This document shows positions 1 to 57,097 of a stretch of 57,097 bases of DNA, one piece after another. Where the stretch lies: assembly GCA_001784585.1 (NCBI GenBank), contig MFRN01000016.1:1-57097 (forward strand), written 5' to 3'. Position 1 is the first letter of the stretch, and every line of letters begins with the position of its first letter. Below the pieces are notes generated by a model. It was not told where the DNA came from and made no database searches. It worked only from the letters and a program-made list of their open reading frames with translations. A program made the position numbers and the translations under genes. This stretch comes from Candidatus Melainabacteria bacterium RIFCSPLOWO2_02_FULL_35_15. Lineage in GTDB: Bacteria > Cyanobacteriota > Vampirovibrionia > 2-02-FULL-35-15.

Positions 1-2
1 AG

Positions 3-1361
3 TTAATTTAATTTTTTGGCTATTCCACCATCTTTTAGCTTTGACCTTAACTTTGCAGAGTTAAACTCTATTTGTCTATAGGAAGGAACCGGATCAGCAA
101 GAGGTTTCTCTCTTACTCCTAGTACTTCATAAGGATATTGATTTGCAAAAGCAGGCAAAATGGCTGTCAAGGGAGAGGACAACGCTGGTGCTGGAAGTGT
201 GTAGTCATGAACTCTTGCCATGCCTTTATTGAAAAAGAATTTTCTTTCATCAGCTTCAAGTATGTTATATCCATGTCTCTCCAGACTCCTTTTACATTCT
301 AAAGCAGGCAGAGCCCAGCTACGCCAAGTGCCACCTCTTTTATCTGCTGAATATACTATAGCAGCTACTTCTGCCACATATTTTCCATCTTCTTCTCTTA
401 GAGTTATTACAGGACCTCCTGAATGCCCGGGTACAGTACCAGTAAGTTCGATTGCATAAATATTATAAGCATTTGCAGCAAAGCATCTGCCAGTATGTGT
501 TATCCCAACCTTAGTAACAGTACCAGCATAACCTGGCCCATTCCATACAAGATATGCATCTTCATTGACTCTTATCGGGTGCCTGACCAGATTTCTTAAT
601 GGCAAGACAGGAAAATCTTTTTTCCCCTCTATATTAAAGGCTGCAATGTCAAACTCAGGATCTCTAAAAACAGTTTTTGCAAGAGTTTCTTTGTTAGTGA
701 CAAAGTCGGTGCCACTATAAGGAGTAAGACCAAAATGTTCATCTGGAGTAAGCGCCCCGCTAACCACTTTCTCTTCTCCAGTAACATTATTAACCATTAG
801 TATGTCATCTACTACATGCTTACAGGATATGTGTAAATATTGCAGGTTATCATTTCTATCAGTTACTGGTGGTATAGAAAAACCAGTTCCCCCGCTAAAT
901 TGACCTCTAACAGCAGATGTAGCAAACGGAGCCATTGCCAGTGCAGCTTTCTTACTCTCTTCTAAAGCAATATTTTTTGTATCTCTTACTTTACTACTTT
1001 GTATTTCCTGTTCTAAATTTTGAATTTGTCCTTTTGCTATCACATTTTCATTGACAAGAGCTTCATTTCTGTTCCCTAAGTCCTTATTACTATCTTCCAG
1101 GGATGCAACTCTTCCTTCGGTTTCTTTTAGCTGAGCTAAGAAGCCAGCCGCAGTTTTATTTTGTGTATTGTGATATTTTTGAACCCATCCTTCAAGCATT
1201 CCTACTTTTGTGGTGTGCGGATCTATTGCTTGCTGTACTTTTCCATCAGTATATGAGTCAGATCCTTGCCTGGCCCCTATTAGTGCTGCTGCTGCTGCTA
1301 CGATTGCCCATCCTGCTCCTGTTGTATGAGGACTTTTAAGAACTTTTTCAATTCTTCCCAT
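3..1361 (-). CDS. Membrane-anchored trypsin-like serine protease
   Basis: The 452-aa product has a short N-terminal hydrophobic stretch (about residues 14-30, alanine-rich) that could be a membrane anchor. A charged, probably coiled-coil segment follows (about 65-140), then a chymotrypsin-fold protease domain. The triad is readable: His182 in CKHVV, Asp238 in EFDIAAF and Ser314 in GHSGGPV. The GxSGGP motif with a preceding oxyanion-hole glycine supports an active S1-family enzyme. The His motif is CKHVV instead of the usual AAHVV. There is no PDZ domain, so this is not a standard DegP/HtrA. It probably acts outside the inner membrane on unknown substrates. The stop codon lies at the window edge, but the gene is complete. 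No partner is evident; the nearest gene, aconitase, is 160 bp away. Confidence 0.8.
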   Translation of the reverse strand: MGRIEKVLKSPHTTGAGWAIVAAAAALIGARQGSDSYTDGKVQQAIDPHTTKVGMLEGWVQKYHNTQNKTAAGFLAQLKETEGRVASLEDSNKDLGNRNEALVNENVIAKGQIQNLEQEIQSSKVRDTKNIALEESKKAALAMAPFATSAVRGQFSGGTGFSIPPVTDRNDNLQYLHISCKHVVDDILMVNNVTGEEKVVSGALTPDEHFGLTPYSGTDFVTNKETLAKTVFRDPEFDIAAFNIEGKKDFPVLPLRNLVRHPIRVNEDAYLVWNGPGYAGTVTKVGITHTGRCFAANAYNIYAIELTGTVPGHSGGPVITLREEDGKYVAEVAAIVYSADKRGGTWRSWALPALECKRSLERHGYNILEADERKFFFNKGMARVHDYTLPAPALSSPLTAILPAFANQYPYEVLGVREKPLADPVPSYRQIEFNSAKLRSKLKDGGIAKKLN

Positions 1362-1520
1362 GGTTTTCTCCTTAGCTGGACATACAAAGATATAACTACA
1401 TTTAGATTACATCTGAGTCTTATTTATAATAATTGGGACTATTTTACCTGAAGTGTATGAGTTTGTCTATAGCATTATAAGTTTTCTCTTACATGATTGT
1501 ATGGGGGCTGTATGAAGGAT

Positions 1521-4124
1521 TTAAGGAGTTAATCTGTTCTTCTCACTAAACCATTTCATAAACTCTGAAATATTCCCTTTAAATTGATCTATCAAAATTT
1601 TCTTAACCAAATTAGGTTCTGAGCCGGCTCTGAAAACTTCTATTTTATAAGGTGTATCAAGAACATGCTGGCAGGTTATGGAAAATTCTTTTCCGTTCTT
1701 CTTTTTTACTTTAACTTCTATATCTCTTTTATCAGCATTAAGCATATCTAATCCATAAATTGAAATTAAATCTTCTCTGTCCAGTTTAGCTCTGTCATTT
1801 GGATCTTTAAATGTCAGATAAAAAAGTCCCTGCTCAATGGCATTTTCCCTGTGAATCGGAGCAAAACTTTCTGCAATGGCTACTTTTGTCCTTAAGTGTC
1901 TTGGGATAAATGCTGCTGCTTCACGCGAAGATCCTGATCCAAAAAGCTTTCCACCCACCATTATGCAACCATTTGTTTTTACTTTGTATTCCTTGGCCAG
2001 ATTGTAATAGTACTGAGGATCTCTTTGTTCTCTAAGAGAGATACTTTCAAAAAAACCAAGTTCAAGTTCTAAAAGATTTCCCCTCTTTGGGATGTATTTT
2101 ATGCCGGCTGCAGAAAGATCATCTGTGGTAACATTATCGCCAAGAGAAACTAAAACAGGAAGATTTTCAAATTTATCTTTTGGAATATCATACATATCTT
2201 CCGGCAATACAGCAATAATTTCACCGTCATATAAGACTTTTATATTTTTTGACTGTTCAGATGGAGCAGGCAAAATAAAAGCAGGCCTTTCGCCATCCGG
2301 ATTATTAAAATCATTTGAAACTACAGCAGTTAACATAGCTTCATTAGCAGGGTTTGAAAGCTTAATTTTGATTTCTCTGCCTGAATCATCCTTAGTGATA
2401 AATGATCGGGTGCTTGGATCATAAGCATCAAATTTTCCGCATGCTGCCAGATAGATTACTACAGCCGGACTTGCCAGATAAACCTGATCAATTTTTTCTT
2501 TATTTCCTGCTCGTCCCATAAAATTTCTGTTAAATGATCGAACACTTGCTGTATTTACTTCAGGGGCAAAACCCATTCCTATGCACGGTCCGCAGGCACT
2601 GTCCAGCAGGATTAAATGTCCCTGATTAATTAATTCCTGCACTGTTTTATTTGACTGGACAGATAACCAGCCGTCACGGGAACCATATGTAACACTTACG
2701 GGAGAAACTCTTTTTGCTTTGTTTTTAGTAAGCTGAATGTTTGCCCATACTGCTGCTTCAATATCATCTTTTCCGGAGTGGGTACAGCTACCAATGCTCC
2801 CGCTTGAAACTTCAAGACTTAATTTCCTTTTGTCATACGATTTTTTCACATCAATTTCCTGGATGGCAAAATTAATGAGAGTTTCAACAGGAGTTGCCCG
2901 TAAAGGCAGGTCAGGACATGTTTCTATAAAAGAGCTAATCTTTTCTTTGTCAATTTTTCCGTCTTTTAAGAAATCCTCATGGCGGTTTAAAATCTCATCA
3001 TTGATAAACTTTATTACATTTGGAATTTCATCCAGGTAAAAAACATTTTTTGGATTTCCCGGCATTGCCAGAGCCGGATGCAGTTCTTTTGATAAATCAT
3101 ATTCCAGGACCTTATCATAATATTTTTGAGGATCTTTTAAAACTTCAGCATCCGGATTTAAATCCTTTAAATTTTTTCTTACCCAGTTTCCTAAATCTTT
3201 TCTTTCTCTTGATTCAAGATATCTTGCCACCTGTTCATCAGGCGGGAATAATCCTGTTCCCATTCCGCCGTCTACAAGTGAGTTTGTAATAGAACTTCTG
3301 CCGACTACTGATACTGACTGTATCCCGGGACCAAAAAATTCTATGTAGCTTCCATTTCCTTCATTTCCAAAAAGCCTGATTATGTCTCTGTTTAAGAGCT
3401 GAACAATTTGTTTTGGTTCAGTGCCGTCAGGTAAGGAACCCTTTAAGTAAACTCCAATTATTGGGTTTCTGTCTACAGGCATAGGAAGTGACGCAACAAG
3501 TGACTTTGCAATACTCCATCCTCCCTTTCCAAGTGCAAACATTCCCATGCCACCACCTGTCGGGGTGTGAGAATCAGATCCAAATAAAACTCCGCCAGGT
3601 AAATTAAAATATTCATCACTTACCCTGTGACAGATTCCATTTCCAGGAAGTGAGAAAATAATTCCACGCCTGCTGGAGCTGGTACCCAGAAACTTAATTC
3701 CTTCTTTGTCCTGGATAATTGCCTGCTCTATCCCAAAGTCAACTTTTATATTATGGTCATAGTAAAGAACACTTAAAATATCTGTTTGATCTTTTTGCAG
3801 GAGTTTAAACAAAAGTTCAGCCTGAAGTAAAAGTAACTTTCCTGTAGCATCCTGAATAAGTAAAAGATCAGGCTTTAAATAAATAATTGAACCCCTTTTT
3901 TCAGGATTTCCGGCATCCAGATGTGCATACCAAATTTTTTCTGTAGCAGTAAGCGGCTTCTTAATAACGTTTGCATATTTTGACTCACTGAAGAGTTTTG
4001 GCCTGGCGTTTTTTACCTTTAGTACAAAGTTTTTATCTTCCGGTGTATCCGGATAACCCTCCAGCTGTTTTCTGGGATCATAAACAACAGGTTCAGGAGT
4101 TTTAGGAGGAGTTTGAGTAGGCAT
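1521..4124 (-). CDS. acn: Aconitate hydratase (aconitase)
   Basis: The 867-aa product interconverts citrate and isocitrate in the TCA cycle with a [4Fe-4S] cluster. Visible motifs are GSDSHTPTGGG (about 182-192), the first cluster cysteine in GSCTHSGKDD (Cys447), the cluster pair CGPC (Cys511 and Cys514), and the swivel-domain motifs GDNVTTDDL and FGSGSSREAAAF. The N-terminal part resembles the mitochondrial type (TATEKIWYAHLD, RPD-like and QDATG motifs). The protein is longer than the usual roughly 780 aa of that type, with about 80 extra residues before Cys447. The canonical CTNS is CTHS here, so another hydro-lyase substrate is conceivable, although aconitase is most likely. The stop lies 4 bp from the start side of nothing else; the nagB-like gene lies 4 bp upstream, so the two are probably co-transcribed. 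Confidence 0.9.
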   Translation of the reverse strand: MPTQTPPKTPEPVVYDPRKQLEGYPDTPEDKNFVLKVKNARPKLFSESKYANVIKKPLTATEKIWYAHLDAGNPEKRGSIIYLKPDLLLIQDATGKLLLLQAELLFKLLQKDQTDILSVLYYDHNIKVDFGIEQAIIQDKEGIKFLGTSSSRRGIIFSLPGNGICHRVSDEYFNLPGGVLFGSDSHTPTGGGMGMFALGKGGWSIAKSLVASLPMPVDRNPIIGVYLKGSLPDGTEPKQIVQLLNRDIIRLFGNEGNGSYIEFFGPGIQSVSVVGRSSITNSLVDGGMGTGLFPPDEQVARYLESRERKDLGNWVRKNLKDLNPDAEVLKDPQKYYDKVLEYDLSKELHPALAMPGNPKNVFYLDEIPNVIKFINDEILNRHEDFLKDGKIDKEKISSFIETCPDLPLRATPVETLINFAIQEIDVKKSYDKRKLSLEVSSGSIGSCTHSGKDDIEAAVWANIQLTKNKAKRVSPVSVTYGSRDGWLSVQSNKTVQELINQGHLILLDSACGPCIGMGFAPEVNTASVRSFNRNFMGRAGNKEKIDQVYLASPAVVIYLAACGKFDAYDPSTRSFITKDDSGREIKIKLSNPANEAMLTAVVSNDFNNPDGERPAFILPAPSEQSKNIKVLYDGEIIAVLPEDMYDIPKDKFENLPVLVSLGDNVTTDDLSAAGIKYIPKRGNLLELELGFFESISLREQRDPQYYYNLAKEYKVKTNGCIMVGGKLFGSGSSREAAAFIPRHLRTKVAIAESFAPIHRENAIEQGLFYLTFKDPNDRAKLDREDLISIYGLDMLNADKRDIEVKVKKKNGKEFSITCQHVLDTPYKIEVFRAGSEPNLVKKILIDQFKGNISEFMKWFSEKNRLTP

Positions 4125-4128
4125 AATT

Positions 4129-4848
4129 TTAATTATAACGTAGAAATTTTCCTGCTTCTTTATCAGTTACAATATTCAAATCTTTATGTAATTGCAGAGC
4201 ACTTGCTGAAGCTCTTTTTGTATCTACTCTTCCTTTAAAAGCCAGTTTAACTGATTTTGCTTTTTCTTTTCCATAAGCCATCAGCAGTACCTTTTTTGTA
4301 TTAAGAATATCTTTAATGCCAAGGGTAATGCCTTTCTGTGTCGTTACTTTGGCTGCTTCCTTCGGATGTAAATCTACCACTCTCATTTTTGAATTTAATA
4401 ATGACCTGCCGCTTGTGTTATAAGCAATATGTGGATCATATTCAGTCCCTATTCCAAGGATAATAAGATCTATTCCGCCGTTCTTTTTAAGAAACCTGTA
4501 TCCTTCACTAATAGTTTTTTTTGGATTTTTAGTTCCTTCTATTAAAAATATATTCAGGGGAGACAATTTTTTAATGAGGGATTTTAACTTTTTTTTAATC
4601 TGATGATTAAAACTAAGCTCAGAGTCTGAATTAATTCCAAAGTTTTCATCAATCTGAAAGATCTTAATCTTTTTCCATGTGTTTGGGTATTTCATGGCAT
4701 CATATGAAACCAGTTTATATAACCCGTTTATAGTTTTTCCGGCTGCTAAACCAATCAATGAATCCGGCTTGTGTAGGATTTGCTTTTTTATAATTTCAAA
4801 AGCTTTTTTGTCACCGGTTTTTTTGTCTTTTACTATAAATAGTTTCAT
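4129..4848 (-). CDS. NagB-like glucosamine-6-phosphate deaminase/6-phosphogluconolactonase family protein
   Basis: The 239-aa product is full length for the NagB/6PGL sugar-phosphate isomerase fold. Family landmarks are LIGLAAGKTINGLYK (about 31-45), FQIDENFGI (Asp67/Glu68, matching the FQLDEY motif), GIGTEYDPHIAYN (His140) and the C-terminal SASALQLHKDLNIVTDKEA, typical of NagB. The DGHIAFNEP motif is altered: two residues are added before the His, and the Glu that in NagB assists ring opening is Thr145. Catalysis may therefore differ from classical deamination of glucosamine-6-phosphate to fructose-6-phosphate. The adjacent divergent nanE suggests amino-sugar metabolism. No nagA or nanA is in the window. 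A 6-phosphogluconolactonase is the main alternative. Confidence 0.7.
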   Translation of the reverse strand: MKLFIVKDKKTGDKKAFEIIKKQILHKPDSLIGLAAGKTINGLYKLVSYDAMKYPNTWKKIKIFQIDENFGINSDSELSFNHQIKKKLKSLIKKLSPLNIFLIEGTKNPKKTISEGYRFLKKNGGIDLIILGIGTEYDPHIAYNTSGRSLLNSKMRVVDLHPKEAAKVTTQKGITLGIKDILNTKKVLLMAYGKEKAKSVKLAFKGRVDTKRASASALQLHKDLNIVTDKEAGKFLRYN

Positions 4849-4874
4849 TTTTGTTTTATAGTATACTCAATGAT

Positions 4875-5564
4875 ATGACAGACAGACTGAAAAATAAACT
4901 TATTGTCTCAGTTCAGGCTCAGGGGAATGAGCCTTTGAATAAACCTGAATATTTACTTGCAATGAGCCAGTCAGTTATTAATGGCGGGGCAGGTGCACTC
5001 AGGCTCTGTGGCATTGATAATATAAAACACATAAAAAAAAATGTTTCAGTGCCGGTTATCGGACTTACAAAACTTGAACCTACACCGATTAACTGGCTGG
5101 ACAAGGTTTACATAACAGCTACTTTAAAAGATTTAAAAGAGCTTCTTAAAACAGGGATTGAGTTTATTGCTATAGACGGGACAAACAGAAAAAGAGAAGA
5201 TGACTCATCTCTTAAGGATCAGATAAGTCTCATAAAAGAAGAGGGGAGAAGTATTATCGCAGATGTATCAACTTTCGAAGAAGGGATATATGCCAGTGAA
5301 CTTGGTGCTGACATTATTTCTACTACTCTAAGCGGCTATACAAAAGAAACCAGATACAAAGCCAATAACGGACCGGATTTTGAACTCTTAAGTGAGCTTA
5401 CTGAAGAAATCTCAACGCCTGTAATTTTAGAAGGAAGAATTTGGGAATTAGAAGATGTTAAAGAAGCTTTTAAGATTGGAGCACATGCGGTGGTAATTGG
5501 TACTGCAATTACAAGACCACAGATAATTACAAAAAGATTTATTACTTCATTGCCACACAATTAA
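4875..5564 (+). CDS. nanE: N-acetylmannosamine-6-phosphate 2-epimerase
   Basis: This TIM-barrel protein converts ManNAc-6-phosphate to GlcNAc-6-phosphate, a step of sialic-acid and amino-sugar use. Starting at the ATG at 4875 gives 229 aa, the usual NanE length. A TTG at 4851 would add eight residues with no family match. Landmarks are LIVSVQAQGNEPL near the N-terminus, VIGLTKLEP with the catalytic lysine at residue 66, IADVSTFEEG, TTLSGYT, VILEGRI (acidic partner Glu186) and the phosphate-binding GAHAVVIGTAITRP. It is divergent from the NagB-like gene, with a shared 26-bp intergenic region. Its TAA stop lies inside the 7-bp target duplication of the mobile element that follows. No transporter, kinase or lyase of sialic acid is nearby, so the substrate source is unclear. 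Confidence 0.9.
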   Translation: MTDRLKNKLIVSVQAQGNEPLNKPEYLLAMSQSVINGGAGALRLCGIDNIKHIKKNVSVPVIGLTKLEPTPINWLDKVYITATLKDLKELLKTGIEFIAIDGTNRKREDDSSLKDQISLIKEEGRSIIADVSTFEEGIYASELGADIISTTLSGYTKETRYKANNGPDFELLSELTEEISTPVILEGRIWELEDVKEAFKIGAHAVVIGTAITRPQIITKRFITSLPHN

Positions 5565-5565
5565 C

Positions 5566-5602
5566 TGTAATAGTCTAGATTTGATTTGACAGACAGTGTA
5601 AG
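5566..5602 (+). repeat. Left terminal inverted repeat of element 1
   Basis: About 37 bp beginning TGTAATAGTCTAGATTT. It pairs, with roughly three quarters identity by eye, with the reverse complement of 5875-5911 and matches the left end of element 2 (11498 onward). Confidence 0.75.
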
Positions 5603-5644
5603 TGTTGCGAGGAGCGTTAGCGACGAGCAACTTAATTTTGATTT

Positions 5645-5683
5645 TGTCTTTGCGAGGAGGAACGAAGTGACGACGCGGCAATC
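5645..5683 (+). repeat. REP-like palindromic unit in element 1
   Basis: The unit has outer arms TTGCGAGG and GCAATCT around a variable GC-rich middle. A related unit lies at 5604-5631 (arms GTTGC/GCAAC) and another, in inverted orientation, at 5751-5785 (arms AGATTGCTTC and CTCGCAATGACA). This TCATTGCGA...GCAATCT pattern is a dispersed repeat type known from many bacteria. Confidence 0.7.
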
Positions 5684-5874
5684 TTACACCCAAGTAAATG
5701 TGAATAAGGGTCGCTGTAGGGTTTCGGTATTATACGATATATGCCGTATGAGATTGCTTCGGGTTAAAGCCCCCTCGCAATGACAATTTTGGATTGAATT
5801 GCTCATCCACCTTCGGTGGACTCGCAATTTATATAAAGCAATCGCAATAACAAATCCATAAGGTTATACATAAG

Positions 5875-5911
5875 CTTACAGTGTCCGTAAAGTTAAATCT
5901 AAACTTTTACA
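5875..5911 (-). repeat. Right terminal inverted repeat of element 1
   Basis: About 37 bp whose reverse complement begins TGTAAAAGTTTAGATTT. The same right end occurs in element 2, ending at 12100. The direct repeat AATTAAC follows immediately. Confidence 0.75.
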
Positions 5912-5924
5912 AATTAACCTATTA

Positions 5925-6494
5925 TTATGCTTCTGATCCGTCAAATAAATTGGGTTGCAAAAATGATGGCGATGAAATTTTAGAATGGGCTTCTTCTTTA
6001 CTAATCCACAGAGCAAACCTTACTATAAGTGAGGGATTTTTTTCAAGAGTTTGTTTTACCTTGCCAGATTCTTCAGGCCTTACTCTTTCTACCAGAGCTA
6101 AAAGAGCATCCTTGTTTATACTTTTTTCACCTGCTTTTAATTTAAGAAGTGTTGACCATATTAAGTGGATAGTTTTTCTTTTGTAATCAATTTCAGAGTT
6201 ACTCGGCTTAAAATTATATGCCTGGGTTAAATACTGATAAGCAGCAAGTATTGTCTCAAATTGTGTGTTTGTATTTCCTTTATGAAATTTTAATAAGGTT
6301 TCATCTTTTAAGAATTTAGTAATTTCACTTATAAATCTGTCTAATCTTGAATGATCTCTGCCGTTTCTGGTTAATGTACTAAAGTAAGCTTTTTTAATAT
6401 GGGATGTAAATATTTTTCCACTTAGATTATTTAGTGAATAATAACTATCTGGAATACAGTTCCCTTGTACTTGTATTGGATCTTTGATTCTCAT
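5925..6494 (-). CDS. Hypothetical protein
   Basis: The 189-aa soluble, mostly helical-looking and charged protein matches no family I recognise. It has no signal peptide, no membrane segment and no obvious catalytic motif. Its start codon directly abuts the stop codon of the upstream 305-aa gene (6495-7412) with no intervening base, so the two are almost certainly translated together and probably work together. The 3' end lies 7 bp beyond the target duplication of mobile element 1, so the insertion spared it. Without the element, this gene and nanE would be convergent with only a few bases between them. Confidence 0.65.
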   Translation of the reverse strand: MRIKDPIQVQGNCIPDSYYSLNNLSGKIFTSHIKKAYFSTLTRNGRDHSRLDRFISEITKFLKDETLLKFHKGNTNTQFETILAAYQYLTQAYNFKPSNSEIDYKRKTIHLIWSTLLKLKAGEKSINKDALLALVERVRPEESGKVKQTLEKNPSLIVRFALWISKEEAHSKISSPSFLQPNLFDGSEA

Positions 6495-7412
6495 TTATGG
6501 TTTTTTAGATTTACTTTTAGGAGCTAACGGATTGTGCACACTGGAATTTGAAGGAGCTGAAGTTGCTCTGGATTTTTTCCCTTCTAAAAATGCTCTAATT
6601 TGATGGTTTGTTTGTTTATCCCATCTCCATAAGTATCTCCAAAGTCTGGCACGAAGGCTTAGTTCATTACCGTGTTCTATAGTTTCACCTGGTTTGTTAT
6701 TGAAAACCAATGTTTGAGAATCATCACCTGTTGTTAGTATGTCAGTGTTTGGGCAATCTGTAACTCTTAAATTTTTACTTAAAAGGGCTCTTAAATCCGG
6801 GGAACCATAGACTTGTGCTCTGGTGCAGCCTAAAAACTGTGCACCGTCACTAAGTTCTGCAAAATTGTGGTTACTTCTATAAAAGAAAGCTGTACTCCCT
6901 TTAGATGCAGAATATGGTGAAAGCAGAAACATAGAGCCATCGCAAGTAGATTCTTTTCCATCCAGAGTTTCTTCAGGATTTGCTTTTGCTCCCTGGCTTT
7001 TAAGAGCTAAAATACAGTTTCCATTTAAGTGTTCTATGTCATTTCTTCTGGCACTTTCCAGAATATTTTCATCGCTTAAGGTATAGCTAAAATTTGGATT
7101 ATATAAGAAGTTTCCATATGTTCCTTTGGAGAAAATATGCCAGCCAAGAAGCTGTACTAATGCAAGATCTCTTTTATTGTATTTCTCAATTTTAGGAGAC
7201 TTTAAAGTATTTTCTCTAAACAGGAAAGGAACAATTTCTTCTTTCCCGTTAGCTCTGCGTACTGTTGCTATTAAAGTATTATGATCACGCCCATAGTGAT
7301 TTGCAATTATTCGCTTAGACTTCCAGTCAAGTAACTTAAAAAAAGATTCAGCAACCTCTCTGTGTTTTTCAGGAAGGTGATTAGGTATTCCTGTTAATTT
7401 AATTTGAGACAT
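6495..7412 (-). CDS. Hypothetical protein
   Basis: The 305-aa product is not assignable to a family by eye. The N-terminal third contains a phrase like NHYGRDHNTLIATVRRANGKEE. The middle is rich in Gly, Ser and Asn and has six scattered cysteines. The C-terminus (about 240-305) is basic with a Trp/Arg-rich stretch (RARLWRYLWRWDKQ) and a low-complexity Ser/Pro/Lys tail, which could bind nucleic acid or membrane surfaces. No signal peptide is visible. It is the first gene of a two-gene unit with 5925-6494. A gap of about 90 bp separates it from ffh. Confidence 0.6.
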   Translation of the reverse strand: MSQIKLTGIPNHLPEKHREVAESFFKLLDWKSKRIIANHYGRDHNTLIATVRRANGKEEIVPFLFRENTLKSPKIEKYNKRDLALVQLLGWHIFSKGTYGNFLYNPNFSYTLSDENILESARRNDIEHLNGNCILALKSQGAKANPEETLDGKESTCDGSMFLLSPYSASKGSTAFFYRSNHNFAELSDGAQFLGCTRAQVYGSPDLRALLSKNLRVTDCPNTDILTTGDDSQTLVFNNKPGETIEHGNELSLRARLWRYLWRWDKQTNHQIRAFLEGKKSRATSAPSNSSVHNPLAPKSKSKKP

Positions 7413-7505
7413 ACTTTTTATCTTAATCTTCAGGTTATAGTTCTCGATTCGATACTAGCAATAAATAGCTTTCCTTAACCAGTTTCATAAGGAAATTTTA
7501 ATCTT

Positions 7506-8975
7506 CTATTTATTTTTCTTTGGTTTAAAGCCCTTGTAGAGACGCCCTGCCGCAGTGTTTCTGCCTTGTAGTCCGGGAGGTTTGTTTGGGTTAAGGGATT
7601 TAAACAAATCCTGTGACATATTGTCTCCCTGCATCATTCCCATAAGGGGTTTAATGTTATCCATTACTTTTTTCATTTTATTAAATTCGTTAACGAGTTT
7701 ATCGATATCTCTTTCTTTCTGTCCTGAACCTCTGGCTATTCTTCTTATTCTGCCTGGAGTTAAAATCCTTGGCTTTATTCTTTCTTCTTTTGTCATACTT
7801 TCTATGGCAGATTTAAATTTTTTCATTTTAACTTCACCTTCAGAGAGCATTTTTTCCTGAGTTTCTCTGTTTAGGTTTACACCGAATTGTCCAAGCATTC
7901 CCTGCATACCCATCATATTAAAGATGTTTGAAAAGTTTCCAAACTTACTCATTGTGCCCTGCATTTGTAAAAATGATTCAAAGTTAAAATCGGCAGAGAG
8001 GCTCTGTTGGAGCGCCTCTGCCTCATCTTCCTGAATTTTTTCCTGTGCTTGTTCGACTAAAGTTAAGACATCTCCCATTCCAAGTATTCTTCCTGCCATG
8101 CGCTCAGGATAAAACTCCTGAAGGTCATCTGATTTTTCACCCATACTAATTAATTTAATTGGCTTTTGTATTTCTTCTACTACAGATAGTGCAGCACCGC
8201 CACGGGCATCGCCATCGAGCTTAGTTAGAATAATTCCTGTAATTCCAATTTGAGTATTAAATGCTGCTGCTATATTTGCTGCTTCCTGTCCAATCATAGA
8301 GTCTATGACTAAAAGCTTTTCTGCTGGCTGAATAATCTGATCGATTAGTAAAAGTTCAGCCATCATTTCTGTATCTATCTGTAATCTTCCTGCACTGTCG
8401 AGAATGATGACATCATGATTATTATGCTTTGCGTAGTTGATCGCGTGTTGCGCAAGCAGAAATGCTTCGCGGGACGTTTCTACAGAAGTCGTTACGTTAT
8501 ATATCTCTACACCTGCCTGCTCCCCTAATATTTTTAATTGTTCAATTGCTGCCGGTCTTTTTAGATCCAGAGGAACAAGCAACGGATTCTTACCTTTTTT
8601 CTTTAAAAGCTTTGCAAGTTTAGCGCAAGTGGTTGTTTTACCGGCTCCCTGCAAACCAAGCATTAATATTACTCCTGTAGAGACACTTGACTGGATACCC
8701 CTATCATCAGCTGGAGTTAATAATGCTGTTAATTCATCAGAAACAATTTTTATAAATTGTTGCTCCGGGGAAATACCTTTTAAAACTTCCTGCCCAAGCG
8801 CTTTTGTGTGAACTTTATTTGTAAAGGTTTTAATAGCTCGTAGACTTACATCAGCATCTATTAATGCTCTTTTTATCTCACGGATAGCAGTGTTAATGTT
8901 TTCTTCGGTAATCCTGGACTGACTGCGGAGGATTTTAAAAATGTTTTGGAATTTGTCTGTGAGTTGGTTGAACAT
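7506..8975 (-). CDS. ffh: Signal recognition particle protein Ffh (SRP54)
   Basis: This GTPase binds 4.5S/SRP RNA and signal sequences of nascent membrane proteins and docks with FtsY. The 489-aa product shows the N domain (1-85), the G domain with P-loop GLQGAGKTT (107-115), DLKRPAAIEQL, DSAGRLQ (usually DTAGR) and TKLDGDARGGAAL, and the methionine-rich M domain (from about 300) with FNMMGMQGMLGQFG and the RNA-binding TPGRIRRIARGSG. The Met/Lys-rich tail makes it slightly longer than the usual roughly 450 aa. It is a single-copy housekeeping gene. No FtsY or rpsP is next to it in this window. Confidence 0.97.
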   Translation of the reverse strand: MFNQLTDKFQNIFKILRSQSRITEENINTAIREIKRALIDADVSLRAIKTFTNKVHTKALGQEVLKGISPEQQFIKIVSDELTALLTPADDRGIQSSVSTGVILMLGLQGAGKTTTCAKLAKLLKKKGKNPLLVPLDLKRPAAIEQLKILGEQAGVEIYNVTTSVETSREAFLLAQHAINYAKHNNHDVIILDSAGRLQIDTEMMAELLLIDQIIQPAEKLLVIDSMIGQEAANIAAAFNTQIGITGIILTKLDGDARGGAALSVVEEIQKPIKLISMGEKSDDLQEFYPERMAGRILGMGDVLTLVEQAQEKIQEDEAEALQQSLSADFNFESFLQMQGTMSKFGNFSNIFNMMGMQGMLGQFGVNLNRETQEKMLSEGEVKMKKFKSAIESMTKEERIKPRILTPGRIRRIARGSGQKERDIDKLVNEFNKMKKVMDNIKPLMGMMQGDNMSQDLFKSLNPNKPPGLQGRNTAAGRLYKGFKPKKNK

Positions 8976-9038
8976 TTATATAACGCTCCGTAAATTGCTT
9001 CGGGTATTTGATTATACCCTACACAATTGTTGCTGCTT

Positions 9039-10589
9039 TTAAAGTAATACTTCTGCATGTTTGCTGATAATCTCCTTTTTCAAATGTCCCTGAATATTTT
9101 CCCATGGCAATTTTATGCTTCTGTCCCACTCTTTAAAAATAAAATTATCACAATCAATATTTTTATTTCCCTTCATTGCTTTTTTAAAACTGCCCAGCGT
9201 ACCTCCGTATCTGTAAGCATCTTCAAGAATTTTATTTACACTTCTGTCTCCGCGTGAAATGAGAGCCTGAATAAGCGACCATTCGTAGCTTTCAGGCCTG
9301 AAGTCAACACCGATTTTATGTAATTCTTTTGAAAGATATTTTAATTTTTTACGAGCACCTTTATCCACACCAAAATATTGAAAAGGAGTCTGTGCTTTTG
9401 GTACAAATACAGAGCAACCCCAGGAAAGTTTTTTACCCTTATTTCTCGTTTTAATTTCACTTAGCAATTTTATGGTTTCGTTTAAATCATTTTCTGTCTC
9501 AGACGGAAGTCCGGCCATGCCGTAAAGTTTGATTGAATTAAATCCACTATTGTAAATAGTTTCAATTGATTTAATTATAGTTTCATTACTAACTTTTTTA
9601 TTTATTACATTGCGAAGCCTTGCTGAACCGGTTTCTACAGCCATTGTCAGCGATTTACTTCCAAGCTTAAGTAATCCGTCTGCAGTTTTTTTTGTAACTG
9701 AATCTGCACGAACAGATGCGATTTGAACCTGTAAAGATTTGCTATGGCAAATCTCCACGCTCTTTGACAAAAGATGTTCCAGTAATTCTTCAAATTCCGG
9801 ATGTTGTGTTACAGATGCACCCAGGAGTCCGATTTTATTTGTATATTTTAATCCAAAATCAATTGTTGGAATCAGAGAATCCTTTACATCTGGTGTTCTA
9901 AAAGGAAGAGAATTATAACTAGCCAGGCAAAACCGACACAGCTCAGGACAGCTTCTTACTACTTCTATAATAAATGTATCAGGCCATACAGAATCAGGTG
10001 TAAGAATAGACGAAGAGGTTAAATTACCCGGCGTAGTTTGTTTTTTTGCTGAGGCATGCCATGGCATATCCATACAATGCGGCACATAAACTCCGGGTAA
10101 TTTTGATAATTCATTTAATTTTTCTTCTCTGGTTAAATTTTTTATTTCAATTATTTTATTTGTTAATCCCCGGGCAACAATTTCCAGATCTCCAATTAGA
10201 AAAAAATCAAAGTTTTCACAAAATGGCCCGGGGTTTGCATTTGGCACTTGCCCGCCACAAAAAACAATTGGATCGTTTGTGCCTCTTTCATTAGCACGAA
10301 GAGGGATATTGTTTTTTTCCAGCATTGAAAAAATATTTTTATAATCCAGTTCCCAGCTAAATGAGAAACCTATGTAATCTGGCGCAGAATTTGATTTTTC
10401 CTGAATATCCATAAACCATCTGGATACATTTAAAGCCGGATTTTGATTAAACAATTTCCAGGCAGTTTGAAAACCCAGACTTGCCATTCCGACAGTATAG
10501 ATATTTGGAAATGCACATGCCAACTGGATTGCATTTTTGGTTTTTGCAGGGAAACTGATTAATATTTTTTCATTTTGAAATGGATTCAT
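9039..10589 (-). CDS. Radical SAM protein with B12-binding-like N-terminal domain
   Basis: The 516-aa protein carries the radical SAM CxxxCxxC signature as CPELCRFC (Cys214, 218 and 221), which binds a [4Fe-4S] cluster and SAM. Before it (about 20-150) is a cobalamin-binding-like region with the phrases GFSFSWELDYKNIFSML and IVFCGGQVPNANPGPFCENFDFFLIGDLE. That arrangement resembles the TIGR03960-like B12-binding radical SAM family found in cyanobacteria and clostridia. After the barrel it continues with GMAGLPSETENDL and PKAQTPFQYFG, also family-like. The substrate is unknown; RNA or tetrapyrrole modification are possibilities. Its start codon region lies back-to-back with the SprT-like gene on the other strand. 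Confidence 0.8.
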   Translation of the reverse strand: MNPFQNEKILISFPAKTKNAIQLACAFPNIYTVGMASLGFQTAWKLFNQNPALNVSRWFMDIQEKSNSAPDYIGFSFSWELDYKNIFSMLEKNNIPLRANERGTNDPIVFCGGQVPNANPGPFCENFDFFLIGDLEIVARGLTNKIIEIKNLTREEKLNELSKLPGVYVPHCMDMPWHASAKKQTTPGNLTSSSILTPDSVWPDTFIIEVVRSCPELCRFCLASYNSLPFRTPDVKDSLIPTIDFGLKYTNKIGLLGASVTQHPEFEELLEHLLSKSVEICHSKSLQVQIASVRADSVTKKTADGLLKLGSKSLTMAVETGSARLRNVINKKVSNETIIKSIETIYNSGFNSIKLYGMAGLPSETENDLNETIKLLSEIKTRNKGKKLSWGCSVFVPKAQTPFQYFGVDKGARKKLKYLSKELHKIGVDFRPESYEWSLIQALISRGDRSVNKILEDAYRYGGTLGSFKKAMKGNKNIDCDNFIFKEWDRSIKLPWENIQGHLKKEIISKHAEVLL

Positions 10590-10624
10590 TTCTTATTAAT
10601 TGTACGGTATATTATGATGATGAT

Positions 10625-10951
10625 ATGCCAAAACATATTCAGGATGAATTAATTTACGAAATTTTTGACAAGTTAAACAAACAATACTTTGAAGGTAAAC
10701 TTCCTTACGTAAGAATCTTATGGAGCGAAACGTTTGGGCATGGGAAATACTTTAAACAATTTGGGGATTTTATTGCATTGCCACACAAGCGACCGTTTAT
10801 AAGGCTTTCAAAACAACTCTGTGCTGAGCCCAAAGATATTGCACGGGTGCTCTATCATGAAATGGTTCACTTCTGGCTCTATGTAAATAAACAGCCGTGG
10901 GGGCATACCAAAGAGTTTAAGAAAAAACTGAAGGAGTTTAAAGTATTATAA
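10625..10951 (+). CDS. SprT-like zinc metalloprotease
   Basis: This short protein has the SprT/Spartan core: YFEGKLPYVRILWS, then the zinc-binding HEMVH and a downstream GHTKEF giving the third histidine. I chose the ATG at 10625 (108 aa). An upstream in-frame ATG at 10580 would give 123 aa but would overlap the start of the divergent radical SAM gene by 10 bp, and neither start has a clear ribosome binding site. Classical SprT proteins (about 150-170 aa) end in a zinc ribbon, which is absent, so this is a minimal catalytic domain. SprT-like enzymes often act on DNA-bound proteins; whether this one does is unknown. Confidence 0.75.
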   Translation: MPKHIQDELIYEIFDKLNKQYFEGKLPYVRILWSETFGHGKYFKQFGDFIALPHKRPFIRLSKQLCAEPKDIARVLYHEMVHFWLYVNKQPWGHTKEFKKKLKEFKVL

Positions 10952-10967
10952 AAGGATTAAATCTTTT

Positions 10968-11495
10968 ATGAGAAAAAGCATAATTTTAACTTTGTTTCTA
11001 ATGTGTCTTTTAAGCAGGACTCAAGCAGGAGATATTCAAAAGAGCGGGATTTGTTGTGAAGTGTTTAATGAACGCCTTGAGATAAAATCAAGAGCTTTTT
11101 GTTTAACAGTAGGAGGAAAGGAAATTCCTTTTGAACAATGCCTTATAGCAAATAAAAAGATCTGCTGTAAAGATCAAAATAACGATGTTCACTATGAAGT
11201 CAGGCAGCAGTGTGAAAGACTTGGATTAGAGGCAGTTAGTATGAAAAGTTGTGAAAGAAATTTAAAAATAATATGTTGTGAAACTGCAGACAGAGAGGTT
11301 AAAAAAATTAATTTCCAGAATTGTCGTAGAGCTGGCGGAATTGAAATTGACAGCAAGATATGTAAGTTCAAAAAAGAAAAAGATGATGATTTTGAAATAT
11401 GCTGTGCATATCCTGAAGGGACATATGGTATAGAAACCAATGAGGGTTGTAAATTGTTAAAAGGAATAATGGTAAATAAATCAAAATGCAAATAA
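10968..11495 (+). CDS. Secreted cysteine-rich protein with four CC-x14-C-x12-C repeats
   Basis: The 175-aa product begins with a signal peptide (MRKSIILTLFLMCLLSRTQA, probable cleavage before GD). The rest is four tandem units with exactly the same spacing: two adjacent cysteines, 14 residues, a cysteine, 12 residues, a cysteine. The units start at the ICC pairs and are joined by linkers of 7, 7 and 12 residues. Sixteen mature cysteines could form eight disulfides or bind metal. The units differ in sequence, so this is an old repeat rather than a recent duplication. I know no family with this spacing. It lies 16 bp after the SprT-like gene and may share its transcript. Its TAA stop sits inside the direct repeat flanking mobile element 2. 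Confidence 0.8.
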   Translation: MRKSIILTLFLMCLLSRTQAGDIQKSGICCEVFNERLEIKSRAFCLTVGGKEIPFEQCLIANKKICCKDQNNDVHYEVRQQCERLGLEAVSMKSCERNLKIICCETADREVKKINFQNCRRAGGIEIDSKICKFKKEKDDDFEICCAYPEGTYGIETNEGCKLLKGIMVNKSKCK

Positions 11496-11579
11496 GATAT
11501 AAAAATCTAGATTTGATCAGACAGACAGTGTCCGTGTTGCGAGTCCGCTTGAGGCGGACGAGCAACATCACATCAATTT

Positions 11580-11615
11580 TGTCATTGCGAAGGTCTGCAA
11601 GACCTGAAGCAATCT
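11580..11615 (+). repeat. REP-like palindromic unit in element 2
   Basis: The unit has outer arms TGTCATTGCGA and GAAGCAATCT and a perfect inner hairpin AGGTCT-GCA-AGACCT. The neighbouring unit at 11536-11566 has outer arms GTTGC/GCAAC around GTCCGC-TTGAG-GCGGAC. The corresponding units in element 1 keep the outer arms but have different inner stems. Confidence 0.75.
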
Positions 11616-11646
11616 TACACCAAAGTAAATGTAAATAAGGCCGCTT

Positions 11647-11952
11647 TTATAAATCTGACTTTTTACATTTCAAATATAAATCTTCCATATCTTTATTCAT
11701 TGATTCTATAAGTTCAAGCTTTTTCTTTCTTGAACCCCCTTTTATTTGTTTTTCTCTAGCAATAGCTAAATTAATATCTCTGAAAATTTCATAGTAAAGA
11801 AGGTCTTTAATATTATATTTAGAAGTAAATCCTTTTGTTAAATTATTTCTATGTTCATTAACTCTTTTTGTTAAGTCATTTGTAACACCTGTATAAAATA
11901 CAGTTCGAGATTGATTTGAAAGGATATAGATAAAGTAACGATATTCTTCCAT
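11647..11952 (-). CDS. GIY-YIG nuclease family protein, cargo of mobile element 2
   Basis: The 101-aa single-domain protein starts with the GIY-YIG core written here as FIYILSN...FYTGVTNDLTKRVNEHR, followed by KYNIKDLLYYEIFRDINLAIAREKQIKGGSRKKKLELI. This is the YhbQ-like (COG2827) type that is multicopy in many bacteria. The catalytic Tyr, Arg (KRVNEH) and Glu (AREKQIKG) positions look intact. The gene lies wholly inside the inverted-repeat element and nearly fills the segment that element 1 lacks. It may act in movement or maintenance of the element, or may be passive cargo; the sequence cannot decide. No transposase is in either element. Confidence 0.88.
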   Translation of the reverse strand: MEEYRYFIYILSNQSRTVFYTGVTNDLTKRVNEHRNNLTKGFTSKYNIKDLLYYEIFRDINLAIAREKQIKGGSRKKKLELIESMNKDMEDLYLKCKKSDL

Positions 11953-12148
11953 ATGATATTGGTATTATACGATAGCTGCCATGTTAGATTGCTTCGGGTT
12001 AAAGCCCCCTCGCAATGACAATATTGCTCTTTGGTTGTTCGTCGCTATCGCTCCTCACAATCACTTACAACGTCTGTAAAGTTAAATCTAAACTTTTACA
12101 AATAAGTGTTCTGTTAAATCCTTGTAATTCTTGCTATATTCTTAATAT

Positions 12149-13267
12149 ATGACATTGAGTATCCGGGATTTGGAAGAAAAACTATCAGATGACCCAGAGA
12201 AAGTTTCTGAAACAATGTATGCCTGCTTGTTTTATGGCCCCGGAGATATCCGGTATGAAAAAATCCCAGTTCCAAAAATCAATGAAAATGAAATTCTTGT
12301 AAAGGTAGATACTGTACTAACAGGCGGTACAGATTTAAAAACTTTTAAAAGAGGACATCCTGTTTTAATTAAAAAAATACCTTCTCTTTTCGGACATCAG
12401 TTTTCAGGAGAAATTGTAATGACCGGAAAAAATATAAAAAAGTTTTCATGTGGTCAAAAAGTAGTTTCACTGAACTCGGCTCCATGTCTTGAATGTAATT
12501 TTTGTAAGAAAAAAAGATTTAATCTCTGTGAAAATATAGAGTTTTTAAATGGGGCTTATGCTGAATATGTAAGTATTCCTGAGAGGATTGTAAAATATAA
12601 TACTTATATAATCCCTGAAAATATCGATCTTGAAACTGCTTCAATACTTGAGAGCCTGGCAGTAGTACTGCACGGATATGAAAGATCTGAAATTACAAAA
12701 GATAAAACTCTTTGTGTTATTGGTACAGGATCAATAGGACTTTTATTTATAGCACTTGCAAAATTAAATAAGGTCAAAGTAATTTCAATCGGGAGAAATC
12801 CATATAAACTAAATATTTCAGAAAAAATCGGTGCTGATTTTGTTTTGAATATAAAGGATTTTCCTGATGAAGGAGAACTAATTAAAAAGATAAATTCTCT
12901 AACAAATAATTATGGCCCTGAGGTAGTTATAGAAGCAGCAGGGTTTCCTGAAACATGGGAGCTTGCTGCAAGGATAGCAGGTCGGGGCGGACTTGTAAAC
13001 TTTTTTGGCGGCTGCAAAAAAGGTACTAAAGTAGAGCTTGATACTTATAAACTCCACTATGATGAACTTAAGCTAATAGGTGTATTTCACCATACTCCGG
13101 AGTATGTACAAAAAGCTTTAGGATTATTATCTGATAATTATATTAGAAGTGTAATAAAAAATATAATCTCAAAAACGCTTCCCTTGCAAGAATTAAAGCG
13201 TGCTTTTCAAATGCATGAATCAGGTGAAGTAATTCAGATAGCTGTAAAACCAGAAGAGTATAGATAA
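12149..13267 (+). CDS. Zinc-type medium-chain alcohol/polyol dehydrogenase-like protein
   Basis: The 372-aa MDR-superfamily protein resembles sorbitol and threonine dehydrogenases. The structural zinc site is intact: Cys113, 116, 119 and 127 in PCLECNFC and NLC. The Rossmann motif is VIGTGSIGLLF (about 190). The catalytic zinc site is altered: the usual Cys of the CGTD motif is Gly (LTGGTDLK, about 57-64), and the GHE motif reads GHQ (82-84). It may bind zinc differently or lack catalytic zinc, so the reaction is not predictable; NAD(P)-dependent sugar or polyol oxidation is the default guess. A second ATG at 12215 (MYACLFYGPGD) would remove a 22-aa leader and may be the true start. It stands alone after mobile element 2. 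Confidence 0.8.
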   Translation: MTLSIRDLEEKLSDDPEKVSETMYACLFYGPGDIRYEKIPVPKINENEILVKVDTVLTGGTDLKTFKRGHPVLIKKIPSLFGHQFSGEIVMTGKNIKKFSCGQKVVSLNSAPCLECNFCKKKRFNLCENIEFLNGAYAEYVSIPERIVKYNTYIIPENIDLETASILESLAVVLHGYERSEITKDKTLCVIGTGSIGLLFIALAKLNKVKVISIGRNPYKLNISEKIGADFVLNIKDFPDEGELIKKINSLTNNYGPEVVIEAAGFPETWELAARIAGRGGLVNFFGGCKKGTKVELDTYKLHYDELKLIGVFHHTPEYVQKALGLLSDNYIRSVIKNIISKTLPLQELKRAFQMHESGEVIQIAVKPEEYR

Positions 13268-13318
13268 GAATATGTATGTTATGGTATAAATTCTTATAAA
13301 GTAGGAGTTAAAAAATAA

Positions 13319-13924
13319 ATGAAATTCATAAAAAATGCACTGATTGTTTTAGTAATATTCTTAGTTTCTTCAATCAATAATTATTCTTCTGCACAAACTG
13401 CACCTGCTGCAATGACACCTCAGGCAGTGCCGGCAGGTACAGATAAAAAGCCGGAAGCTACTTCTCAACCTGTCCCAAAAAGTGGAATCTGTGATTGTCT
13501 GAAAGGTGCAATAGATGCAATTCAAAAATCATATGTCTCTCTGGAAGAAGATGAATGGCCCAGTGCTATTAAAGTTACCAAAGATGTTATTAATACTATT
13601 AATACTCTTTCAAAAACCTGTGCCTGTCCTGAAATCATAGCTTACCAGAAAATAGCTGATGCTTACTTAAAATATGCTGAAGGGGGAAATCACCTGGATG
13701 GTGCTGGAGAACCTAACTGCCCATATGCTACAAAACTATATTCTGATGCAATAGCTTTACTGGAAAATTATATTCCAAAGATTTCAAACGCAACAGTAAA
13801 AGGAAATGCAGAAGATGTAAAAGAATATGTGAAAGAAGAGAAGGAATTTGTTGATGAAGAATGTGGAGGAGCTCAATCAAAATCAAAAGAAGAACCTAAA
13901 AGTGCTGGAACTAAGAAGCAGTAA
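13319..13924 (+). CDS. Exported hypothetical protein
   Basis: The 201-aa protein has a signal peptide (about 1-26, ending NNYSSAQ), a Pro/Ala-rich linker (about 27-56), a helical cysteine-containing body with CDCLKG, CACPE and NCPY (about 58-145), and a very acidic and basic tail. An AGGAG-like ribosome binding site (GTAGGAG) precedes the start. The alternating helices with KYAEGGNHLDGAG suggest a TPR-like or periplasmic helical-bundle fold, but I do not recognise the family. Its 3' end overlaps the start of the GT39-like membrane protein gene, suggesting coupled translation and a shared role at the envelope. Confidence 0.65.
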   Translation: MKFIKNALIVLVIFLVSSINNYSSAQTAPAAMTPQAVPAGTDKKPEATSQPVPKSGICDCLKGAIDAIQKSYVSLEEDEWPSAIKVTKDVINTINTLSKTCACPEIIAYQKIADAYLKYAEGGNHLDGAGEPNCPYATKLYSDAIALLENYIPKISNATVKGNAEDVKEYVKEEKEFVDEECGGAQSKSKEEPKSAGTKKQ

Positions 13925-15398
13925 GTTACTATTAGCAGTTATAATCGTTGCATTTTATTTAAGGTTACAGGGAGTTAACTCAGGACTACCGTATATTTTA
14001 AATCCCGGAGAATCGGAGAATTTAATTAAGCTGCTTGGAATTTTTAAGGTTTTCAAATTTCCTGCTCTTATTAATCTTCTGGAAATTAATGCTGGTGCTT
14101 TATTTACACCACTTAGATTTTTCAGTATATTATTCGGAGTCGGAACAGTGATTGTAGTTTATTTTCTTGGATTAAGATTTAATTCATTTGTTGCTGTTAT
14201 TGCAAGCGGGCTTCTGGCAGTCTCAGTACTGCATGTTAAATTTTCCCAGATATTTGTACCGTTTGGTGCGGTAATCTTTTTTTGTTTGTTATCTGTTTTT
14301 TTTATAGTTAAAGCAAAGATCTCAAACAAAGATATTACTCTAAGCGCAATTTTTTCCTTTTTAAGTTTTTTAATACACCCGATAGGAATAGTCAGTATAA
14401 TTCCTGTTCTTTTTGTTTTATTACAGGAAAAATCTTATTTACAATTTAAACCTTTATTTATTAAACTCATTATTGTTGCTTTATTGCTAAAGCTGCCTTA
14501 CCTGCTGCATTTGCCTGGCTTACTCTTTACTTTATTTAAAAATTATCTTGCGGGCTATTATAACTATTATTCAAGTTCCTACTTCTTGTATATTTTTAGT
14601 TTCTTACTTATGGGAACAGGCCCTGTAGCTTATTTTGGTTTTTTATGGCTTCTTAAGTACAGAAAAGATTATGATTTAAATTTGATGAAAATATTATTTT
14701 CACTTCCCGTTTTGTGCATTGGAGTTTTAGGTTTTTTACATTTTACAAAAGCTGAATTTACAGTATTGATTATTCCATATTTTTGTATTTCTGCCGGATT
14801 ATTTTTTAATTCGGTTTATAAAAGAGCAAATACTGATAGTAAAAAATTTATTTTTATATTACTCCTCTTGTTTTTATTCTGGCTTCCCTTAAAATACACC
14901 CTAAAGTACAATAAGATAATCAGCCTTCCTGACACAAGAATAATTGCTACCGAATGGATAAAAGAAAATACATCTGATAATTTTAAAATTGCCTGGGATA
15001 AAAACAGTATTCAGCCAAACTGGTATGATGCTTATGATAAACAGGAGTTAAAATATCTTGGAGCTGAACCGGAGGTATTAATAAGCAGGCAAAGATTCCC
15101 GGTCAGCTTAAAATTATTAGAAAAAAAAGACTGGTTTAAAATCTTAAGAAAGAAAGTTGATTATGTAGTAATTAACAATATTGATTATGAGCAGGTATTA
15201 AGACAATCCGGGAATAAATCAGGAAAAAAATATTATAAAAAAATACTTAAATTAAAACCAGAAATTGTTTTTAATCCGTATCTGAAAGAATCCGATAAAA
15301 ATACAAATGGCTTGTTAATTGAAGAACTTTATTCACCGCTTCTCACTTTATGGCAAAGAGAAAGAAGTGGACCGGTAATAAAGGTATATAAATTATAA
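13854..15398 (+). CDS. GT39-like (ArnT/PMT-type) membrane glycosyltransferase
   Basis: The product, of about 514 aa, is an integral membrane protein with roughly nine or more hydrophobic segments and a C-terminal globular part that ends GPVIKVYKL, a common ending of dolichyl-phosphate-mannose transferase-like (PMT_2) proteins. The first extracytoplasmic loop reads VNSGLPYILNPGESENL. The family normally has PDE here with a catalytic acidic residue, so Asp is replaced by Gly while the Glu is kept. The ATG at 13854 has an AAGGA sequence at good distance but overlaps the upstream gene by 71 bp. A GTG at 13902 would overlap by 23 bp. It probably transfers a lipid-linked sugar to an envelope acceptor. 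Confidence 0.7.
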   Translation: MKNVEELNQNQKKNLKVLELRSSKLLLAVIIVAFYLRLQGVNSGLPYILNPGESENLIKLLGIFKVFKFPALINLLEINAGALFTPLRFFSILFGVGTVIVVYFLGLRFNSFVAVIASGLLAVSVLHVKFSQIFVPFGAVIFFCLLSVFFIVKAKISNKDITLSAIFSFLSFLIHPIGIVSIIPVLFVLLQEKSYLQFKPLFIKLIIVALLLKLPYLLHLPGLLFTLFKNYLAGYYNYYSSSYFLYIFSFLLMGTGPVAYFGFLWLLKYRKDYDLNLMKILFSLPVLCIGVLGFLHFTKAEFTVLIIPYFCISAGLFFNSVYKRANTDSKKFIFILLLLFLFWLPLKYTLKYNKIISLPDTRIIATEWIKENTSDNFKIAWDKNSIQPNWYDAYDKQELKYLGAEPEVLISRQRFPVSLKLLEKKDWFKILRKKVDYVVINNIDYEQVLRQSGNKSGKKYYKKILKLKPEIVFNPYLKESDKNTNGLLIEELYSPLLTLWQRERSGPVIKVYKL

Positions 15399-15405
15399 TA
15401 TTCTC

Positions 15406-16644
15406 ATGGATACAATTAATCAGTTAAAATCTGCCAAATCTGCATCCGGAAAGTTAGCTAAATCTTCAAACAAAGAAAGAAATGAAGCACTGGAACTTAT
15501 AAGCAAAGAATTGCTTCTGGCAAAAGATCAGATATTAGCCAAAAATAAAAAAGATATTGAAGAGGGTAAAAAAAATAATCTATCAAATGCTCTTCTGGAC
15601 AGGCTTTTATTAAATGAAAAAAGACTTTCTGGCATGACAGAAAGTATAAAAAAAGTAATTTTCCAGCCAGATCCGCTTGGAAAAGTTTTAAAGACATGGA
15701 AACACCCAAACGGAATGAATATAAAACAGATCTCAGTTCCGCTTGGAGTCATATGTATAATTTATGAAGCAAGGCCAAATGTTACTACTGATGCGATTTC
15801 ACTGGCATTAAAATCAGGTAATGCAGTTATTTTACGTGGCAGCCAGCATGCTACGTATTCAAATCAGGCGATTGTGGATGTGATTCATAAGGCACTGAAA
15901 AGTTTTGATCCAAACATTGTTCAATTCATTGCTGCAAAAAATCGAGATGAAACAATCAAAATTCTTGAAGCAAAAGAATATGTCGATCTTGTAATTCCAA
16001 GAGGCGGGGAAGATTTAAAAAACTTTGTGCTTAAACACTCTAAAATCCCTGTTATTGGTGCTGGTGGTGGAACATGCCATTTGTTTATAGATGAAAGTGC
16101 AGAAGAGAAAAAAGCTCTGGATATTTCAATAAATGCAAAAACTCAAAGACCCGGAGTTTGTAATGCCATTGAAACAATTTTAGTACATAAAAATATTGCA
16201 AAAGATTTTTTACCAAGACTGGAAGATGTTTTGAAATCAAAAAATGTAGAAATCTTTGCTTGTGACAGAACTCAAAAAATTATTTCAAATGTAAAACCAG
16301 CTACAGAAGATGACTGGCATAAGGAATATCTGGATTTAAAAATAGCTATAAAAATAGTAGATTCACTAGATGAAGCCATTAACCACATAAATAAATATGG
16401 CACAAAACATTCTGAGTCTATAATCACAGAAAATAAAGCCCATGCTAAAAGATTTCAGGAAGAAGTAGATGCAGCTTGTGTCTATGTAAATGCCAGCACA
16501 CGTTTTACTGACGGTGAGGAATTTGGCTTTGGTGCTGAAATCGGAATCTCTACACAAAAATTGCATGCACGCGGACCAATAGCACTGGAACAGCTGGTTA
16601 CGTATAAATATTTAATTAATGGTGAAGGTCAAATAAGAGGATAG
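15406..16644 (+). CDS. proA: Gamma-glutamyl phosphate reductase
   Basis: The 412-aa enzyme reduces gamma-glutamyl phosphate to glutamate semialdehyde with NADPH, the second step of proline synthesis. It is full length for ProA. Family landmarks are SVPLGVICIIYEARPNVT (110-127), LKSGNAVILRGS, DLVIPRGGEDL, GTCHLF and the catalytic cysteine Cys252 in QRPGVCNAIET. The C-terminus has NASTRFTDGEEFGFGAEIGISTQKLHARGP. No proB is in the window. The gene lies 7 bp after the GT39-like gene and 5 bp before nadD, and the proA-nadD order is common in bacteria. Confidence 0.97.
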   Translation: MDTINQLKSAKSASGKLAKSSNKERNEALELISKELLLAKDQILAKNKKDIEEGKKNNLSNALLDRLLLNEKRLSGMTESIKKVIFQPDPLGKVLKTWKHPNGMNIKQISVPLGVICIIYEARPNVTTDAISLALKSGNAVILRGSQHATYSNQAIVDVIHKALKSFDPNIVQFIAAKNRDETIKILEAKEYVDLVIPRGGEDLKNFVLKHSKIPVIGAGGGTCHLFIDESAEEKKALDISINAKTQRPGVCNAIETILVHKNIAKDFLPRLEDVLKSKNVEIFACDRTQKIISNVKPATEDDWHKEYLDLKIAIKIVDSLDEAINHINKYGTKHSESIITENKAHAKRFQEEVDAACVYVNASTRFTDGEEFGFGAEIGISTQKLHARGPIALEQLVTYKYLINGEGQIRG

Positions 16645-16649
16645 AACAA

Positions 16650-17171
16650 TTGAAACGTATCGGCATCTTCGGCGGCACATTTAATCCTGTTCACCACGGG
16701 CATCTTAAGATGGCAGAAGCAGCCAGAAAAGAATATAAACTTTCCTGTATTTATTTTATCCCCTGCGGGATTCCATCTCACAAGCAAAAAAAGGATTTAT
16801 TACCGGCAAAGACCAGGTATAAACTTATAAAGAAAGCACTTAAAGGAAAAAAATATTTTAAGGTTTTAGATATTGAGATCAAAAAAAAGAAACCGGCTTA
16901 TACAATCGACACAATTCTGTCATTGCAGAGCAATGACGTAAAACTTTTCTTTCTAATCGGCCAGGATGAATTTGAAAAATTGCATACATGGAATAAAGCA
17001 AACAAATTAGCAAAACTGGTTACGTTTTTAGTTTTACCAAGACATTCAAAAAAAATAAAATTACCGAAAGTAAAAAAGCTTAAGTGGTTTAAGGTTCATA
17101 CTAAACCAATAAATATTTCAAGCACTGAGATTAGAGGCAAGCTCCTCTTTTTTTGCTGCAATAACTTTTAA
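16650..17171 (+). CDS. nadD: Nicotinate-mononucleotide adenylyltransferase, C-terminally abbreviated
   Basis: This enzyme makes nicotinate adenine dinucleotide from NaMN and ATP in NAD synthesis. The 173-aa product shows GGTFNPVHHGHL (8-19), FIPCGIPSHK, YTIDTI, FLIGQDEF and ISSTEIR (156-162), the nucleotidyltransferase signature. It starts with TTG at 16650, with AGAGGA about nine bases upstream. After ISSTEIR, NadD proteins normally continue for 20-30 residues with a VPxxVxxYI-like helix. Here the frame runs only 11 more residues (to LLFFCCNNF), and these are encoded in DNA that overlaps the convergent gene at 17118-17972 by 54 bp. A deletion at the 3' end is the simplest reading. The core catalytic residues remain. 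Confidence 0.88.
   Translation: MKRIGIFGGTFNPVHHGHLKMAEAARKEYKLSCIYFIPCGIPSHKQKKDLLPAKTRYKLIKKALKGKKYFKVLDIEIKKKKPAYTIDTILSLQSNDVKLFFLIGQDEFEKLHTWNKANKLAKLVTFLVLPRHSKKIKLPKVKKLKWFKVHTKPINISSTEIRGKLLFFCCNNF
16919..16937. repeat. Perfect 8-bp palindrome within nadD
   Basis: GTCATTGC-AGA-GCAATGAC lies in frame inside nadD. Its arms equal the GTCATTGC end of the REP-like units found elsewhere in the window. It may be a remnant of such a unit or chance. Confidence 0.4.
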
Positions 17172-17972
17172 AAAATCTAACACCGCATTATCTAAATCTC
17201 CGTTAGAATTAGAAATTACTATGGTATCCTTTGAAATACCCTTAAGCATTGCTTTTGATAACTCGAGTCTTCCCTGCATGTTATTTCTTCCTGCTATCCC
17301 CATTCTCTTTTCAAGAATTTCCAATGCTTTATCAATTCCTCCCGGGATATTTAATTCTTCTCTATTAAGTGGAGAAATAAAAATTTCTATGTATGGGATT
17401 TTTCTATCATTGAGAGCTTTTTTCATCGGACCAGTTTCACTTATCCCCTGAATCATCAGAGGAATCTTTCCTCTGTCAAAAACATTTTGCAGGCTCTTTG
17501 AAGATGTTCCATAATAATTATCTGTCAGGTTTCCCCAGAGAAGAAACACATCATCAGCAGCCATTTTTTCAAATTCTTCTCTATTTACGAAATAATATTC
17601 TTTGCCATTTTTTTCATTCACTCTCATTTCTCTTGATGTATATCTGACAGGTTGTTCAATCCCGAAAGAATCTCCTGCATACTCCACAACCTTTCCTGTA
17701 AGAGTATCTTTCCCTGCGCCAAATGGCCCTGTTACAAGAATTACAAAACTTCCTTTTGGATTTAATTTTGTTTTACTTTCAAATATGTCAGCAAGACACT
17801 TGTCTGGAAGGGATACCAGAAAATCCGGGTTTGTAGTCGTCCTTTGAAGTGCAGCATCCGGGAGTGGATTTGGAGCTTGATTTATCGAAATTGAGACAGG
17901 AGTTTCAGCTGGTGCTGAAACTTTAGGAACTATTCCTATATGAGTAGTAGACCTTGTAGGTTCCAGGCGCAT
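17118..17972 (-). CDS. Guanylate-kinase-like P-loop protein with N-terminal extension
   Basis: The 284-aa product has a guanylate kinase-type domain from about residue 75: P-loop GPFGAGKDT (82-90), RYTSREMR (110-117), NGKEYYFVNREEFEKM (122-137) and the GNLTDNYYGTS element matching GNYYGT of Gmk. The first 75 residues are a Pro/Thr-rich extension absent from Gmk. The P-loop differs from the Gmk form (SGAGKST), and the domain is diverged, so a dedicated GMP kinase role is uncertain; it may phosphorylate another nucleotide or be a binding module. Its 3' end overlaps nadD by 54 bp tail to tail. A 159-aa unknown gene lies about 85 bp upstream on the same strand with a similar Pro/Ser-rich start. 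Confidence 0.72.
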   Translation of the reverse strand: MRLEPTRSTTHIGIVPKVSAPAETPVSISINQAPNPLPDAALQRTTTNPDFLVSLPDKCLADIFESKTKLNPKGSFVILVTGPFGAGKDTLTGKVVEYAGDSFGIEQPVRYTSREMRVNEKNGKEYYFVNREEFEKMAADDVFLLWGNLTDNYYGTSSKSLQNVFDRGKIPLMIQGISETGPMKKALNDRKIPYIEIFISPLNREELNIPGGIDKALEILEKRMGIAGRNNMQGRLELSKAMLKGISKDTIVISNSNGDLDNAVLDFLKVIAAKKEELASNLSA

Positions 17973-18057
17973 TTTTGTGGTGAATAGTATAAATCTAATT
18001 TGTAAAAATTATTTTATGGTTTATAAAGAAAGATTGTTGTAATTATTCTGTAATAGT

Positions 18058-18537
18058 TTAGTAAGACTCTGTATTTTCATTATCACCATGATGAGTTTTT
18101 CTACTAGCCACTCTTAGTCTATAAGCTCTTTCTGATTCAGAAAGAACAGAACCTGCAGGATCTAAAGCAAATGCATCTTGTTTTGTATTGTTTATTTGTG
18201 CCCTAACATTTTCCGGGAATAAATTATCTAAGATCCTTTTTATTCCAGCTGGTTCAAGATGTAATAATTCTCCTACTTGTGAAAGTATATTTTCTCTTTT
18301 TTGTGCAAGTTCTATATCTCCCTTAGAAAATCCTTTGTTTTGAAGTGCTTGAATAAATAGTTCTTTTGCATCTTCGGTATTACGACGGTAATTAACAGAG
18401 GTTAAAATTTTATTTCCTATATCAGGCCAATTTATATCAGATGGTTGCTTTTTTATAGGGCTTGCTACCGGCGCAGATGACAAAGGAGCAGCTGAAGTAT
18501 CATTAATATAAAGCTTTGTACCTTGTATAGCAACCAT
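18058..18537 (-). CDS. Hypothetical protein
   Basis: The 159-aa soluble protein is not assignable to a family. It has a Ser/Ala/Pro-rich start (about 12-35), then a charged helical region (about 40-125), then a basic tail with RKTHHGDNENTESY. There are no cysteines, signal peptide or membrane segment. It lies between metK and the guanylate-kinase-like gene on the same strand, with gaps of about 70 and 85 bp, so co-transcription is possible. Confidence 0.55.
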   Translation of the reverse strand: MVAIQGTKLYINDTSAAPLSSAPVASPIKKQPSDINWPDIGNKILTSVNYRRNTEDAKELFIQALQNKGFSKGDIELAQKRENILSQVGELLHLEPAGIKRILDNLFPENVRAQINNTKQDAFALDPAGSVLSESERAYRLRVASRKTHHGDNENTESY

Positions 18538-18607
18538 AATGACTTTTTATTTTACCAGGATAAAATAAAAATCTCTAAAAAAATTAACATTAACTTAATA
18601 GATAAAT

Positions 18608-19867
18608 CTAAGCAGCAGCAAAAGCTCCGTTAGCAGCTTTCTGCAGTTCCTTAATTTTGTCAAGCTCTTCCCAGGGGAGCTTCAGGTCAGGTCTTCCAAA
18701 GTGTCCATAGCTGGCAATATTTCTATAAAAGACTCCTTTATTTAATTTTGGCAGGTTTTGCAGATTAAGCTTTTTAATAATTGCAAGCGGCCTTAAGTCA
18801 AAGATCTGATTTATAATGTCGCCAAGAGCAGCATCTTTAATCTTTCCTGTACCAAAAGTAGAAACACTGACAGATATAGGTTTTGCTACACCAATGGCAT
18901 ATGAAACCTGGACTTCACATTGTTTTGCTAATTCTGCCCCGACAATATTTTTTGCAATGTAACGAGCTGCATAACAGGCCGATCTGTCTACTTTTGTAGG
19001 ATCTTTTCCTGAAAAAGCACCGCCGCCATGGCGTGCATAACCACCATAAGTATCTACAATGATCTTTCTTCCGGTTAATCCTGCATCTCCCTGAGGTCCG
19101 CCAATTACAAAACGTCCGGAAGGATTAATAAAGTATTTTGTATCTTTATCGATGAGATGTCCTAGTGAATCAACTACAGGTTTAATTACAAACTCTTTCA
19201 TATCAGCTTCAATAAACTTTTGAAGATCCAGATTATCTGTTTTCCCGTTTATTTTTGCAGCATGTTGAGTGGAAATTACAAGAGTATCAATCCTTTTTGG
19301 TACACCTTTTTCATCGTATTCAACGGTAACCTGTGTCTTACCATCTGGTCTGAGATAAGGAAGAATACCGCTTTTTCTGACCTGTGATAGTTTTAATGCA
19401 AGCCTCTGGGCAAGACTTATTGGAAGCGGCATAAGTTCAGGAGTTTCATCACATGCAAATCCAAACATTAAACCCTGATCACCTGCGCCAAGCTTATCTA
19501 TTTCATCGTTTGAATCTTCATCTCTGTGTTCTTTAGCCGTAGACACACCTTGTGCAATATCAGGAGACTGCCCTTTTACACAGACAAGAATTCCACAGGT
19601 GTGTGCATCAAATCCACCTGAATCAGGACCAGCATAGCCAATTTCTTCTATCGTTTTTCTGGCTAGGGTATCATAGTCAATTTGTGTTCTGGAAGTAATT
19701 TCACCGCCAATAACTACTAAGCCTGTAGTAGCATAAGTTTCACATGCTACACGACTTTTTGGATCGCTATTTAAAGCTGCATCCAATACTGCATCAGAAA
19801 TCTGATCGCACAATTTATCCGGATGCCCTTCAGTTACAGACTCCGATGTAAATAATCTTTTTGCCAT
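18608..19867 (-). CDS. metK: S-adenosylmethionine synthetase
   Basis: The 419-aa enzyme makes SAM from methionine and ATP. Visible signatures are [20 protein letters not shown] at the N-terminus, [12 protein letters not shown] (about 126-137), the P-loop-like [19 protein letters not shown] and the C-terminal [16 protein letters not shown]. It is longer than the roughly 384-aa E. coli protein, close to the roughly 420-aa form common in cyanobacteria. A strong Shine-Dalgarno (AAGGAG) precedes the start. The 76-bp divergent intergenic region shared with the thioesterase gene is too short for a SAM riboswitch, and I see no hairpin there. SAM demand in this window is high: three radical SAM enzymes. 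Confidence 0.97.
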
Positions 19868-19943
19868 AATTAAGAATCTCCTTCTTTGTAAACATAATAC
19901 CCGAAAGATGTTATTTTGAAAATATAAAATGTAAAATTAAGCT

Positions 19944-20366
19944 ATGACTAAGACATTTGATAAAAAATTAGGTGTAATACCAGTAATTTCTAAAAAAGGT
20001 TATTGCAAGTTTAAACTAAAAGTAAAACCTGAACATTTAAATTGTGGCGGAATTGTGCACGGCGGAGTATTAGCATCACTTTGTGATATTGCACTGGCAA
20101 GTTCTTTAACTAATTCCTTGCAAAAAGATGAATGGTGTGTAACAGCTGAGTTAAATGTTTATTTTTTAAGTCCTGCATTTCCTGCAAACACGCTTTTTGC
20201 ACATGGAAGGTTAATTAGAAGAGGAAACACACTGGCATTTGTAGAAGGCAGTGTTGAAACGAAAGATAAAAAACAAATTGTACGAGCACAGGGAATTTGG
20301 GTTATAAAATCAAAACTTAGCAAAAGGATCAAAAAAACAAAAAGTCAAATTAGAATTTTTGAGTAG
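19944..20366 (+). CDS. PaaI-type hotdog-fold thioesterase
   Basis: The 140-aa protein has the PaaI/YbgC hotdog signature: NCGGIVHGGVLASLCDIALASS (about 35-56), then TAELNVYFLSPAF and a central strand GRLIRRGNTLAFVEGSVE. Such proteins hydrolyse acyl-CoA thioesters; the acyl group is unknown. The Asp in CDIALA is the likely catalytic acid. It is divergent from metK and convergent with the Crp/Fnr gene, overlapping its 3' end by 17 bp. No phenylacetate or quinone pathway gene is near enough to indicate its role. Confidence 0.85.
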   Translation: MTKTFDKKLGVIPVISKKGYCKFKLKVKPEHLNCGGIVHGGVLASLCDIALASSLTNSLQKDEWCVTAELNVYFLSPAFPANTLFAHGRLIRRGNTLAFVEGSVETKDKKQIVRAQGIWVIKSKLSKRIKKTKSQIRIFE

Positions 20367-21072
20367 TTAAACCAGATTTGGATTTTATCCACTCTTCAAG
20401 CTTTTCTTTGCTTGGAATTAAAACCTGCTTTGATTCTGTAGGAATGATTAAGCCTAAATCCTTAAGCTCGCTGAAAGCCCTGTTTACTGTCTCACGTGGT
20501 GAGTCAGACATTTTACCAATATCTGTCTGGGTTAATTTAGGCAGAAGTAAACCATCTTTTGTCATTTTTCCATGCTCATTAGCAATAAGTATTAAAGCTC
20601 TTGCAACTCTTGCACTGGCAGGAAGTGAAACACTGGTTAATCTGTGATTTAAAAGTCTGAGCCTTCGACAAAACTCTCTGCTTAATGAAAGATGAACTGA
20701 AGGATAATTTTGTAATAAACTCAAAAAATCTTTTTGTGAAAAAAACAGAACTTCTACTTCGTCATTACACGCTACAACATCGGCTGATCGCGGTTCAGCA
20801 TCAATGGCAGCAATTTCACCAAAAAAATCCCCCGGCTCCAGGTAAGCTAATATTTTTTCCCTCATTGTAGGATCAATTGCTTTTATTGCTACTGTTCCCT
20901 GACTTATTATATAAAAAGAGTGCTCTTCATCTTCTGTAAGGATGATTGTGGCACCAGGAGGATATTTTTTTCTTGTGCACATAAGTGCAATTTCCTCCAG
21001 CTCAGCAGGACCCAGCTCCTGGAACAATGAAACCTGGGATATTTTATTCATTACTGAAGATGATGTAGTCAT
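20350..21072 (-). CDS. Crp/Fnr family transcriptional regulator
   Basis: The 240-aa protein has a cyclic-nucleotide-binding beta-roll (about 15-130) with GDFFGEIAAIDAEPRSADVVA, which carries the Glu and Arg that contact a cyclic nucleotide phosphate. It also has a winged-helix domain (about 150-225) with LTQTDIGKMSDSPRETVNRAFSELKDLGLI, the crp-type helix-turn-helix. No cysteine set for an Fnr iron-sulfur cluster is present, so cAMP or another nucleotide is more likely than oxygen sensing. Its start overlaps the thyX stop by 4 bp (ATGA), so the two are co-translated. Targets are unknown. Confidence 0.9.
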   Translation of the reverse strand: MTTSSSVMNKISQVSLFQELGPAELEEIALMCTRKKYPPGATIILTEDEEHSFYIISQGTVAIKAIDPTMREKILAYLEPGDFFGEIAAIDAEPRSADVVACNDEVEVLFFSQKDFLSLLQNYPSVHLSLSREFCRRLRLLNHRLTSVSLPASARVARALILIANEHGKMTKDGLLLPKLTQTDIGKMSDSPRETVNRAFSELKDLGLIIPTESKQVLIPSKEKLEEWIKSKSGLTTQKF

Positions 21073-21821
21073 TTTTGTATTATAGGTTCAGACAAGCCAG
21101 CTACTTTTTTCTTTTTTTCGAATGCAGGCTTTAGCCATGGCTCAGCTTCAACAGCAAGTCTTACCATTTCTTTGCTAACTCCCTGAGTTTCTCCCTGTGG
21201 CCTGCCTGTATCTCCCCGAACACGAACATTATTCAAGTGGATTAATGCTGCAAGAGAAATAGTACAGATCATTCTGGTAGAAATTGCAGATGGCAGGACA
21301 TAGCGTGCAAGCTCTGCTGATTCTCTTTTACCCAAACCGCTCAATCTATATTCTTTATATAGTTTCATGTATTGATCATGGGCATTTTCCATGAGTTTTT
21401 TAAAGATGTTATCATCTACACCTTCTGGTTGAATATATCTAAATCCTGTCTCATAAGGGACATATCTCTGGGATTCCTGATCTATTGTCACCCCTACCTG
21501 ATGTCTTACAATCTGATGACTTACGACTCTTGAGCAAACAATTACATAGCTAAAGGTAGTATGGCTGTAAGTAGTTCTGTGTCCTCTTTCAATTAATCCG
21601 CTTATAAGCCCTGTTCTTTTTTCATCAGGGGTTTCTTTCCACTCTTGTTCAAGCTCGGATATGCTTTTTGTGGAATAACAAATTCTTGCCGCTCTCCATA
21701 TGAGATATTTCATATTTTCTGTCCGTTGAATAAGTTCGACAGTAGGAGCAATAGGTTCAATTATTCTTTTTAAAAGATTATCGTTAATTTCCTTTTTAAT
21801 TTCTTCCTTTGATTTTGCCAC
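21069..21821 (-). CDS. thyX: Flavin-dependent thymidylate synthase ThyX, divergent signature
   Basis: The 250-aa protein aligns with ThyX, which makes dTMP from dUMP using FAD and methylene-tetrahydrofolate. GHRTTYSHTTFSYVI (about 80-94) matches the GHxSxxEHxxFTF motif. The core RHRxxSxxExSxRY motif appears as RHQVGVTIDQESQRY (106-120), with Gln for the second Arg, Val for the Ser and one extra residue. The downstream region (about 185-215) keeps LPSAISTRMICTISLAAL. Length fits the family. The changed motif may mean altered dUMP/FAD contacts, so function should be taken with some care. It forms an operon with the Crp/Fnr gene. Confidence 0.8.
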   Translation of the reverse strand: MAKSKEEIKKEINDNLLKRIIEPIAPTVELIQRTENMKYLIWRAARICYSTKSISELEQEWKETPDEKRTGLISGLIERGHRTTYSHTTFSYVIVCSRVVSHQIVRHQVGVTIDQESQRYVPYETGFRYIQPEGVDDNIFKKLMENAHDQYMKLYKEYRLSGLGKRESAELARYVLPSAISTRMICTISLAALIHLNNVRVRGDTGRPQGETQGVSKEMVRLAVEAEPWLKPAFEKKKKVAGLSEPIIQK

Positions 21822-21896
21822 GATTTTATTTCCTTTATGATATATTTTAAAATAAATATTAATTCCAGGTGTTAAGGCATTATATAATAAATCAAA

Positions 21897-22796
21897 ATGT
21901 CAAATTTATTAAAAAACAAAGTAACAGTAATTACAGGTGCAGGTCGTGGAATTGGGCAGGCTACTGCTTTTTTATTTGCTTCTGAAGGGGCAAAACTTCT
22001 TTTATGTGATCTTGATAAAAAACCTCTGGATGAGACTGTATCAAAAATAAAATCAAATGGTGGAATTGCTGAGGGTGTAGTTTGTAACGTTACAAAAAAA
22101 GAAGATTGTGAAGCTGTAATGAAAGCTGCCGTAGAGACATACCATGGGATGTCTAATGGTTCTATTGATATTTTAGCAAATATTGCAGGAATAACAAAAG
22201 ACAAGATTCTTCATACTATGACACTTGAAGACTGGAACTTTATTTTAAATGTAAATTTGACCGGGACTTTTCTTTGTATTCAGGCAGCAAGTCCATATAT
22301 GAGAGACAGAGCTAAAGAAGAATCAAAGTCAGGAAAAATTAAAACAAGATCAATAATTAATATTTCTTCCATATCAGCTGGTGGAAATATCGGTCAGGCA
22401 AATTATGCTGCCAGTAAGGCTGGCATTGAAGGGCTTACAAAAACAGTAGCTAAAGAATGGGCAAGATTTAATATTACGTGTAATGCAGTGGCACCGGGGT
22501 ACATAGAAACAAGGCTTACTCAGGTTAGAAAACCAGCCGCCGAAGGCCCAGCCTCGACTCGACGTCTCGGCGAGGCGGGCGAGCCTCGCCCACAGAATGG
22601 GCGGGGTGAAGATTTTGGTATACCAGAAGAACAAAAACAAATGATTGATATGATGCAGAAGCAAACAGGCTTAGCCAGAGGACTTGGGCAGCCTGAAGAT
22701 ATAGCTAAAGTAGTTTTATTTTTTGCATCTGATCTGGCTTCCTTTGTAACAGGGCAGGTTTTAACAGTAGCTGGCGGAATGATCGGGACAATCTAA
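21897..22796 (+). CDS. fabG: SDR-family 3-oxoacyl-ACP reductase-like protein with GC-rich in-frame insertion
   Basis: The 299-aa NAD(P)-dependent short-chain reductase resembles FabG of fatty acid synthesis (usual length about 245 aa). It shows TGAGRGIG (14-21), the NIAGIT loop, the catalytic Ser-Tyr-Lys set (INISSISAGGNIGQANYAASKAG, Tyr about 169), NAVAPGYIET and the C-terminal GQVLTVAGGMIG. Besides a small extension in the middle, it has about 26 extra residues after LTQVRK (about 213-238). These are encoded by a GC-rich hairpin-forming segment at 22533-22607 and sit in the substrate-lid region of SDRs, where insertions are tolerated. FabG is the best guess; another SDR reductase is possible. 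It ends overlapping the pilus-like gene by 4 bp. Confidence 0.85.
   Translation: MSNLLKNKVTVITGAGRGIGQATAFLFASEGAKLLLCDLDKKPLDETVSKIKSNGGIAEGVVCNVTKKEDCEAVMKAAVETYHGMSNGSIDILANIAGITKDKILHTMTLEDWNFILNVNLTGTFLCIQAASPYMRDRAKEESKSGKIKTRSIINISSISAGGNIGQANYAASKAGIEGLTKTVAKEWARFNITCNAVAPGYIETRLTQVRKPAAEGPASTRRLGEAGEPRPQNGRGEDFGIPEEQKQMIDMMQKQTGLARGLGQPEDIAKVVLFFASDLASFVTGQVLTVAGGMIGTI
22533..22607. repeat. GC-rich palindromic insertion inside fabG
   Basis: About 75 bp, far richer in G+C than the surroundings, keep the reading frame. Hairpins seen are GGCGAGGC-GGGCGA-GCCTCGCC (22569-22590) and CGCCCA-CAGAA-TGGGCG (22587-22603). Related FabG proteins have no residues here, which suggests insertion of a palindromic element into the gene. 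Confidence 0.7.
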
Positions 22797-25486
22797 AACA
22801 AATCTATCAACTCTTCCTCAGAAGGCTTTCCACCCCGTGGCTGAATCTGTATAGTCTGAACCCCGCTGTCTTTTCCTTCCTCTATAAGTGCTTCCTCTGG
22901 CTGTTTTTCAGTAGTTTGTGAAGTTGTAGATTGTGTTACTGCATCGCCTGAAGTTCCTGCAGCTTGTGACACTGCACCAGTTTGCCGGGTTGTAGTTCCA
23001 CCCTGGACATAACCTTCTAAATCTATTGACTTATTTGAAAACATTATTGAGCCGGCTGTTGTAGTAAACGGAGTACTCAAAATACCTTGTTTAATAAACT
23101 TCTCATCATAATTAATTTTGCCAAGAGCATTATTTGCAATCTCAACTCCGCCTCTTTTATCATTGTCTACTACCAGTGAACCGTGTATGTTTACGTTTCC
23201 ATCAATTCTCAGATTACCTTTAATGTAAATTATTCCTGCAAACTCTGACTGGCTTTTACTGTCACCGGAAATTTCTACCTGACCGATTGGTCTTCCCTGA
23301 TTATCACTTCTGGTATCAATAATTAAAATCCCTTTGCCTGTTAGTGGATTGTCTTTGTTGTAAACAGGGGTCCCTTCAATATAACTTAAGCCCATATATC
23401 CAATTGGAATATCAAATTCATCTTTTGGAATGGCAGGATCATTAGTATATAAGTCTGCAAGCTCTGCAAATTGTTCTATATCTGATTTAAATATTATTTG
23501 TGGGTTCGCAGAATTTGGAATAGCCAGAGCAAGTTCTTTTGGGACTATATGTCTTTCTGCTATCTGCTCATTGATTGTTTCACCTGAAATTACCGGTGGA
23601 ATAAACTGATAGACCTGATCTCCCTCATAATGAAAATTCATTAACCCGGGAGGAATAAGTTCAATGGTGTCTCTTCCAAGATTACTTATTACAGCATAAT
23701 CCAGCTCTGGTAATCTGTTACCTTCCATATAGACTGTAACTAACAATCCCTGTAAAAAGCCAAGTTCAGAAGGTGATTTTATAGGTGGTGTTTCTGGCCG
23801 ACTTTGATTTTTATCCTCCACTTGAGTTAATTGGTCGGTTTGCTCAGGCGGGCCTTCAACCATAAGTAATGTATTTGAAATGTATGTAGGTTCTACCAGG
23901 ATAGTCATTGCATTTGTAAGGCCTACAATCTGATAACCTCCGCCTTCCACTCTTATGGCACCATTTGTAACAAGTCCTGCGCGAATATTTGGAATTTGAC
24001 GACTTATAATTTCGCTTACAGTTTTAACCGTCATGCCAACTTTTGCAGTGGTTGCCAGAATCCAGACAGTTTCAAGATCTACATTTGCAAAAGGACCCAG
24101 CTTAGCATTCTCTGAAATTTCTTCATCCTGATCATTTTGTGTTTGACTGTTCGAATCTTTCTTAGAGTCTTCTTCACCGATTATTGGAAGGAGATTTTCC
24201 AAAACCCTTACATCTAAAAGTGTTAAGCTGGATGAAACTTTTGCTATATTTCCGGATAAATCCTCTTGTTTATCAGGTAGCTCAACGCTGAATATCCAGC
24301 TATTTGATAAGCCTCCTTCCGTAGCAACAGCAAAAGAGTGAATCCCTGGTTCTACATTTCTACTGACATCCAATGTTATAACTAACTCTGTACCGTTTTC
24401 CGACTTATTTTGCACTTTAGGAATAATACCTACTACATCAGGAACTACAACAGGCAAATCTTTTTTCACAGACAAATTCAGACCAGTAATAGTAATGCTT
24501 ATATGCCTTTGTCCTGCTTTTACAGAAATCAGTTGATCTCCATTGTTTATTTTTACATCACTTATTTCCGGTCTTGGACCGCCATTGTAAACAGGAATTA
24601 TATAAAACTCTGTTTTTATATTATTCCAGTAGAGAGATATTATTCCTGGCATAACCTCCGGCTTGGTTAAAATCTGAATTGTAGGTCCTGCTTTAATATC
24701 TTCAATAACAATATCCTGATTACTAAATCTGGCTTTTTTATCATAACCCAAATTTTCTCCACTTAGTACAATGCCGGCTCTTGAATTTGGCTCAGCATAA
24801 TTTGGAGTTAGTGACTTGATAACAGGTATAGGAAGTTTTGATTTTATTTGAACTCCATCTTCAATAATTTCTTTTAGCATAAGATCCACAGTTTCTTCCT
24901 TATAAACTATAATCATTGCTCCATTGTTAAGCACAGTTCCTGTAGGAATATCGAGACTCCCAATCATTTCAACATTTGCTAATGGATTCAGAACAACAGG
25001 ATTTTCATTTTGGTTTTGAATATCCTGATTTGCATTTGAGCCGGAGGAGGTATTGTTTTGTGTACTGGCAACTTCTTCTTTTTTAGGTTCTCTAAAAGTT
25101 ATATATCTGGAAATTTTTAATACTTCATCTGCATAATATTCATCAAAATCTTCGGAATTTTCATCAAATTCTTCCTCACCAATTAAATCCTCATCTTCGG
25201 AATCTTCATCAGCCTCACCTTCTTCTTCCGGATTTTTTAATTTTTCTTCCTGCTGCGGAGAAATCTGGATTTTGGATTTTGTATTTAGTCTTGCTTTGAT
25301 TTTCTCATTAATTCCTTCAGCAACTGAAATAGCCTGTAAGCCCTGAAGATTACTTTGCATCTGGTACAAATTAACTGAAACAAATAAGTACGATACACCA
25401 ACCAGTGCTGAAAATATAAAAGTTAATATTAATGCAAATGGAAGTGTCAGCCCGTAAGGATTTCTAACAAAATAAATCTTATTCAC
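22793..25486 (-). CDS. Pilus-assembly PilX-like exported protein with IPT/TIG region
   Basis: The 897-aa protein starts with a single hydrophobic helix after a short basic leader (about 10-35, LPFALILTFIFSALVGVSYLFV), as in prepilin-like PilX proteins. A very acidic stretch (about 85-120), Ig-like IPT/TIG-type segments (about 225-400, for example IKSLTPNYAEPNSRAGIVLSG) and a C-terminal region (about 730-830) follow. The last includes GKGILIID, FAGIIYIKGNLRIDG and VNIHGSLVVDN, the repeating-turn pattern seen in PilX and bactofilin-like proteins. A Ser/Thr/Gln-rich tail ends it. It is the last of four same-strand genes after the secretin, so it probably acts in a type IV pilus or secretion apparatus. 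Its exact role is unknown. Confidence 0.65.
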   Translation of the reverse strand: MNKIYFVRNPYGLTLPFALILTFIFSALVGVSYLFVSVNLYQMQSNLQGLQAISVAEGINEKIKARLNTKSKIQISPQQEEKLKNPEEEGEADEDSEDEDLIGEEEFDENSEDFDEYYADEVLKISRYITFREPKKEEVASTQNNTSSGSNANQDIQNQNENPVVLNPLANVEMIGSLDIPTGTVLNNGAMIIVYKEETVDLMLKEIIEDGVQIKSKLPIPVIKSLTPNYAEPNSRAGIVLSGENLGYDKKARFSNQDIVIEDIKAGPTIQILTKPEVMPGIISLYWNNIKTEFYIIPVYNGGPRPEISDVKINNGDQLISVKAGQRHISITITGLNLSVKKDLPVVVPDVVGIIPKVQNKSENGTELVITLDVSRNVEPGIHSFAVATEGGLSNSWIFSVELPDKQEDLSGNIAKVSSSLTLLDVRVLENLLPIIGEEDSKKDSNSQTQNDQDEEISENAKLGPFANVDLETVWILATTAKVGMTVKTVSEIISRQIPNIRAGLVTNGAIRVEGGGYQIVGLTNAMTILVEPTYISNTLLMVEGPPEQTDQLTQVEDKNQSRPETPPIKSPSELGFLQGLLVTVYMEGNRLPELDYAVISNLGRDTIELIPPGLMNFHYEGDQVYQFIPPVISGETINEQIAERHIVPKELALAIPNSANPQIIFKSDIEQFAELADLYTNDPAIPKDEFDIPIGYMGLSYIEGTPVYNKDNPLTGKGILIIDTRSDNQGRPIGQVEISGDSKSQSEFAGIIYIKGNLRIDGNVNIHGSLVVDNDKRGGVEIANNALGKINYDEKFIKQGILSTPFTTTAGSIMFSNKSIDLEGYVQGGTTTRQTGAVSQAAGTSGDAVTQSTTSQTTEKQPEEALIEEGKDSGVQTIQIQPRGGKPSEEELIDLF

Positions 25487-25498
25487 ACTTTTTTTATA

Positions 25499-26545
25499 TC
25501 ACAATTCTTTGTCTTTTACAGCAGGATTTTTCCATTGTGTACCATCTTCAAATACAACTTTAGCAATTTCAACTTTATATGTTTCCCCTTCTCTTTTTGA
25601 ATTAAGTTCATTATATTCAACTATTCTGTTTTCATAAGGAGCTATTGGCTTTGAAACTTTTATTTCCTTGGCAAGTGTTTGAGTCTCATTAAATGCCAGT
25701 TTTCTTTCCCAGACTATAAGAACAAAGTTTATAATTTTCGGGGTTTGATTATGTAACTCCAGTTTATATTTAAAGTCAACATCTCCGATCTTCATGAATT
25801 CTGTTTTTGACTTTAATACCTGTGCTTTTTGTATATATAAAGGATCTTCTTTGTTGGTTATAATTTCAACAGTATTATCACTTTTTTTAACTTCTAACAC
25901 TTCTTTGTTTCTTTCATTTATAGTTTTTTGTGCAGCTAACATGCTCTCTGTCTGCTTTTCCATGACCTTCTTTTTTAGAGCTTTTTCCTGTGCTCTATCA
26001 TTTTCTATTTTCTTTTTTAAATCTTCCGTTTCTTGTTTTCGCTTCTTCCATAAATCTTCTATTTCTTGTTTTTGCCTGTTCTTTAAATCTTTCAGTTCTT
26101 TTCTATACTTTTCTCTCTGCTCGTTGTGCCAGAAGAAGTGGAACCTTTCCCTTTTTTCTTCTAATAGAGGTTGTGGCGGCATAGGAGGAGATGGCTGAAT
26201 CTGCGGCATAGGAGGAGATGGCTGGATTTGTTCTGCTTGTGCTGTTTCTTGGGAAGGTAGTGGTAAAGATGGTATAGACTCTTGTGGAAGTGCTGGTGGA
26301 GGAGATGGCTGGATTTGTGGCATAGGAGGAGATGGCTGGATTTGTTCTGCTTGTGCTGTTTCTTGGGAAGGTAGTGGTAAAGATGGTATAGACTCTTGTG
26401 GAAGTGCTGGTGGAGGAGTAGCTGGAAAAGATTCCTGCAAAGAAGGCTCTTGATTTATAAAATCCTGTGACCTGGCTTGGTTACATACAAATAAAACAAT
26501 AAAAATTAAAATTCCACATGAAATCTTACTTCTAGAGTTAATCAT
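25499..26545 (-). CDS. Exported proline-rich coiled-coil protein
   Basis: The 348-aa product has a signal peptide (about 1-26, ending NQARSQ). A Pro/Gln/Ser-rich region (about 30-125) contains two copies of a 38-residue repeat with PSLPLPSQETAQAEQ. A highly charged coiled-coil segment (about 130-225, rich in Lys, Glu and Arg) follows, then a globular beta-rich C-terminal domain (about 240-345) with KYKLELHNQTPKIINFVLIVWERK. The layout is that of a periplasmic structural or spanning protein. It lies 12 bp after the secretin gene and 12 bp before the PilX-like gene, so all are one operon; it may be a pilotin- or PilP-like partner of the secretin, but no motif proves that. Confidence 0.65.
   Translation of the reverse strand: MINSRSKISCGILIFIVLFVCNQARSQDFINQEPSLQESFPATPPPALPQESIPSLPLPSQETAQAEQIQPSPPMPQIQPSPPPALPQESIPSLPLPSQETAQAEQIQPSPPMPQIQPSPPMPPQPLLEEKRERFHFFWHNEQREKYRKELKDLKNRQKQEIEDLWKKRKQETEDLKKKIENDRAQEKALKKKVMEKQTESMLAAQKTINERNKEVLEVKKSDNTVEIITNKEDPLYIQKAQVLKSKTEFMKIGDVDFKYKLELHNQTPKIINFVLIVWERKLAFNETQTLAKEIKVSKPIAPYENRIVEYNELNSKREGETYKVEIAKVVFEDGTQWKNPAVKDKEL
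26188..26415. repeat. Two tandem copies of a 114-bp unit
   Basis: Nearly identical copies lie with a period of 114 bp; for example GCTGGATTTGTTCTGC begins at 26221 and at 26335. They encode the repeated 38-residue Pro/Gln-rich segment of the exported protein. The close identity indicates a recent duplication, and copy number may vary between strains. Confidence 0.85.
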
Positions 26546-26558
26546 AATTTATTCCTTA

Positions 26559-28286
26559 TTACCCGCCTGGTACTACATCTACCACAGATTTTTCTTTTTG
26601 AGCTGTAATATTTTCTTCAGGGATATTTCTAATTGTCGGGGTTATTAATACTATTAGTTCACTTTGATTTTTCCTAAAGTTTCTATTGGCTCCAAAATTA
26701 TTTAGTATTGGGATTCTGGTTAAGAATGGGAGACCTGTTCTGTCAGTTGAGCTATTGTTTATTATTAATCCGCCTATTGCAACTGTTTCACCATTTCTAA
26801 CCTGAACATCAGCATTTATTCTTCTTCTTGTAGTTGTTTTTGGAACTGTAACACCATTTTGTGTTGTTGAACCGGAATTATCTGATACTTCAATTTGAAT
26901 CTTTGCAGTAATTAGTCCTCCTGTACCTACAATTGGTGTAATACTCAGTGCAGTTCCTGCAGTGATTCTTTGTAATTGCTGTGTAGCAACAACCCCGACT
27001 TGTTGACCCTGTCCGGTTGCAGCTCCAAGCACAAGGTTTGTATCCTGGTCAATGTTTATCATGGCGGTTCTTCCCGATAAGGATACTAATTTTGGATAAG
27101 CCCTTACCTGAGCAAGTCCGTTAGTCTCCAGATAAGTAAGTTTTTTATTAAAAAGTTGCCAGGTATCCAGTGAAAAATCAAATACTGTTACTGAACCTAT
27201 ATTTTTATTTTCTCCGGCTACTGGTTCAGCCTTATTTTTTGGAACAAATTTTGCAAAGTTACCGATTGAAGAACCATTAGACAGGAAAACTGCTAAATCC
27301 TGGGCAGCACTTTTCTGAACTTCAATTAATTTTAATTCCAGCTCAACTTGTGGCAGAGGTTTGTCTATTCTTTCCAGGAATTGTTCAATTCTTTTTAAAT
27401 CATTTTGCGAACCATCGGCAATAATTGAGTTTTGGTCATTGCTTATTCTTACATTTGTTCTTACTTCTACAGGTAAAAGCTGCTGAACATCCATGGCTTC
27501 AAGGTTCATTAATAGAAACATCCTGCTTTCCTGACCTACTGTAAAATTCTTGTTTAACCTGTTGTAAATTACATAAGTATCTTTCTCTTCTCCAACCGTT
27601 GTGTAATCAAATGAAGTACCGCTTAATACTAAATTTAAGGCTCCTTCTATGTTTATATTTCTAACCCTGCAGCTTACTCTTTCAGTAGGAGCAGAAGTTA
27701 AAACCAGATCAATTCCATATTTATTTGCAAGATCTTTTAAAAGAGTTCCCAGGTCCTGGTTGTCATAAGAAATATCAGCTTTTCTTTCAAGTAGTGGCAG
27801 AGACTTATCAATAGAGGATGCTCCTAAGCCAAAGATCATAATTGGATTTGCAGATCCGCTTTTTATTATAGTATAGCTATTTCCTGTAGTAGTGTAATTT
27901 ACCATAGCTGCATCCACAAGACTAAAAAAAGCTTCCTCGAAGGACTGATTTTGAATTTCAATTACAGCAATTAACTCATCATCACGAATATCACTGCCTA
28001 TAGAAATACTTCTGCTGCTTATTTTTGCAAGTGTTGCAAATGCATCTTTAACAGGAATATTCCTTGCTGAGAATGTTATTGGTTCTTCATCTATTACCTG
28101 TTTAGTAAAGGAAGGTTTTTGTATGCCGGTGTTATTGGGCTTCTTGACGCCTAAAATATCTTTTCCTAGTTCATCTTCGATTGTAGGAGCTACATCAAGA
28201 TCCTGAGCTTTTAAAATCAGGTTACAATATGAAAATAAAAAAGCAGTTAAAGCACATAATAAATAAATTTTTATTATCTTATTCAT
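26559..28286 (-). CDS. PilQ/GspD-type outer-membrane secretin
   Basis: The 575-aa protein has an N-terminal hydrophobic signal region (about 8-26), two secretin N-type domains (about 55-125 with ITFSARNIPVKDAFATL, and about 170-245 with DNQDLGTLLKDLANKYGIDLVL), a NolW-like segment (about 255-310) and the C-terminal secretin channel domain. The channel signature reads VRNGETVAIGGLI, GLPFLTRIPILNNFGANRNF, SELIVLITPTI (about 480-550). It would form the outer-membrane ring through which a pilus or secreted protein passes. The early N-domain order fits PilQ better than GspD, but without pilMNOP nearby the system type is open. It belongs to the four-gene cluster 22793-29691. Confidence 0.9.
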   Translation of the reverse strand: MNKIIKIYLLCALTAFLFSYCNLILKAQDLDVAPTIEDELGKDILGVKKPNNTGIQKPSFTKQVIDEEPITFSARNIPVKDAFATLAKISSRSISIGSDIRDDELIAVIEIQNQSFEEAFFSLVDAAMVNYTTTGNSYTIIKSGSANPIMIFGLGASSIDKSLPLLERKADISYDNQDLGTLLKDLANKYGIDLVLTSAPTERVSCRVRNINIEGALNLVLSGTSFDYTTVGEEKDTYVIYNRLNKNFTVGQESRMFLLMNLEAMDVQQLLPVEVRTNVRISNDQNSIIADGSQNDLKRIEQFLERIDKPLPQVELELKLIEVQKSAAQDLAVFLSNGSSIGNFAKFVPKNKAEPVAGENKNIGSVTVFDFSLDTWQLFNKKLTYLETNGLAQVRAYPKLVSLSGRTAMINIDQDTNLVLGAATGQGQQVGVVATQQLQRITAGTALSITPIVGTGGLITAKIQIEVSDNSGSTTQNGVTVPKTTTRRRINADVQVRNGETVAIGGLIINNSSTDRTGLPFLTRIPILNNFGANRNFRKNQSELIVLITPTIRNIPEENITAQKEKSVVDVVPGG

Positions 28287-28401
28287 GGTTATCTTGTTAT
28301 ATTTAACAAAAACATAGACAACGCTACTAACTTAAGGTTCCAAACCAAATGTTTTTATCTTTAGCGATTATCTGCAATCGAGACGCCACAGTGTAGCGCT
28401 T

Positions 28402-29691
28402 CTAAGTGGATTTTTTCTTATGTTCGCCTTTAATTTTTTCAATTATATCTTTTACCTGTTCGTCTGAAAGTCCACCTGAGATTCCCTGACCTTCTTGTTG
28501 TTTTGTCTCCTGAAAATCACCTTTTACTATAGAAAAGCTTGGTGCTAACCAGGGAGTTGGAGACGGTGGTCTTGGGGTATTCGGGCCTGCAACTTGTTGG
28601 CTGTATGGATTGTATCTGTCAATTATAGGATCAGTGTCTTTTTGTAACTTTTCCACTTCTTTTTGGATTGTCTCATTGTGCTGGGCAGTGGAAGATTGTT
28701 TTAGGATTTCTTTTTCTTCTTTTAAACCAGCTTTTGCTGGAATGACAGTGGCAGATTCAAGTAATGTTGAGCTTGTTCCGCCTGCAATAGTACCTGGTTT
28801 TTTGGGATCAATTACTTTTGTAGGTTGTGGCATTCTTGAAATTTGATCTCTTGCACTTATCCCGATAATTTTTACATCAGGAGGCGGCAAAAGCTCTTTT
28901 ACTTTTGTAACTACACTAACAATAGGAGGTTTCTTTGCTTCTTCTCTTAGTCTTCTTGATTCTTGAGCAGCAGCTCTGGCAGCTTCCCTGGCCTGCATCA
29001 GGGCAAGCTTGGCAGCTTCTTTTGCTTTCTTAAGTCTTTCTTTTTCTTGTTGTTTTTCTAAGCGGATCCTTTGCTTTTCAGTCCGGACTCTTTCTTTTTC
29101 AGCCCGTTTTTCAGCCCGGACTCTTTCCTTTTCTTGTCTTATCAGACTACGTATTTTTTCTTTTTCTTTACGTAATCTTTCTCTTTCTTGTCTAAGAAGC
29201 TTTCTTTCTCTTTCCTTGGCTTTTCTAATTCTTTGTTTTAGTTTTTCCCTGGATTTTCTTTCTCTTTCTTTTTGTTTCTTTCTTTGAAGCTTTAACTTCA
29301 GGGCTTTTTTTGTACGTAATTTTCTTAACTTTTCAATTTTTTGTCTTAATTTTTTTCTTTTTCTTTCAGCACGAATTCTTGTAAGTTTCTTCAACTGTGC
29401 CAGCTTTTTAGTTTTTAATTTCTTGGCTTTAAGTAATTTTTGTTTCTTAAGCTTTAATTTCTTAGTTAGTTTTTTATTAGTTTTCTTTTGTTTTAACTTT
29501 GAAACAGTTTTTTTTCTGTTTTTCTTTTTCTTGGAAGATTTTTTTAAACTTTTAGAATGCCCGGGATCTATAGATAAACCGCTATATAGCTTTTTTCTCT
29601 CAAGCTCACAGTCCCGACATGAACCAGGCCTGTAATCAACTGTATTGCCAGCTTTAAGTCCTATTCCACAAACCTTACAAAATTCTGCCAT
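28402..29691 (-). CDS. Zinc-ribbon protein with very Lys/Arg-rich coiled coil
   Basis: The 429-aa protein begins with a zinc ribbon (Cys5, Cys8, Cys25 and Cys28 in CKVC and CRDC). It continues with about 180 residues made almost only of Lys, Arg, Leu, Glu and Gln (about 45-245), predicted to be a long basic helix or coiled coil. A Pro/Ser/Gln-rich tail follows. No signal peptide is present, so it is probably cytoplasmic and may bind nucleic acid or ribosomes. The tail contains VIPAKAG (about 315), the translation of a palindromic repeat at 28727-28740. It lies 115 bp upstream of the secretin gene on the same strand and may head that cluster, but functional linkage is not shown. Confidence 0.65.
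   Translation of the reverse strand: MAEFCKVCGIGLKAGNTVDYRPGSCRDCELERKKLYSGLSIDPGHSKSLKKSSKKKKNRKKTVSKLKQKKTNKKLTKKLKLKKQKLLKAKKLKTKKLAQLKKLTRIRAERKRKKLRQKIEKLRKLRTKKALKLKLQRKKQKERERKSREKLKQRIRKAKERERKLLRQERERLRKEKEKIRSLIRQEKERVRAEKRAEKERVRTEKQRIRLEKQQEKERLKKAKEAAKLALMQAREAARAAAQESRRLREEAKKPPIVSVVTKVKELLPPPDVKIIGISARDQISRMPQPTKVIDPKKPGTIAGGTSSTLLESATVIPAKAGLKEEKEILKQSSTAQHNETIQKEVEKLQKDTDPIIDRYNPYSQQVAGPNTPRPPSPTPWLAPSFSIVKGDFQETKQQEGQGISGGLSDEQVKDIIEKIKGEHKKKST
28727..28740. repeat. Palindromic repeat core inside the zinc-ribbon gene
   Basis: CCAGCTTTTGCTGG followed by AATGACAG is the reverse complement of the common dispersed repeat type TGTCATTCC-AGCAAAAGCTGG. Its translation VIPAKAG appears in many unrelated bacterial proteins, which indicates insertion rather than native sequence. 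Confidence 0.65.
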
Positions 29692-29855
29692 GTATTTACT
29701 TTAATCTTTCTTACGTTCCAACTTAATAGTATAGAGTAAAAATGATTCTCGGCCAAGTGAATATACTTAATAAAATTAAATCTTACGCATTAGCTATTAT
29801 AGGTAAGATACAAGCCCCGAGAGAAATACAAACTTGTTTTGCGCTTTTAAAAAAT

Positions 29856-29928
29856 GGGCCCGTAGCTCAGCTGGTAGAGTACTTCGTTCGCAACGAAGAG
29901 GCCGGGAGTTCGAATCTCCCCGGGTCCA
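29856..29928 (+). tRNA. tRNA-Ala (anticodon CGC)
   Basis: The 73-nt cloverleaf has acceptor stem GGGCCCG/CGGGTCC, D arm GCTC-AGCTGGTA-GAGT, anticodon arm CTTCG-TTCGCAA-CGAAG with anticodon CGC, and T arm GGGAG-TTCGAAT-CTCCC. The G3-U70 wobble pair, the alanine identity element, is present, confirming the amino acid. No CCA is encoded. A terminator-like hairpin follows. Confidence 0.96.
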
Positions 29929-29984
29929 TTTGTATCGCTCCAGACAAGCTGGAGCGTCTCGCTGCTGATCCTTTACACTTGATC

Positions 29985-30017
29985 GGATTTGTCCGCCTTA
30001 GGCGGACAAATCCTTTT
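29985..30017 (+). terminator. Rho-independent terminator after tRNA-Ala
   Basis: A perfect 13-bp stem GGATTTGTCCGCC with loop TTA and arm GGCGGACAAATCC is followed by TTTT. An additional hairpin CGCTCCAG-ACAAG-CTGGAGCG lies at 29936-29956 just after the tRNA. The main hairpin lies 30 bp before the end of the convergent sigma factor gene and could also help separate the two transcripts. Confidence 0.8.
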
Positions 30018-30043
30018 GAGCTTTATTTCCTTTTTGTTATCAC

Positions 30044-31054
30044 TTAGCTTTCCTTTACCATACCAATTAAATTTTTTCTGAAACTCATATTGTTTCTGAG
30101 TTTGTAGATTGCCCTTGCTTCTATCTGGCGTACCCTCTCCAGACTTATATTCATAATATTTGCAACTTCATTTAAGCTTCGCTCTTCATTTGTAATGGCA
30201 TCTTCATTGATCCTGTATCTGAGTTTAACTACTTCTTGCTCGCGTTCAGTAAGTAAATCGCGAATGCCTTTGGTGATTGCCTGGGAAAGCAGTTTCTGAT
30301 CCGAAGCTTCTTCAGGCAATACTGCTATTTCTTCACCTTCCAGTTCAAGAACATCTTCCAGGCTGGTATCCTGTTCATTGCCGACTTTAATATCCAGAGA
30401 AACGGGCAGAGTTTCAGATTTAAGCACCTTTTCAATTTTTTTACCCGGGATTCCTGTCGCTATTGAAAGATCTTCTATACCTGGCTCTCTGCCTAAAGTT
30501 AATGGCAATATTTCTTTTGCTTTTCTTAATTTGTGTAAAATCCCCTGAACAGAATTTGGCAGTCTGATTATTCTGCTTTTTTCATTAATAGCTCTTGTAA
30601 TTGCCTGCCTTATCCACCAGGTTGCATAAGTAGAAAATTTATATCCGAGCTTATAATCAAATTTTTCAGCTGCCTTTATTAAACCTACATTGCCTTCCTG
30701 AATTAAGTCCAGGAGGTCTAATCCTTTAGAACTATATCTTCTGGCAATACTTACTACAAGTCTTAAATTAGCCCGGATTAGTTTTTGCTTTGCAATTTCT
30801 GCAGCTTTTTTTTGCTTTGGAGTTGCATTATTATTTCTGCCTTCTGAATATATTTTTGCCAGGCTTAATTCTTCATTTGATTTTAACAGTGGATTTTTTG
30901 ATATTTCTTTAAGGTAAGATACAATTGCAGTATGAACATTATTGACAGGGTTTTGATAGTCATTGTTTTGGTTTAAGGTATGGTTAACAAGATCAATGTT
31001 ACTAAGATCATCCCCGAATACCTTATAATCCTTATTGTATTCATTTTCTCTCAT
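30044..31054 (-). CDS. rpoD: Sigma-70 family RNA polymerase sigma factor (RpoD/SigA type)
   Basis: The 336-aa protein shows region 1.2 ([18 protein letters not shown]), the primary-type region 2 ([24 protein letters not shown] and [17 protein letters not shown]), region 3 and the region 4 helix-turn-helix ([23 protein letters not shown]). It lacks the long acidic region 1.1, so it is a compact group 1 or group 2 factor like those of cyanobacteria. Whether it is the housekeeping factor or an alternative cannot be told without the rest of the genome. A good ribosome binding site (AGGGAT) precedes the start. It is divergent from the gene at 31565, with a 510-bp spacer between. Confidence 0.93.
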
Positions 31055-31564
31055 AATATCCCTATGTAAGGATCTAGCCCTTATATTCTCTTAAATACCA
31101 TGCTTTGGTAGTAATACGGCGGGGCAGGCCCTAGTGAAACTTAGTTGTTTTAAATTTTTTCTAATCTAAAATGTGCCAGACATTGATAGAGCTAAAATAT
31201 CGGTTTTAAGATGGAGGATTAAGATCTGGCTGACAAACTTAAAAACCTATTTAAATAAAATTTGTTACTCCAACTCTTTTCTCATGTCAAGGGACAGAAT
31301 AAAAAAGCAGGCTCTGTATAAGTTATTATTCTTCATACAGATAAGAACTTTAGAAACAGTTCATATAACTCTCTTTGTTCATTTTCTTTACATAACGCAA
31401 AAACAATATTATCACTCAAGGATTTATTGTCTGTGAGTTTTGATAATAAGGGATCTATCATATTAATTTTGTGATACCTAAGGTAATTATCCCATAATTT
31501 TATAGACGACCGTTGTAAAATAGTAGAGCAATTTAAATTTATTAAAAGAGGATTTTTAAGTATT
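31055..31564. other. Long intergenic region upstream of sigma factor
   Basis: The 510 bp have no convincing gene; an 87-codon open frame at 31173-31436 lacks coding character and family similarity. The region must hold the divergent promoters of the sigma factor gene and of the gene at 31565. A GC-richer patch at about 31113-31135 stands out from the AT-rich rest. I can assign no RNA family, though a small RNA here is possible. Confidence 0.5.
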
Positions 31565-31996
31565 ATGGAAATTATTAGCGAAAATCAAATTTCATGTCTG
31601 GTTGAACAAGGAATAATTTATTCAAAAAGAGACATGATTAGAATTCTAAGAGATCTTGATCGGGTTTTATATGTTGATTTAATTGATAATGCATCTGTTG
31701 CCAATGGAGAAGGATATGTGGTGGAAGTTTATGCTAATAGTTATGATTCAACACTTGTTTTTAATCACAGACTTCACATAAATGTAAATAGTTTTGATTT
31801 TTTAAAAATAACTTCCCAGCCGGATAAATTAGTCGAATTAATTTCCGGACACAGAATTATAAAACTAAAACCTCTTACAAACATTCTTTTAGCTAACCAG
31901 TCACATATAGAAGAAGCAATTGATGAGCAGAGAATTACCATTGCCAGTCAGCTTGCCTGTGATGATGAAGTTGATTTGAATTATTACAGAGAGTAG
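31565..31996 (+). CDS. Hypothetical protein
   Basis: The 143-aa acidic soluble protein is preceded by a good ribosome binding site (AGAGGA). It starts MEIISENQISCLVEQGIIYSK and has alternating helix and strand patterns but no signal peptide, membrane segment or motif I recognise. It is convergent with scpB, ending 2 bp before the scpB stop codon. The long upstream spacer and strong ribosome binding site suggest a separately regulated, real gene. Confidence 0.65.
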   Translation: MEIISENQISCLVEQGIIYSKRDMIRILRDLDRVLYVDLIDNASVANGEGYVVEVYANSYDSTLVFNHRLHINVNSFDFLKITSQPDKLVELISGHRIIKLKPLTNILLANQSHIEEAIDEQRITIASQLACDDEVDLNYYRE

Positions 31997-31998
31997 GT

Positions 31999-32778
31999 TT
32001 ACTCAGCTACAGCTTCAGGAATTGTACTGACTAGAGCTTCCTGTTCTTTTTGCCTTTCCTTTTCTTTAGCTCTTTTTATAGCTTGTTCCTGGAGGCGATC
32101 TTTAATCTTATTAGCATCCTGGGTCAGTCTGAAATATTGCTGGAATTTACCGGTGGTTTTTAAAACATAAGTAAGTCCCTGTGGTTTTTTAGTGATTAAT
32201 TCCTGTTCAACAAGTTCGTTTATGTGATCATAAGCACCGGATCCTCTCATGTCTATAACTTCAGACTGGAGAACAGGTTCTTTTAATGCAATTGCAGAAA
32301 GAGTTCTCATAGGACCTGGGTTTAGTTCAAGTGGCATCATGTCAGTAACTATATTTAAGTATTGTGTTTTTACCTGAATTATATAACCATCATCAGTACC
32401 GATTTCCAGACCACCGTTTCTGTCTTCATATTCCTGAATGAGCTGTACTAAAGCTGACTGAATATCATCATATGATGCATTTAGCATTTTTGAGATTGCA
32501 CCTGTTTTAAGTGGCGTATCAGAAACAAATAATACTGCCTCAACCTGTGCTTTTAGATCTGACTTGAGAGCACTAGCTATTCCGCTAAGAGTAGACGGCT
32601 CAAGGATTTCAGGTTCAACATTAATTTCTTCAGCAGTAATCTCATCTTGCACTTCTTCTTCATGTGAATTGTCAGAAGATTGCTTCGTCGCTTCACTCCT
32701 CGCAATGACAGTGTCAACAATGTCTTCTGTTTTTTGTTCTTCTGTCCTCTGTTCTAAGTTCTCATGAGTTGTTTCCAC
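31999..32778 (-). CDS. scpB: Segregation and condensation protein B
   Basis: This is the winged-helix kleisin-binding subunit of the SMC-ScpAB condensin. Of 259 aa, the conserved ScpB body is about 65-235 (LKAQVEAVLFVSDTPLKTGAISKML, then LSAIALKEPVLQSEVIDMRG, then the YVLKTTGKFQQYFRL end). The first 60 residues are an acidic extension absent from most ScpB proteins. It contains VIARSEATKQSS (24-35), the translation of a REP-like repeat inserted in frame at 32677-32710. The C-terminus has a charged tail. The start overlaps the scpA stop by 17 bp, in the order smc-scpA-scpB. Confidence 0.93.
   Translation of the reverse strand: METTHENLEQRTEEQKTEDIVDTVIARSEATKQSSDNSHEEEVQDEITAEEINVEPEILEPSTLSGIASALKSDLKAQVEAVLFVSDTPLKTGAISKMLNASYDDIQSALVQLIQEYEDRNGGLEIGTDDGYIIQVKTQYLNIVTDMMPLELNPGPMRTLSAIALKEPVLQSEVIDMRGSGAYDHINELVEQELITKKPQGLTYVLKTTGKFQQYFRLTQDANKIKDRLQEQAIKRAKEKERQKEQEALVSTIPEAVAE
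32677..32710 (-). repeat. REP-like repeat inserted in frame in scpB
   Basis: The 34 bp read AGATTGC...CGCAATGACA with the arms of the REP-like units in elements 1 and 2 and the common GTCGCTTC-type middle. It encodes ARSEATKQS in the non-conserved N-terminal extension of ScpB. Confidence 0.85.
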
Positions 32779-33733
32779 CTGAAACCACCTCCTTATTCAA
32801 TGTCTTTGTAGATATATCTACAATGTTGTTTCCATCAGTAATAATTTCTATTACTTTTGGTTCTTCTTTCTTGCCCCTGCTTTTAATTTTATCTTTTATT
32901 TTTTGTATGATACCTTTTTTCTTTTTGGACTTTTCCCTTGGTTTTTCAATTTCCTGGATTTGCGGTTCTTCTATAATGGTCCCTGCTCTGTGAATAAAAA
33001 CTTCTCCGTAAAAGTCCTTTTGCTCAAGTACTACTTTTTGTGAATGGGCTAAAAATAACAATGCAAGAAAAGGAGTAGTTTTATTATTTAAAATTTCAGA
33101 AACAAAGCTTAAGGTTATCGGTTTATTGTCAGTTAAATGCTCCTGAATAATTGCTTCCACTTTACTGGCTACTTCTTCCAGATCTTCTTCATATGCAATT
33201 TCAAGAACATTTTCAGGAAGTTCAGAAGCATCAATTGTAAATGCTCTGTCAGCTCTAAGTTTGGCTCTTAAAGCTCTTCTCTCTTCTTCTTCCTCAGCCT
33301 GTTGAAGTGCAAAAATTAAATCCTCAAGGGAGATTTTTCTTTTTCTTTGTTGTTTGCCAAGAGAACTCCTGACAATAAAACTGTCAAGTTTCGAAAGGTC
33401 AAGGCGCACCTCATCCTGATTAAATAAAAGGTCATCTTCAGGGAAAAAGTTTTCTGTCTGCTGACTTGAAAGCAGAGTCTCATTGGAAATATTTAAAAGA
33501 ATATCTGATTTAAGTCTGAGAAGCACACTTGCAAAGAATATTGCCCGACCGGCATTTAGTAAATTTTCCCTTGGGCTTTTATCAAGAGCAGCAAGAAATT
33601 TATCTGTAACTTCAATAATATCAATATCCCAAGGATCAATATCTCCCTTTTCTGCAAGCTGAACAAGGATTTCTAACCCGCCACTTAAGTTTTTTATGTC
33701 AATTTGTTCAATTTTTTGCTCTGTTTGTTTCAT
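32762..33733 (-). CDS. scpA: Segregation and condensation protein A (kleisin)
   Basis: This kleisin bridges the SMC heads. The 323-aa product shows the N-terminal FLSGGLEILVQLAEKGDIDPWDIDIIEVTDKFL-like motif region (about 14-48) typical of ScpA, with FFASVLLRLKSDILL (about 67-81), and the C-terminal winged helix (about 200-255) with TPFLALLFLAHSQKVVLEQKDFYGEVFI. A Lys-rich tail of about 60 residues after the winged helix (KSKKKKGIIQKIKDKIKS) is extra to the usual length of about 250 aa. Four base pairs separate it from smc, and its end overlaps scpB, so the three form one operon. Confidence 0.93.
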   Translation of the reverse strand: MKQTEQKIEQIDIKNLSGGLEILVQLAEKGDIDPWDIDIIEVTDKFLAALDKSPRENLLNAGRAIFFASVLLRLKSDILLNISNETLLSSQQTENFFPEDDLLFNQDEVRLDLSKLDSFIVRSSLGKQQRKRKISLEDLIFALQQAEEEEERRALRAKLRADRAFTIDASELPENVLEIAYEEDLEEVASKVEAIIQEHLTDNKPITLSFVSEILNNKTTPFLALLFLAHSQKVVLEQKDFYGEVFIHRAGTIIEEPQIQEIEKPREKSKKKKGIIQKIKDKIKSRGKKEEPKVIEIITDGNNIVDISTKTLNKEVVSGGNNS

Positions 33734-33737
33734 TACT

Positions 33738-36700
33738 TTATGCTGTCATAAGCTCCGGTTCTTTTTTCTTCTCAAGATTTTGTACACCTAAAATTTGTGT
33801 AAATCCATCTGCTCTTAAAGTTACACCAATTGCCTGATTTGCATTATTCAGCATATGCCTGCGTAAGCTTACGACCACAAACTGTGCATGGCTGGATTGT
33901 TGTTTAACCATCTGTGCAAGACGCTCTGCATTTATGCTGTCCAGAAACATATCGACTTCGTCAAATGCATAAAACGGTGCCGGTGAGTATCTCTGAAGCG
34001 CAAACATAAAGCTAAGGGCAGTAAGGGATTTCTCGCCGCCGGACATAGCTTCTAATCTCTGCATTTTTTTATCACGCGGCCTGGCTCTAATAATTAATCC
34101 ACCGACAAACGGATCATCAGGATTTTCTAATAAGAGTTCTCCGTGCCCAAAAGAAAGTTCATGAAATATTTCCTGAAAATATTTATTTACACCTTCAAAA
34201 GTTTCAAAGAAAGTAATTTTCTTTTGTTCAGTATATGAGCTGATTTTATTGTTAATTGCGTCCTTTTCTTCACTGAGCAGGGTTAATTTTTCTTTAATTT
34301 CTTTCTGACGGTTTGTAACATTGTCATATTCGTCAATTGCTCTCATGTTTACAGGCTCAAGAGCTCTCATTCTTTTTTCAATACTTTCAATTTGTTTTGT
34401 AATTTTATCAAGATCAATAATTTCTGGTGGCTTATATTCTTCGTTTTGTGTCTGCTCCTGGAATTTTGCCCTTAAATCTGTAAGATCCGGCTCCAGCTCC
34501 CTTAGTTTTAATTCATCTGCTGTAACCCTTTCAGCAAGCTGGTCTATTAGCTGCTGTAATTCTCCTTTTTGTTCACCTTTTGTAATCAAACTATTTGAAA
34601 GTTCACTTCTTTTTATGTTCAATTCATTTAAATGTTTCATTTCAGCATGACCGGCTTCTTCAATTTCTTTTACTTTTTCTTCAAGAGTTTTTAATTTTGC
34701 TTCATGCTCAGGAAGTTCATTTGAAATTCTTTCAATTTCTTTCTTTGAATTATTGATTTTTTCCTCATATTGTTCTTTTGCTTTTAAACTAAACTCAGCT
34801 TCTACAGAGTAACTTCTGCTTTCAGTAATTATTTCCTGTAGTTTTGCTTCCAGTTCTTTTGTCTTTGATTCAATATCCTGACTGTTTGTAACAAGTGCTT
34901 CAAGGCTTGAGTCTTTTACATTTGCAGCAACCTGTTGTAATTCTACTTCAAAATTAACAATTTCCTGTTCTTTTTCTTTGACTTTTTCATCAAATTTTTC
35001 CAGCTCAACCGAGCTTGTTTCAATGGTAGCAGCAAGTTCAGTTACTTTTTGTTTGCTGTCTTCTGAAATTTTGGTAAGTTTTTTAATGGTTTCAAGTACA
35101 GATGAACTGTTTGTTTCTTCTTTTGTAATTTCAGTTTTTAAAGAATCAAATTCTTCTTTTGCCTCTTCGATTTGTTTAGAGAGTTCTTTTAAATCACCAT
35201 CAAGCTGGTTTACATAATCCTGAAGGGATTTAATTTCTCTTTGCAGTCTTTGGTGCTCATTTTCACTGCTCTGTCCAAAGTTTATGTTTGATTTAATTTG
35301 AGAGCCACCGGTAATTGCTCCGCTTTTTTCAAGTAAATCTCCGGTTAATGTAACCATTCTGTTTTTGCCAATATTCTTTCTGGCATTGTCCAGATTATCC
35401 ATTATGAGTGTGTCAGTTAAAGCATAGTAAAATGCATCAGTATATTTTTTATCAAATTTAATCAGGTCAAGAGCAAATCCAACTACACCTTTTTGGGCAG
35501 GAGGCAGAAGAGTCGGTGAAGGTTTTAATTTGCTTAGTGGTAAAAATGTTGCCCTGCCGCTATTTGTGCTCCTTAGAAGTTCTATGCACTTACTTGCAGT
35601 TTCATCTGTGTCTACTACGATTGATTTAAGCCGATTTCCGGTAGCTATTTCAATAGCAATTTTGTATTTTTCATCTACATAAACAAGCTGTGCCAGTGTA
35701 CCGTGCACACCTTTAATACCGGCGCTTAAAATAGTTTCTACAGCTGCACCAAGTCCTGTGGTTTCTTTTATTACCTGTTTATGGACCTCAAGTTTATCTA
35801 ATTCTCTTTCCAGCCTGGCAAGTTTTTTCGTTCTTTCGTTTAACTCTTCCTTCGTTTCAATTTCTTCTGCTTTTAGTTTTGATATGTGTCTTTGGAGAGC
35901 GGTGTGTTTTTGCTGAAGCTGGTTTAGTTTTGAGTTCTTAAATTCACTGCTTTGGGTTAGTTCTTTTAGCTCAGCAAGCGATTTTTCAGCTTCAATTTTT
36001 GTATTCATCAGATCATCTTTTAAGTGAATAATCTGCTCTTCAAGCCTTGTTTTTTTAGTCATTAACTCTTCTTTGTCTGATTTTAATTTGTTTATTTTTT
36101 TCTGGATTTCAAGAATCTTTGAGGTGGATAAATTTTGATTCTGTCCTTTTGATTTCAGGCTGTCCTGAAGTTTTTGATATTCCTGATTTAGTTTCCAGAG
36201 TTCATCTTCAATTTTTTCCTGTTCTTTTTTTTGTTTTTCTTTTTTTCTTTCCAGGTCATGGACTTTTTTATCCAGAATTTTTATCTCATTTTCCAGATTT
36301 TCAATATTATCTTTGTGATCTTTTATTTGCTTATTTAAAAAGTCAACTGTAGATTGAGTTCTGCTAATCTCAATTTTTGCAGTTTCTGCCTCTTCGATTA
36401 ATTTCTTCTGGCTTTGTTCTGTAATTTTTTGAACTTCATTTTCAATATCCTGAATAGTCTGTTTATCTTTTTCTATTTCATCGTTTAGCTGTCCAAGTTT
36501 AATAATGGAATCTGTTCTTTTTTGCCTTAAAGTGGTGTTTTCTTCTTTTAAGGAATTGTATTCAGCCTCAAGCTTGTTTATTCTGGCAGCAAGGCAGTGT
36601 TTTTCAAGTTCTCTAAGTTCGTTTTTTAATTTGGCATACTTTAGTGCTTCATTTCTTTCACTTTCCAGCTGTTTTAATCTCTCATCCAGCTCAAGCATTA

Positions 36701-37268
36701 TAATATTTTCTTTTTCAATACCTTCCTGAACTTTTAAGAGCTCAATCTGTGCAAGTTCTATTTTTCTGTCAAAGTCTGCTACACCTGCAAGCTCATCAAT
36801 AATTTTTCTTCTTTCGACTTGTGACATGGAAATAATTGAAGTGACATCACCCTGCATGACCACGTTATAGCCATGCGGGCTTACGTTATAGCTTAGAAGC
36901 CTGTCGTGAATTTCAGTAAGAGTAACTGTTTTACCGTCCATATAATAAGTGCTTGTGTAGCCGTTGTCTTTTACTTTAATTTTTCTTGTAATTTCAATTT
37001 CAGTTTCTATGTCATTGGTAAACCTGATTATTACTTGTGCTTCTTTTTTGCCACTTAAATTATTTATAAGATCGGGCAGTCTTTCAGCACGCATAGTTCT
37101 TGAGGTAGAAAGCCCGAGTGCAAATAAAATGCTGTCAATAATATTTGATTTTCCTGAGCCATTAGGACCTGAAATAGTTGTAAATCCCGGTAAAAGTGGA
37201 ACTGTAGTTTTTTTCCCGAAGGATTTAAAATTATCTATTTCAATTTCCTTTAATCGCAGCTTAGTCAT
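33738..37268 (-). CDS. smc: Chromosome segregation protein SMC
   Basis: This 1176-aa ATPase of the bacterial condensin holds and loops chromosomal DNA. It has Walker A GPNGSGKSN (34-42), two long antiparallel coiled coils (about 170-500 and 680-1000), a hinge (about 510-650) with GVHGTLAQLVYVDEKYKIAIE, and the C-terminal head with the ABC signature AMSGGEKSLTALSFMFAL and Walker B PFYAFDEVDMFLD near residue 1100. Length is standard for bacterial SMC. It heads the operon smc-scpA-scpB, the usual arrangement being scattered in many bacteria, so a full three-gene cluster is worth noting. Confidence 0.97.
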   Translation of the reverse strand: MTKLRLKEIEIDNFKSFGKKTTVPLLPGFTTISGPNGSGKSNIIDSILFALGLSTSRTMRAERLPDLINNLSGKKEAQVIIRFTNDIETEIEITRKIKVKDNGYTSTYYMDGKTVTLTEIHDRLLSYNVSPHGYNVVMQGDVTSIISMSQVERRKIIDELAGVADFDRKIELAQIELLKVQEGIEKENIIMLELDERLKQLESERNEALKYAKLKNELRELEKHCLAARINKLEAEYNSLKEENTTLRQKRTDSIIKLGQLNDEIEKDKQTIQDIENEVQKITEQSQKKLIEEAETAKIEISRTQSTVDFLNKQIKDHKDNIENLENEIKILDKKVHDLERKKEKQKKEQEKIEDELWKLNQEYQKLQDSLKSKGQNQNLSTSKILEIQKKINKLKSDKEELMTKKTRLEEQIIHLKDDLMNTKIEAEKSLAELKELTQSSEFKNSKLNQLQQKHTALQRHISKLKAEEIETKEELNERTKKLARLERELDKLEVHKQVIKETTGLGAAVETILSAGIKGVHGTLAQLVYVDEKYKIAIEIATGNRLKSIVVDTDETASKCIELLRSTNSGRATFLPLSKLKPSPTLLPPAQKGVVGFALDLIKFDKKYTDAFYYALTDTLIMDNLDNARKNIGKNRMVTLTGDLLEKSGAITGGSQIKSNINFGQSSENEHQRLQREIKSLQDYVNQLDGDLKELSKQIEEAKEEFDSLKTEITKEETNSSSVLETIKKLTKISEDSKQKVTELAATIETSSVELEKFDEKVKEKEQEIVNFEVELQQVAANVKDSSLEALVTNSQDIESKTKELEAKLQEIITESRSYSVEAEFSLKAKEQYEEKINNSKKEIERISNELPEHEAKLKTLEEKVKEIEEAGHAEMKHLNELNIKRSELSNSLITKGEQKGELQQLIDQLAERVTADELKLRELEPDLTDLRAKFQEQTQNEEYKPPEIIDLDKITKQIESIEKRMRALEPVNMRAIDEYDNVTNRQKEIKEKLTLLSEEKDAINNKISSYTEQKKITFFETFEGVNKYFQEIFHELSFGHGELLLENPDDPFVGGLIIRARPRDKKMQRLEAMSGGEKSLTALSFMFALQRYSPAPFYAFDEVDMFLDSINAERLAQMVKQQSSHAQFVVVSLRRHMLNNANQAIGVTLRADGFTQILGVQNLEKKKEPELMTA

Positions 37269-37519
37269 TCATTTTTGCTCTCTTTTTTGGCACTCGGAAT
37301 ATTGCTCTTTGCAACATTCCTCGCTTAGGGATCTTATCGACTTTATATAAGACTATAATTTCTAACATATTATCCTTATACAGGCCAGTAAATTTAGGAT
37401 CTATTAATACACAATATGTAAATATGATTCAAGTACTTGTACACTATATATATTGTACAGATATGTTACTACAGGTGTTTGTGAAGATCGTTTATAACCA
37501 ATATTATGTTCCCCGGGAA
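37269..37519. other. Intergenic region between smc and moaE
   Basis: These 251 bp hold the smc promoter region and the moaE 3' end. An imperfect hairpin (GGAATATTGC-TCTTT-GCAACATTCC, 37296-37320) lies just upstream of smc. A short palindromic stretch TGTAC...GTACA is near 37440-37460. No gene is visible. Confidence 0.4.
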
Positions 37520-37969
37520 TTACAAATGTGGACCGGGTTGATACATAGATTCTGTTTTATTGTCACATTCTACCCATTTTACAAACCCATCAAAATAAGT
37601 TTCCCTTTTCCATATTGGAACTTTATGCTTAATTTCATTAATTACAAATTGACATGCTTCAAATGATTCCTTTCTATGGACCGAAGCAATTCCTATCCAC
37701 ACAGCAATTTCACCAATTGGAATTTCTCCAATTCTATGCACCGCTATTAATTTCTTTATATTCCATTTTTTTAGTGCCTGATTTTTAATTTCTTCAAGAA
37801 CTTTCATTGCCATTGGGTAATAACACTCATATTCAAGTTTTATAACTTGTTTTAAGTCATTGTGGTTTCTAACCCGCCCTTCAAAGGTTACTACTGCTCC
37901 ACAGGCAATGTTATAAAGTTCACTATAAAGTTTTTCAACTTGAATTTTATTTTCTGTAATTTCTATCAT
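37520..37969 (-). CDS. moaE: Molybdopterin synthase catalytic subunit
   Basis: MoaE and MoaD convert cPMP to molybdopterin by adding two sulfurs. The 149-aa product has the family landmarks GAVVTFEGRVRNHN (about 24-37), LEYECYYPMAMK, AVHRIGEIPIGEIAVWIGIASVHRKESFEAC and the active-site lysine motif KHKVPIWKRE (about 114-123). Length is typical. It is the last of the minus-strand set radical SAM-hemerythrin-moaD-moaE and lies 15 bp after moaD. Confidence 0.95.
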   Translation of the reverse strand: MIEITENKIQVEKLYSELYNIACGAVVTFEGRVRNHNDLKQVIKLEYECYYPMAMKVLEEIKNQALKKWNIKKLIAVHRIGEIPIGEIAVWIGIASVHRKESFEACQFVINEIKHKVPIWKRETYFDGFVKWVECDNKTESMYQPGPHL

Positions 37970-37984
37970 TTGTTTTTTCTGCTT

Positions 37985-38296
37985 TTATCCACCAGAAACA
38001 AATGGCAAAAATGCAACCTCATCTTTATCTTCAAGTCTTGTATCAAGTGACACATAATTGTGATTCACAGCATACATAATGGCTCTGGCTTTTTCTTCTT
38101 TTATCCCGGCTTCAGAAAATAATTTATCCCTTAATTCCTTAAGTGTGCTTCCTTCAGTAATTTGTAGTTTTAGATCACTGCACTTGAAAGCATCCCGCAG
38201 ACTTGCAAAAAACAGGACATTTACAGATATGTTTTTTACTTTTGTATTTAATGCTTCCGGGATTACAGAATTTGTATTCTTTATTGACAACAACAT
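37985..38296 (-). CDS. moaD: Molybdopterin synthase sulfur-carrier subunit
   Basis: The 103-aa beta-grasp protein ends in Gly-Gly (PFVSGG), the C-terminus that is thiocarboxylated to carry sulfur to MoaE. The middle shows VLFFASLRDAF and AVNHNYVSLDTRLEDKDEVAFLPFVSGG, typical of MoaD. The first 25 residues extend beyond the usual roughly 80-aa length; no internal start codon fits better. It overlaps the hemerythrin gene by 16 bp. No adenylating MoeB is in the window, so it must be encoded elsewhere. Confidence 0.92.
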   Translation of the reverse strand: MLLSIKNTNSVIPEALNTKVKNISVNVLFFASLRDAFKCSDLKLQITEGSTLKELRDKLFSEAGIKEEKARAIMYAVNHNYVSLDTRLEDKDEVAFLPFVSGG

Positions 38297-38754
38297 TTTT
38301 TGTAACTTTCTTCAGGTAATTTGTTCATTTGGTTAAATACTTCTGCTCTTTCTTCATCGGTAATCATACTGTCGATTGTCGGATAAAGTATGTTTTCCTC
38401 TTTTAAATTATGATTTGATAAAACTGATAAAAGTATTTCTTCTTCTTTATCACTGTTTGTGTCTTGGGTCCGAACCTTCTTGTGAAGAAGCTCTAAACAC
38501 TCTCCGATTTGTTTATGTTCAATTCTCATTACCTGGGTGGGTCCAGATTGAGTCATTCCTGTTTTCTTTTCAAATACAGGAAATAAAATCTGCTCTTCCC
38601 ATACTATGTGTCTTTGTAGTCTCATTTTAAAATCTTTAAAAAATTCCTTTGCTTTAGAAAAATCCTGGTGTTTATACTTCCGGAAATTAATGAATAATTC
38701 ATCCAGGCATTTGTGATCATCTCCAAAATATTTTTTTATACTTGTTTCCTGCAT
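38281..38754 (-). CDS. Hemerythrin-like di-iron protein with terminal Cys cluster
   Basis: The 157-aa four-helix protein carries a hemerythrin-type set of metal ligands: DDHKCLDEL (about 12-20), RHIVWEEQILFP (about 48-59), EHKQIGECLELLH (about 79-91) and HNLKEENILYP (about 115-125). Such proteins bind O2, NO or act in repair of iron centres. It ends KKCCCQ, a triple cysteine not usual in the family, which might bind metal or attach it to something. It lies 13 bp after the radical SAM gene and overlaps moaD, so its role may concern protection of oxygen- or NO-sensitive molybdenum or iron-sulfur metabolism (inference). Confidence 0.88.
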   Translation of the reverse strand: MQETSIKKYFGDDHKCLDELFINFRKYKHQDFSKAKEFFKDFKMRLQRHIVWEEQILFPVFEKKTGMTQSGPTQVMRIEHKQIGECLELLHKKVRTQDTNSDKEEEILLSVLSNHNLKEENILYPTIDSMITDEERAEVFNQMNKLPEESYKKCCCQ

Positions 38755-38767
38755 AATATCTCCTTAC

Positions 38768-40813
38768 TTATACTGATTCCAATTTCCTGCTAAATCCAAA
38801 TACATCACGACATAAATGAGGCACCAGCCAGGATAAAAAGAAACATGAAAAATTTATAAAAAGCAGGCCTTCCTGTACTACTATTGAAAGAAGTTTACGT
38901 ATACTTATGTAATGAATTTGCATATCTGAAATTTGCTTCTGGGTAGTCTTCCAGAAATCTGCAAAAGGTTTTCTGGAGTATGTCAGGGATTGCGAAAAAA
39001 CATTATATTTTCTCAGCCACAGTAAAAAATAAGAAGGAATAGTAAGTCTTTTCCACGGAGGATCCATCTTAGGAGCTGATTTCATAATATCTGCAATGGC
39101 ACTACGGTATACTGACTTTAATTCTTTAAGTTTTAGATCGCGCCATTGCTTTGGAGAAGCTTTCCAGTACTTCTGTAATTTTTCAACTACTACTTGTTCA
39201 AGTACACTTCTATGTCTTGTCTGAAGCCATATTTCCTCCATCTCAAGTATAAGTTTCATCCATAATTTTAATTTATGAAAATTTTCTTTTGTCTGTTTTA
39301 TAAAATGTCTTAACGGCGTATCAATTTTATATCCTGAACGGCGTTGTAGTCTGTCTTTTAATCTGATAATTCCTTCTATCATTGGATGTCCATTTTCTAT
39401 AAAGATAGAATTTTTATAAAACAAGCATTTCATAAAAACTTCCCAGTAATTTTTTCTGGAAACACGTTTTAAAATCTTTATCATATTTTCAGGTGAATAA
39501 AATGAAGTCCATGCATCTTTATATGCAGACATCAATTCATCACCTGTCATATTCGGATGCACCATAGTAACATGAAAGGAGTCATATTTATTAAAATCTG
39601 AATCAATCCAGGTATTGCTTTGTTTAAGTTCAGTATGATCTTGTGACCCGGGAAGCGGTGTCATGATAAAAAAGGATGCTTGTTCAGGACCTATTTCAGA
39701 TTTTAAGAATTCTATATCTTCACGAACAGACTTCGGGGTATCAAATGGAAAGCCAACAATATAAGCAATGTGCGTGTCTATATTATATTTTCTGTATTCA
39801 GAGATTAACTCTTTAAATTCTTCCACATGATTGTGCTTTTTCCCTGCTGACTGAAGGTTCTTCGGGTTTAAACTTTCCATTCCAATAAATGCATGCTGAC
39901 AGCCGGCCTGGCTTGCCTTTTCTATAAAATGCGGGATTTTATATGACTGGGTATCAGCCTGAATCATAAATTCAATTGGTATTCTTTCTTCCTGACGAAG
40001 TTTTATCAGTCTGTCAAAAATTGCTTCCCAGTTTTTATTTCTGGAAAAATTATCATCGGTAAAGAAATAAAAAAGTACTTTATGCTTGTAATAGTTTTCT
40101 TTAAGTAAGTCTATAATTTTGTCTACATCACGGAAACGCATCATGCGCCCATGGACATTAATTACCGTACAAAATGAGCAACCAAACGGACAACCGCGAC
40201 CACAATCAAGCGTTGTATAGTTAGAAGAAATAAAACGTTTCAAATACTCTTTATTTACCTGGGGCAACGGAGTAAAGCGAATATCAGGCGGCTCGCAAAG
40301 AAAATTATATATTGGTTTTAACTTATTGTGAAGCCCATCCTCTAAAATACCTTCCCACTTGCCTTCTGCTTCACCGGCAATTACAGTTACACCTAAATCA
40401 ATCAGGTTTTTTATTTCAGGCGGAGGTGTATGACTCATACCCAGTGATCCACTGATATGGAAACCTCCAATTAATACATCTATATTGCTTTTTCTGAATT
40501 CGATTGCCAGATCCGAGGCTCTCACAAATTGATTTGACTGAACGCCCACAAGACACACAATTGATTTAGTGTCTTTTCCGGAACTTCTTTTTATAATTTT
40601 TCTAACATCTACTTTTTGAACAGTCTCATCAATTAATTCAATATGCCAGTTTAATTTTTCACCCAATACCTTACGTTCTTTAACATCTAAAGTTAATCCA
40701 TACATGCAGGTAAGTGTGTTGCTGGGTAATACACCCCGCAAGTGACGTATCACGTAACCATCATCATCATATTTTGACGGCTTGATTAGATAGATTAATA
40801 AATTTTTGATCAT
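38768..40813 (-). CDS. B12-binding-type radical SAM protein
   Basis: The 681-aa protein has a cobalamin-binding-like N-terminal domain (about 60-170, with IVCLVGVQSNQFVRASDLAIEF and VLIGGFHISG). A radical SAM domain with CGRGCPFGCSFC (cluster cysteines 208, 212 and 215) and FYFFTDDNFSRN follows. A long helical C-terminal part of about 250 residues has KQTKENFHKLKLW and no recognised motif. Relatives with similar N-terminal parts act in methylation or lipid and hopanoid modification; the substrate is unknown here. It is the first gene of the moaD/moaE operon and is divergent from mobA (42 bp). A link with molybdenum cofactor use is only suggested by position. Confidence 0.82.
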   Translation of the reverse strand: MIKNLLIYLIKPSKYDDDGYVIRHLRGVLPSNTLTCMYGLTLDVKERKVLGEKLNWHIELIDETVQKVDVRKIIKRSSGKDTKSIVCLVGVQSNQFVRASDLAIEFRKSNIDVLIGGFHISGSLGMSHTPPPEIKNLIDLGVTVIAGEAEGKWEGILEDGLHNKLKPIYNFLCEPPDIRFTPLPQVNKEYLKRFISSNYTTLDCGRGCPFGCSFCTVINVHGRMMRFRDVDKIIDLLKENYYKHKVLFYFFTDDNFSRNKNWEAIFDRLIKLRQEERIPIEFMIQADTQSYKIPHFIEKASQAGCQHAFIGMESLNPKNLQSAGKKHNHVEEFKELISEYRKYNIDTHIAYIVGFPFDTPKSVREDIEFLKSEIGPEQASFFIMTPLPGSQDHTELKQSNTWIDSDFNKYDSFHVTMVHPNMTGDELMSAYKDAWTSFYSPENMIKILKRVSRKNYWEVFMKCLFYKNSIFIENGHPMIEGIIRLKDRLQRRSGYKIDTPLRHFIKQTKENFHKLKLWMKLILEMEEIWLQTRHRSVLEQVVVEKLQKYWKASPKQWRDLKLKELKSVYRSAIADIMKSAPKMDPPWKRLTIPSYFLLWLRKYNVFSQSLTYSRKPFADFWKTTQKQISDMQIHYISIRKLLSIVVQEGLLFINFSCFFLSWLVPHLCRDVFGFSRKLESV

Positions 40814-40855
40814 CCTTTAATATGATACCCCAAGTTGATGTAAAATAAATTAAGT

Positions 40856-41473
40856 ATGCAGTCAAAAGATGTCAATAATTTAAAGTGGCCTCATATAGGC
40901 ACAATACTTGCTGGTGGTCAAAGTAAACGTATGGGAGAACCTAAAGAAGGTGTTTTACTTTGGGACGGTAAACCAATGATAGATCATTTGATTAATACTC
41001 TTTCTAAGATTACAAAAGAAATATTAATTCTTGGTGAACCTAAAGGAGCTGATATTAAATCAAGGAAAGATATTAAATGTATTCCGGATCATAAACCAGA
41101 CAGTGGCCCTTTAGGTGGCATTGAAACACTTTTAAGCAGTAACCTGGATACAGAGTATCTGGTAGTAGCCTGTGATCAGCCTCTTTTAACTGTTGAGCTT
41201 TTACAAAAGCTTGCAAAAAGTACACCATCTTCAAATATACGATTGTTTACATTTGAAAGTTTTAGTGACATAAATCCTTTTCCCGGAATTTATCCTTCTT
41301 CATTACTCCCTCATATAAAGTATTCAATTCAAAAAGGTTTAACAGCAATGCATGAAATGATTCAATCATGCTCCGATGTTACCTGGATACCAATAAATCA
41401 AAGTGAAGCAGCTCTTTTAAAGAATATAAATACTCCGAAAGATCTAAAAGAACTGATACAGGGGAAAAAATGA
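40856..41473 (+). CDS. mobA: Molybdenum cofactor guanylyltransferase
   Basis: The 205-aa product transfers GMP to molybdopterin to form the MGD cofactor used by DMSO-reductase-type enzymes. It has the nucleotidyltransferase signature LAGGQSKRMGEPKE (about 18-31), VVACDQPLLT (about 98-107, with the metal-binding Asp) and the proline-rich NPFPGIYPSSLLP. Length is typical. It overlaps moaA by 4 bp, the first pair of the plus-strand operon. Its presence implies that the cell has MGD-type molybdoenzymes, though none is in the window. Confidence 0.93.
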   Translation: MQSKDVNNLKWPHIGTILAGGQSKRMGEPKEGVLLWDGKPMIDHLINTLSKITKEILILGEPKGADIKSRKDIKCIPDHKPDSGPLGGIETLLSSNLDTEYLVVACDQPLLTVELLQKLAKSTPSSNIRLFTFESFSDINPFPGIYPSSLLPHIKYSIQKGLTAMHEMIQSCSDVTWIPINQSEAALLKNINTPKDLKELIQGKK

Positions 41474-42453
41474 ATAAGCTGGTTGATCGTTTTGGCAGAG
41501 TGCATACCTATTTGCGTATTTCAGTTACTGACAGATGTAATTTACGCTGTGTTTACTGCATGCCTATGGAAGGAGTTAAATGGAAAGACAGAGAAGAAAT
41601 TTTAACTTTTGAAGAAATTCTTAAAGTAGCAAAAATATTTGTAAGTATGGGAATAAGTAAAATCAGAATTACAGGCGGGGAACCTACCATTAGAAAAGAT
41701 ATAGAAAAACTCATAGCAAAGCTGGCAGAACTCCCCGGGCTTAAAACTTTGGCTATGACAACAAACGGAATAACATTAAAAGATCATGCCGCATCCTTAA
41801 AAAAAGCCGGGCTTAGTGCTTTAAATATAAGCCTGGATACACTACAACAAAAACGGTATATGGAAATTGCAAAAAGGGACTACTTAAATAATGTTCTCAT
41901 TGGAATCGGTTCTGCACTTGCTCTTGGGTTCCATCCTTTAAAGTTAAATGTTGTAGTAATTAATGGTGTAAACGATGATGAGATTCTTGATTTTGTTAAC
42001 TTTATAAAAGACAAACCAATAAATATCAGATTCATTGAGTTTATGCCTTTTAAGCACAATAGCTGGGATCACAAAAAGGTTTTATCATACTCCAAAATCA
42101 AAGAAAAAATTCAGGACCATTATGACTTGATCCCTATTAAATGTGAGCCAAACGCTGTTGCAAAAGACTATTGCATAGAAGGTTTTATGGGATCTGTAAG
42201 TTTTATTACCTCAATGTCAGACAGTTTTTGTAGCAGTTGTAATAGAATCAGACTGACAGCCAACGGGTCTATCAAGTCATGTTTATTCAAACTGCCTGAA
42301 GTGAATTTACGTAATGCACTTAGAGCTGACAAAGGTGATGAAGTGATTTCCAATATGATTGAGTATGCATTGTCTCTTAAAGAAGAAGCTCATCCGTCAA
42401 CTGATAAACTTGCTACAATTGAAAACCAAAGCATGATTCAAATAGGTGGATAA
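41470..42453 (+). CDS. moaA: GTP 3',8-cyclase MoaA
   Basis: This radical SAM enzyme makes the first cyclic intermediate from GTP in molybdopterin synthesis. The 327-aa product has the N-terminal cluster motif TDRCNLRCVYC (Cys23, 27 and 30), ITGGEPTIRKD, the second-cluster motif FCSSCNRIRLTANGSIKSCLF (about 255-275) and the C-terminal Gly-Gly end (QIGG), which is needed for activity in MoaA. All key elements are intact. The GGT GGA codons of the Gly-Gly end also make AGGTGG, a Shine-Dalgarno-like sequence for the next gene. Confidence 0.96.
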   Translation: MNKLVDRFGRVHTYLRISVTDRCNLRCVYCMPMEGVKWKDREEILTFEEILKVAKIFVSMGISKIRITGGEPTIRKDIEKLIAKLAELPGLKTLAMTTNGITLKDHAASLKKAGLSALNISLDTLQQKRYMEIAKRDYLNNVLIGIGSALALGFHPLKLNVVVINGVNDDEILDFVNFIKDKPINIRFIEFMPFKHNSWDHKKVLSYSKIKEKIQDHYDLIPIKCEPNAVAKDYCIEGFMGSVSFITSMSDSFCSSCNRIRLTANGSIKSCLFKLPEVNLRNALRADKGDEVISNMIEYALSLKEEAHPSTDKLATIENQSMIQIGG

Positions 42454-42458
42454 AAACG
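42444..42458 (+). promoter_or_regulatory. Ribosome binding site and probable ACG start of moaC/mogA
   Basis: AGGTGG at 42444-42449 lies six bases before ACG at 42456. In frame, ACG is followed by RDIS, aligning with the start MVDVS/MVDIT of MoaC. No ATG, GTG or TTG is found between the upstream in-frame stop (42420) and 42486. Confidence 0.55.
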
Positions 42459-43394
42459 AGAGACATTTCAAAAAAAATAAAAACATTGCGGACTGCATGT
42501 GCCAAAGGTACACTAAAAGTTGATCCAAAAACTATTTTACTTATTAAAGAAGAAAAGGTACCAAAGGGAAATCCACTTGAAGTAAGTAAAATTGCAGCGA
42601 TTCAGGCAGCTAAGAATACAGCTCAAATTATCCCTTACTGTCATAATCTTTCTATAGACCATCTTGATATAAATTTTGAACTCAATGAAAACGCTATTTG
42701 TGTAACTACTACAGTTAAAACGATTCATAAAACCGGTGTTGAAATGGAAGCTCTTACTTCCTGCTCTGTTGCTATTCTCACTCTTTATGACATGTTAAAA
42801 ATGATTGATGAAACCATGGAAATATCTTCAATTAAACTAGCTAAGAAAAAAGGCGGGAAATCAGATTTTAAGCAATATTTTAAAACTCCTCCTAAGGCAG
42901 CAGTCCTTGTTATGTCAGATTCAGTTACAAGTGGCAAGAAAAGTGATGAGTCAGGTCGTCTTATAGTTAATAAATTAAAAAGTGAATATATCGATGTAAT
43001 TGATTATAAAATAATTCCCGATGATTTTGAAGAAATTAAAAATCATTTAAAAAAATATGCTGATAGCATGAAAGTCGATATAGTTTTAACTACCGGCGGA
43101 ACAGGTTTTAGTCCACGTGATATTACTCCTGAAGCTATGAAAGAAATTATTGAAAGGGAGATCCCGGGTATTCCGGAAGCACTTCGTGCTTTTGGACAGG
43201 AAAGAACTCCTTTCTCAATGCTATCGAGGGGTAAGGCTGGCCTTCGGGGGAAAACTTTGATTATAAATCTCCCTGGCTCAAAAGGCGGAGTAGAAGATTC
43301 GCTGGATAGTCTGTTCCCGGCTATTTTGCATTCACTTAAGACAATTCAGGGCTTTGATCATGATATTAAAAAAGAACGAGTGGAAATTAAATGA
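42456..43394 (+). CDS. moaC: Bifunctional MoaC-MogA fusion
   Basis: The N-terminal half is MoaC (cyclic pyranopterin monophosphate synthase): NTAQIIPYCHNLSID, TGVEMEALTSCSVAILTLYDMLK and KKKGGKSDF carry the family motifs, including the acidic/lysine pair in YDMLK. The C-terminal half (from about 148) is MogA/MoaB, which adenylates molybdopterin: SDSVTSGKKSDESG, LTTGGTGFSPRDITPEA, INLPGSKGG. Such fusions are known in several phyla. The first good start is TTG at 42486 (302 aa), but homology begins about 10 codons earlier, at RDISKKIKT. I place the start at the ACG at 42456 (312 aa). It overlaps moeA by 4 bp. Confidence 0.9.
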   Translation, partial: TRDISKKIKTLRTACAKGTLKVDPKTILLIKEEKVPKGNPLEVSKIAAIQAAKNTAQIIPYCHNLSIDHLDINFELNENAICVTTTVKTIHKTGVEMEALTSCSVAILTLYDMLKMIDETMEISSIKLAKKKGGKSDFKQYFKTPPKAAVLVMSDSVTSGKKSDESGRLIVNKLKSEYIDVIDYKIIPDDFEEIKNHLKKYADSMKVDIVLTTGGTGFSPRDITPEAMKEIIEREIPGIPEALRAFGQERTPFSMLSRGKAGLRGKTLIINLPGSKGGVEDSLDSLFPAILHSLKTIQGFDHDIKKERVEIK

Positions 43395-44632
43395 TTCCTT
43401 ATAATGAAGCCCTATCAATCATCCTTGCTAATTCAAATCAAATTGGAATTAAAAGTTTAAAGTTAACAAAAGCAACTGGTTATATACTTGCTGAAGATAT
43501 TTCAACAAAATATAATATTCCATTTTTTGATAATTCTGCAGTAGATGGTTTTGGGGTTAGGATTTCTGACATTGTCAATTTGTCACCTGAAAATCCTGCA
43601 AAACTTCGTCTGATTGGAACTATTCAGGCAGGGGATTTACCAAACATAAAACTACTTCCTAAAACTACAATTAAAATTCTTACAGGAGCTCCAATACCGG
43701 ATGATGTAGAAACGGTAGTAATGAAGGAATATACAAAAGAAAGTGGCAGCTATGTTTATTTATATAAGGGTGAAGATAAGTGGAAGAATATAAGAAGAGA
43801 AGGTGAAGAATTCCGGATTGGTAGCCGGGTTTTATCCCGGGGAACTCTTATAACTCCTCCTGTAATTGGTTTATTAGCTACATTAGGCTGCTATAAATGC
43901 CCTGTATATTTAAAACCCAAGATTTCAATAATTGTAACCGGGAATGAGTTAATAAAACCCGGAAAGAAATTAAGCAAAGGAAAAATCTATGAATCTAATT
44001 CCTATGCACTTGTAAGTGCATTTAATGAACTTGGAATATATGATTTAAATGTTGTCAGTGTCAAAGATGATAAAAAATTAATAAAAAAACGCCTTAAAAA
44101 AGCTCTGCGAAGTTCAGACATTATTGTTACTGTCGGCGGAATTTCAGTTGGTGATTATGATTTTGTAAAGGATGCTGCGTTATCTCTTGGAGTTCAAACA
44201 TTGTTTACTAAAGTTGCAATAAAACCAGCCAAACCAAATTATTTCGGTACATTTACAAATAAAAAAAGAAATAAAACACAATTTAAAAAATTAGTATTCG
44301 GACTTCCGGGGAATCCTGTTTCTGCGCTTATTTCCTTTCAGCAACTAATTAAACCAGCTCTCTTAAAAATTATAGGCGCAAGATCTCTGATTCCATTTAA
44401 GACAAAGGCAACTTTAACTGAAACTTTAAGCAAAAAACCAGGGCGACTTGAATTTGTACGCGGAATACTAGAGCAAAAAAATAGTGATTTATTAGTTCAG
44501 CCTACAAAAGGTCAGGGTTCTCATATGCTAGGCGGAATAGCAAATGCTAATTGCTTAATTTATTTTCCTCAGGAACAAAAGTCGCTGGCAAAAGGTGAAA
44601 AAGTTAACGTAGAATTGTTGTCATGGAATTAA
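43391..44632 (+). CDS. moeA: Molybdopterin molybdenumtransferase MoeA
   Basis: The 413-aa enzyme inserts molybdate into adenylated molybdopterin. Landmarks are DNSAVDGFGVR (about 47-57), AGDLPN, ILTGAPIPDDVETVVMKE, PKISIIVTGNELIKPG (about 176-191), ESNSYALVSAF, TVGGISVGDYDFVK and FGLPGNPVSALISFQQ (about 300-315), then a C-terminal beta domain with FVRGIL and GSHMLGGIANANCLIYFP. It is full length. It starts inside the end of moaC/mogA (ATGA overlap) and overlaps the TauE-like gene by 10 bp, so it is part of the plus-strand Moco operon. Confidence 0.96.
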   Translation: MIPYNEALSIILANSNQIGIKSLKLTKATGYILAEDISTKYNIPFFDNSAVDGFGVRISDIVNLSPENPAKLRLIGTIQAGDLPNIKLLPKTTIKILTGAPIPDDVETVVMKEYTKESGSYVYLYKGEDKWKNIRREGEEFRIGSRVLSRGTLITPPVIGLLATLGCYKCPVYLKPKISIIVTGNELIKPGKKLSKGKIYESNSYALVSAFNELGIYDLNVVSVKDDKKLIKKRLKKALRSSDIIVTVGGISVGDYDFVKDAALSLGVQTLFTKVAIKPAKPNYFGTFTNKKRNKTQFKKLVFGLPGNPVSALISFQQLIKPALLKIIGARSLIPFKTKATLTETLSKKPGRLEFVRGILEQKNSDLLVQPTKGQGSHMLGGIANANCLIYFPQEQKSLAKGEKVNVELLSWN

Positions 44633-45360
44633 ATGACTTATTATTCGGAGCATTAATTTTTATAGTTGCTCTGCTTTATTCTTCTGTAGGACATGGCGGG
44701 GCATCAGGTTATCTGGCGATATTATCGTTTCTAAGTATTTCCCCCAATCAAATGTCTACAACTTCGCTTGTATTAAATATACTTGTTTCAACAATATCAT
44801 TTATTTTTTATTTAAGAGAAGGATATTTTTCTTTTAAACTAACACTTCCATTTATACTGGCTTCTGTTCCGGCAGCATTTTTAGGCGGTCTTTTACATAT
44901 CGAAGCTAAAACTTATTATTTATTATTAGCTATGGTTTTAATTCTTGCTTCAGTTCATTTGTTTATAAATTTCCAAGGAGATAAAAAAGTTAAGATACAG
45001 CTGCCGAAGCTGTATCTTATTCTTTCTTCAGGAGCAGGTATTGGCTTTATTTCCGGGCTTATTGGACTTGGAGGAGGGATTTTTTTAAGTCCGCTTATAA
45101 TACTAATGAAATGGGCCGATCCAAAAGTCACTTCAGCAAGTTCTGCATTTTTTATTCTGGTTAATTCGATAAGCGGTTTATGTGGTAAAGCAGTAAGTAA
45201 TTCAATTGATTTTGGAGTTTTAACACCATTTATATTTTTTGCTTTAAGTGGCGGATTTTTGGGATCTTATCTTGGCTCAAAAAAGTTTTCACCACAGGTA
45301 CTAAAAAGAATGCTGGGGATTGTACTTATAATTGCAGCTCTTAAACTAATCCTAAGATAG
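44623..45360 (+). CDS. TauE/SafE family membrane transporter
   Basis: The 245-aa protein has about eight hydrophobic segments and the two family repeats, SSVGHGGASGYLAILSFLSI (about 21-40) and ISGLIGLGGGIFLSPLIILMKW (about 145-166). This family moves sulfite, sulfonates or other anions across the inner membrane. At the end of a Moco operon, molybdate, sulfur-compound or anion export for cofactor or molybdoenzyme metabolism are options; none is proven. It overlaps moeA by 10 bp and is the last gene of the operon. Confidence 0.88.
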   Translation: MELNDLLFGALIFIVALLYSSVGHGGASGYLAILSFLSISPNQMSTTSLVLNILVSTISFIFYLREGYFSFKLTLPFILASVPAAFLGGLLHIEAKTYYLLLAMVLILASVHLFINFQGDKKVKIQLPKLYLILSSGAGIGFISGLIGLGGGIFLSPLIILMKWADPKVTSASSAFFILVNSISGLCGKAVSNSIDFGVLTPFIFFALSGGFLGSYLGSKKFSPQVLKRMLGIVLIIAALKLILR

Positions 45361-45375
45361 ACAAAAACAAAATAT

Positions 45376-46326
45376 TTACTCAGCTGGCTCTAAAGCTGGT
45401 TCCAGTGGTAAGTCACCTGGAGCTTCTGCTCCTTCATCTGTTTTTGCACTACTATCATCAGGTTCTTCTTCTGGCTCTTCTGGCTGATCATTATTTTGGG
45501 TAGATTGTACTTCAGGAGGGACATCAAGCTTTGGTTGAACTATATCAAATGAAGGAACTTCAGATGGAGGTGGCAGTGGAGGAAACCCAGGAACCTGTGG
45601 TGGTAATGCATTTGCCGGACTTGGCACTACCCGTATTTCAGGTGCTTGTGGCGGTGGTGTGTTAATTGAAGCAGGTAGTGAAGGAATTGCTGGTGGTATG
45701 TTTTTAGGGCTTGGTACTATTTGTATTTCAGGAGTTGGTATTGATGGTGCATTCATAAGATTTGGAAGCGGGGGAGTTGCGGGTATTGCTTGTGGTACAT
45801 TTACCGGAGAAGGTGGTGGTACTGGAATAACCGGTGCTTGCGGCTTGGCAATTTGTAGAGCAGGGGCTATAATGTCTTTTTTTGTACTCCCTACGATAAC
45901 GAGCAATTCATTTTGTTCAGATCCTTTAATATTAAACTTTGCAAGTGTTGCCAGGAAATCCTTCATCATAGACTGCCACTCTGCTTCGGTAATATTTAAG
46001 TTCTGATGTGATTCTTTTATGGAGCGGCCATTGTATTTTTGTGGTCCGCCTGCCAACTGACAAAACCATTCTGTAAACTGGTATTTAAGACCTGGTTTTG
46101 TAATTTTTCCGATTGCAGTTATAATATTTTTATTCGCCATTATAAGCGGATCACTAAACAGTCTGTCAACAAAATCATCTGCAACTGCTGCTATGTTATA
46201 TACTCCGCCAAGTCTTTTATAGAGTGATTCTTCCTGTGTCTGCGCAAATGAAGAAAAATAGTTTATCTGTAAAAAGAAAATTAAAAAAAATAACAAACTG
46301 AACATTTTAATATTGTGTTTTTTCAT
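45376..46326 (-). CDS. Exported truncated haemoglobin with Pro-rich C-terminus
   Basis: The 316-aa protein starts with a signal peptide (about 1-29, FSSFAQT). It continues with a truncated-haemoglobin domain (about 34-155): LYKRLGGVYNIAAVADDFVDRL, then FTEWFCQLAGGPQKYNGRSIKESHQNL, where His107 is the proximal haem ligand, then ITEAEWQSMMKDFLATLAKFNI. The remaining 140 residues are a Pro/Ala-rich linker with two related EI(Q/R)(I/V)VPSP segments and an acidic end. Most truncated globins are cytosolic, so a signal peptide and Pro-rich tail are unusual. It may bind O2 or NO, or transfer electrons in the periplasm. It is convergent with the TauE-like gene. Confidence 0.82.
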   Translation of the reverse strand: MKKHNIKMFSLLFFLIFFLQINYFSSFAQTQEESLYKRLGGVYNIAAVADDFVDRLFSDPLIMANKNIITAIGKITKPGLKYQFTEWFCQLAGGPQKYNGRSIKESHQNLNITEAEWQSMMKDFLATLAKFNIKGSEQNELLVIVGSTKKDIIAPALQIAKPQAPVIPVPPPSPVNVPQAIPATPPLPNLMNAPSIPTPEIQIVPSPKNIPPAIPSLPASINTPPPQAPEIRVVPSPANALPPQVPGFPPLPPPSEVPSFDIVQPKLDVPPEVQSTQNNDQPEEPEEEPDDSSAKTDEGAEAPGDLPLEPALEPAE

Positions 46327-46358
46327 TATTACTCTCCCTTGTTTCTACTTGTAAACAT

Positions 46359-48749
46359 TTACTTTTTAAGTATAAACTGTGATGAAACAATTCCCCTTGG
46401 TGTAGAAACTGATATTACACTTTGTACTGGTTTTTCAATATTTTCAGATAAATTAAACTTCACTGTAAGGATCTTATTATTACCTGAAACAGAAAGAAGG
46501 TTCATAGAAACATTTAAGTTATCTGGAAAGATTGTAACTGAAGTGTTTGGGCTGCTATTATCTGTTTGAAATAATATTTTTTCATTCCCGTTAAGTATAA
46601 AAACTTTATTTCCTGCAAAATTATTTCCAGTAATATTTAAAGTAACATTTCTTCCGTTTTTAACTACAGAGGTTTTAGTAATTTGTGGCTTACCTATGAT
46701 TCTTTCTTTCCCATTTATGGCCTTTCTTAAATTCAGAGGAGCAATTATTTCAATCAATCCGGTTAATCTGGTACCATCAGCTAAGTTAACATTAAACTTT
46801 AGTGTGCCTTTTGAAACATCATCAGGAATTTTTAAACTTAAAATTAATTTATCTGTACTATTCCGGATTTTTGTCACATTAAAAAGTACATTAGAAAAAA
46901 CTGCTCCATTACTATCTTCTAAATCTACCGAAACTATTCCTGAAGATAAATTATCATCCGGTAATTTTATTTCAAATGCCGGATTTGATCCAATAAGTGC
47001 AACTCCAGCTTTTCCTATAAACTCATCCGGAATTAACGGTAATGGTATAGCTTCCGGAAGTATTGGATATAAAACCACATCAATATTTGAATTATTCTGA
47101 GAGATTATTAAACCGGATGAGGAACTACTTGAAGTGCTTGTAACAGAAGGGCTCGAAGAATCAGTAGTTAAAATTATATCTCCACTAGAAGTAGAATTCT
47201 CAAAACTGCCTGAAGATGATGAGCTGCTGCTTGACGATGAAGAATCCTGTGTAGGAATAAACACTGGTCCACCGCCTCCGCCAGGAGAAGGGCTTGGAGA
47301 TGGGGAAGGGGATGGTAATGGAGCAGGCGAACCTGATGAAGAACTGCTTGAAGAAGAGCTGCCTGAAAATTCTCCTGATGAGGAGCTTGACAAGGAGCCG
47401 CTAGAAGAGGATGAACTGCTACTGCTTGAACCTGATGAACTACCACTAGAAGAGCTGCTTGAAGATTCTCCTGATGAGGAACTTGACGAGGAGCCGCTAG
47501 AAGAGGATGAACTGCTACTGCTTGAGCTGGAGGAAGATGAGAAACCACTTGAAGAGCTTGATGAGCTGCTACTACTTGAGCTGGATGAACTGCTGGAAGA
47601 AGAGCTGCTGGATGCTAACTTAGCAATAATATTTACTCCCTGAACTGTTTGTCCGCCAAGAACATTTATAACTAATGCATTATTTATATTGCTTGTAATT
47701 AACTGATTAGCTCCTGTATAAAATCCTTTTGGTACCGGGTTTACAAAGGATAGATCATTTAAAGAGTTGGAGTACGGGCCTATACTTGATCCACCGGTGA
47801 ATAAAGCAGATATTGGCTCAATTTCAATTCTGTAATCTCCCGGTGGTACTGCAAATAATGTAAAAGAGCCTGTATTATCTACAAGATACCCTGACACACA
47901 GGATATAGCTTCAAGCCTGGTATCGTTTACATTTCTTGCAATTACATTAGCACCTAAAACTGGTGTTATTCCATCGGCTCTAAAAACTTTTCCCTGAATT
48001 ATTCCATAGTTAACAAGCTCAGTATCATTCGGATAAAGTAATGAAGCTCCTGATGCATCATCTCTCATAACTGAAAAAAGTTCATTTACTGCATATGGAA
48101 ACATAAGTGGTGTTGAATCTTTGATGCTCTGAGTGGCATCAGAATCAAGTGCATCTAAATTAATCTGCGAGTGATCTAACCCGATAGCATGCCCGATTTC
48201 ATGGACAATTGCTTTTTTAAAAGTGTTTAAACTAAATTCAGTATCAGATTCATTATTTATGCCATTAATAAATCTGCCGTTAAAAAGTGCTTGTGATTCA
48301 GCAATTTCATACGGATCTCCTGTAAAAAGAAATGTAGCACCGGCAAATCCGATAATCTGATTTTCTGATCCGCTGCCTATAACATCTTTTACTATTGAAC
48401 CATCCGTATCAAAAATAAGCGGTGTATAGCCAAGCCGTGAAGACGGCTCTAATATCGGAGCATAATTAGTAGAATCTATATCTGTACTGAGCAAATCCGG
48501 ATTATCTTTTTGAAAAGTAACTTTAGCACCCTGTACATCTGACCACTCGGAAAAGAGCGAGTCGATTAAGGAAGTAGCACTTGAAGCTGAAAGACTCCCC
48601 AGTGTTCCCTGATCACATCTGTAAATAAGAGGTCTTGAGCCATAAGTAACTGCTTTATTGTTTACTACTATTAAAGGACCGTTGGCATTTACTTCCCACT
48701 GGCTGAAAATCCATGAAATTAAAAGTAAAATTATAAATAGTTTTTTCAT
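46359..48749 (-). CDS. Exported matrixin-like metalloprotease with poly-Ser linker
   Basis: The 796-aa protein has a signal peptide (about 1-23). A metzincin catalytic domain follows, with HEIGHAIGLDH (zinc ligands His183, His187 and His193, catalytic Glu184) and a Met-turn PLMFPYA (Met216). Next is a carboxypeptidase-regulatory-like beta domain (about 250-365), then a low-complexity region of about 170 residues made of serine with glycine, Pro-Ser and GGGGG (about 378-548), and a C-terminal beta-rich part with Ig-like segments (about 570-796). The poly-Ser stretch works as an extended linker or spacer. It shares a 4-bp overlap with the upstream 213-aa gene. A role in degrading external protein is likely; attachment to the cell surface is possible. 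Confidence 0.85.
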   Translation of the reverse strand: MKKLFIILLLISWIFSQWEVNANGPLIVVNNKAVTYGSRPLIYRCDQGTLGSLSASSATSLIDSLFSEWSDVQGAKVTFQKDNPDLLSTDIDSTNYAPILEPSSRLGYTPLIFDTDGSIVKDVIGSGSENQIIGFAGATFLFTGDPYEIAESQALFNGRFINGINNESDTEFSLNTFKKAIVHEIGHAIGLDHSQINLDALDSDATQSIKDSTPLMFPYAVNELFSVMRDDASGASLLYPNDTELVNYGIIQGKVFRADGITPVLGANVIARNVNDTRLEAISCVSGYLVDNTGSFTLFAVPPGDYRIEIEPISALFTGGSSIGPYSNSLNDLSFVNPVPKGFYTGANQLITSNINNALVINVLGGQTVQGVNIIAKLASSSSSSSSSSSSSSSSSSSSSSGFSSSSSSSSSSSSSSSGSSSSSSSGESSSSSSSGSSSGSSSSSSSSSSGSLSSSSSGEFSGSSSSSSSSSGSPAPLPSPSPSPSPSPGGGGGPVFIPTQDSSSSSSSSSSSGSFENSTSSGDIILTTDSSSPSVTSTSSSSSSGLIISQNNSNIDVVLYPILPEAIPLPLIPDEFIGKAGVALIGSNPAFEIKLPDDNLSSGIVSVDLEDSNGAVFSNVLFNVTKIRNSTDKLILSLKIPDDVSKGTLKFNVNLADGTRLTGLIEIIAPLNLRKAINGKERIIGKPQITKTSVVKNGRNVTLNITGNNFAGNKVFILNGNEKILFQTDNSSPNTSVTIFPDNLNVSMNLLSVSGNNKILTVKFNLSENIEKPVQSVISVSTPRGIVSSQFILKK
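47200..47616. repeat. Serine-codon low-complexity tract in matrixin gene
   Basis: The tract is built of repeated short codon strings for Ser, with Gly or Pro interruptions, over roughly 400 bp. Open frames on the other strand here (Glu/Leu/Asp-rich) are shadows of this tract and not genes. Confidence 0.75.
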
Positions 48750-49387
48750 TTGTTTGATAAATATCTGACAGCTCTGATAAAATCCCTGTACTTAATTGGT
48801 TTGCCGGCTTCAGAACATTCCTGGATATAGTCATTTAAAAATTTATCGGTGTTAATTGAAATTCTTTTTTGAGTTCTTAAATTTTTTGACAGTCCGACAT
48901 TGTTTAATCTGTTTCTTATAAGTTCTACCCCGCGATTAGCTCCTGCCTTCTCTACCAGAAACTTCCCCTGCATATAACCAACAGGACTTGTCAAACCGAG
49001 CCTGCTATTGGGATATAAGAACATTACATATTTTTCCCCTGTTACATACGGAGCCTCCACGGTAGTAGGTTTCCACTGAGTAAAAGTAATTTCATCCGTG
49101 CTTACACCTTTAATTGCCTCAAGAACCTTAAATGTGTACTTTACAATCCTCAAATTCGAAAGCGGATCTTTTTCAATTTCTTCTATCTTTTCACAGGTAC
49201 CGGCAAATACTCTGTCAGCAGAATTTGTTATTTCTTCCAGATTTAACGGAAGAGAATCAAAAATAAAACGATTATTTGATTTAACATTTTGTGCAAAAGA
49301 AAAAGGTACAAAAATAAAAACTAACAACAAGGTTAAAAGCAGACTTATAGCAAAGTTAAAAGATTTTCCAGGCAGCATTTTTTGCAT
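48746..49387 (-). CDS. Exported hypothetical protein, partner of the matrixin-like protease
   Basis: The 213-aa protein has a signal peptide (about 12-32). Its body has the pattern LNLEEITNSADRVFAGTCEKIEEIE followed by RIVKYTFKVLEAIKGVSTDEITFTQWKPT, and GEKYVMFLYPNSRLGLTSPVG. This looks like an OB-fold-like beta-barrel of a family often found next to matrixin-type proteases. Its end overlaps the protease gene start (ATGA), so the two are co-translated and probably cooperate, perhaps as inhibitor, chaperone or anchor of the protease (inference). Confidence 0.65.
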   Translation of the reverse strand: MQKMLPGKSFNFAISLLLTLLLVFIFVPFSFAQNVKSNNRFIFDSLPLNLEEITNSADRVFAGTCEKIEEIEKDPLSNLRIVKYTFKVLEAIKGVSTDEITFTQWKPTTVEAPYVTGEKYVMFLYPNSRLGLTSPVGYMQGKFLVEKAGANRGVELIRNRLNNVGLSKNLRTQKRISINTDKFLNDYIQECSEAGKPIKYRDFIRAVRYLSNK

Positions 49388-49479
49388 GGTTTCTATGGTA
49401 GCAGAGGAAATAATTCATCAATAGTATCTTTAGATTTAATAAAGAATTTAACGAAGATTAAATCATCTTAATATTCGCG

Positions 49480-50619
49480 TTAATTTTCTAAAGCCTTTTT
49501 TAAATCGTCTATCAAATCATTTCCATCTTCAATCCCAACTGAAAGCCTGATTAAATCTTCTGTAATTCCTAGCCTGGCTTTATGTTCAGGCGGTACACCC
49601 ACATGAGTCATTAAATAAGGAAAGTTGATTAATGATTCTACTCCGCCCAGACTCTCTGCAAGTGCAAATAATTTTGTAGATTCTATTACTTTTTTTGTAA
49701 ACTCTTTTCCGTCTTTCAGCTTAAATGAAACCATTCCGCCAAATCCACTCATTTGTTCTTTAGCCAGCTTGTGCTGAGGATGTGATTTTAATCCCGGATA
49801 ATAGACTTCTTTTACTTTTGGATGCTTTTCTAAAAACTCTGCGATTTTTTGTGCATTTTCCGAATGTTTTTTCATTCTTGCTGCAAGTGTTTTAATGCCC
49901 CGTAAAATTAGCCATGAATCAAAAGCTCCAGGTGTCCCGCCAATAGCATTCTGGTAAAATTTTACTTTTTCATAGAGATCTTTATTGTTTAAAATAATAG
50001 CTCCGCCAACTACATCACTATGTCCGCCTAAATATTTTGTAGTGCTATGGACTACTATATCAGCTCCAAGATCAAGCGGTTTTTGAAAATATGGACTTGC
50101 AAAAGTATTGTCTACACAAAGAATTATATTTTTTGATTTTGATATTTTACTTACAGCATTTATATCACAAAGTCTGAGCATTGGATTAGTCGGAGTTTCC
50201 AGCCAGATTAGTTTTGTATTTTTTGTAATGGCATCTTCAAAGTTTTTCGGATTTGTGCCATTTACATAATTTGTTTTTATATTAAAGTTTGAAAACACTC
50301 TGCTAAAAAGTCTTATGGTTCCGCCATAGAGATCATCTCCTGCTACTATTTCATCTCCTGCTTGTAACATACATAAGACTGTAGTAGTAGCAGCAAGTCC
50401 TGATGCAAAACAAAGCCCGTACTTTCCGCCTTCAAGTGAAGCCAGTGCAGTCTCAAGTACATGTCTTGTTGGATTGCCGGTTCTGGAATATTCATATCCT
50501 TTGTGCTTACCAAGTGCATCCTGAGTAAATGTAGATGTCTGATAAATAGGTGTAATGGTAGCACCGGTAGTAGGATCCGGTTCTTGTCCTGAATGAATAG
50601 CTTTTGTTTCAAATTCCAT
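49480..50619 (-). CDS. metB: Cystathionine gamma-synthase/gamma-lyase family PLP enzyme
   Basis: The 379-aa PLP enzyme has YEYSRTGNPTRHVLE (about 42-56), FASGLAATTTVL, DNTFASPYFQKPLDLGADIVVHSTTKYLGG with the PLP lysine at Lys195, and the typical C-terminal LAESLGGVESLINFPYLMTH and GLSVGIED-like motif. Sequence cannot separate gamma-synthase from gamma-lyase activity. Because a beta-synthase gene lies directly upstream, conversion of cystathionine to cysteine (reverse transsulfuration) is likely. A 28-bp gap links it to the CBS gene as an operon. Confidence 0.9.
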   Translation of the reverse strand: MEFETKAIHSGQEPDPTTGATITPIYQTSTFTQDALGKHKGYEYSRTGNPTRHVLETALASLEGGKYGLCFASGLAATTTVLCMLQAGDEIVAGDDLYGGTIRLFSRVFSNFNIKTNYVNGTNPKNFEDAITKNTKLIWLETPTNPMLRLCDINAVSKISKSKNIILCVDNTFASPYFQKPLDLGADIVVHSTTKYLGGHSDVVGGAIILNNKDLYEKVKFYQNAIGGTPGAFDSWLILRGIKTLAARMKKHSENAQKIAEFLEKHPKVKEVYYPGLKSHPQHKLAKEQMSGFGGMVSFKLKDGKEFTKKVIESTKLFALAESLGGVESLINFPYLMTHVGVPPEHKARLGITEDLIRLSVGIEDGNDLIDDLKKALEN

Positions 50620-50647
50620 TTACTTGATGCTGCACTAGTGCCAAAAA

Positions 50648-52018
50648 CTATTTTACCATTATTTTTGCGTTTCCTTCTTCTAAGAATTGATCCAAAAGAT
50701 CTATTTTAGTAAGTAACCCGATTGATTTATTTCCCTTCATTACAATAATTGCAGAGCTGCCCAGTGCAAACTCCCTGAAGGCCTGCTCGGCTTCAGTATT
50801 TTCATCCAGTTCCGGGAATGGTTTGTTCATAATTTTTTCAATTTGATCATTACTCCGGATAGTCCTGTCAAATATTCCCTGCATAAGTGCAATTTCACTT
50901 AAACTTCCGACATAACTGTTCCCGCTGATTACAGGTAACTGTGAAATACCACCGTTCCTCATTACTTTAATGGCTTCTTTTACTGTTGCTTTAAAATTAA
51001 TCGAGATTAATTTATCTCCAAATTCTTTTTTAGCCAGAAGTTCCTTAAGAGTTATTCTATACGGACTTCCTGCTACAAATCCCATTTCTTTCATCCACTT
51101 TTCAGAAAAGATCTTACTAAGATATGCCCTGCCTGTATCCGGCAGAATTATTACCATCACATCAGTTTGTTTTAATTTTTTTGCTATTTTAAGTCCTCCA
51201 AAAACAGCAGCACCTGCAGATCCACCGGTTAAAATTCCTTCTTCACAGGCCAGTTTAATAGTAGTTTCAAAAGCATCTTTATCAGACACCCGCTCAAAGT
51301 AATCAATAAGTGACATGTTTACATTTCTTGGAATAAAATCTTCTCCAATACCTTCTATCTTATATGACTTGCTGTAATCACCAGAGTAAATAGAGCCTTC
51401 CGGATCTATTCCTATTACCTGAACTTCCGGATTTTTTTCTTTTAAATATTTAGCCGTGCCTGAAATAGTGCCGCCTGTTCCAACCCCGGCTACATAATGA
51501 GTAATCTTTCCATCTGTATCATCCCAGATTTCAGGACCTGTAGTCAGATAATGAGCGTTTGGATTATCAGGATTTTGAAATTGATTTGGAAGAAATGCTC
51601 CGTGGATTTCTGTAGCTAATCTCTGTGCTACATTGTTATAACTTTCAGGACTTGAGGTCGCTGTAGTGGGAACTTTTACCACTTCTGCTCCATAAGCTTT
51701 AAGAAGTGCAAACTTTTCTTCACTCATTTTATCCGGCATAACCAGAATACACCTGTAACCCTTTACTGCTGCAGCTTGTGCAAGCCCTACACCTGTATTT
51801 CCGCTCGTTGGTTCAATAATAGTTCCACCGGGTTTCAGTAAACCGGTTTTCTCTGCTTCTTCAATCATCTTCAGGGCAGGACGATCTTTTACAGAGCCAC
51901 CGGGATTCAAAAACTCTGCTTTAACTAAAATAAGCGGTTTTAAATCTTTGGTAATTTTTGTAAGCTGGATAAGCGGTGTATGCCCGACTGTTTCAAGGAT
52001 ATTTTTTTTATATCGCAT
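50648..52018 (-). CDS. cbs: Cystathionine beta-synthase
   Basis: The 456-aa enzyme condenses serine with homocysteine. The PLP domain has LNPGGSVKDRPALKMIEEAE (Lys44 binds PLP), EPTSGNTGVGLAQAAAVKGY and the GTGGTISGTAKYLKE loop. Its C-terminal third (about 335-450) has two CBS domains (TVKEAIKVMRNGGISQLPVIS and AEQAFREFALGSSAIIVMKGNKSIGLLTKIDLLD), which in some relatives sense SAM or adenylates. A cysteine synthase is an alternative, but the CBS pair and the neighbouring gamma enzyme favour CBS. It precedes the gamma-synthase/lyase gene in one operon. Confidence 0.9.
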   Translation of the reverse strand: MRYKKNILETVGHTPLIQLTKITKDLKPLILVKAEFLNPGGSVKDRPALKMIEEAEKTGLLKPGGTIIEPTSGNTGVGLAQAAAVKGYRCILVMPDKMSEEKFALLKAYGAEVVKVPTTATSSPESYNNVAQRLATEIHGAFLPNQFQNPDNPNAHYLTTGPEIWDDTDGKITHYVAGVGTGGTISGTAKYLKEKNPEVQVIGIDPEGSIYSGDYSKSYKIEGIGEDFIPRNVNMSLIDYFERVSDKDAFETTIKLACEEGILTGGSAGAAVFGGLKIAKKLKQTDVMVIILPDTGRAYLSKIFSEKWMKEMGFVAGSPYRITLKELLAKKEFGDKLISINFKATVKEAIKVMRNGGISQLPVISGNSYVGSLSEIALMQGIFDRTIRSNDQIEKIMNKPFPELDENTEAEQAFREFALGSSAIIVMKGNKSIGLLTKIDLLDQFLEEGNAKIMVK

Positions 52019-52103
52019 GGTATATAAACTAAGATAGCATGAAAAACAGCTATACTTGGTTTTTTTCTTTAAAGTTATCAGGACTGGTTATAATAAACTT
52101 CGC

Positions 52104-52175
52104 GGGCTCTTAGTTTACTGGTAAAACATTTCCTTCACACGGAAGAGACAACTGGTTCGATTCCAGTAGAGCCCA
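52104..52175 (+). tRNA. tRNA-Val (anticodon CAC)
   Basis: The 72-nt cloverleaf has acceptor stem GGGCTCT/AGAGCCC, D arm GTTT-ACTGGTA-AAAC, anticodon arm TTTCC-TTCACAC-GGAAG with anticodon CAC, and T arm ACTGG-TTCGATT-CCAGT. CAC reads GUG (valine). CCA is not encoded. Its 3' end lies 4 bp from the stop of the convergent slipin gene. Confidence 0.93.
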
Positions 52176-52179
52176 TTGA

Positions 52180-53037
52180 CTAATTCTTCCCGTTCTCCGA
52201 AAACTTTTTCATCAGTTCCATAATTTCTATCGGAACTGCCAGTACTACTGTATTTGACGCTGTTGGTCCAAGACCATCAATAGTCTGCAGCGTTCTAAGC
52301 TGCATAGCACCCGGGCTTATATGCATGGTCCTTGCTGCATCAGCCAGATTTAACGCTGCCATTTTGTCACCTTCTGCTTTTGTAATCGTAGCACGTTTTT
52401 CCCGTTCAGCCGATGCCTGCCGTGACATCATTTTCTTTAAATCTTCCGGCACATCGATGTCCTGAATTTTTATTCCTTTTACCTGAAGTCCCCATTCTCT
52501 TGATTCTTTTTCAACATTTTGTTCAATTGACTTTCCAATCTGCTCCCTCTCAGCCAGAATCTCATCAAATGTCATACCTCCCATTACATCGCGAAGTGCT
52601 GCCTGAGCGTATTGTGAGATAGCATAAGAATAGTTTTGAACCCTGATTACTGCAGCTTCCGGATTACTAACCAGAAAGTATAAAACACCGTTTATAGAAA
52701 CCGGAACATTATCCTTTGTAATAACCTGCTGTTTTGGAATATCCATAGTAAGGATTCTTGTGTCCACCATTCTAAGTTCATCAATCATTGGAATTATAAA
52801 AAATATTCCAGGACCCTTTATAGAACTGTATTTTCCAAGTCTGAACACTACAGCTTTTTCCCACTGTGCTGCGATTTTTATACCAGACGAAATAAAAAGT
52901 CCAATAAAAATAATTAATCCAAAAATTATACTTCCAAGAAATGGATTTGAAAGCATAACCGGTCCGGTTAAAAGAAAACCTAAACCAGAAATAACCAGAA
53001 AAATAATCATTGAGATGTAGTTTGTGATGAGAATCAT
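52180..53037 (-). CDS. Slipin/stomatin-like SPFH (band 7) protein
   Basis: The 285-aa membrane-bound protein has two hydrophobic segments at its N-terminus (about 8-50). An SPFH domain follows: FRLGKYSSIKGPGIFFIIPMIDELRMVDTR, then TKDNVPVSINGVLYFLV, then ALRDVMGGMTFDEILAERE. A coiled-coil C-terminal part ends ITKAEGDKMAALNLADAA and a VVLAVPIEIMEL motif typical of slipins. Slipins form membrane scaffolds and usually pair with an NfeD protein, which is absent here. The gene stands alone, divergent from the AbiE genes. Confidence 0.9.
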   Translation of the reverse strand: MILITNYISMIIFLVISGLGFLLTGPVMLSNPFLGSIIFGLIIFIGLFISSGIKIAAQWEKAVVFRLGKYSSIKGPGIFFIIPMIDELRMVDTRILTMDIPKQQVITKDNVPVSINGVLYFLVSNPEAAVIRVQNYSYAISQYAQAALRDVMGGMTFDEILAEREQIGKSIEQNVEKESREWGLQVKGIKIQDIDVPEDLKKMMSRQASAEREKRATITKAEGDKMAALNLADAARTMHISPGAMQLRTLQTIDGLGPTASNTVVLAVPIEIMELMKKFSENGKN

Positions 53038-53079
53038 TTTAAAACCTCCAAAGGATTAAACAAATAATCATTATAGCTT

Positions 53080-53118
53080 ATGAACTAAAGGTAATACTAT
53101 TTCTTACTTTTAGTTCAT
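53080..53118. promoter_or_regulatory. Inverted-repeat operator upstream of abiEi
   Basis: ATGAACTAAAGGTAA (53080-53094) and TTACTTTTAGTTCAT (53104-53118) are inverted, with one mismatch in 15 bp and a 9-bp spacer. AbiEi antitoxins of this class repress their own operon by binding inverted repeats, so this is the likely operator. A TACAAT -10-like box follows at 53144-53149. Confidence 0.65.
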
Positions 53119-53170
53119 GATGTAAGATATTAGCTAATTTTGGTACAATAATGTACAGAAAGTTGCATAT

Positions 53171-53755
53171 ATGTCTAAAATTGAAATTTATAAAAAACTT
53201 TTAAGATCTAAAAAGCAAATTTATACTGTTAGTGATCTGAAAAAAATTCTTGGCCTTAGAAAAGATAACAGTATTTACCAGGCTATTAAGAGACTAAAAA
53301 AGGAAGGTTTACTGGAAGGATTAGCAAACGGCATTTACAAGCTAATAGACACTCCATCTAATGATTTTGTAATTGCAAATAATTTATACTGTCCTTCTTA
53401 TATATCACTTGAGACTGCATTAAATTACTATGGTATTTTAATTCAAACTCCATATATCATTTCATCTATAACGACAAGAAGAAATAAACTAATAAAACAG
53501 AAAGATAAGGAATTTACATTTTTCCACCTGAAGGGAGGCTATTTTTTTGATTATATAAAAGAAGGGGATTTTCTAATTGCTACACCTGAAAAAGCATTAA
53601 TAGATACAATATTTTTTAAAGCTATTGGAAAATCAAAAACAGATTTTAGTGAATTAATCTTAGAACACATTAATAAGAAAAGGCTCTTAAGAGTAAAAGA
53701 AAAAATTAAAAACCTTGCTTTTCACAGATATTTTGAAAGTCTGAGGTTAAAGTGA
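53171..53755 (+). CDS. AbiEi-family antitoxin/repressor
   Basis: The 194-aa protein has an N-terminal winged-helix DNA-binding domain (about 1-55, YTVSDLKKILGLRKDNSIYQAIKRLKKEGLLEG) and an AbiEi C-terminal domain (YISLETALNYYGIL, ISSITTRRNK, IATPEKALIDTIFF). In type IV AbiE systems the antitoxin counters the nucleotidyltransferase toxin without direct contact and represses the operon. It overlaps the toxin gene by 4 bp (GTGA). A palindromic operator lies upstream. Confidence 0.85.
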   Translation: MSKIEIYKKLLRSKKQIYTVSDLKKILGLRKDNSIYQAIKRLKKEGLLEGLANGIYKLIDTPSNDFVIANNLYCPSYISLETALNYYGILIQTPYIISSITTRRNKLIKQKDKEFTFFHLKGGYFFDYIKEGDFLIATPEKALIDTIFFKAIGKSKTDFSELILEHINKKRLLRVKEKIKNLAFHRYFESLRLK

Positions 53756-54507
53756 TTACAAAAGAACAAATACAGGAACTTGCAAAGAAATTTTCAATTG
53801 ACTGGTACTCAATCATGAGAGAGTATTTGCAAATAGTATTCCTGGCTTCACTTTATGAGAGCAAATCAAGTCAGGATGTCTATTTTAAAGGCGGCACAGC
53901 CATTCGATTACTTTTAAATTCATTTAGATTTTCAGAAGATCTGGATTTTACAGTCAGGTTACATTCTGAAGATATAGAAAAGCTAGTTATAAAAACTGTA
54001 GAAAAAATGAAATTAACTGTGCCAAATATAGCTTTTAAAAAGCTTAAAACAATTCACAAATCATACTCAGGCTCTCTACAGTTCAAAGATGAAGAATATA
54101 AATCACCGGTAAATATCCATTTAGAATTTTCTTACAGGGAAAAGCCACTAACTCAAAAAGAGTCAGTACTTGAAACATTATTTCCTGTAAATCCTTATCC
54201 GCTTATAATCCACCTTTCATGGAATGAAATCTTAGCTGAAAAAATCAGAGCCCTAATGACCAGAACAAAAGGGAGAGATCTTTTTGATACATGGTATTTA
54301 ATGTCAAAGGGTACAGAAATCGATTTAAGTTTGATAAACAAAAAAATGGCATTGTATGGCAGAAAAATCACAAAAGAGGATATAGTAAACAAAGTTAAAA
54401 ACTTTAATTATGAAATATTAGAAGGCGACTTAAATAAATATTTACCTGCTACTCACAGAAAGTTAACTGAGCAATTAAAAGAAATATTAGAGAAGAAACT
54501 AATCTAA
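53752..54507 (+). CDS. AbiEii-family nucleotidyltransferase toxin
   Basis: The 251-aa protein starts with GTG and has the nucleotidyltransferase signature FKGGTAIRLLLNSFRFSEDLDFTV (about 44-67), where GG and the DxD (SEDLDF) form the active site. ILAEKIRALMTRTKGRDLFDTWYLM follows, as in AbiEii. AbiEii toxins modify tRNA or act with GTP and arrest growth, giving phage abortive infection or plasmid stability. The pair with the AbiEi antitoxin, in coupled reading frames, supports a functional toxin-antitoxin unit. It ends overlapping the convergent large gene by 9 bp. Confidence 0.88.
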   Translation: MITKEQIQELAKKFSIDWYSIMREYLQIVFLASLYESKSSQDVYFKGGTAIRLLLNSFRFSEDLDFTVRLHSEDIEKLVIKTVEKMKLTVPNIAFKKLKTIHKSYSGSLQFKDEEYKSPVNIHLEFSYREKPLTQKESVLETLFPVNPYPLIIHLSWNEILAEKIRALMTRTKGRDLFDTWYLMSKGTEIDLSLINKKMALYGRKITKEDIVNKVKNFNYEILEGDLNKYLPATHRKLTEQLKEILEKKLI

Positions 54508-57090
54508 TATTTTTAATTCATGCATTATGTCAGCATCTCTCTTCTTTCTAAAGTCTCTATATGTCTGTAGAATCTCTTCAGAGAAGCCATTTTCAACCCA
54601 TGAATCTTTAATTAGAGGATAAACAGGAAGTTCGTTAAAACAAAGTGTTTCAAGATTACATGCACTTCCATAGAGATATTTCATAGCAAGTGCTTGTCCG
54701 TGAAAAGTGGTAGCAAAAAGCAAATTAGGCGGAAGCACTGGTCGTAACGATCCGCTTGTTATAAAAGGACCTTTATAATTTTTCCCGGAAGAAAATAACA
54801 TAGCATAAATATCTTCTGGCTTTACATTTTGTTGTAGTTTAAGATATGCAGGGGAAAAATTTGAGCCAAGGTATACTTCTCTTTTTTTATTTTTTGAATC
54901 ACTTTGTAAAATCCGTATTAATTCTATCGTCTGTAATGTAGTGATTATGTTGATGGGTGGTTTACCTGACTCTTCATCATCAGCACAAACAAAGACATAT
55001 AACGGTGTACTTACATTCCCTGTAACAAAAGGATCTAATTTCATCATATACTGTCCATCACCTCGTTTGGCTGTAGCAGGCCAGCTAACCTTTCTTAAAT
55101 CATCTCCAAATGTATATGGTCTTAGATCACCTGTTTCTACAGTATTTGCCCTTGATTTTTTTAAGTCTAATTTCTTTAAAAGAGAATTAATTTTTTCTCT
55201 ATAACTTCCACTTGAGTTATCCAGGTACAGCATTGAGTTTACAAAACTTACATAATTTTTTATTTCCTGAGAAGTCTGCACTGTATGTAATGCTTTAGCC
55301 CTGCAATCTTCTTCCTTCATATCGAGGAAGTATTTAGCTATAGATCTAAAAGTTCTTTTATCAATACCAAGTCTGTTTAACAGATCTTCTTTATATTTTG
55401 GATTAATAAAAGCCAGCTGGCATTCCAGCACAAAGTACAACATATCTTTAATAAGCTCTTTCCTGTGACTTTGTGGAGTTTCAATTTGACAGTCTTTAGT
55501 AAAATCATCTATTTTTGAATAATAAGAGACTGGGTAATACTGCTCAAGTGTATGGATTAAATTTCCTTTTTGTAAAGCATTTAGAAAATATTTAGAATAA
55601 TTATAGTGGCTATTTTTTTTCACCAGTGAAGTAAGATTATGTTTTATCAAATCATCAAGATGCAGAGCCTCTCGTTGTCTAAAAACATTTTCTTTAGTAA
55701 CTGATAAAAGATCTTCAAAGTCAGTGAATGGTAAGGAATTGTAATGCCATAAACCATAATAAGAAAAATTTATATTTTCCCATAAATCTATGATTTCATC
55801 CTTTTCTAACCTGGTTTCATTAAACACTCTCTTATCAGGTGAAATAGCTCCAGGAAAGAGTTTTTTAGCATTAAATGCATTGTAGATCCATTTTAATTTT
55901 TCTCTGCTGGTTCTGGTATCAGCTACATCAAGTATAGTAGTAATACTATACGACGCTATATCAGAGCTCTGGAGAAAATCTTTTGGCATCCTGCTTATTA
56001 CTGCTTCTATAGTTTCATCATTTATAACAGTCGGTAATTTATTCCAGTCTGCCACCTGCTCTCTTATCCTCACATTACTATCATCAAACTCTGATTCAGA
56101 AGTAAATAAGTTTCTTAAAGAATTATGCGTTAATTTTTCTATATCTTTCCTGACTTCATTGTTTGATTCTGCTTTTATCCTGAGTTCTTTTATAGATTTA
56201 TTAAAATCTCTTAGTGCCTTTATTTTCTGTTTTATTGTTTTTGCTTTTTGAAGCCTTTCTTCAAGCTCATCTACTTTTTGATTTTCTAAAATCTTTGGAT
56301 GATAGGCCCTGTCAAAATCACTGTGAATGGTCGGATCAAAATATGCAAGCGATCCATCTTTTTTAACAAAGACTACCGTCGAGTGTTTATAAGCGCTGTT
56401 AAATGCACTTCCGTCTTTTATCGTAACCAGGTCTGTAGCTGCCCATGCAGGATTTCCATAAGCTCTTAGCTGTGCTGCTACATACCATGAAAGCAAATCA
56501 CAGTGTCCTGCTTTTAGCTCACTCATTATTAAAGGTAAATCCTCTGCATTATTGAAAACAAACCTTCCAAAAGCCGGATTGCAAACATATCTGAAGTTTG
56601 TAAGTCCGGTTTCCTGATCTTTTACCCCTAAATACGATGCTATTAAATGAATCAGATCGTCCGGACTTTCTTTAATTCTTTCTTTTAGTGCCTGCGGAAG
56701 AGGTAAAACTGTCTGCCAGTATTTTTGTTCTTCTTCAGACGGTAAGAATAATTCTTTTTTAACCTTTAAGAGTTCTGTATTTTTTTCTGCCTGTCTGATA
56801 GTATAAGATAATCCACTTAGCCTTTTTTGCAGCCTCCATATGACAGGATCGACTTCAGTCGGCACAGCTGTTTTTACCTGGGGATTGATTGAGATTAGTT
56901 CTGCACCAAGCGGTACAGGTATTATTTTTGTTTCAGGCGGATAAATTATTTCAAACCCGGGGGTTTTTCCGGAGAGCGGTAAATCAATATATAGGGAAAC
57001 AGGATACATGCTCTCGTAGCCAAGATCTGTTATAAATCCGGTCTGACATGGTGTTCTAAGAGGAGCACATTTAAAAAGTACTCCGGGCAT
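54499..57090 (-). CDS. Transglutaminase-like protein with C-terminal DUF58-like motif
   Basis: The 863 residues seen start with ATG at 57090, only 7 bp from the window edge. The N-terminus may continue upstream, because the frame is open. A transglutaminase-like core lies at about 160-255: AGHCDLLSWYVAAQLRAYG (Cys197), YKHSTVVFV (His236) and LAYFDPT (Asp252) give a Cys-His-Asp triad. About 400 helical residues follow with no recognised motif. Then comes LRPYTFGDDLRKVSWPATAKRGD (about 656-678), which matches the DUF58 signature R-x-Y-x-x-GD-xx-R-x-I-x-W. A region like a von Willebrand A domain start (LYVFVCAD) follows. Transglutaminase and DUF58 proteins are usually separate neighbours of MoxR ATPases. 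Confidence 0.65.
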   Translation of the reverse strand: MPGVLFKCAPLRTPCQTGFITDLGYESMYPVSLYIDLPLSGKTPGFEIIYPPETKIIPVPLGAELISINPQVKTAVPTEVDPVIWRLQKRLSGLSYTIRQAEKNTELLKVKKELFLPSEEEQKYWQTVLPLPQALKERIKESPDDLIHLIASYLGVKDQETGLTNFRYVCNPAFGRFVFNNAEDLPLIMSELKAGHCDLLSWYVAAQLRAYGNPAWAATDLVTIKDGSAFNSAYKHSTVVFVKKDGSLAYFDPTIHSDFDRAYHPKILENQKVDELEERLQKAKTIKQKIKALRDFNKSIKELRIKAESNNEVRKDIEKLTHNSLRNLFTSESEFDDSNVRIREQVADWNKLPTVINDETIEAVISRMPKDFLQSSDIASYSITTILDVADTRTSREKLKWIYNAFNAKKLFPGAISPDKRVFNETRLEKDEIIDLWENINFSYYGLWHYNSLPFTDFEDLLSVTKENVFRQREALHLDDLIKHNLTSLVKKNSHYNYSKYFLNALQKGNLIHTLEQYYPVSYYSKIDDFTKDCQIETPQSHRKELIKDMLYFVLECQLAFINPKYKEDLLNRLGIDKRTFRSIAKYFLDMKEEDCRAKALHTVQTSQEIKNYVSFVNSMLYLDNSSGSYREKINSLLKKLDLKKSRANTVETGDLRPYTFGDDLRKVSWPATAKRGDGQYMMKLDPFVTGNVSTPLYVFVCADDEESGKPPINIITTLQTIELIRILQSDSKNKKREVYLGSNFSPAYLKLQQNVKPEDIYAMLFSSGKNYKGPFITSGSLRPVLPPNLLFATTFHGQALAMKYLYGSACNLETLCFNELPVYPLIKDSWVENGFSEEILQTYRDFRKKRDADIMHELKILD

Positions 57091-57097
57091 TGGCGGG

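Follow-up and report, generated by a model that had tools for sequence, protein, structure and literature searches.

A probable composite at the nanE stop codon: an outer MITE-like element around REP-like palindromes that once enclosed a GIY-YIG nuclease gene

Several kinds of small mobile repeat are known from bacterial genomes. Bacterial MITEs such as RUP, Correia/NEMIS, Nezha and MITEAba12 (PMC2229807, PMC6382973) are short elements with inverted ends and a target duplication of fixed length, found in several copies near genes. The CGTC-tagged REPs, in which the tag is often TGTC, are present in many phyla, mostly as head-to-head dimers (Di Nocera et al. 2013, PMC3733652). They have a stem of 8-9 bp, a loop of 4-5 nt and a 3-nt tail that is mostly CCA, and apparently lack a dedicated transposase, no associated transposase gene having been found (PMC3733652). 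In Anabaena variabilis (GTAG-15) and H. neapolitanus (CGTC-1), REP dimers are nested in long palindromes (PMC3733652). REPINs are also inverted palindrome pairs, and their linked RAYT gene, flanked by the same palindromes, encodes an IS200/IS605-like HUH tyrosine transposase (PMC3116915).

Element A, the MITE-like unit studied here, occupies positions 5566-5911 (346 nt) of the window, the whole 57,097-nt stretch of DNA that was analysed. It resembles the bacterial MITEs in being short and non-coding, with inverted ends, a duplication of fixed length and several copies close to genes. The outer ends (5566-5602 on the forward strand, 5875-5911 on the reverse) are 37 bp long (TGTAAAAGTYTAGATTT...) and have the form TG...CA. 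They agree at 30 of 37 positions, and no other such pair, at a spacing of 100-700 bp, occurs in the 57-kb window. AATTAAC is present exactly on both sides, at 5559-5565 and 5912-5918 (both forward), confirming the inverted ends and perfect 7-bp duplication described in the first-pass annotation. In the reading frame of nanE (N-acetylmannosamine-6-phosphate epimerase, 4875-5564, forward strand), the left copy is AAT TAA C, and the TAA stop at 5562-5564 lies within the duplication. The gene had been described as left intact; its product matches Pfam NanE (E=1.6e-53). Since the duplication restores the stop, the gene survives the insertion.

The interior is made up of an outer hairpin on each side and an inverted pair between them. 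From left to right, an outer hairpin of the form GTTGCGAG-tip-GAGCAAC (5604-5631, forward) is followed by a TGTC-tagged palindrome with its tag outward (5645-5686, forward), a deletion scar (5687-5748), a second TGTC-tagged palindrome, also with the tag outward (5749-5785, reverse), and the right outer hairpin (5798-5828, reverse). The whole 346-nt strand folds far beyond shuffled sequences (z = -4.4). Taken singly, one of the four hairpins is significantly stable (5798-5828, z = -4.95); the others fall short of significance because the inner repeats are decayed or carry GA/GA mismatches. The earlier description of a chain of REP-like hairpins is thus borne out in layout, and in single-hairpin stability for one hairpin of four. 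A search against known RNA families returned nothing close to a gathering score for element A. Element A itself encodes no protein, as its 65-aa ORF is repeat sequence. The same does not hold for the family, in which a sister copy carries a GIY-YIG nuclease.

The inner palindromes resemble the CGTC/TGTC-tagged REP super-family. The TGTC/CGTC tag lies outside the stem, the stem (ATTGC/GCAAT) starts with AT, the units form head-to-head dimers, and the class is spread over many phyla. The tips, in contrast, are variable and often longer, with GA/GA mismatches, the tails are CTC/CTT in the window and CCAG in locus L170, and a GIY-YIG nuclease is associated with the repeats. Given the longer tips, we refrain from placing them fully within that super-family.

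The genome (1.94 Mb, 45 contigs, 98.95% complete) contains four two-ended copies, A and three more (B, C and D), plus one half copy. Copy B lies in the window at 11497-12099 (forward strand), has the same outer ends and is flanked by AAATAAG at 11490-11496 and 12100-12106, the left copy reading AAA TAA G at the stop of the ORF 10968-11495. Copy D (C38:36102-36412) lies between GATTAAG and GATTAAG. At their left junctions, B and D carry one or two additional bases (two in D). Copy C (C15:12943-13328) lies 14 bp beyond a stop and lacks a duplication; its left flank, AATTAGC, is similar to the AATTAAC of A. A, B and D therefore carry different perfect 7-bp duplications beside unrelated genes, and the homology among the copies ends at the element ends. 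Together with a further pair at C5:50383-50531, all four two-ended copies contain inverted palindromes with the tags outside, that is, head-to-head. The half copy of the outer element is at C35:80269-80303. In a slightly wider interval around it (C35:80264-80313, L017:1265-1314), the terminal TGA is the stop of a neighbouring methyltransferase-like ORF.

The typical MITE features can thus be recognized: inverted terminal repeats (30/37), a target duplication of fixed length (perfect 7-bp copies at A, B and D and on contig C184 of the relative G007, none at C), and dispersed copies without their own transposase (four two-ended copies and one half copy). The genome search proposed in the first-pass annotation yielded three further two-ended copies, two of them, B and D, also with perfect 7-bp duplications, and no relative was found with the same segment lacking the duplication, supporting the reading of the segment as a transposed, MITE-like unit. 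Differences from the described bacterial MITEs are that the coding sister has a nuclease and not a transposase, that the insertions overlap stop codons, and that no parental IS was found.

Copy B is the sole coding copy in the genome. It contains an intact gene for a 101-aa GIY-YIG endonuclease (11647-11952, reverse strand; Pfam PF01541, 53.5 bits) between inverted TGTC-tagged palindromes. The catalytic residues Y, Y, R and E are conserved in alignment: Y9, Y20 and E67 are invariant in the nuclease clade, and R30 is present in at least 90% of sequences. The nearest solved structures are the UPF0213 proteins 1zg2 and 1ywl. Copy D matches B at 94-96% identity on either side of a gap, and the 3' end of the nuclease gene survives in it on the reverse strand (...AAACCTGACTTTTTACAT...). 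Element A retains sequence from both flanks of the gene at the scar (5687-5748); its identity to B is 75% left of the gap and 87% (over 75 bp) right of it. Judged from these alignments, A and D are deletion derivatives of a gene-bearing unit like B. The inverted palindrome pair, and the fact that these palindromes also flank a linked gene, recall REPINs and RAYTs, but here that gene encodes a PF01541 GIY-YIG nuclease instead of an HUH tyrosine transposase.

The two layers of the element are found separately in relatives. The strict end pattern, with at most three mismatches, is absent from the other genomes of 382 in the class, while a looser pattern gives four matches at three places in G007, which belongs to a different genus of the same family; scattered single matches to the looser pattern in other genomes are probably due to chance. 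In G007, contig C184 carries an element of about 440 bp with the same outer ends and the duplication AGTTATT, around an unrelated interior without palindromes or nuclease. G006 shows the reverse arrangement, an inner unit without outer ends, in which inverted TTGTCATTGCGA... palindromes surround a GIY-YIG gene that shares 86% identity with the one in copy B. As each layer occurs without the other, the layers are independent and A is a composite, in agreement with the first-pass view that two repeat classes are combined here. Nesting as such is not new, because REP dimers inside a longer inverted repeat have already been reported in two species (PMC3733652). There, however, no outer palindrome free of REPs was found, whereas here the outer layer stands alone in a relative and is accompanied by target duplications.

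In nine relatives, nanE is not followed by the element. The host gene of copy D has the same NLD-TAA end, free of the element, in G001 of the same genus and in G004. In the relatives, the nanE stop and the site of copy D are thus element-free, and no exact empty site with both flanks alignable was found among these genomes. For A and B, the neighbouring genes differ in the relatives, so that the comparison shows no more than a nanE stop free of the element. A separate observation concerns the gene that follows copy B, which encodes a zinc-dependent dehydrogenase. In G003, a different genus, palindrome fragments and the decayed remains of a GIY-YIG gene are found upstream of this same dehydrogenase gene, in the other orientation (L295:1200-1450, reverse complement). 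It is possible that this region is an insertion hot spot.

We consider it likely that element A is a non-autonomous composite, in which an outer MITE that inserts on stop codons holds an inner REP-like pair that once enclosed a GIY-YIG gene. The outer layer, with its 37-bp TG...CA ends, would be moved by a transposase acting in trans, which cuts with a 7-bp stagger and prefers TAA-centred sites; the form of the ends and the length of the duplication suggest that this is probably a DDE transposase. The inner layer would consist of head-to-head TGTC-tagged, REP-like palindromes, once arranged around a GIY-YIG endonuclease gene, and would have entered the outer element or been co-assembled with it. 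Copy B would have kept the gene, and A and D would have lost it by internal deletion and would now move as one unit via the outer ends. As for the inner palindromes, the simplest reading of their association with the nuclease is that it may cut at them and spread them by repair or replication. Such a composite would illustrate how a gene-bearing palindromic unit collapses to a non-coding repeat and moves with the ends of another family.

All six readable insertion sites, from two genomes, overlap a stop codon. In this genome, the upstream gene contributes its in-frame TAA to the 7-mer, in the same phase each time, at A (nanE), B (ORF 10968-11495) and D (an aldehyde-dehydrogenase-like gene, with the 7-mer GAT TAA G). 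The three sites in G007 are AGT TAA T, closing a dephospho-CoA-kinase-like ORF (C139), AC TAA GG on the complementary strand (C65), and AA TAA CT on the complement, belonging to a convergent ORF (C184). The C139 and C65 sites were read from one flank each, as an IS interrupts the element at the contig end. Copy C, 14 bp past a stop and without duplication, falls outside the pattern. As a null, we used the stop-containing share of the 7-mers in the window at which insertion would be tolerated, which is 4.0%, or 8.0% of those with TAA/TTA; under the strictest motif, RAWTAAS, it is 4/17 (24%). The probability of six stops in six sites ranges from 4e-9 to 2e-4 under these nulls. Stop codons are the likely target of the outer element, in a sample that is small (six sites, two genomes).

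For the targeting claim only, survivorship combined with an AT preference offers another, rather unlikely, explanation: insertions within genes would have been lost, little intergenic space is available, and TAA-rich targets are commonest at gene ends. The AT-rich duplications, the coding share of the window (about 95%) and the low number of sites fit this account, but six out of six is improbable under the 4%, 8% and 24% nulls alike. If stop codons are indeed targeted, a MITE that duplicates its target stop would have a neat way of entering gene-dense genomes without gene breakage.

We also considered whether the nuclease of copy B could have moved the whole composite, including the outer ends. 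The ends would then be the outermost arms of one large palindrome, and the duplication would arise when a nuclease dimer makes staggered nicks that are then repaired. The nuclease gene of B, the sole coding copy, has its Y, R and E residues conserved, and no transposase partner was found, both in keeping with this account. It is nevertheless improbable, since in G007 the outer ends and a 7-bp duplication surround an interior with neither palindromes nor nuclease, nuclease units elsewhere occur without these ends, and the inspected borders of inner units show no duplications. Least probable by far is an origin without any transposition: the repeats would have been spread by recombination or segmental duplication, with flanking 7-mers that either match by chance or belong to the repeat itself. 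The missing duplication of copy C and the similar left flanks of A and C would suit this origin, but three copies have different perfect duplications beside unrelated genes, homology stops at the ends, and in relatives the same gene end is free of the element.

We also assessed 68 loci with relatives of this GIY-YIG nuclease, from Chloroflexota, Bacteroidota, Ignavibacteria, Cyanobacteria, Proteobacteria, Spirochaetes, Patescibacteria and other groups. The palindrome core lies at most 250 bp away on both sides of the nuclease gene in 53 loci and on at least one side in 64, as compared with 1 of 254 control windows from the same loci with the core on both sides. An inverted-repeat score of at least 18 between the flanks was obtained for 37% of loci and for 0/256 controls. 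Within the class to which the window belongs, the core is present on both sides in 18/47 loci of the nuclease clade and on at least one side in 34/47; the corresponding values for a second GIY-YIG clade of the same class are 0/20 and 2/20. The outward tags (n=70) are TGTC in 58 cases and CGTC in 10, together 68/70. The tips are highly diverse, with 85 distinct sequences in 120 hairpins, and retain self-complementarity; for the longer ones the mean folding energy is -5.0, compared to -2.2 for shuffled tips. Such wholesale divergence with conserved self-complementarity suggests that tips have been replaced or have undergone compensatory change.

More broadly, we propose tentatively, as a real possibility, that a single-domain GIY-YIG nuclease may be a dedicated mobiliser of CGTC/TGTC REPs across bacteria, captured here by a stop-codon-targeting MITE. 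If the nuclease reading is true, the inner palindromes would be a nuclease-driven counterpart of the RAYT/REPIN system, and the nuclease would be the enzyme missing in the description of these REPs (PMC3733652). Flanked by palindromes in most sampled loci and almost never in controls, it is a concrete enzyme to test for REPs. A literature search, with subscription journals mostly outside its reach, found no paper tying GIY-YIG proteins to bacterial REPs and no description of the repeat core as mobile. The nuclease association and the stop-codon targeting are, in our view, larger results than the confirmation of the composite and its MITE-like nature. At one locus in Sphingomonadales (L185), the GIY-YIG gene lies between nearly perfect inverted repeats, longer than 75 bp and composed of CGTC-tagged palindromes. 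This unit probably arose by recent copying and would serve well as an experimental model.

The search for the source of the outer ends gave no transposase with matching ends in this genome, where the end pattern matches these copies and chance sites only. MITEs typically, though not necessarily, share their ends with an autonomous parental transposon; no end-matching one was found in this assembly or in the 382 class genomes, and as the assemblies are fragmented a parent may be missed. Plasmids and phages gave no match to the element. Viral contigs contain 31 exact core matches, which were rejected as chance since the inverted partner has at least five mismatches and there is no further end similarity. 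An IS5-family transposase, fragments of which adjoin the ends in G007, was also rejected as the parent. Comparison of six IS borders shows that constant IS ends (GAGATGACTTC or nearly so) abut different repeats, and therefore the IS had inserted into the element. This IS5-like IS (C-terminus RWKVERTIAWLSNFRR..., border GAGATGACTTC) is found in both G007 and G003, repeatedly next to or within palindromic repeats, including the outer MITE, and at contig ends (L243:3200-3347, L242:1-145, L245, L246, L251, L252, L255 and L257).
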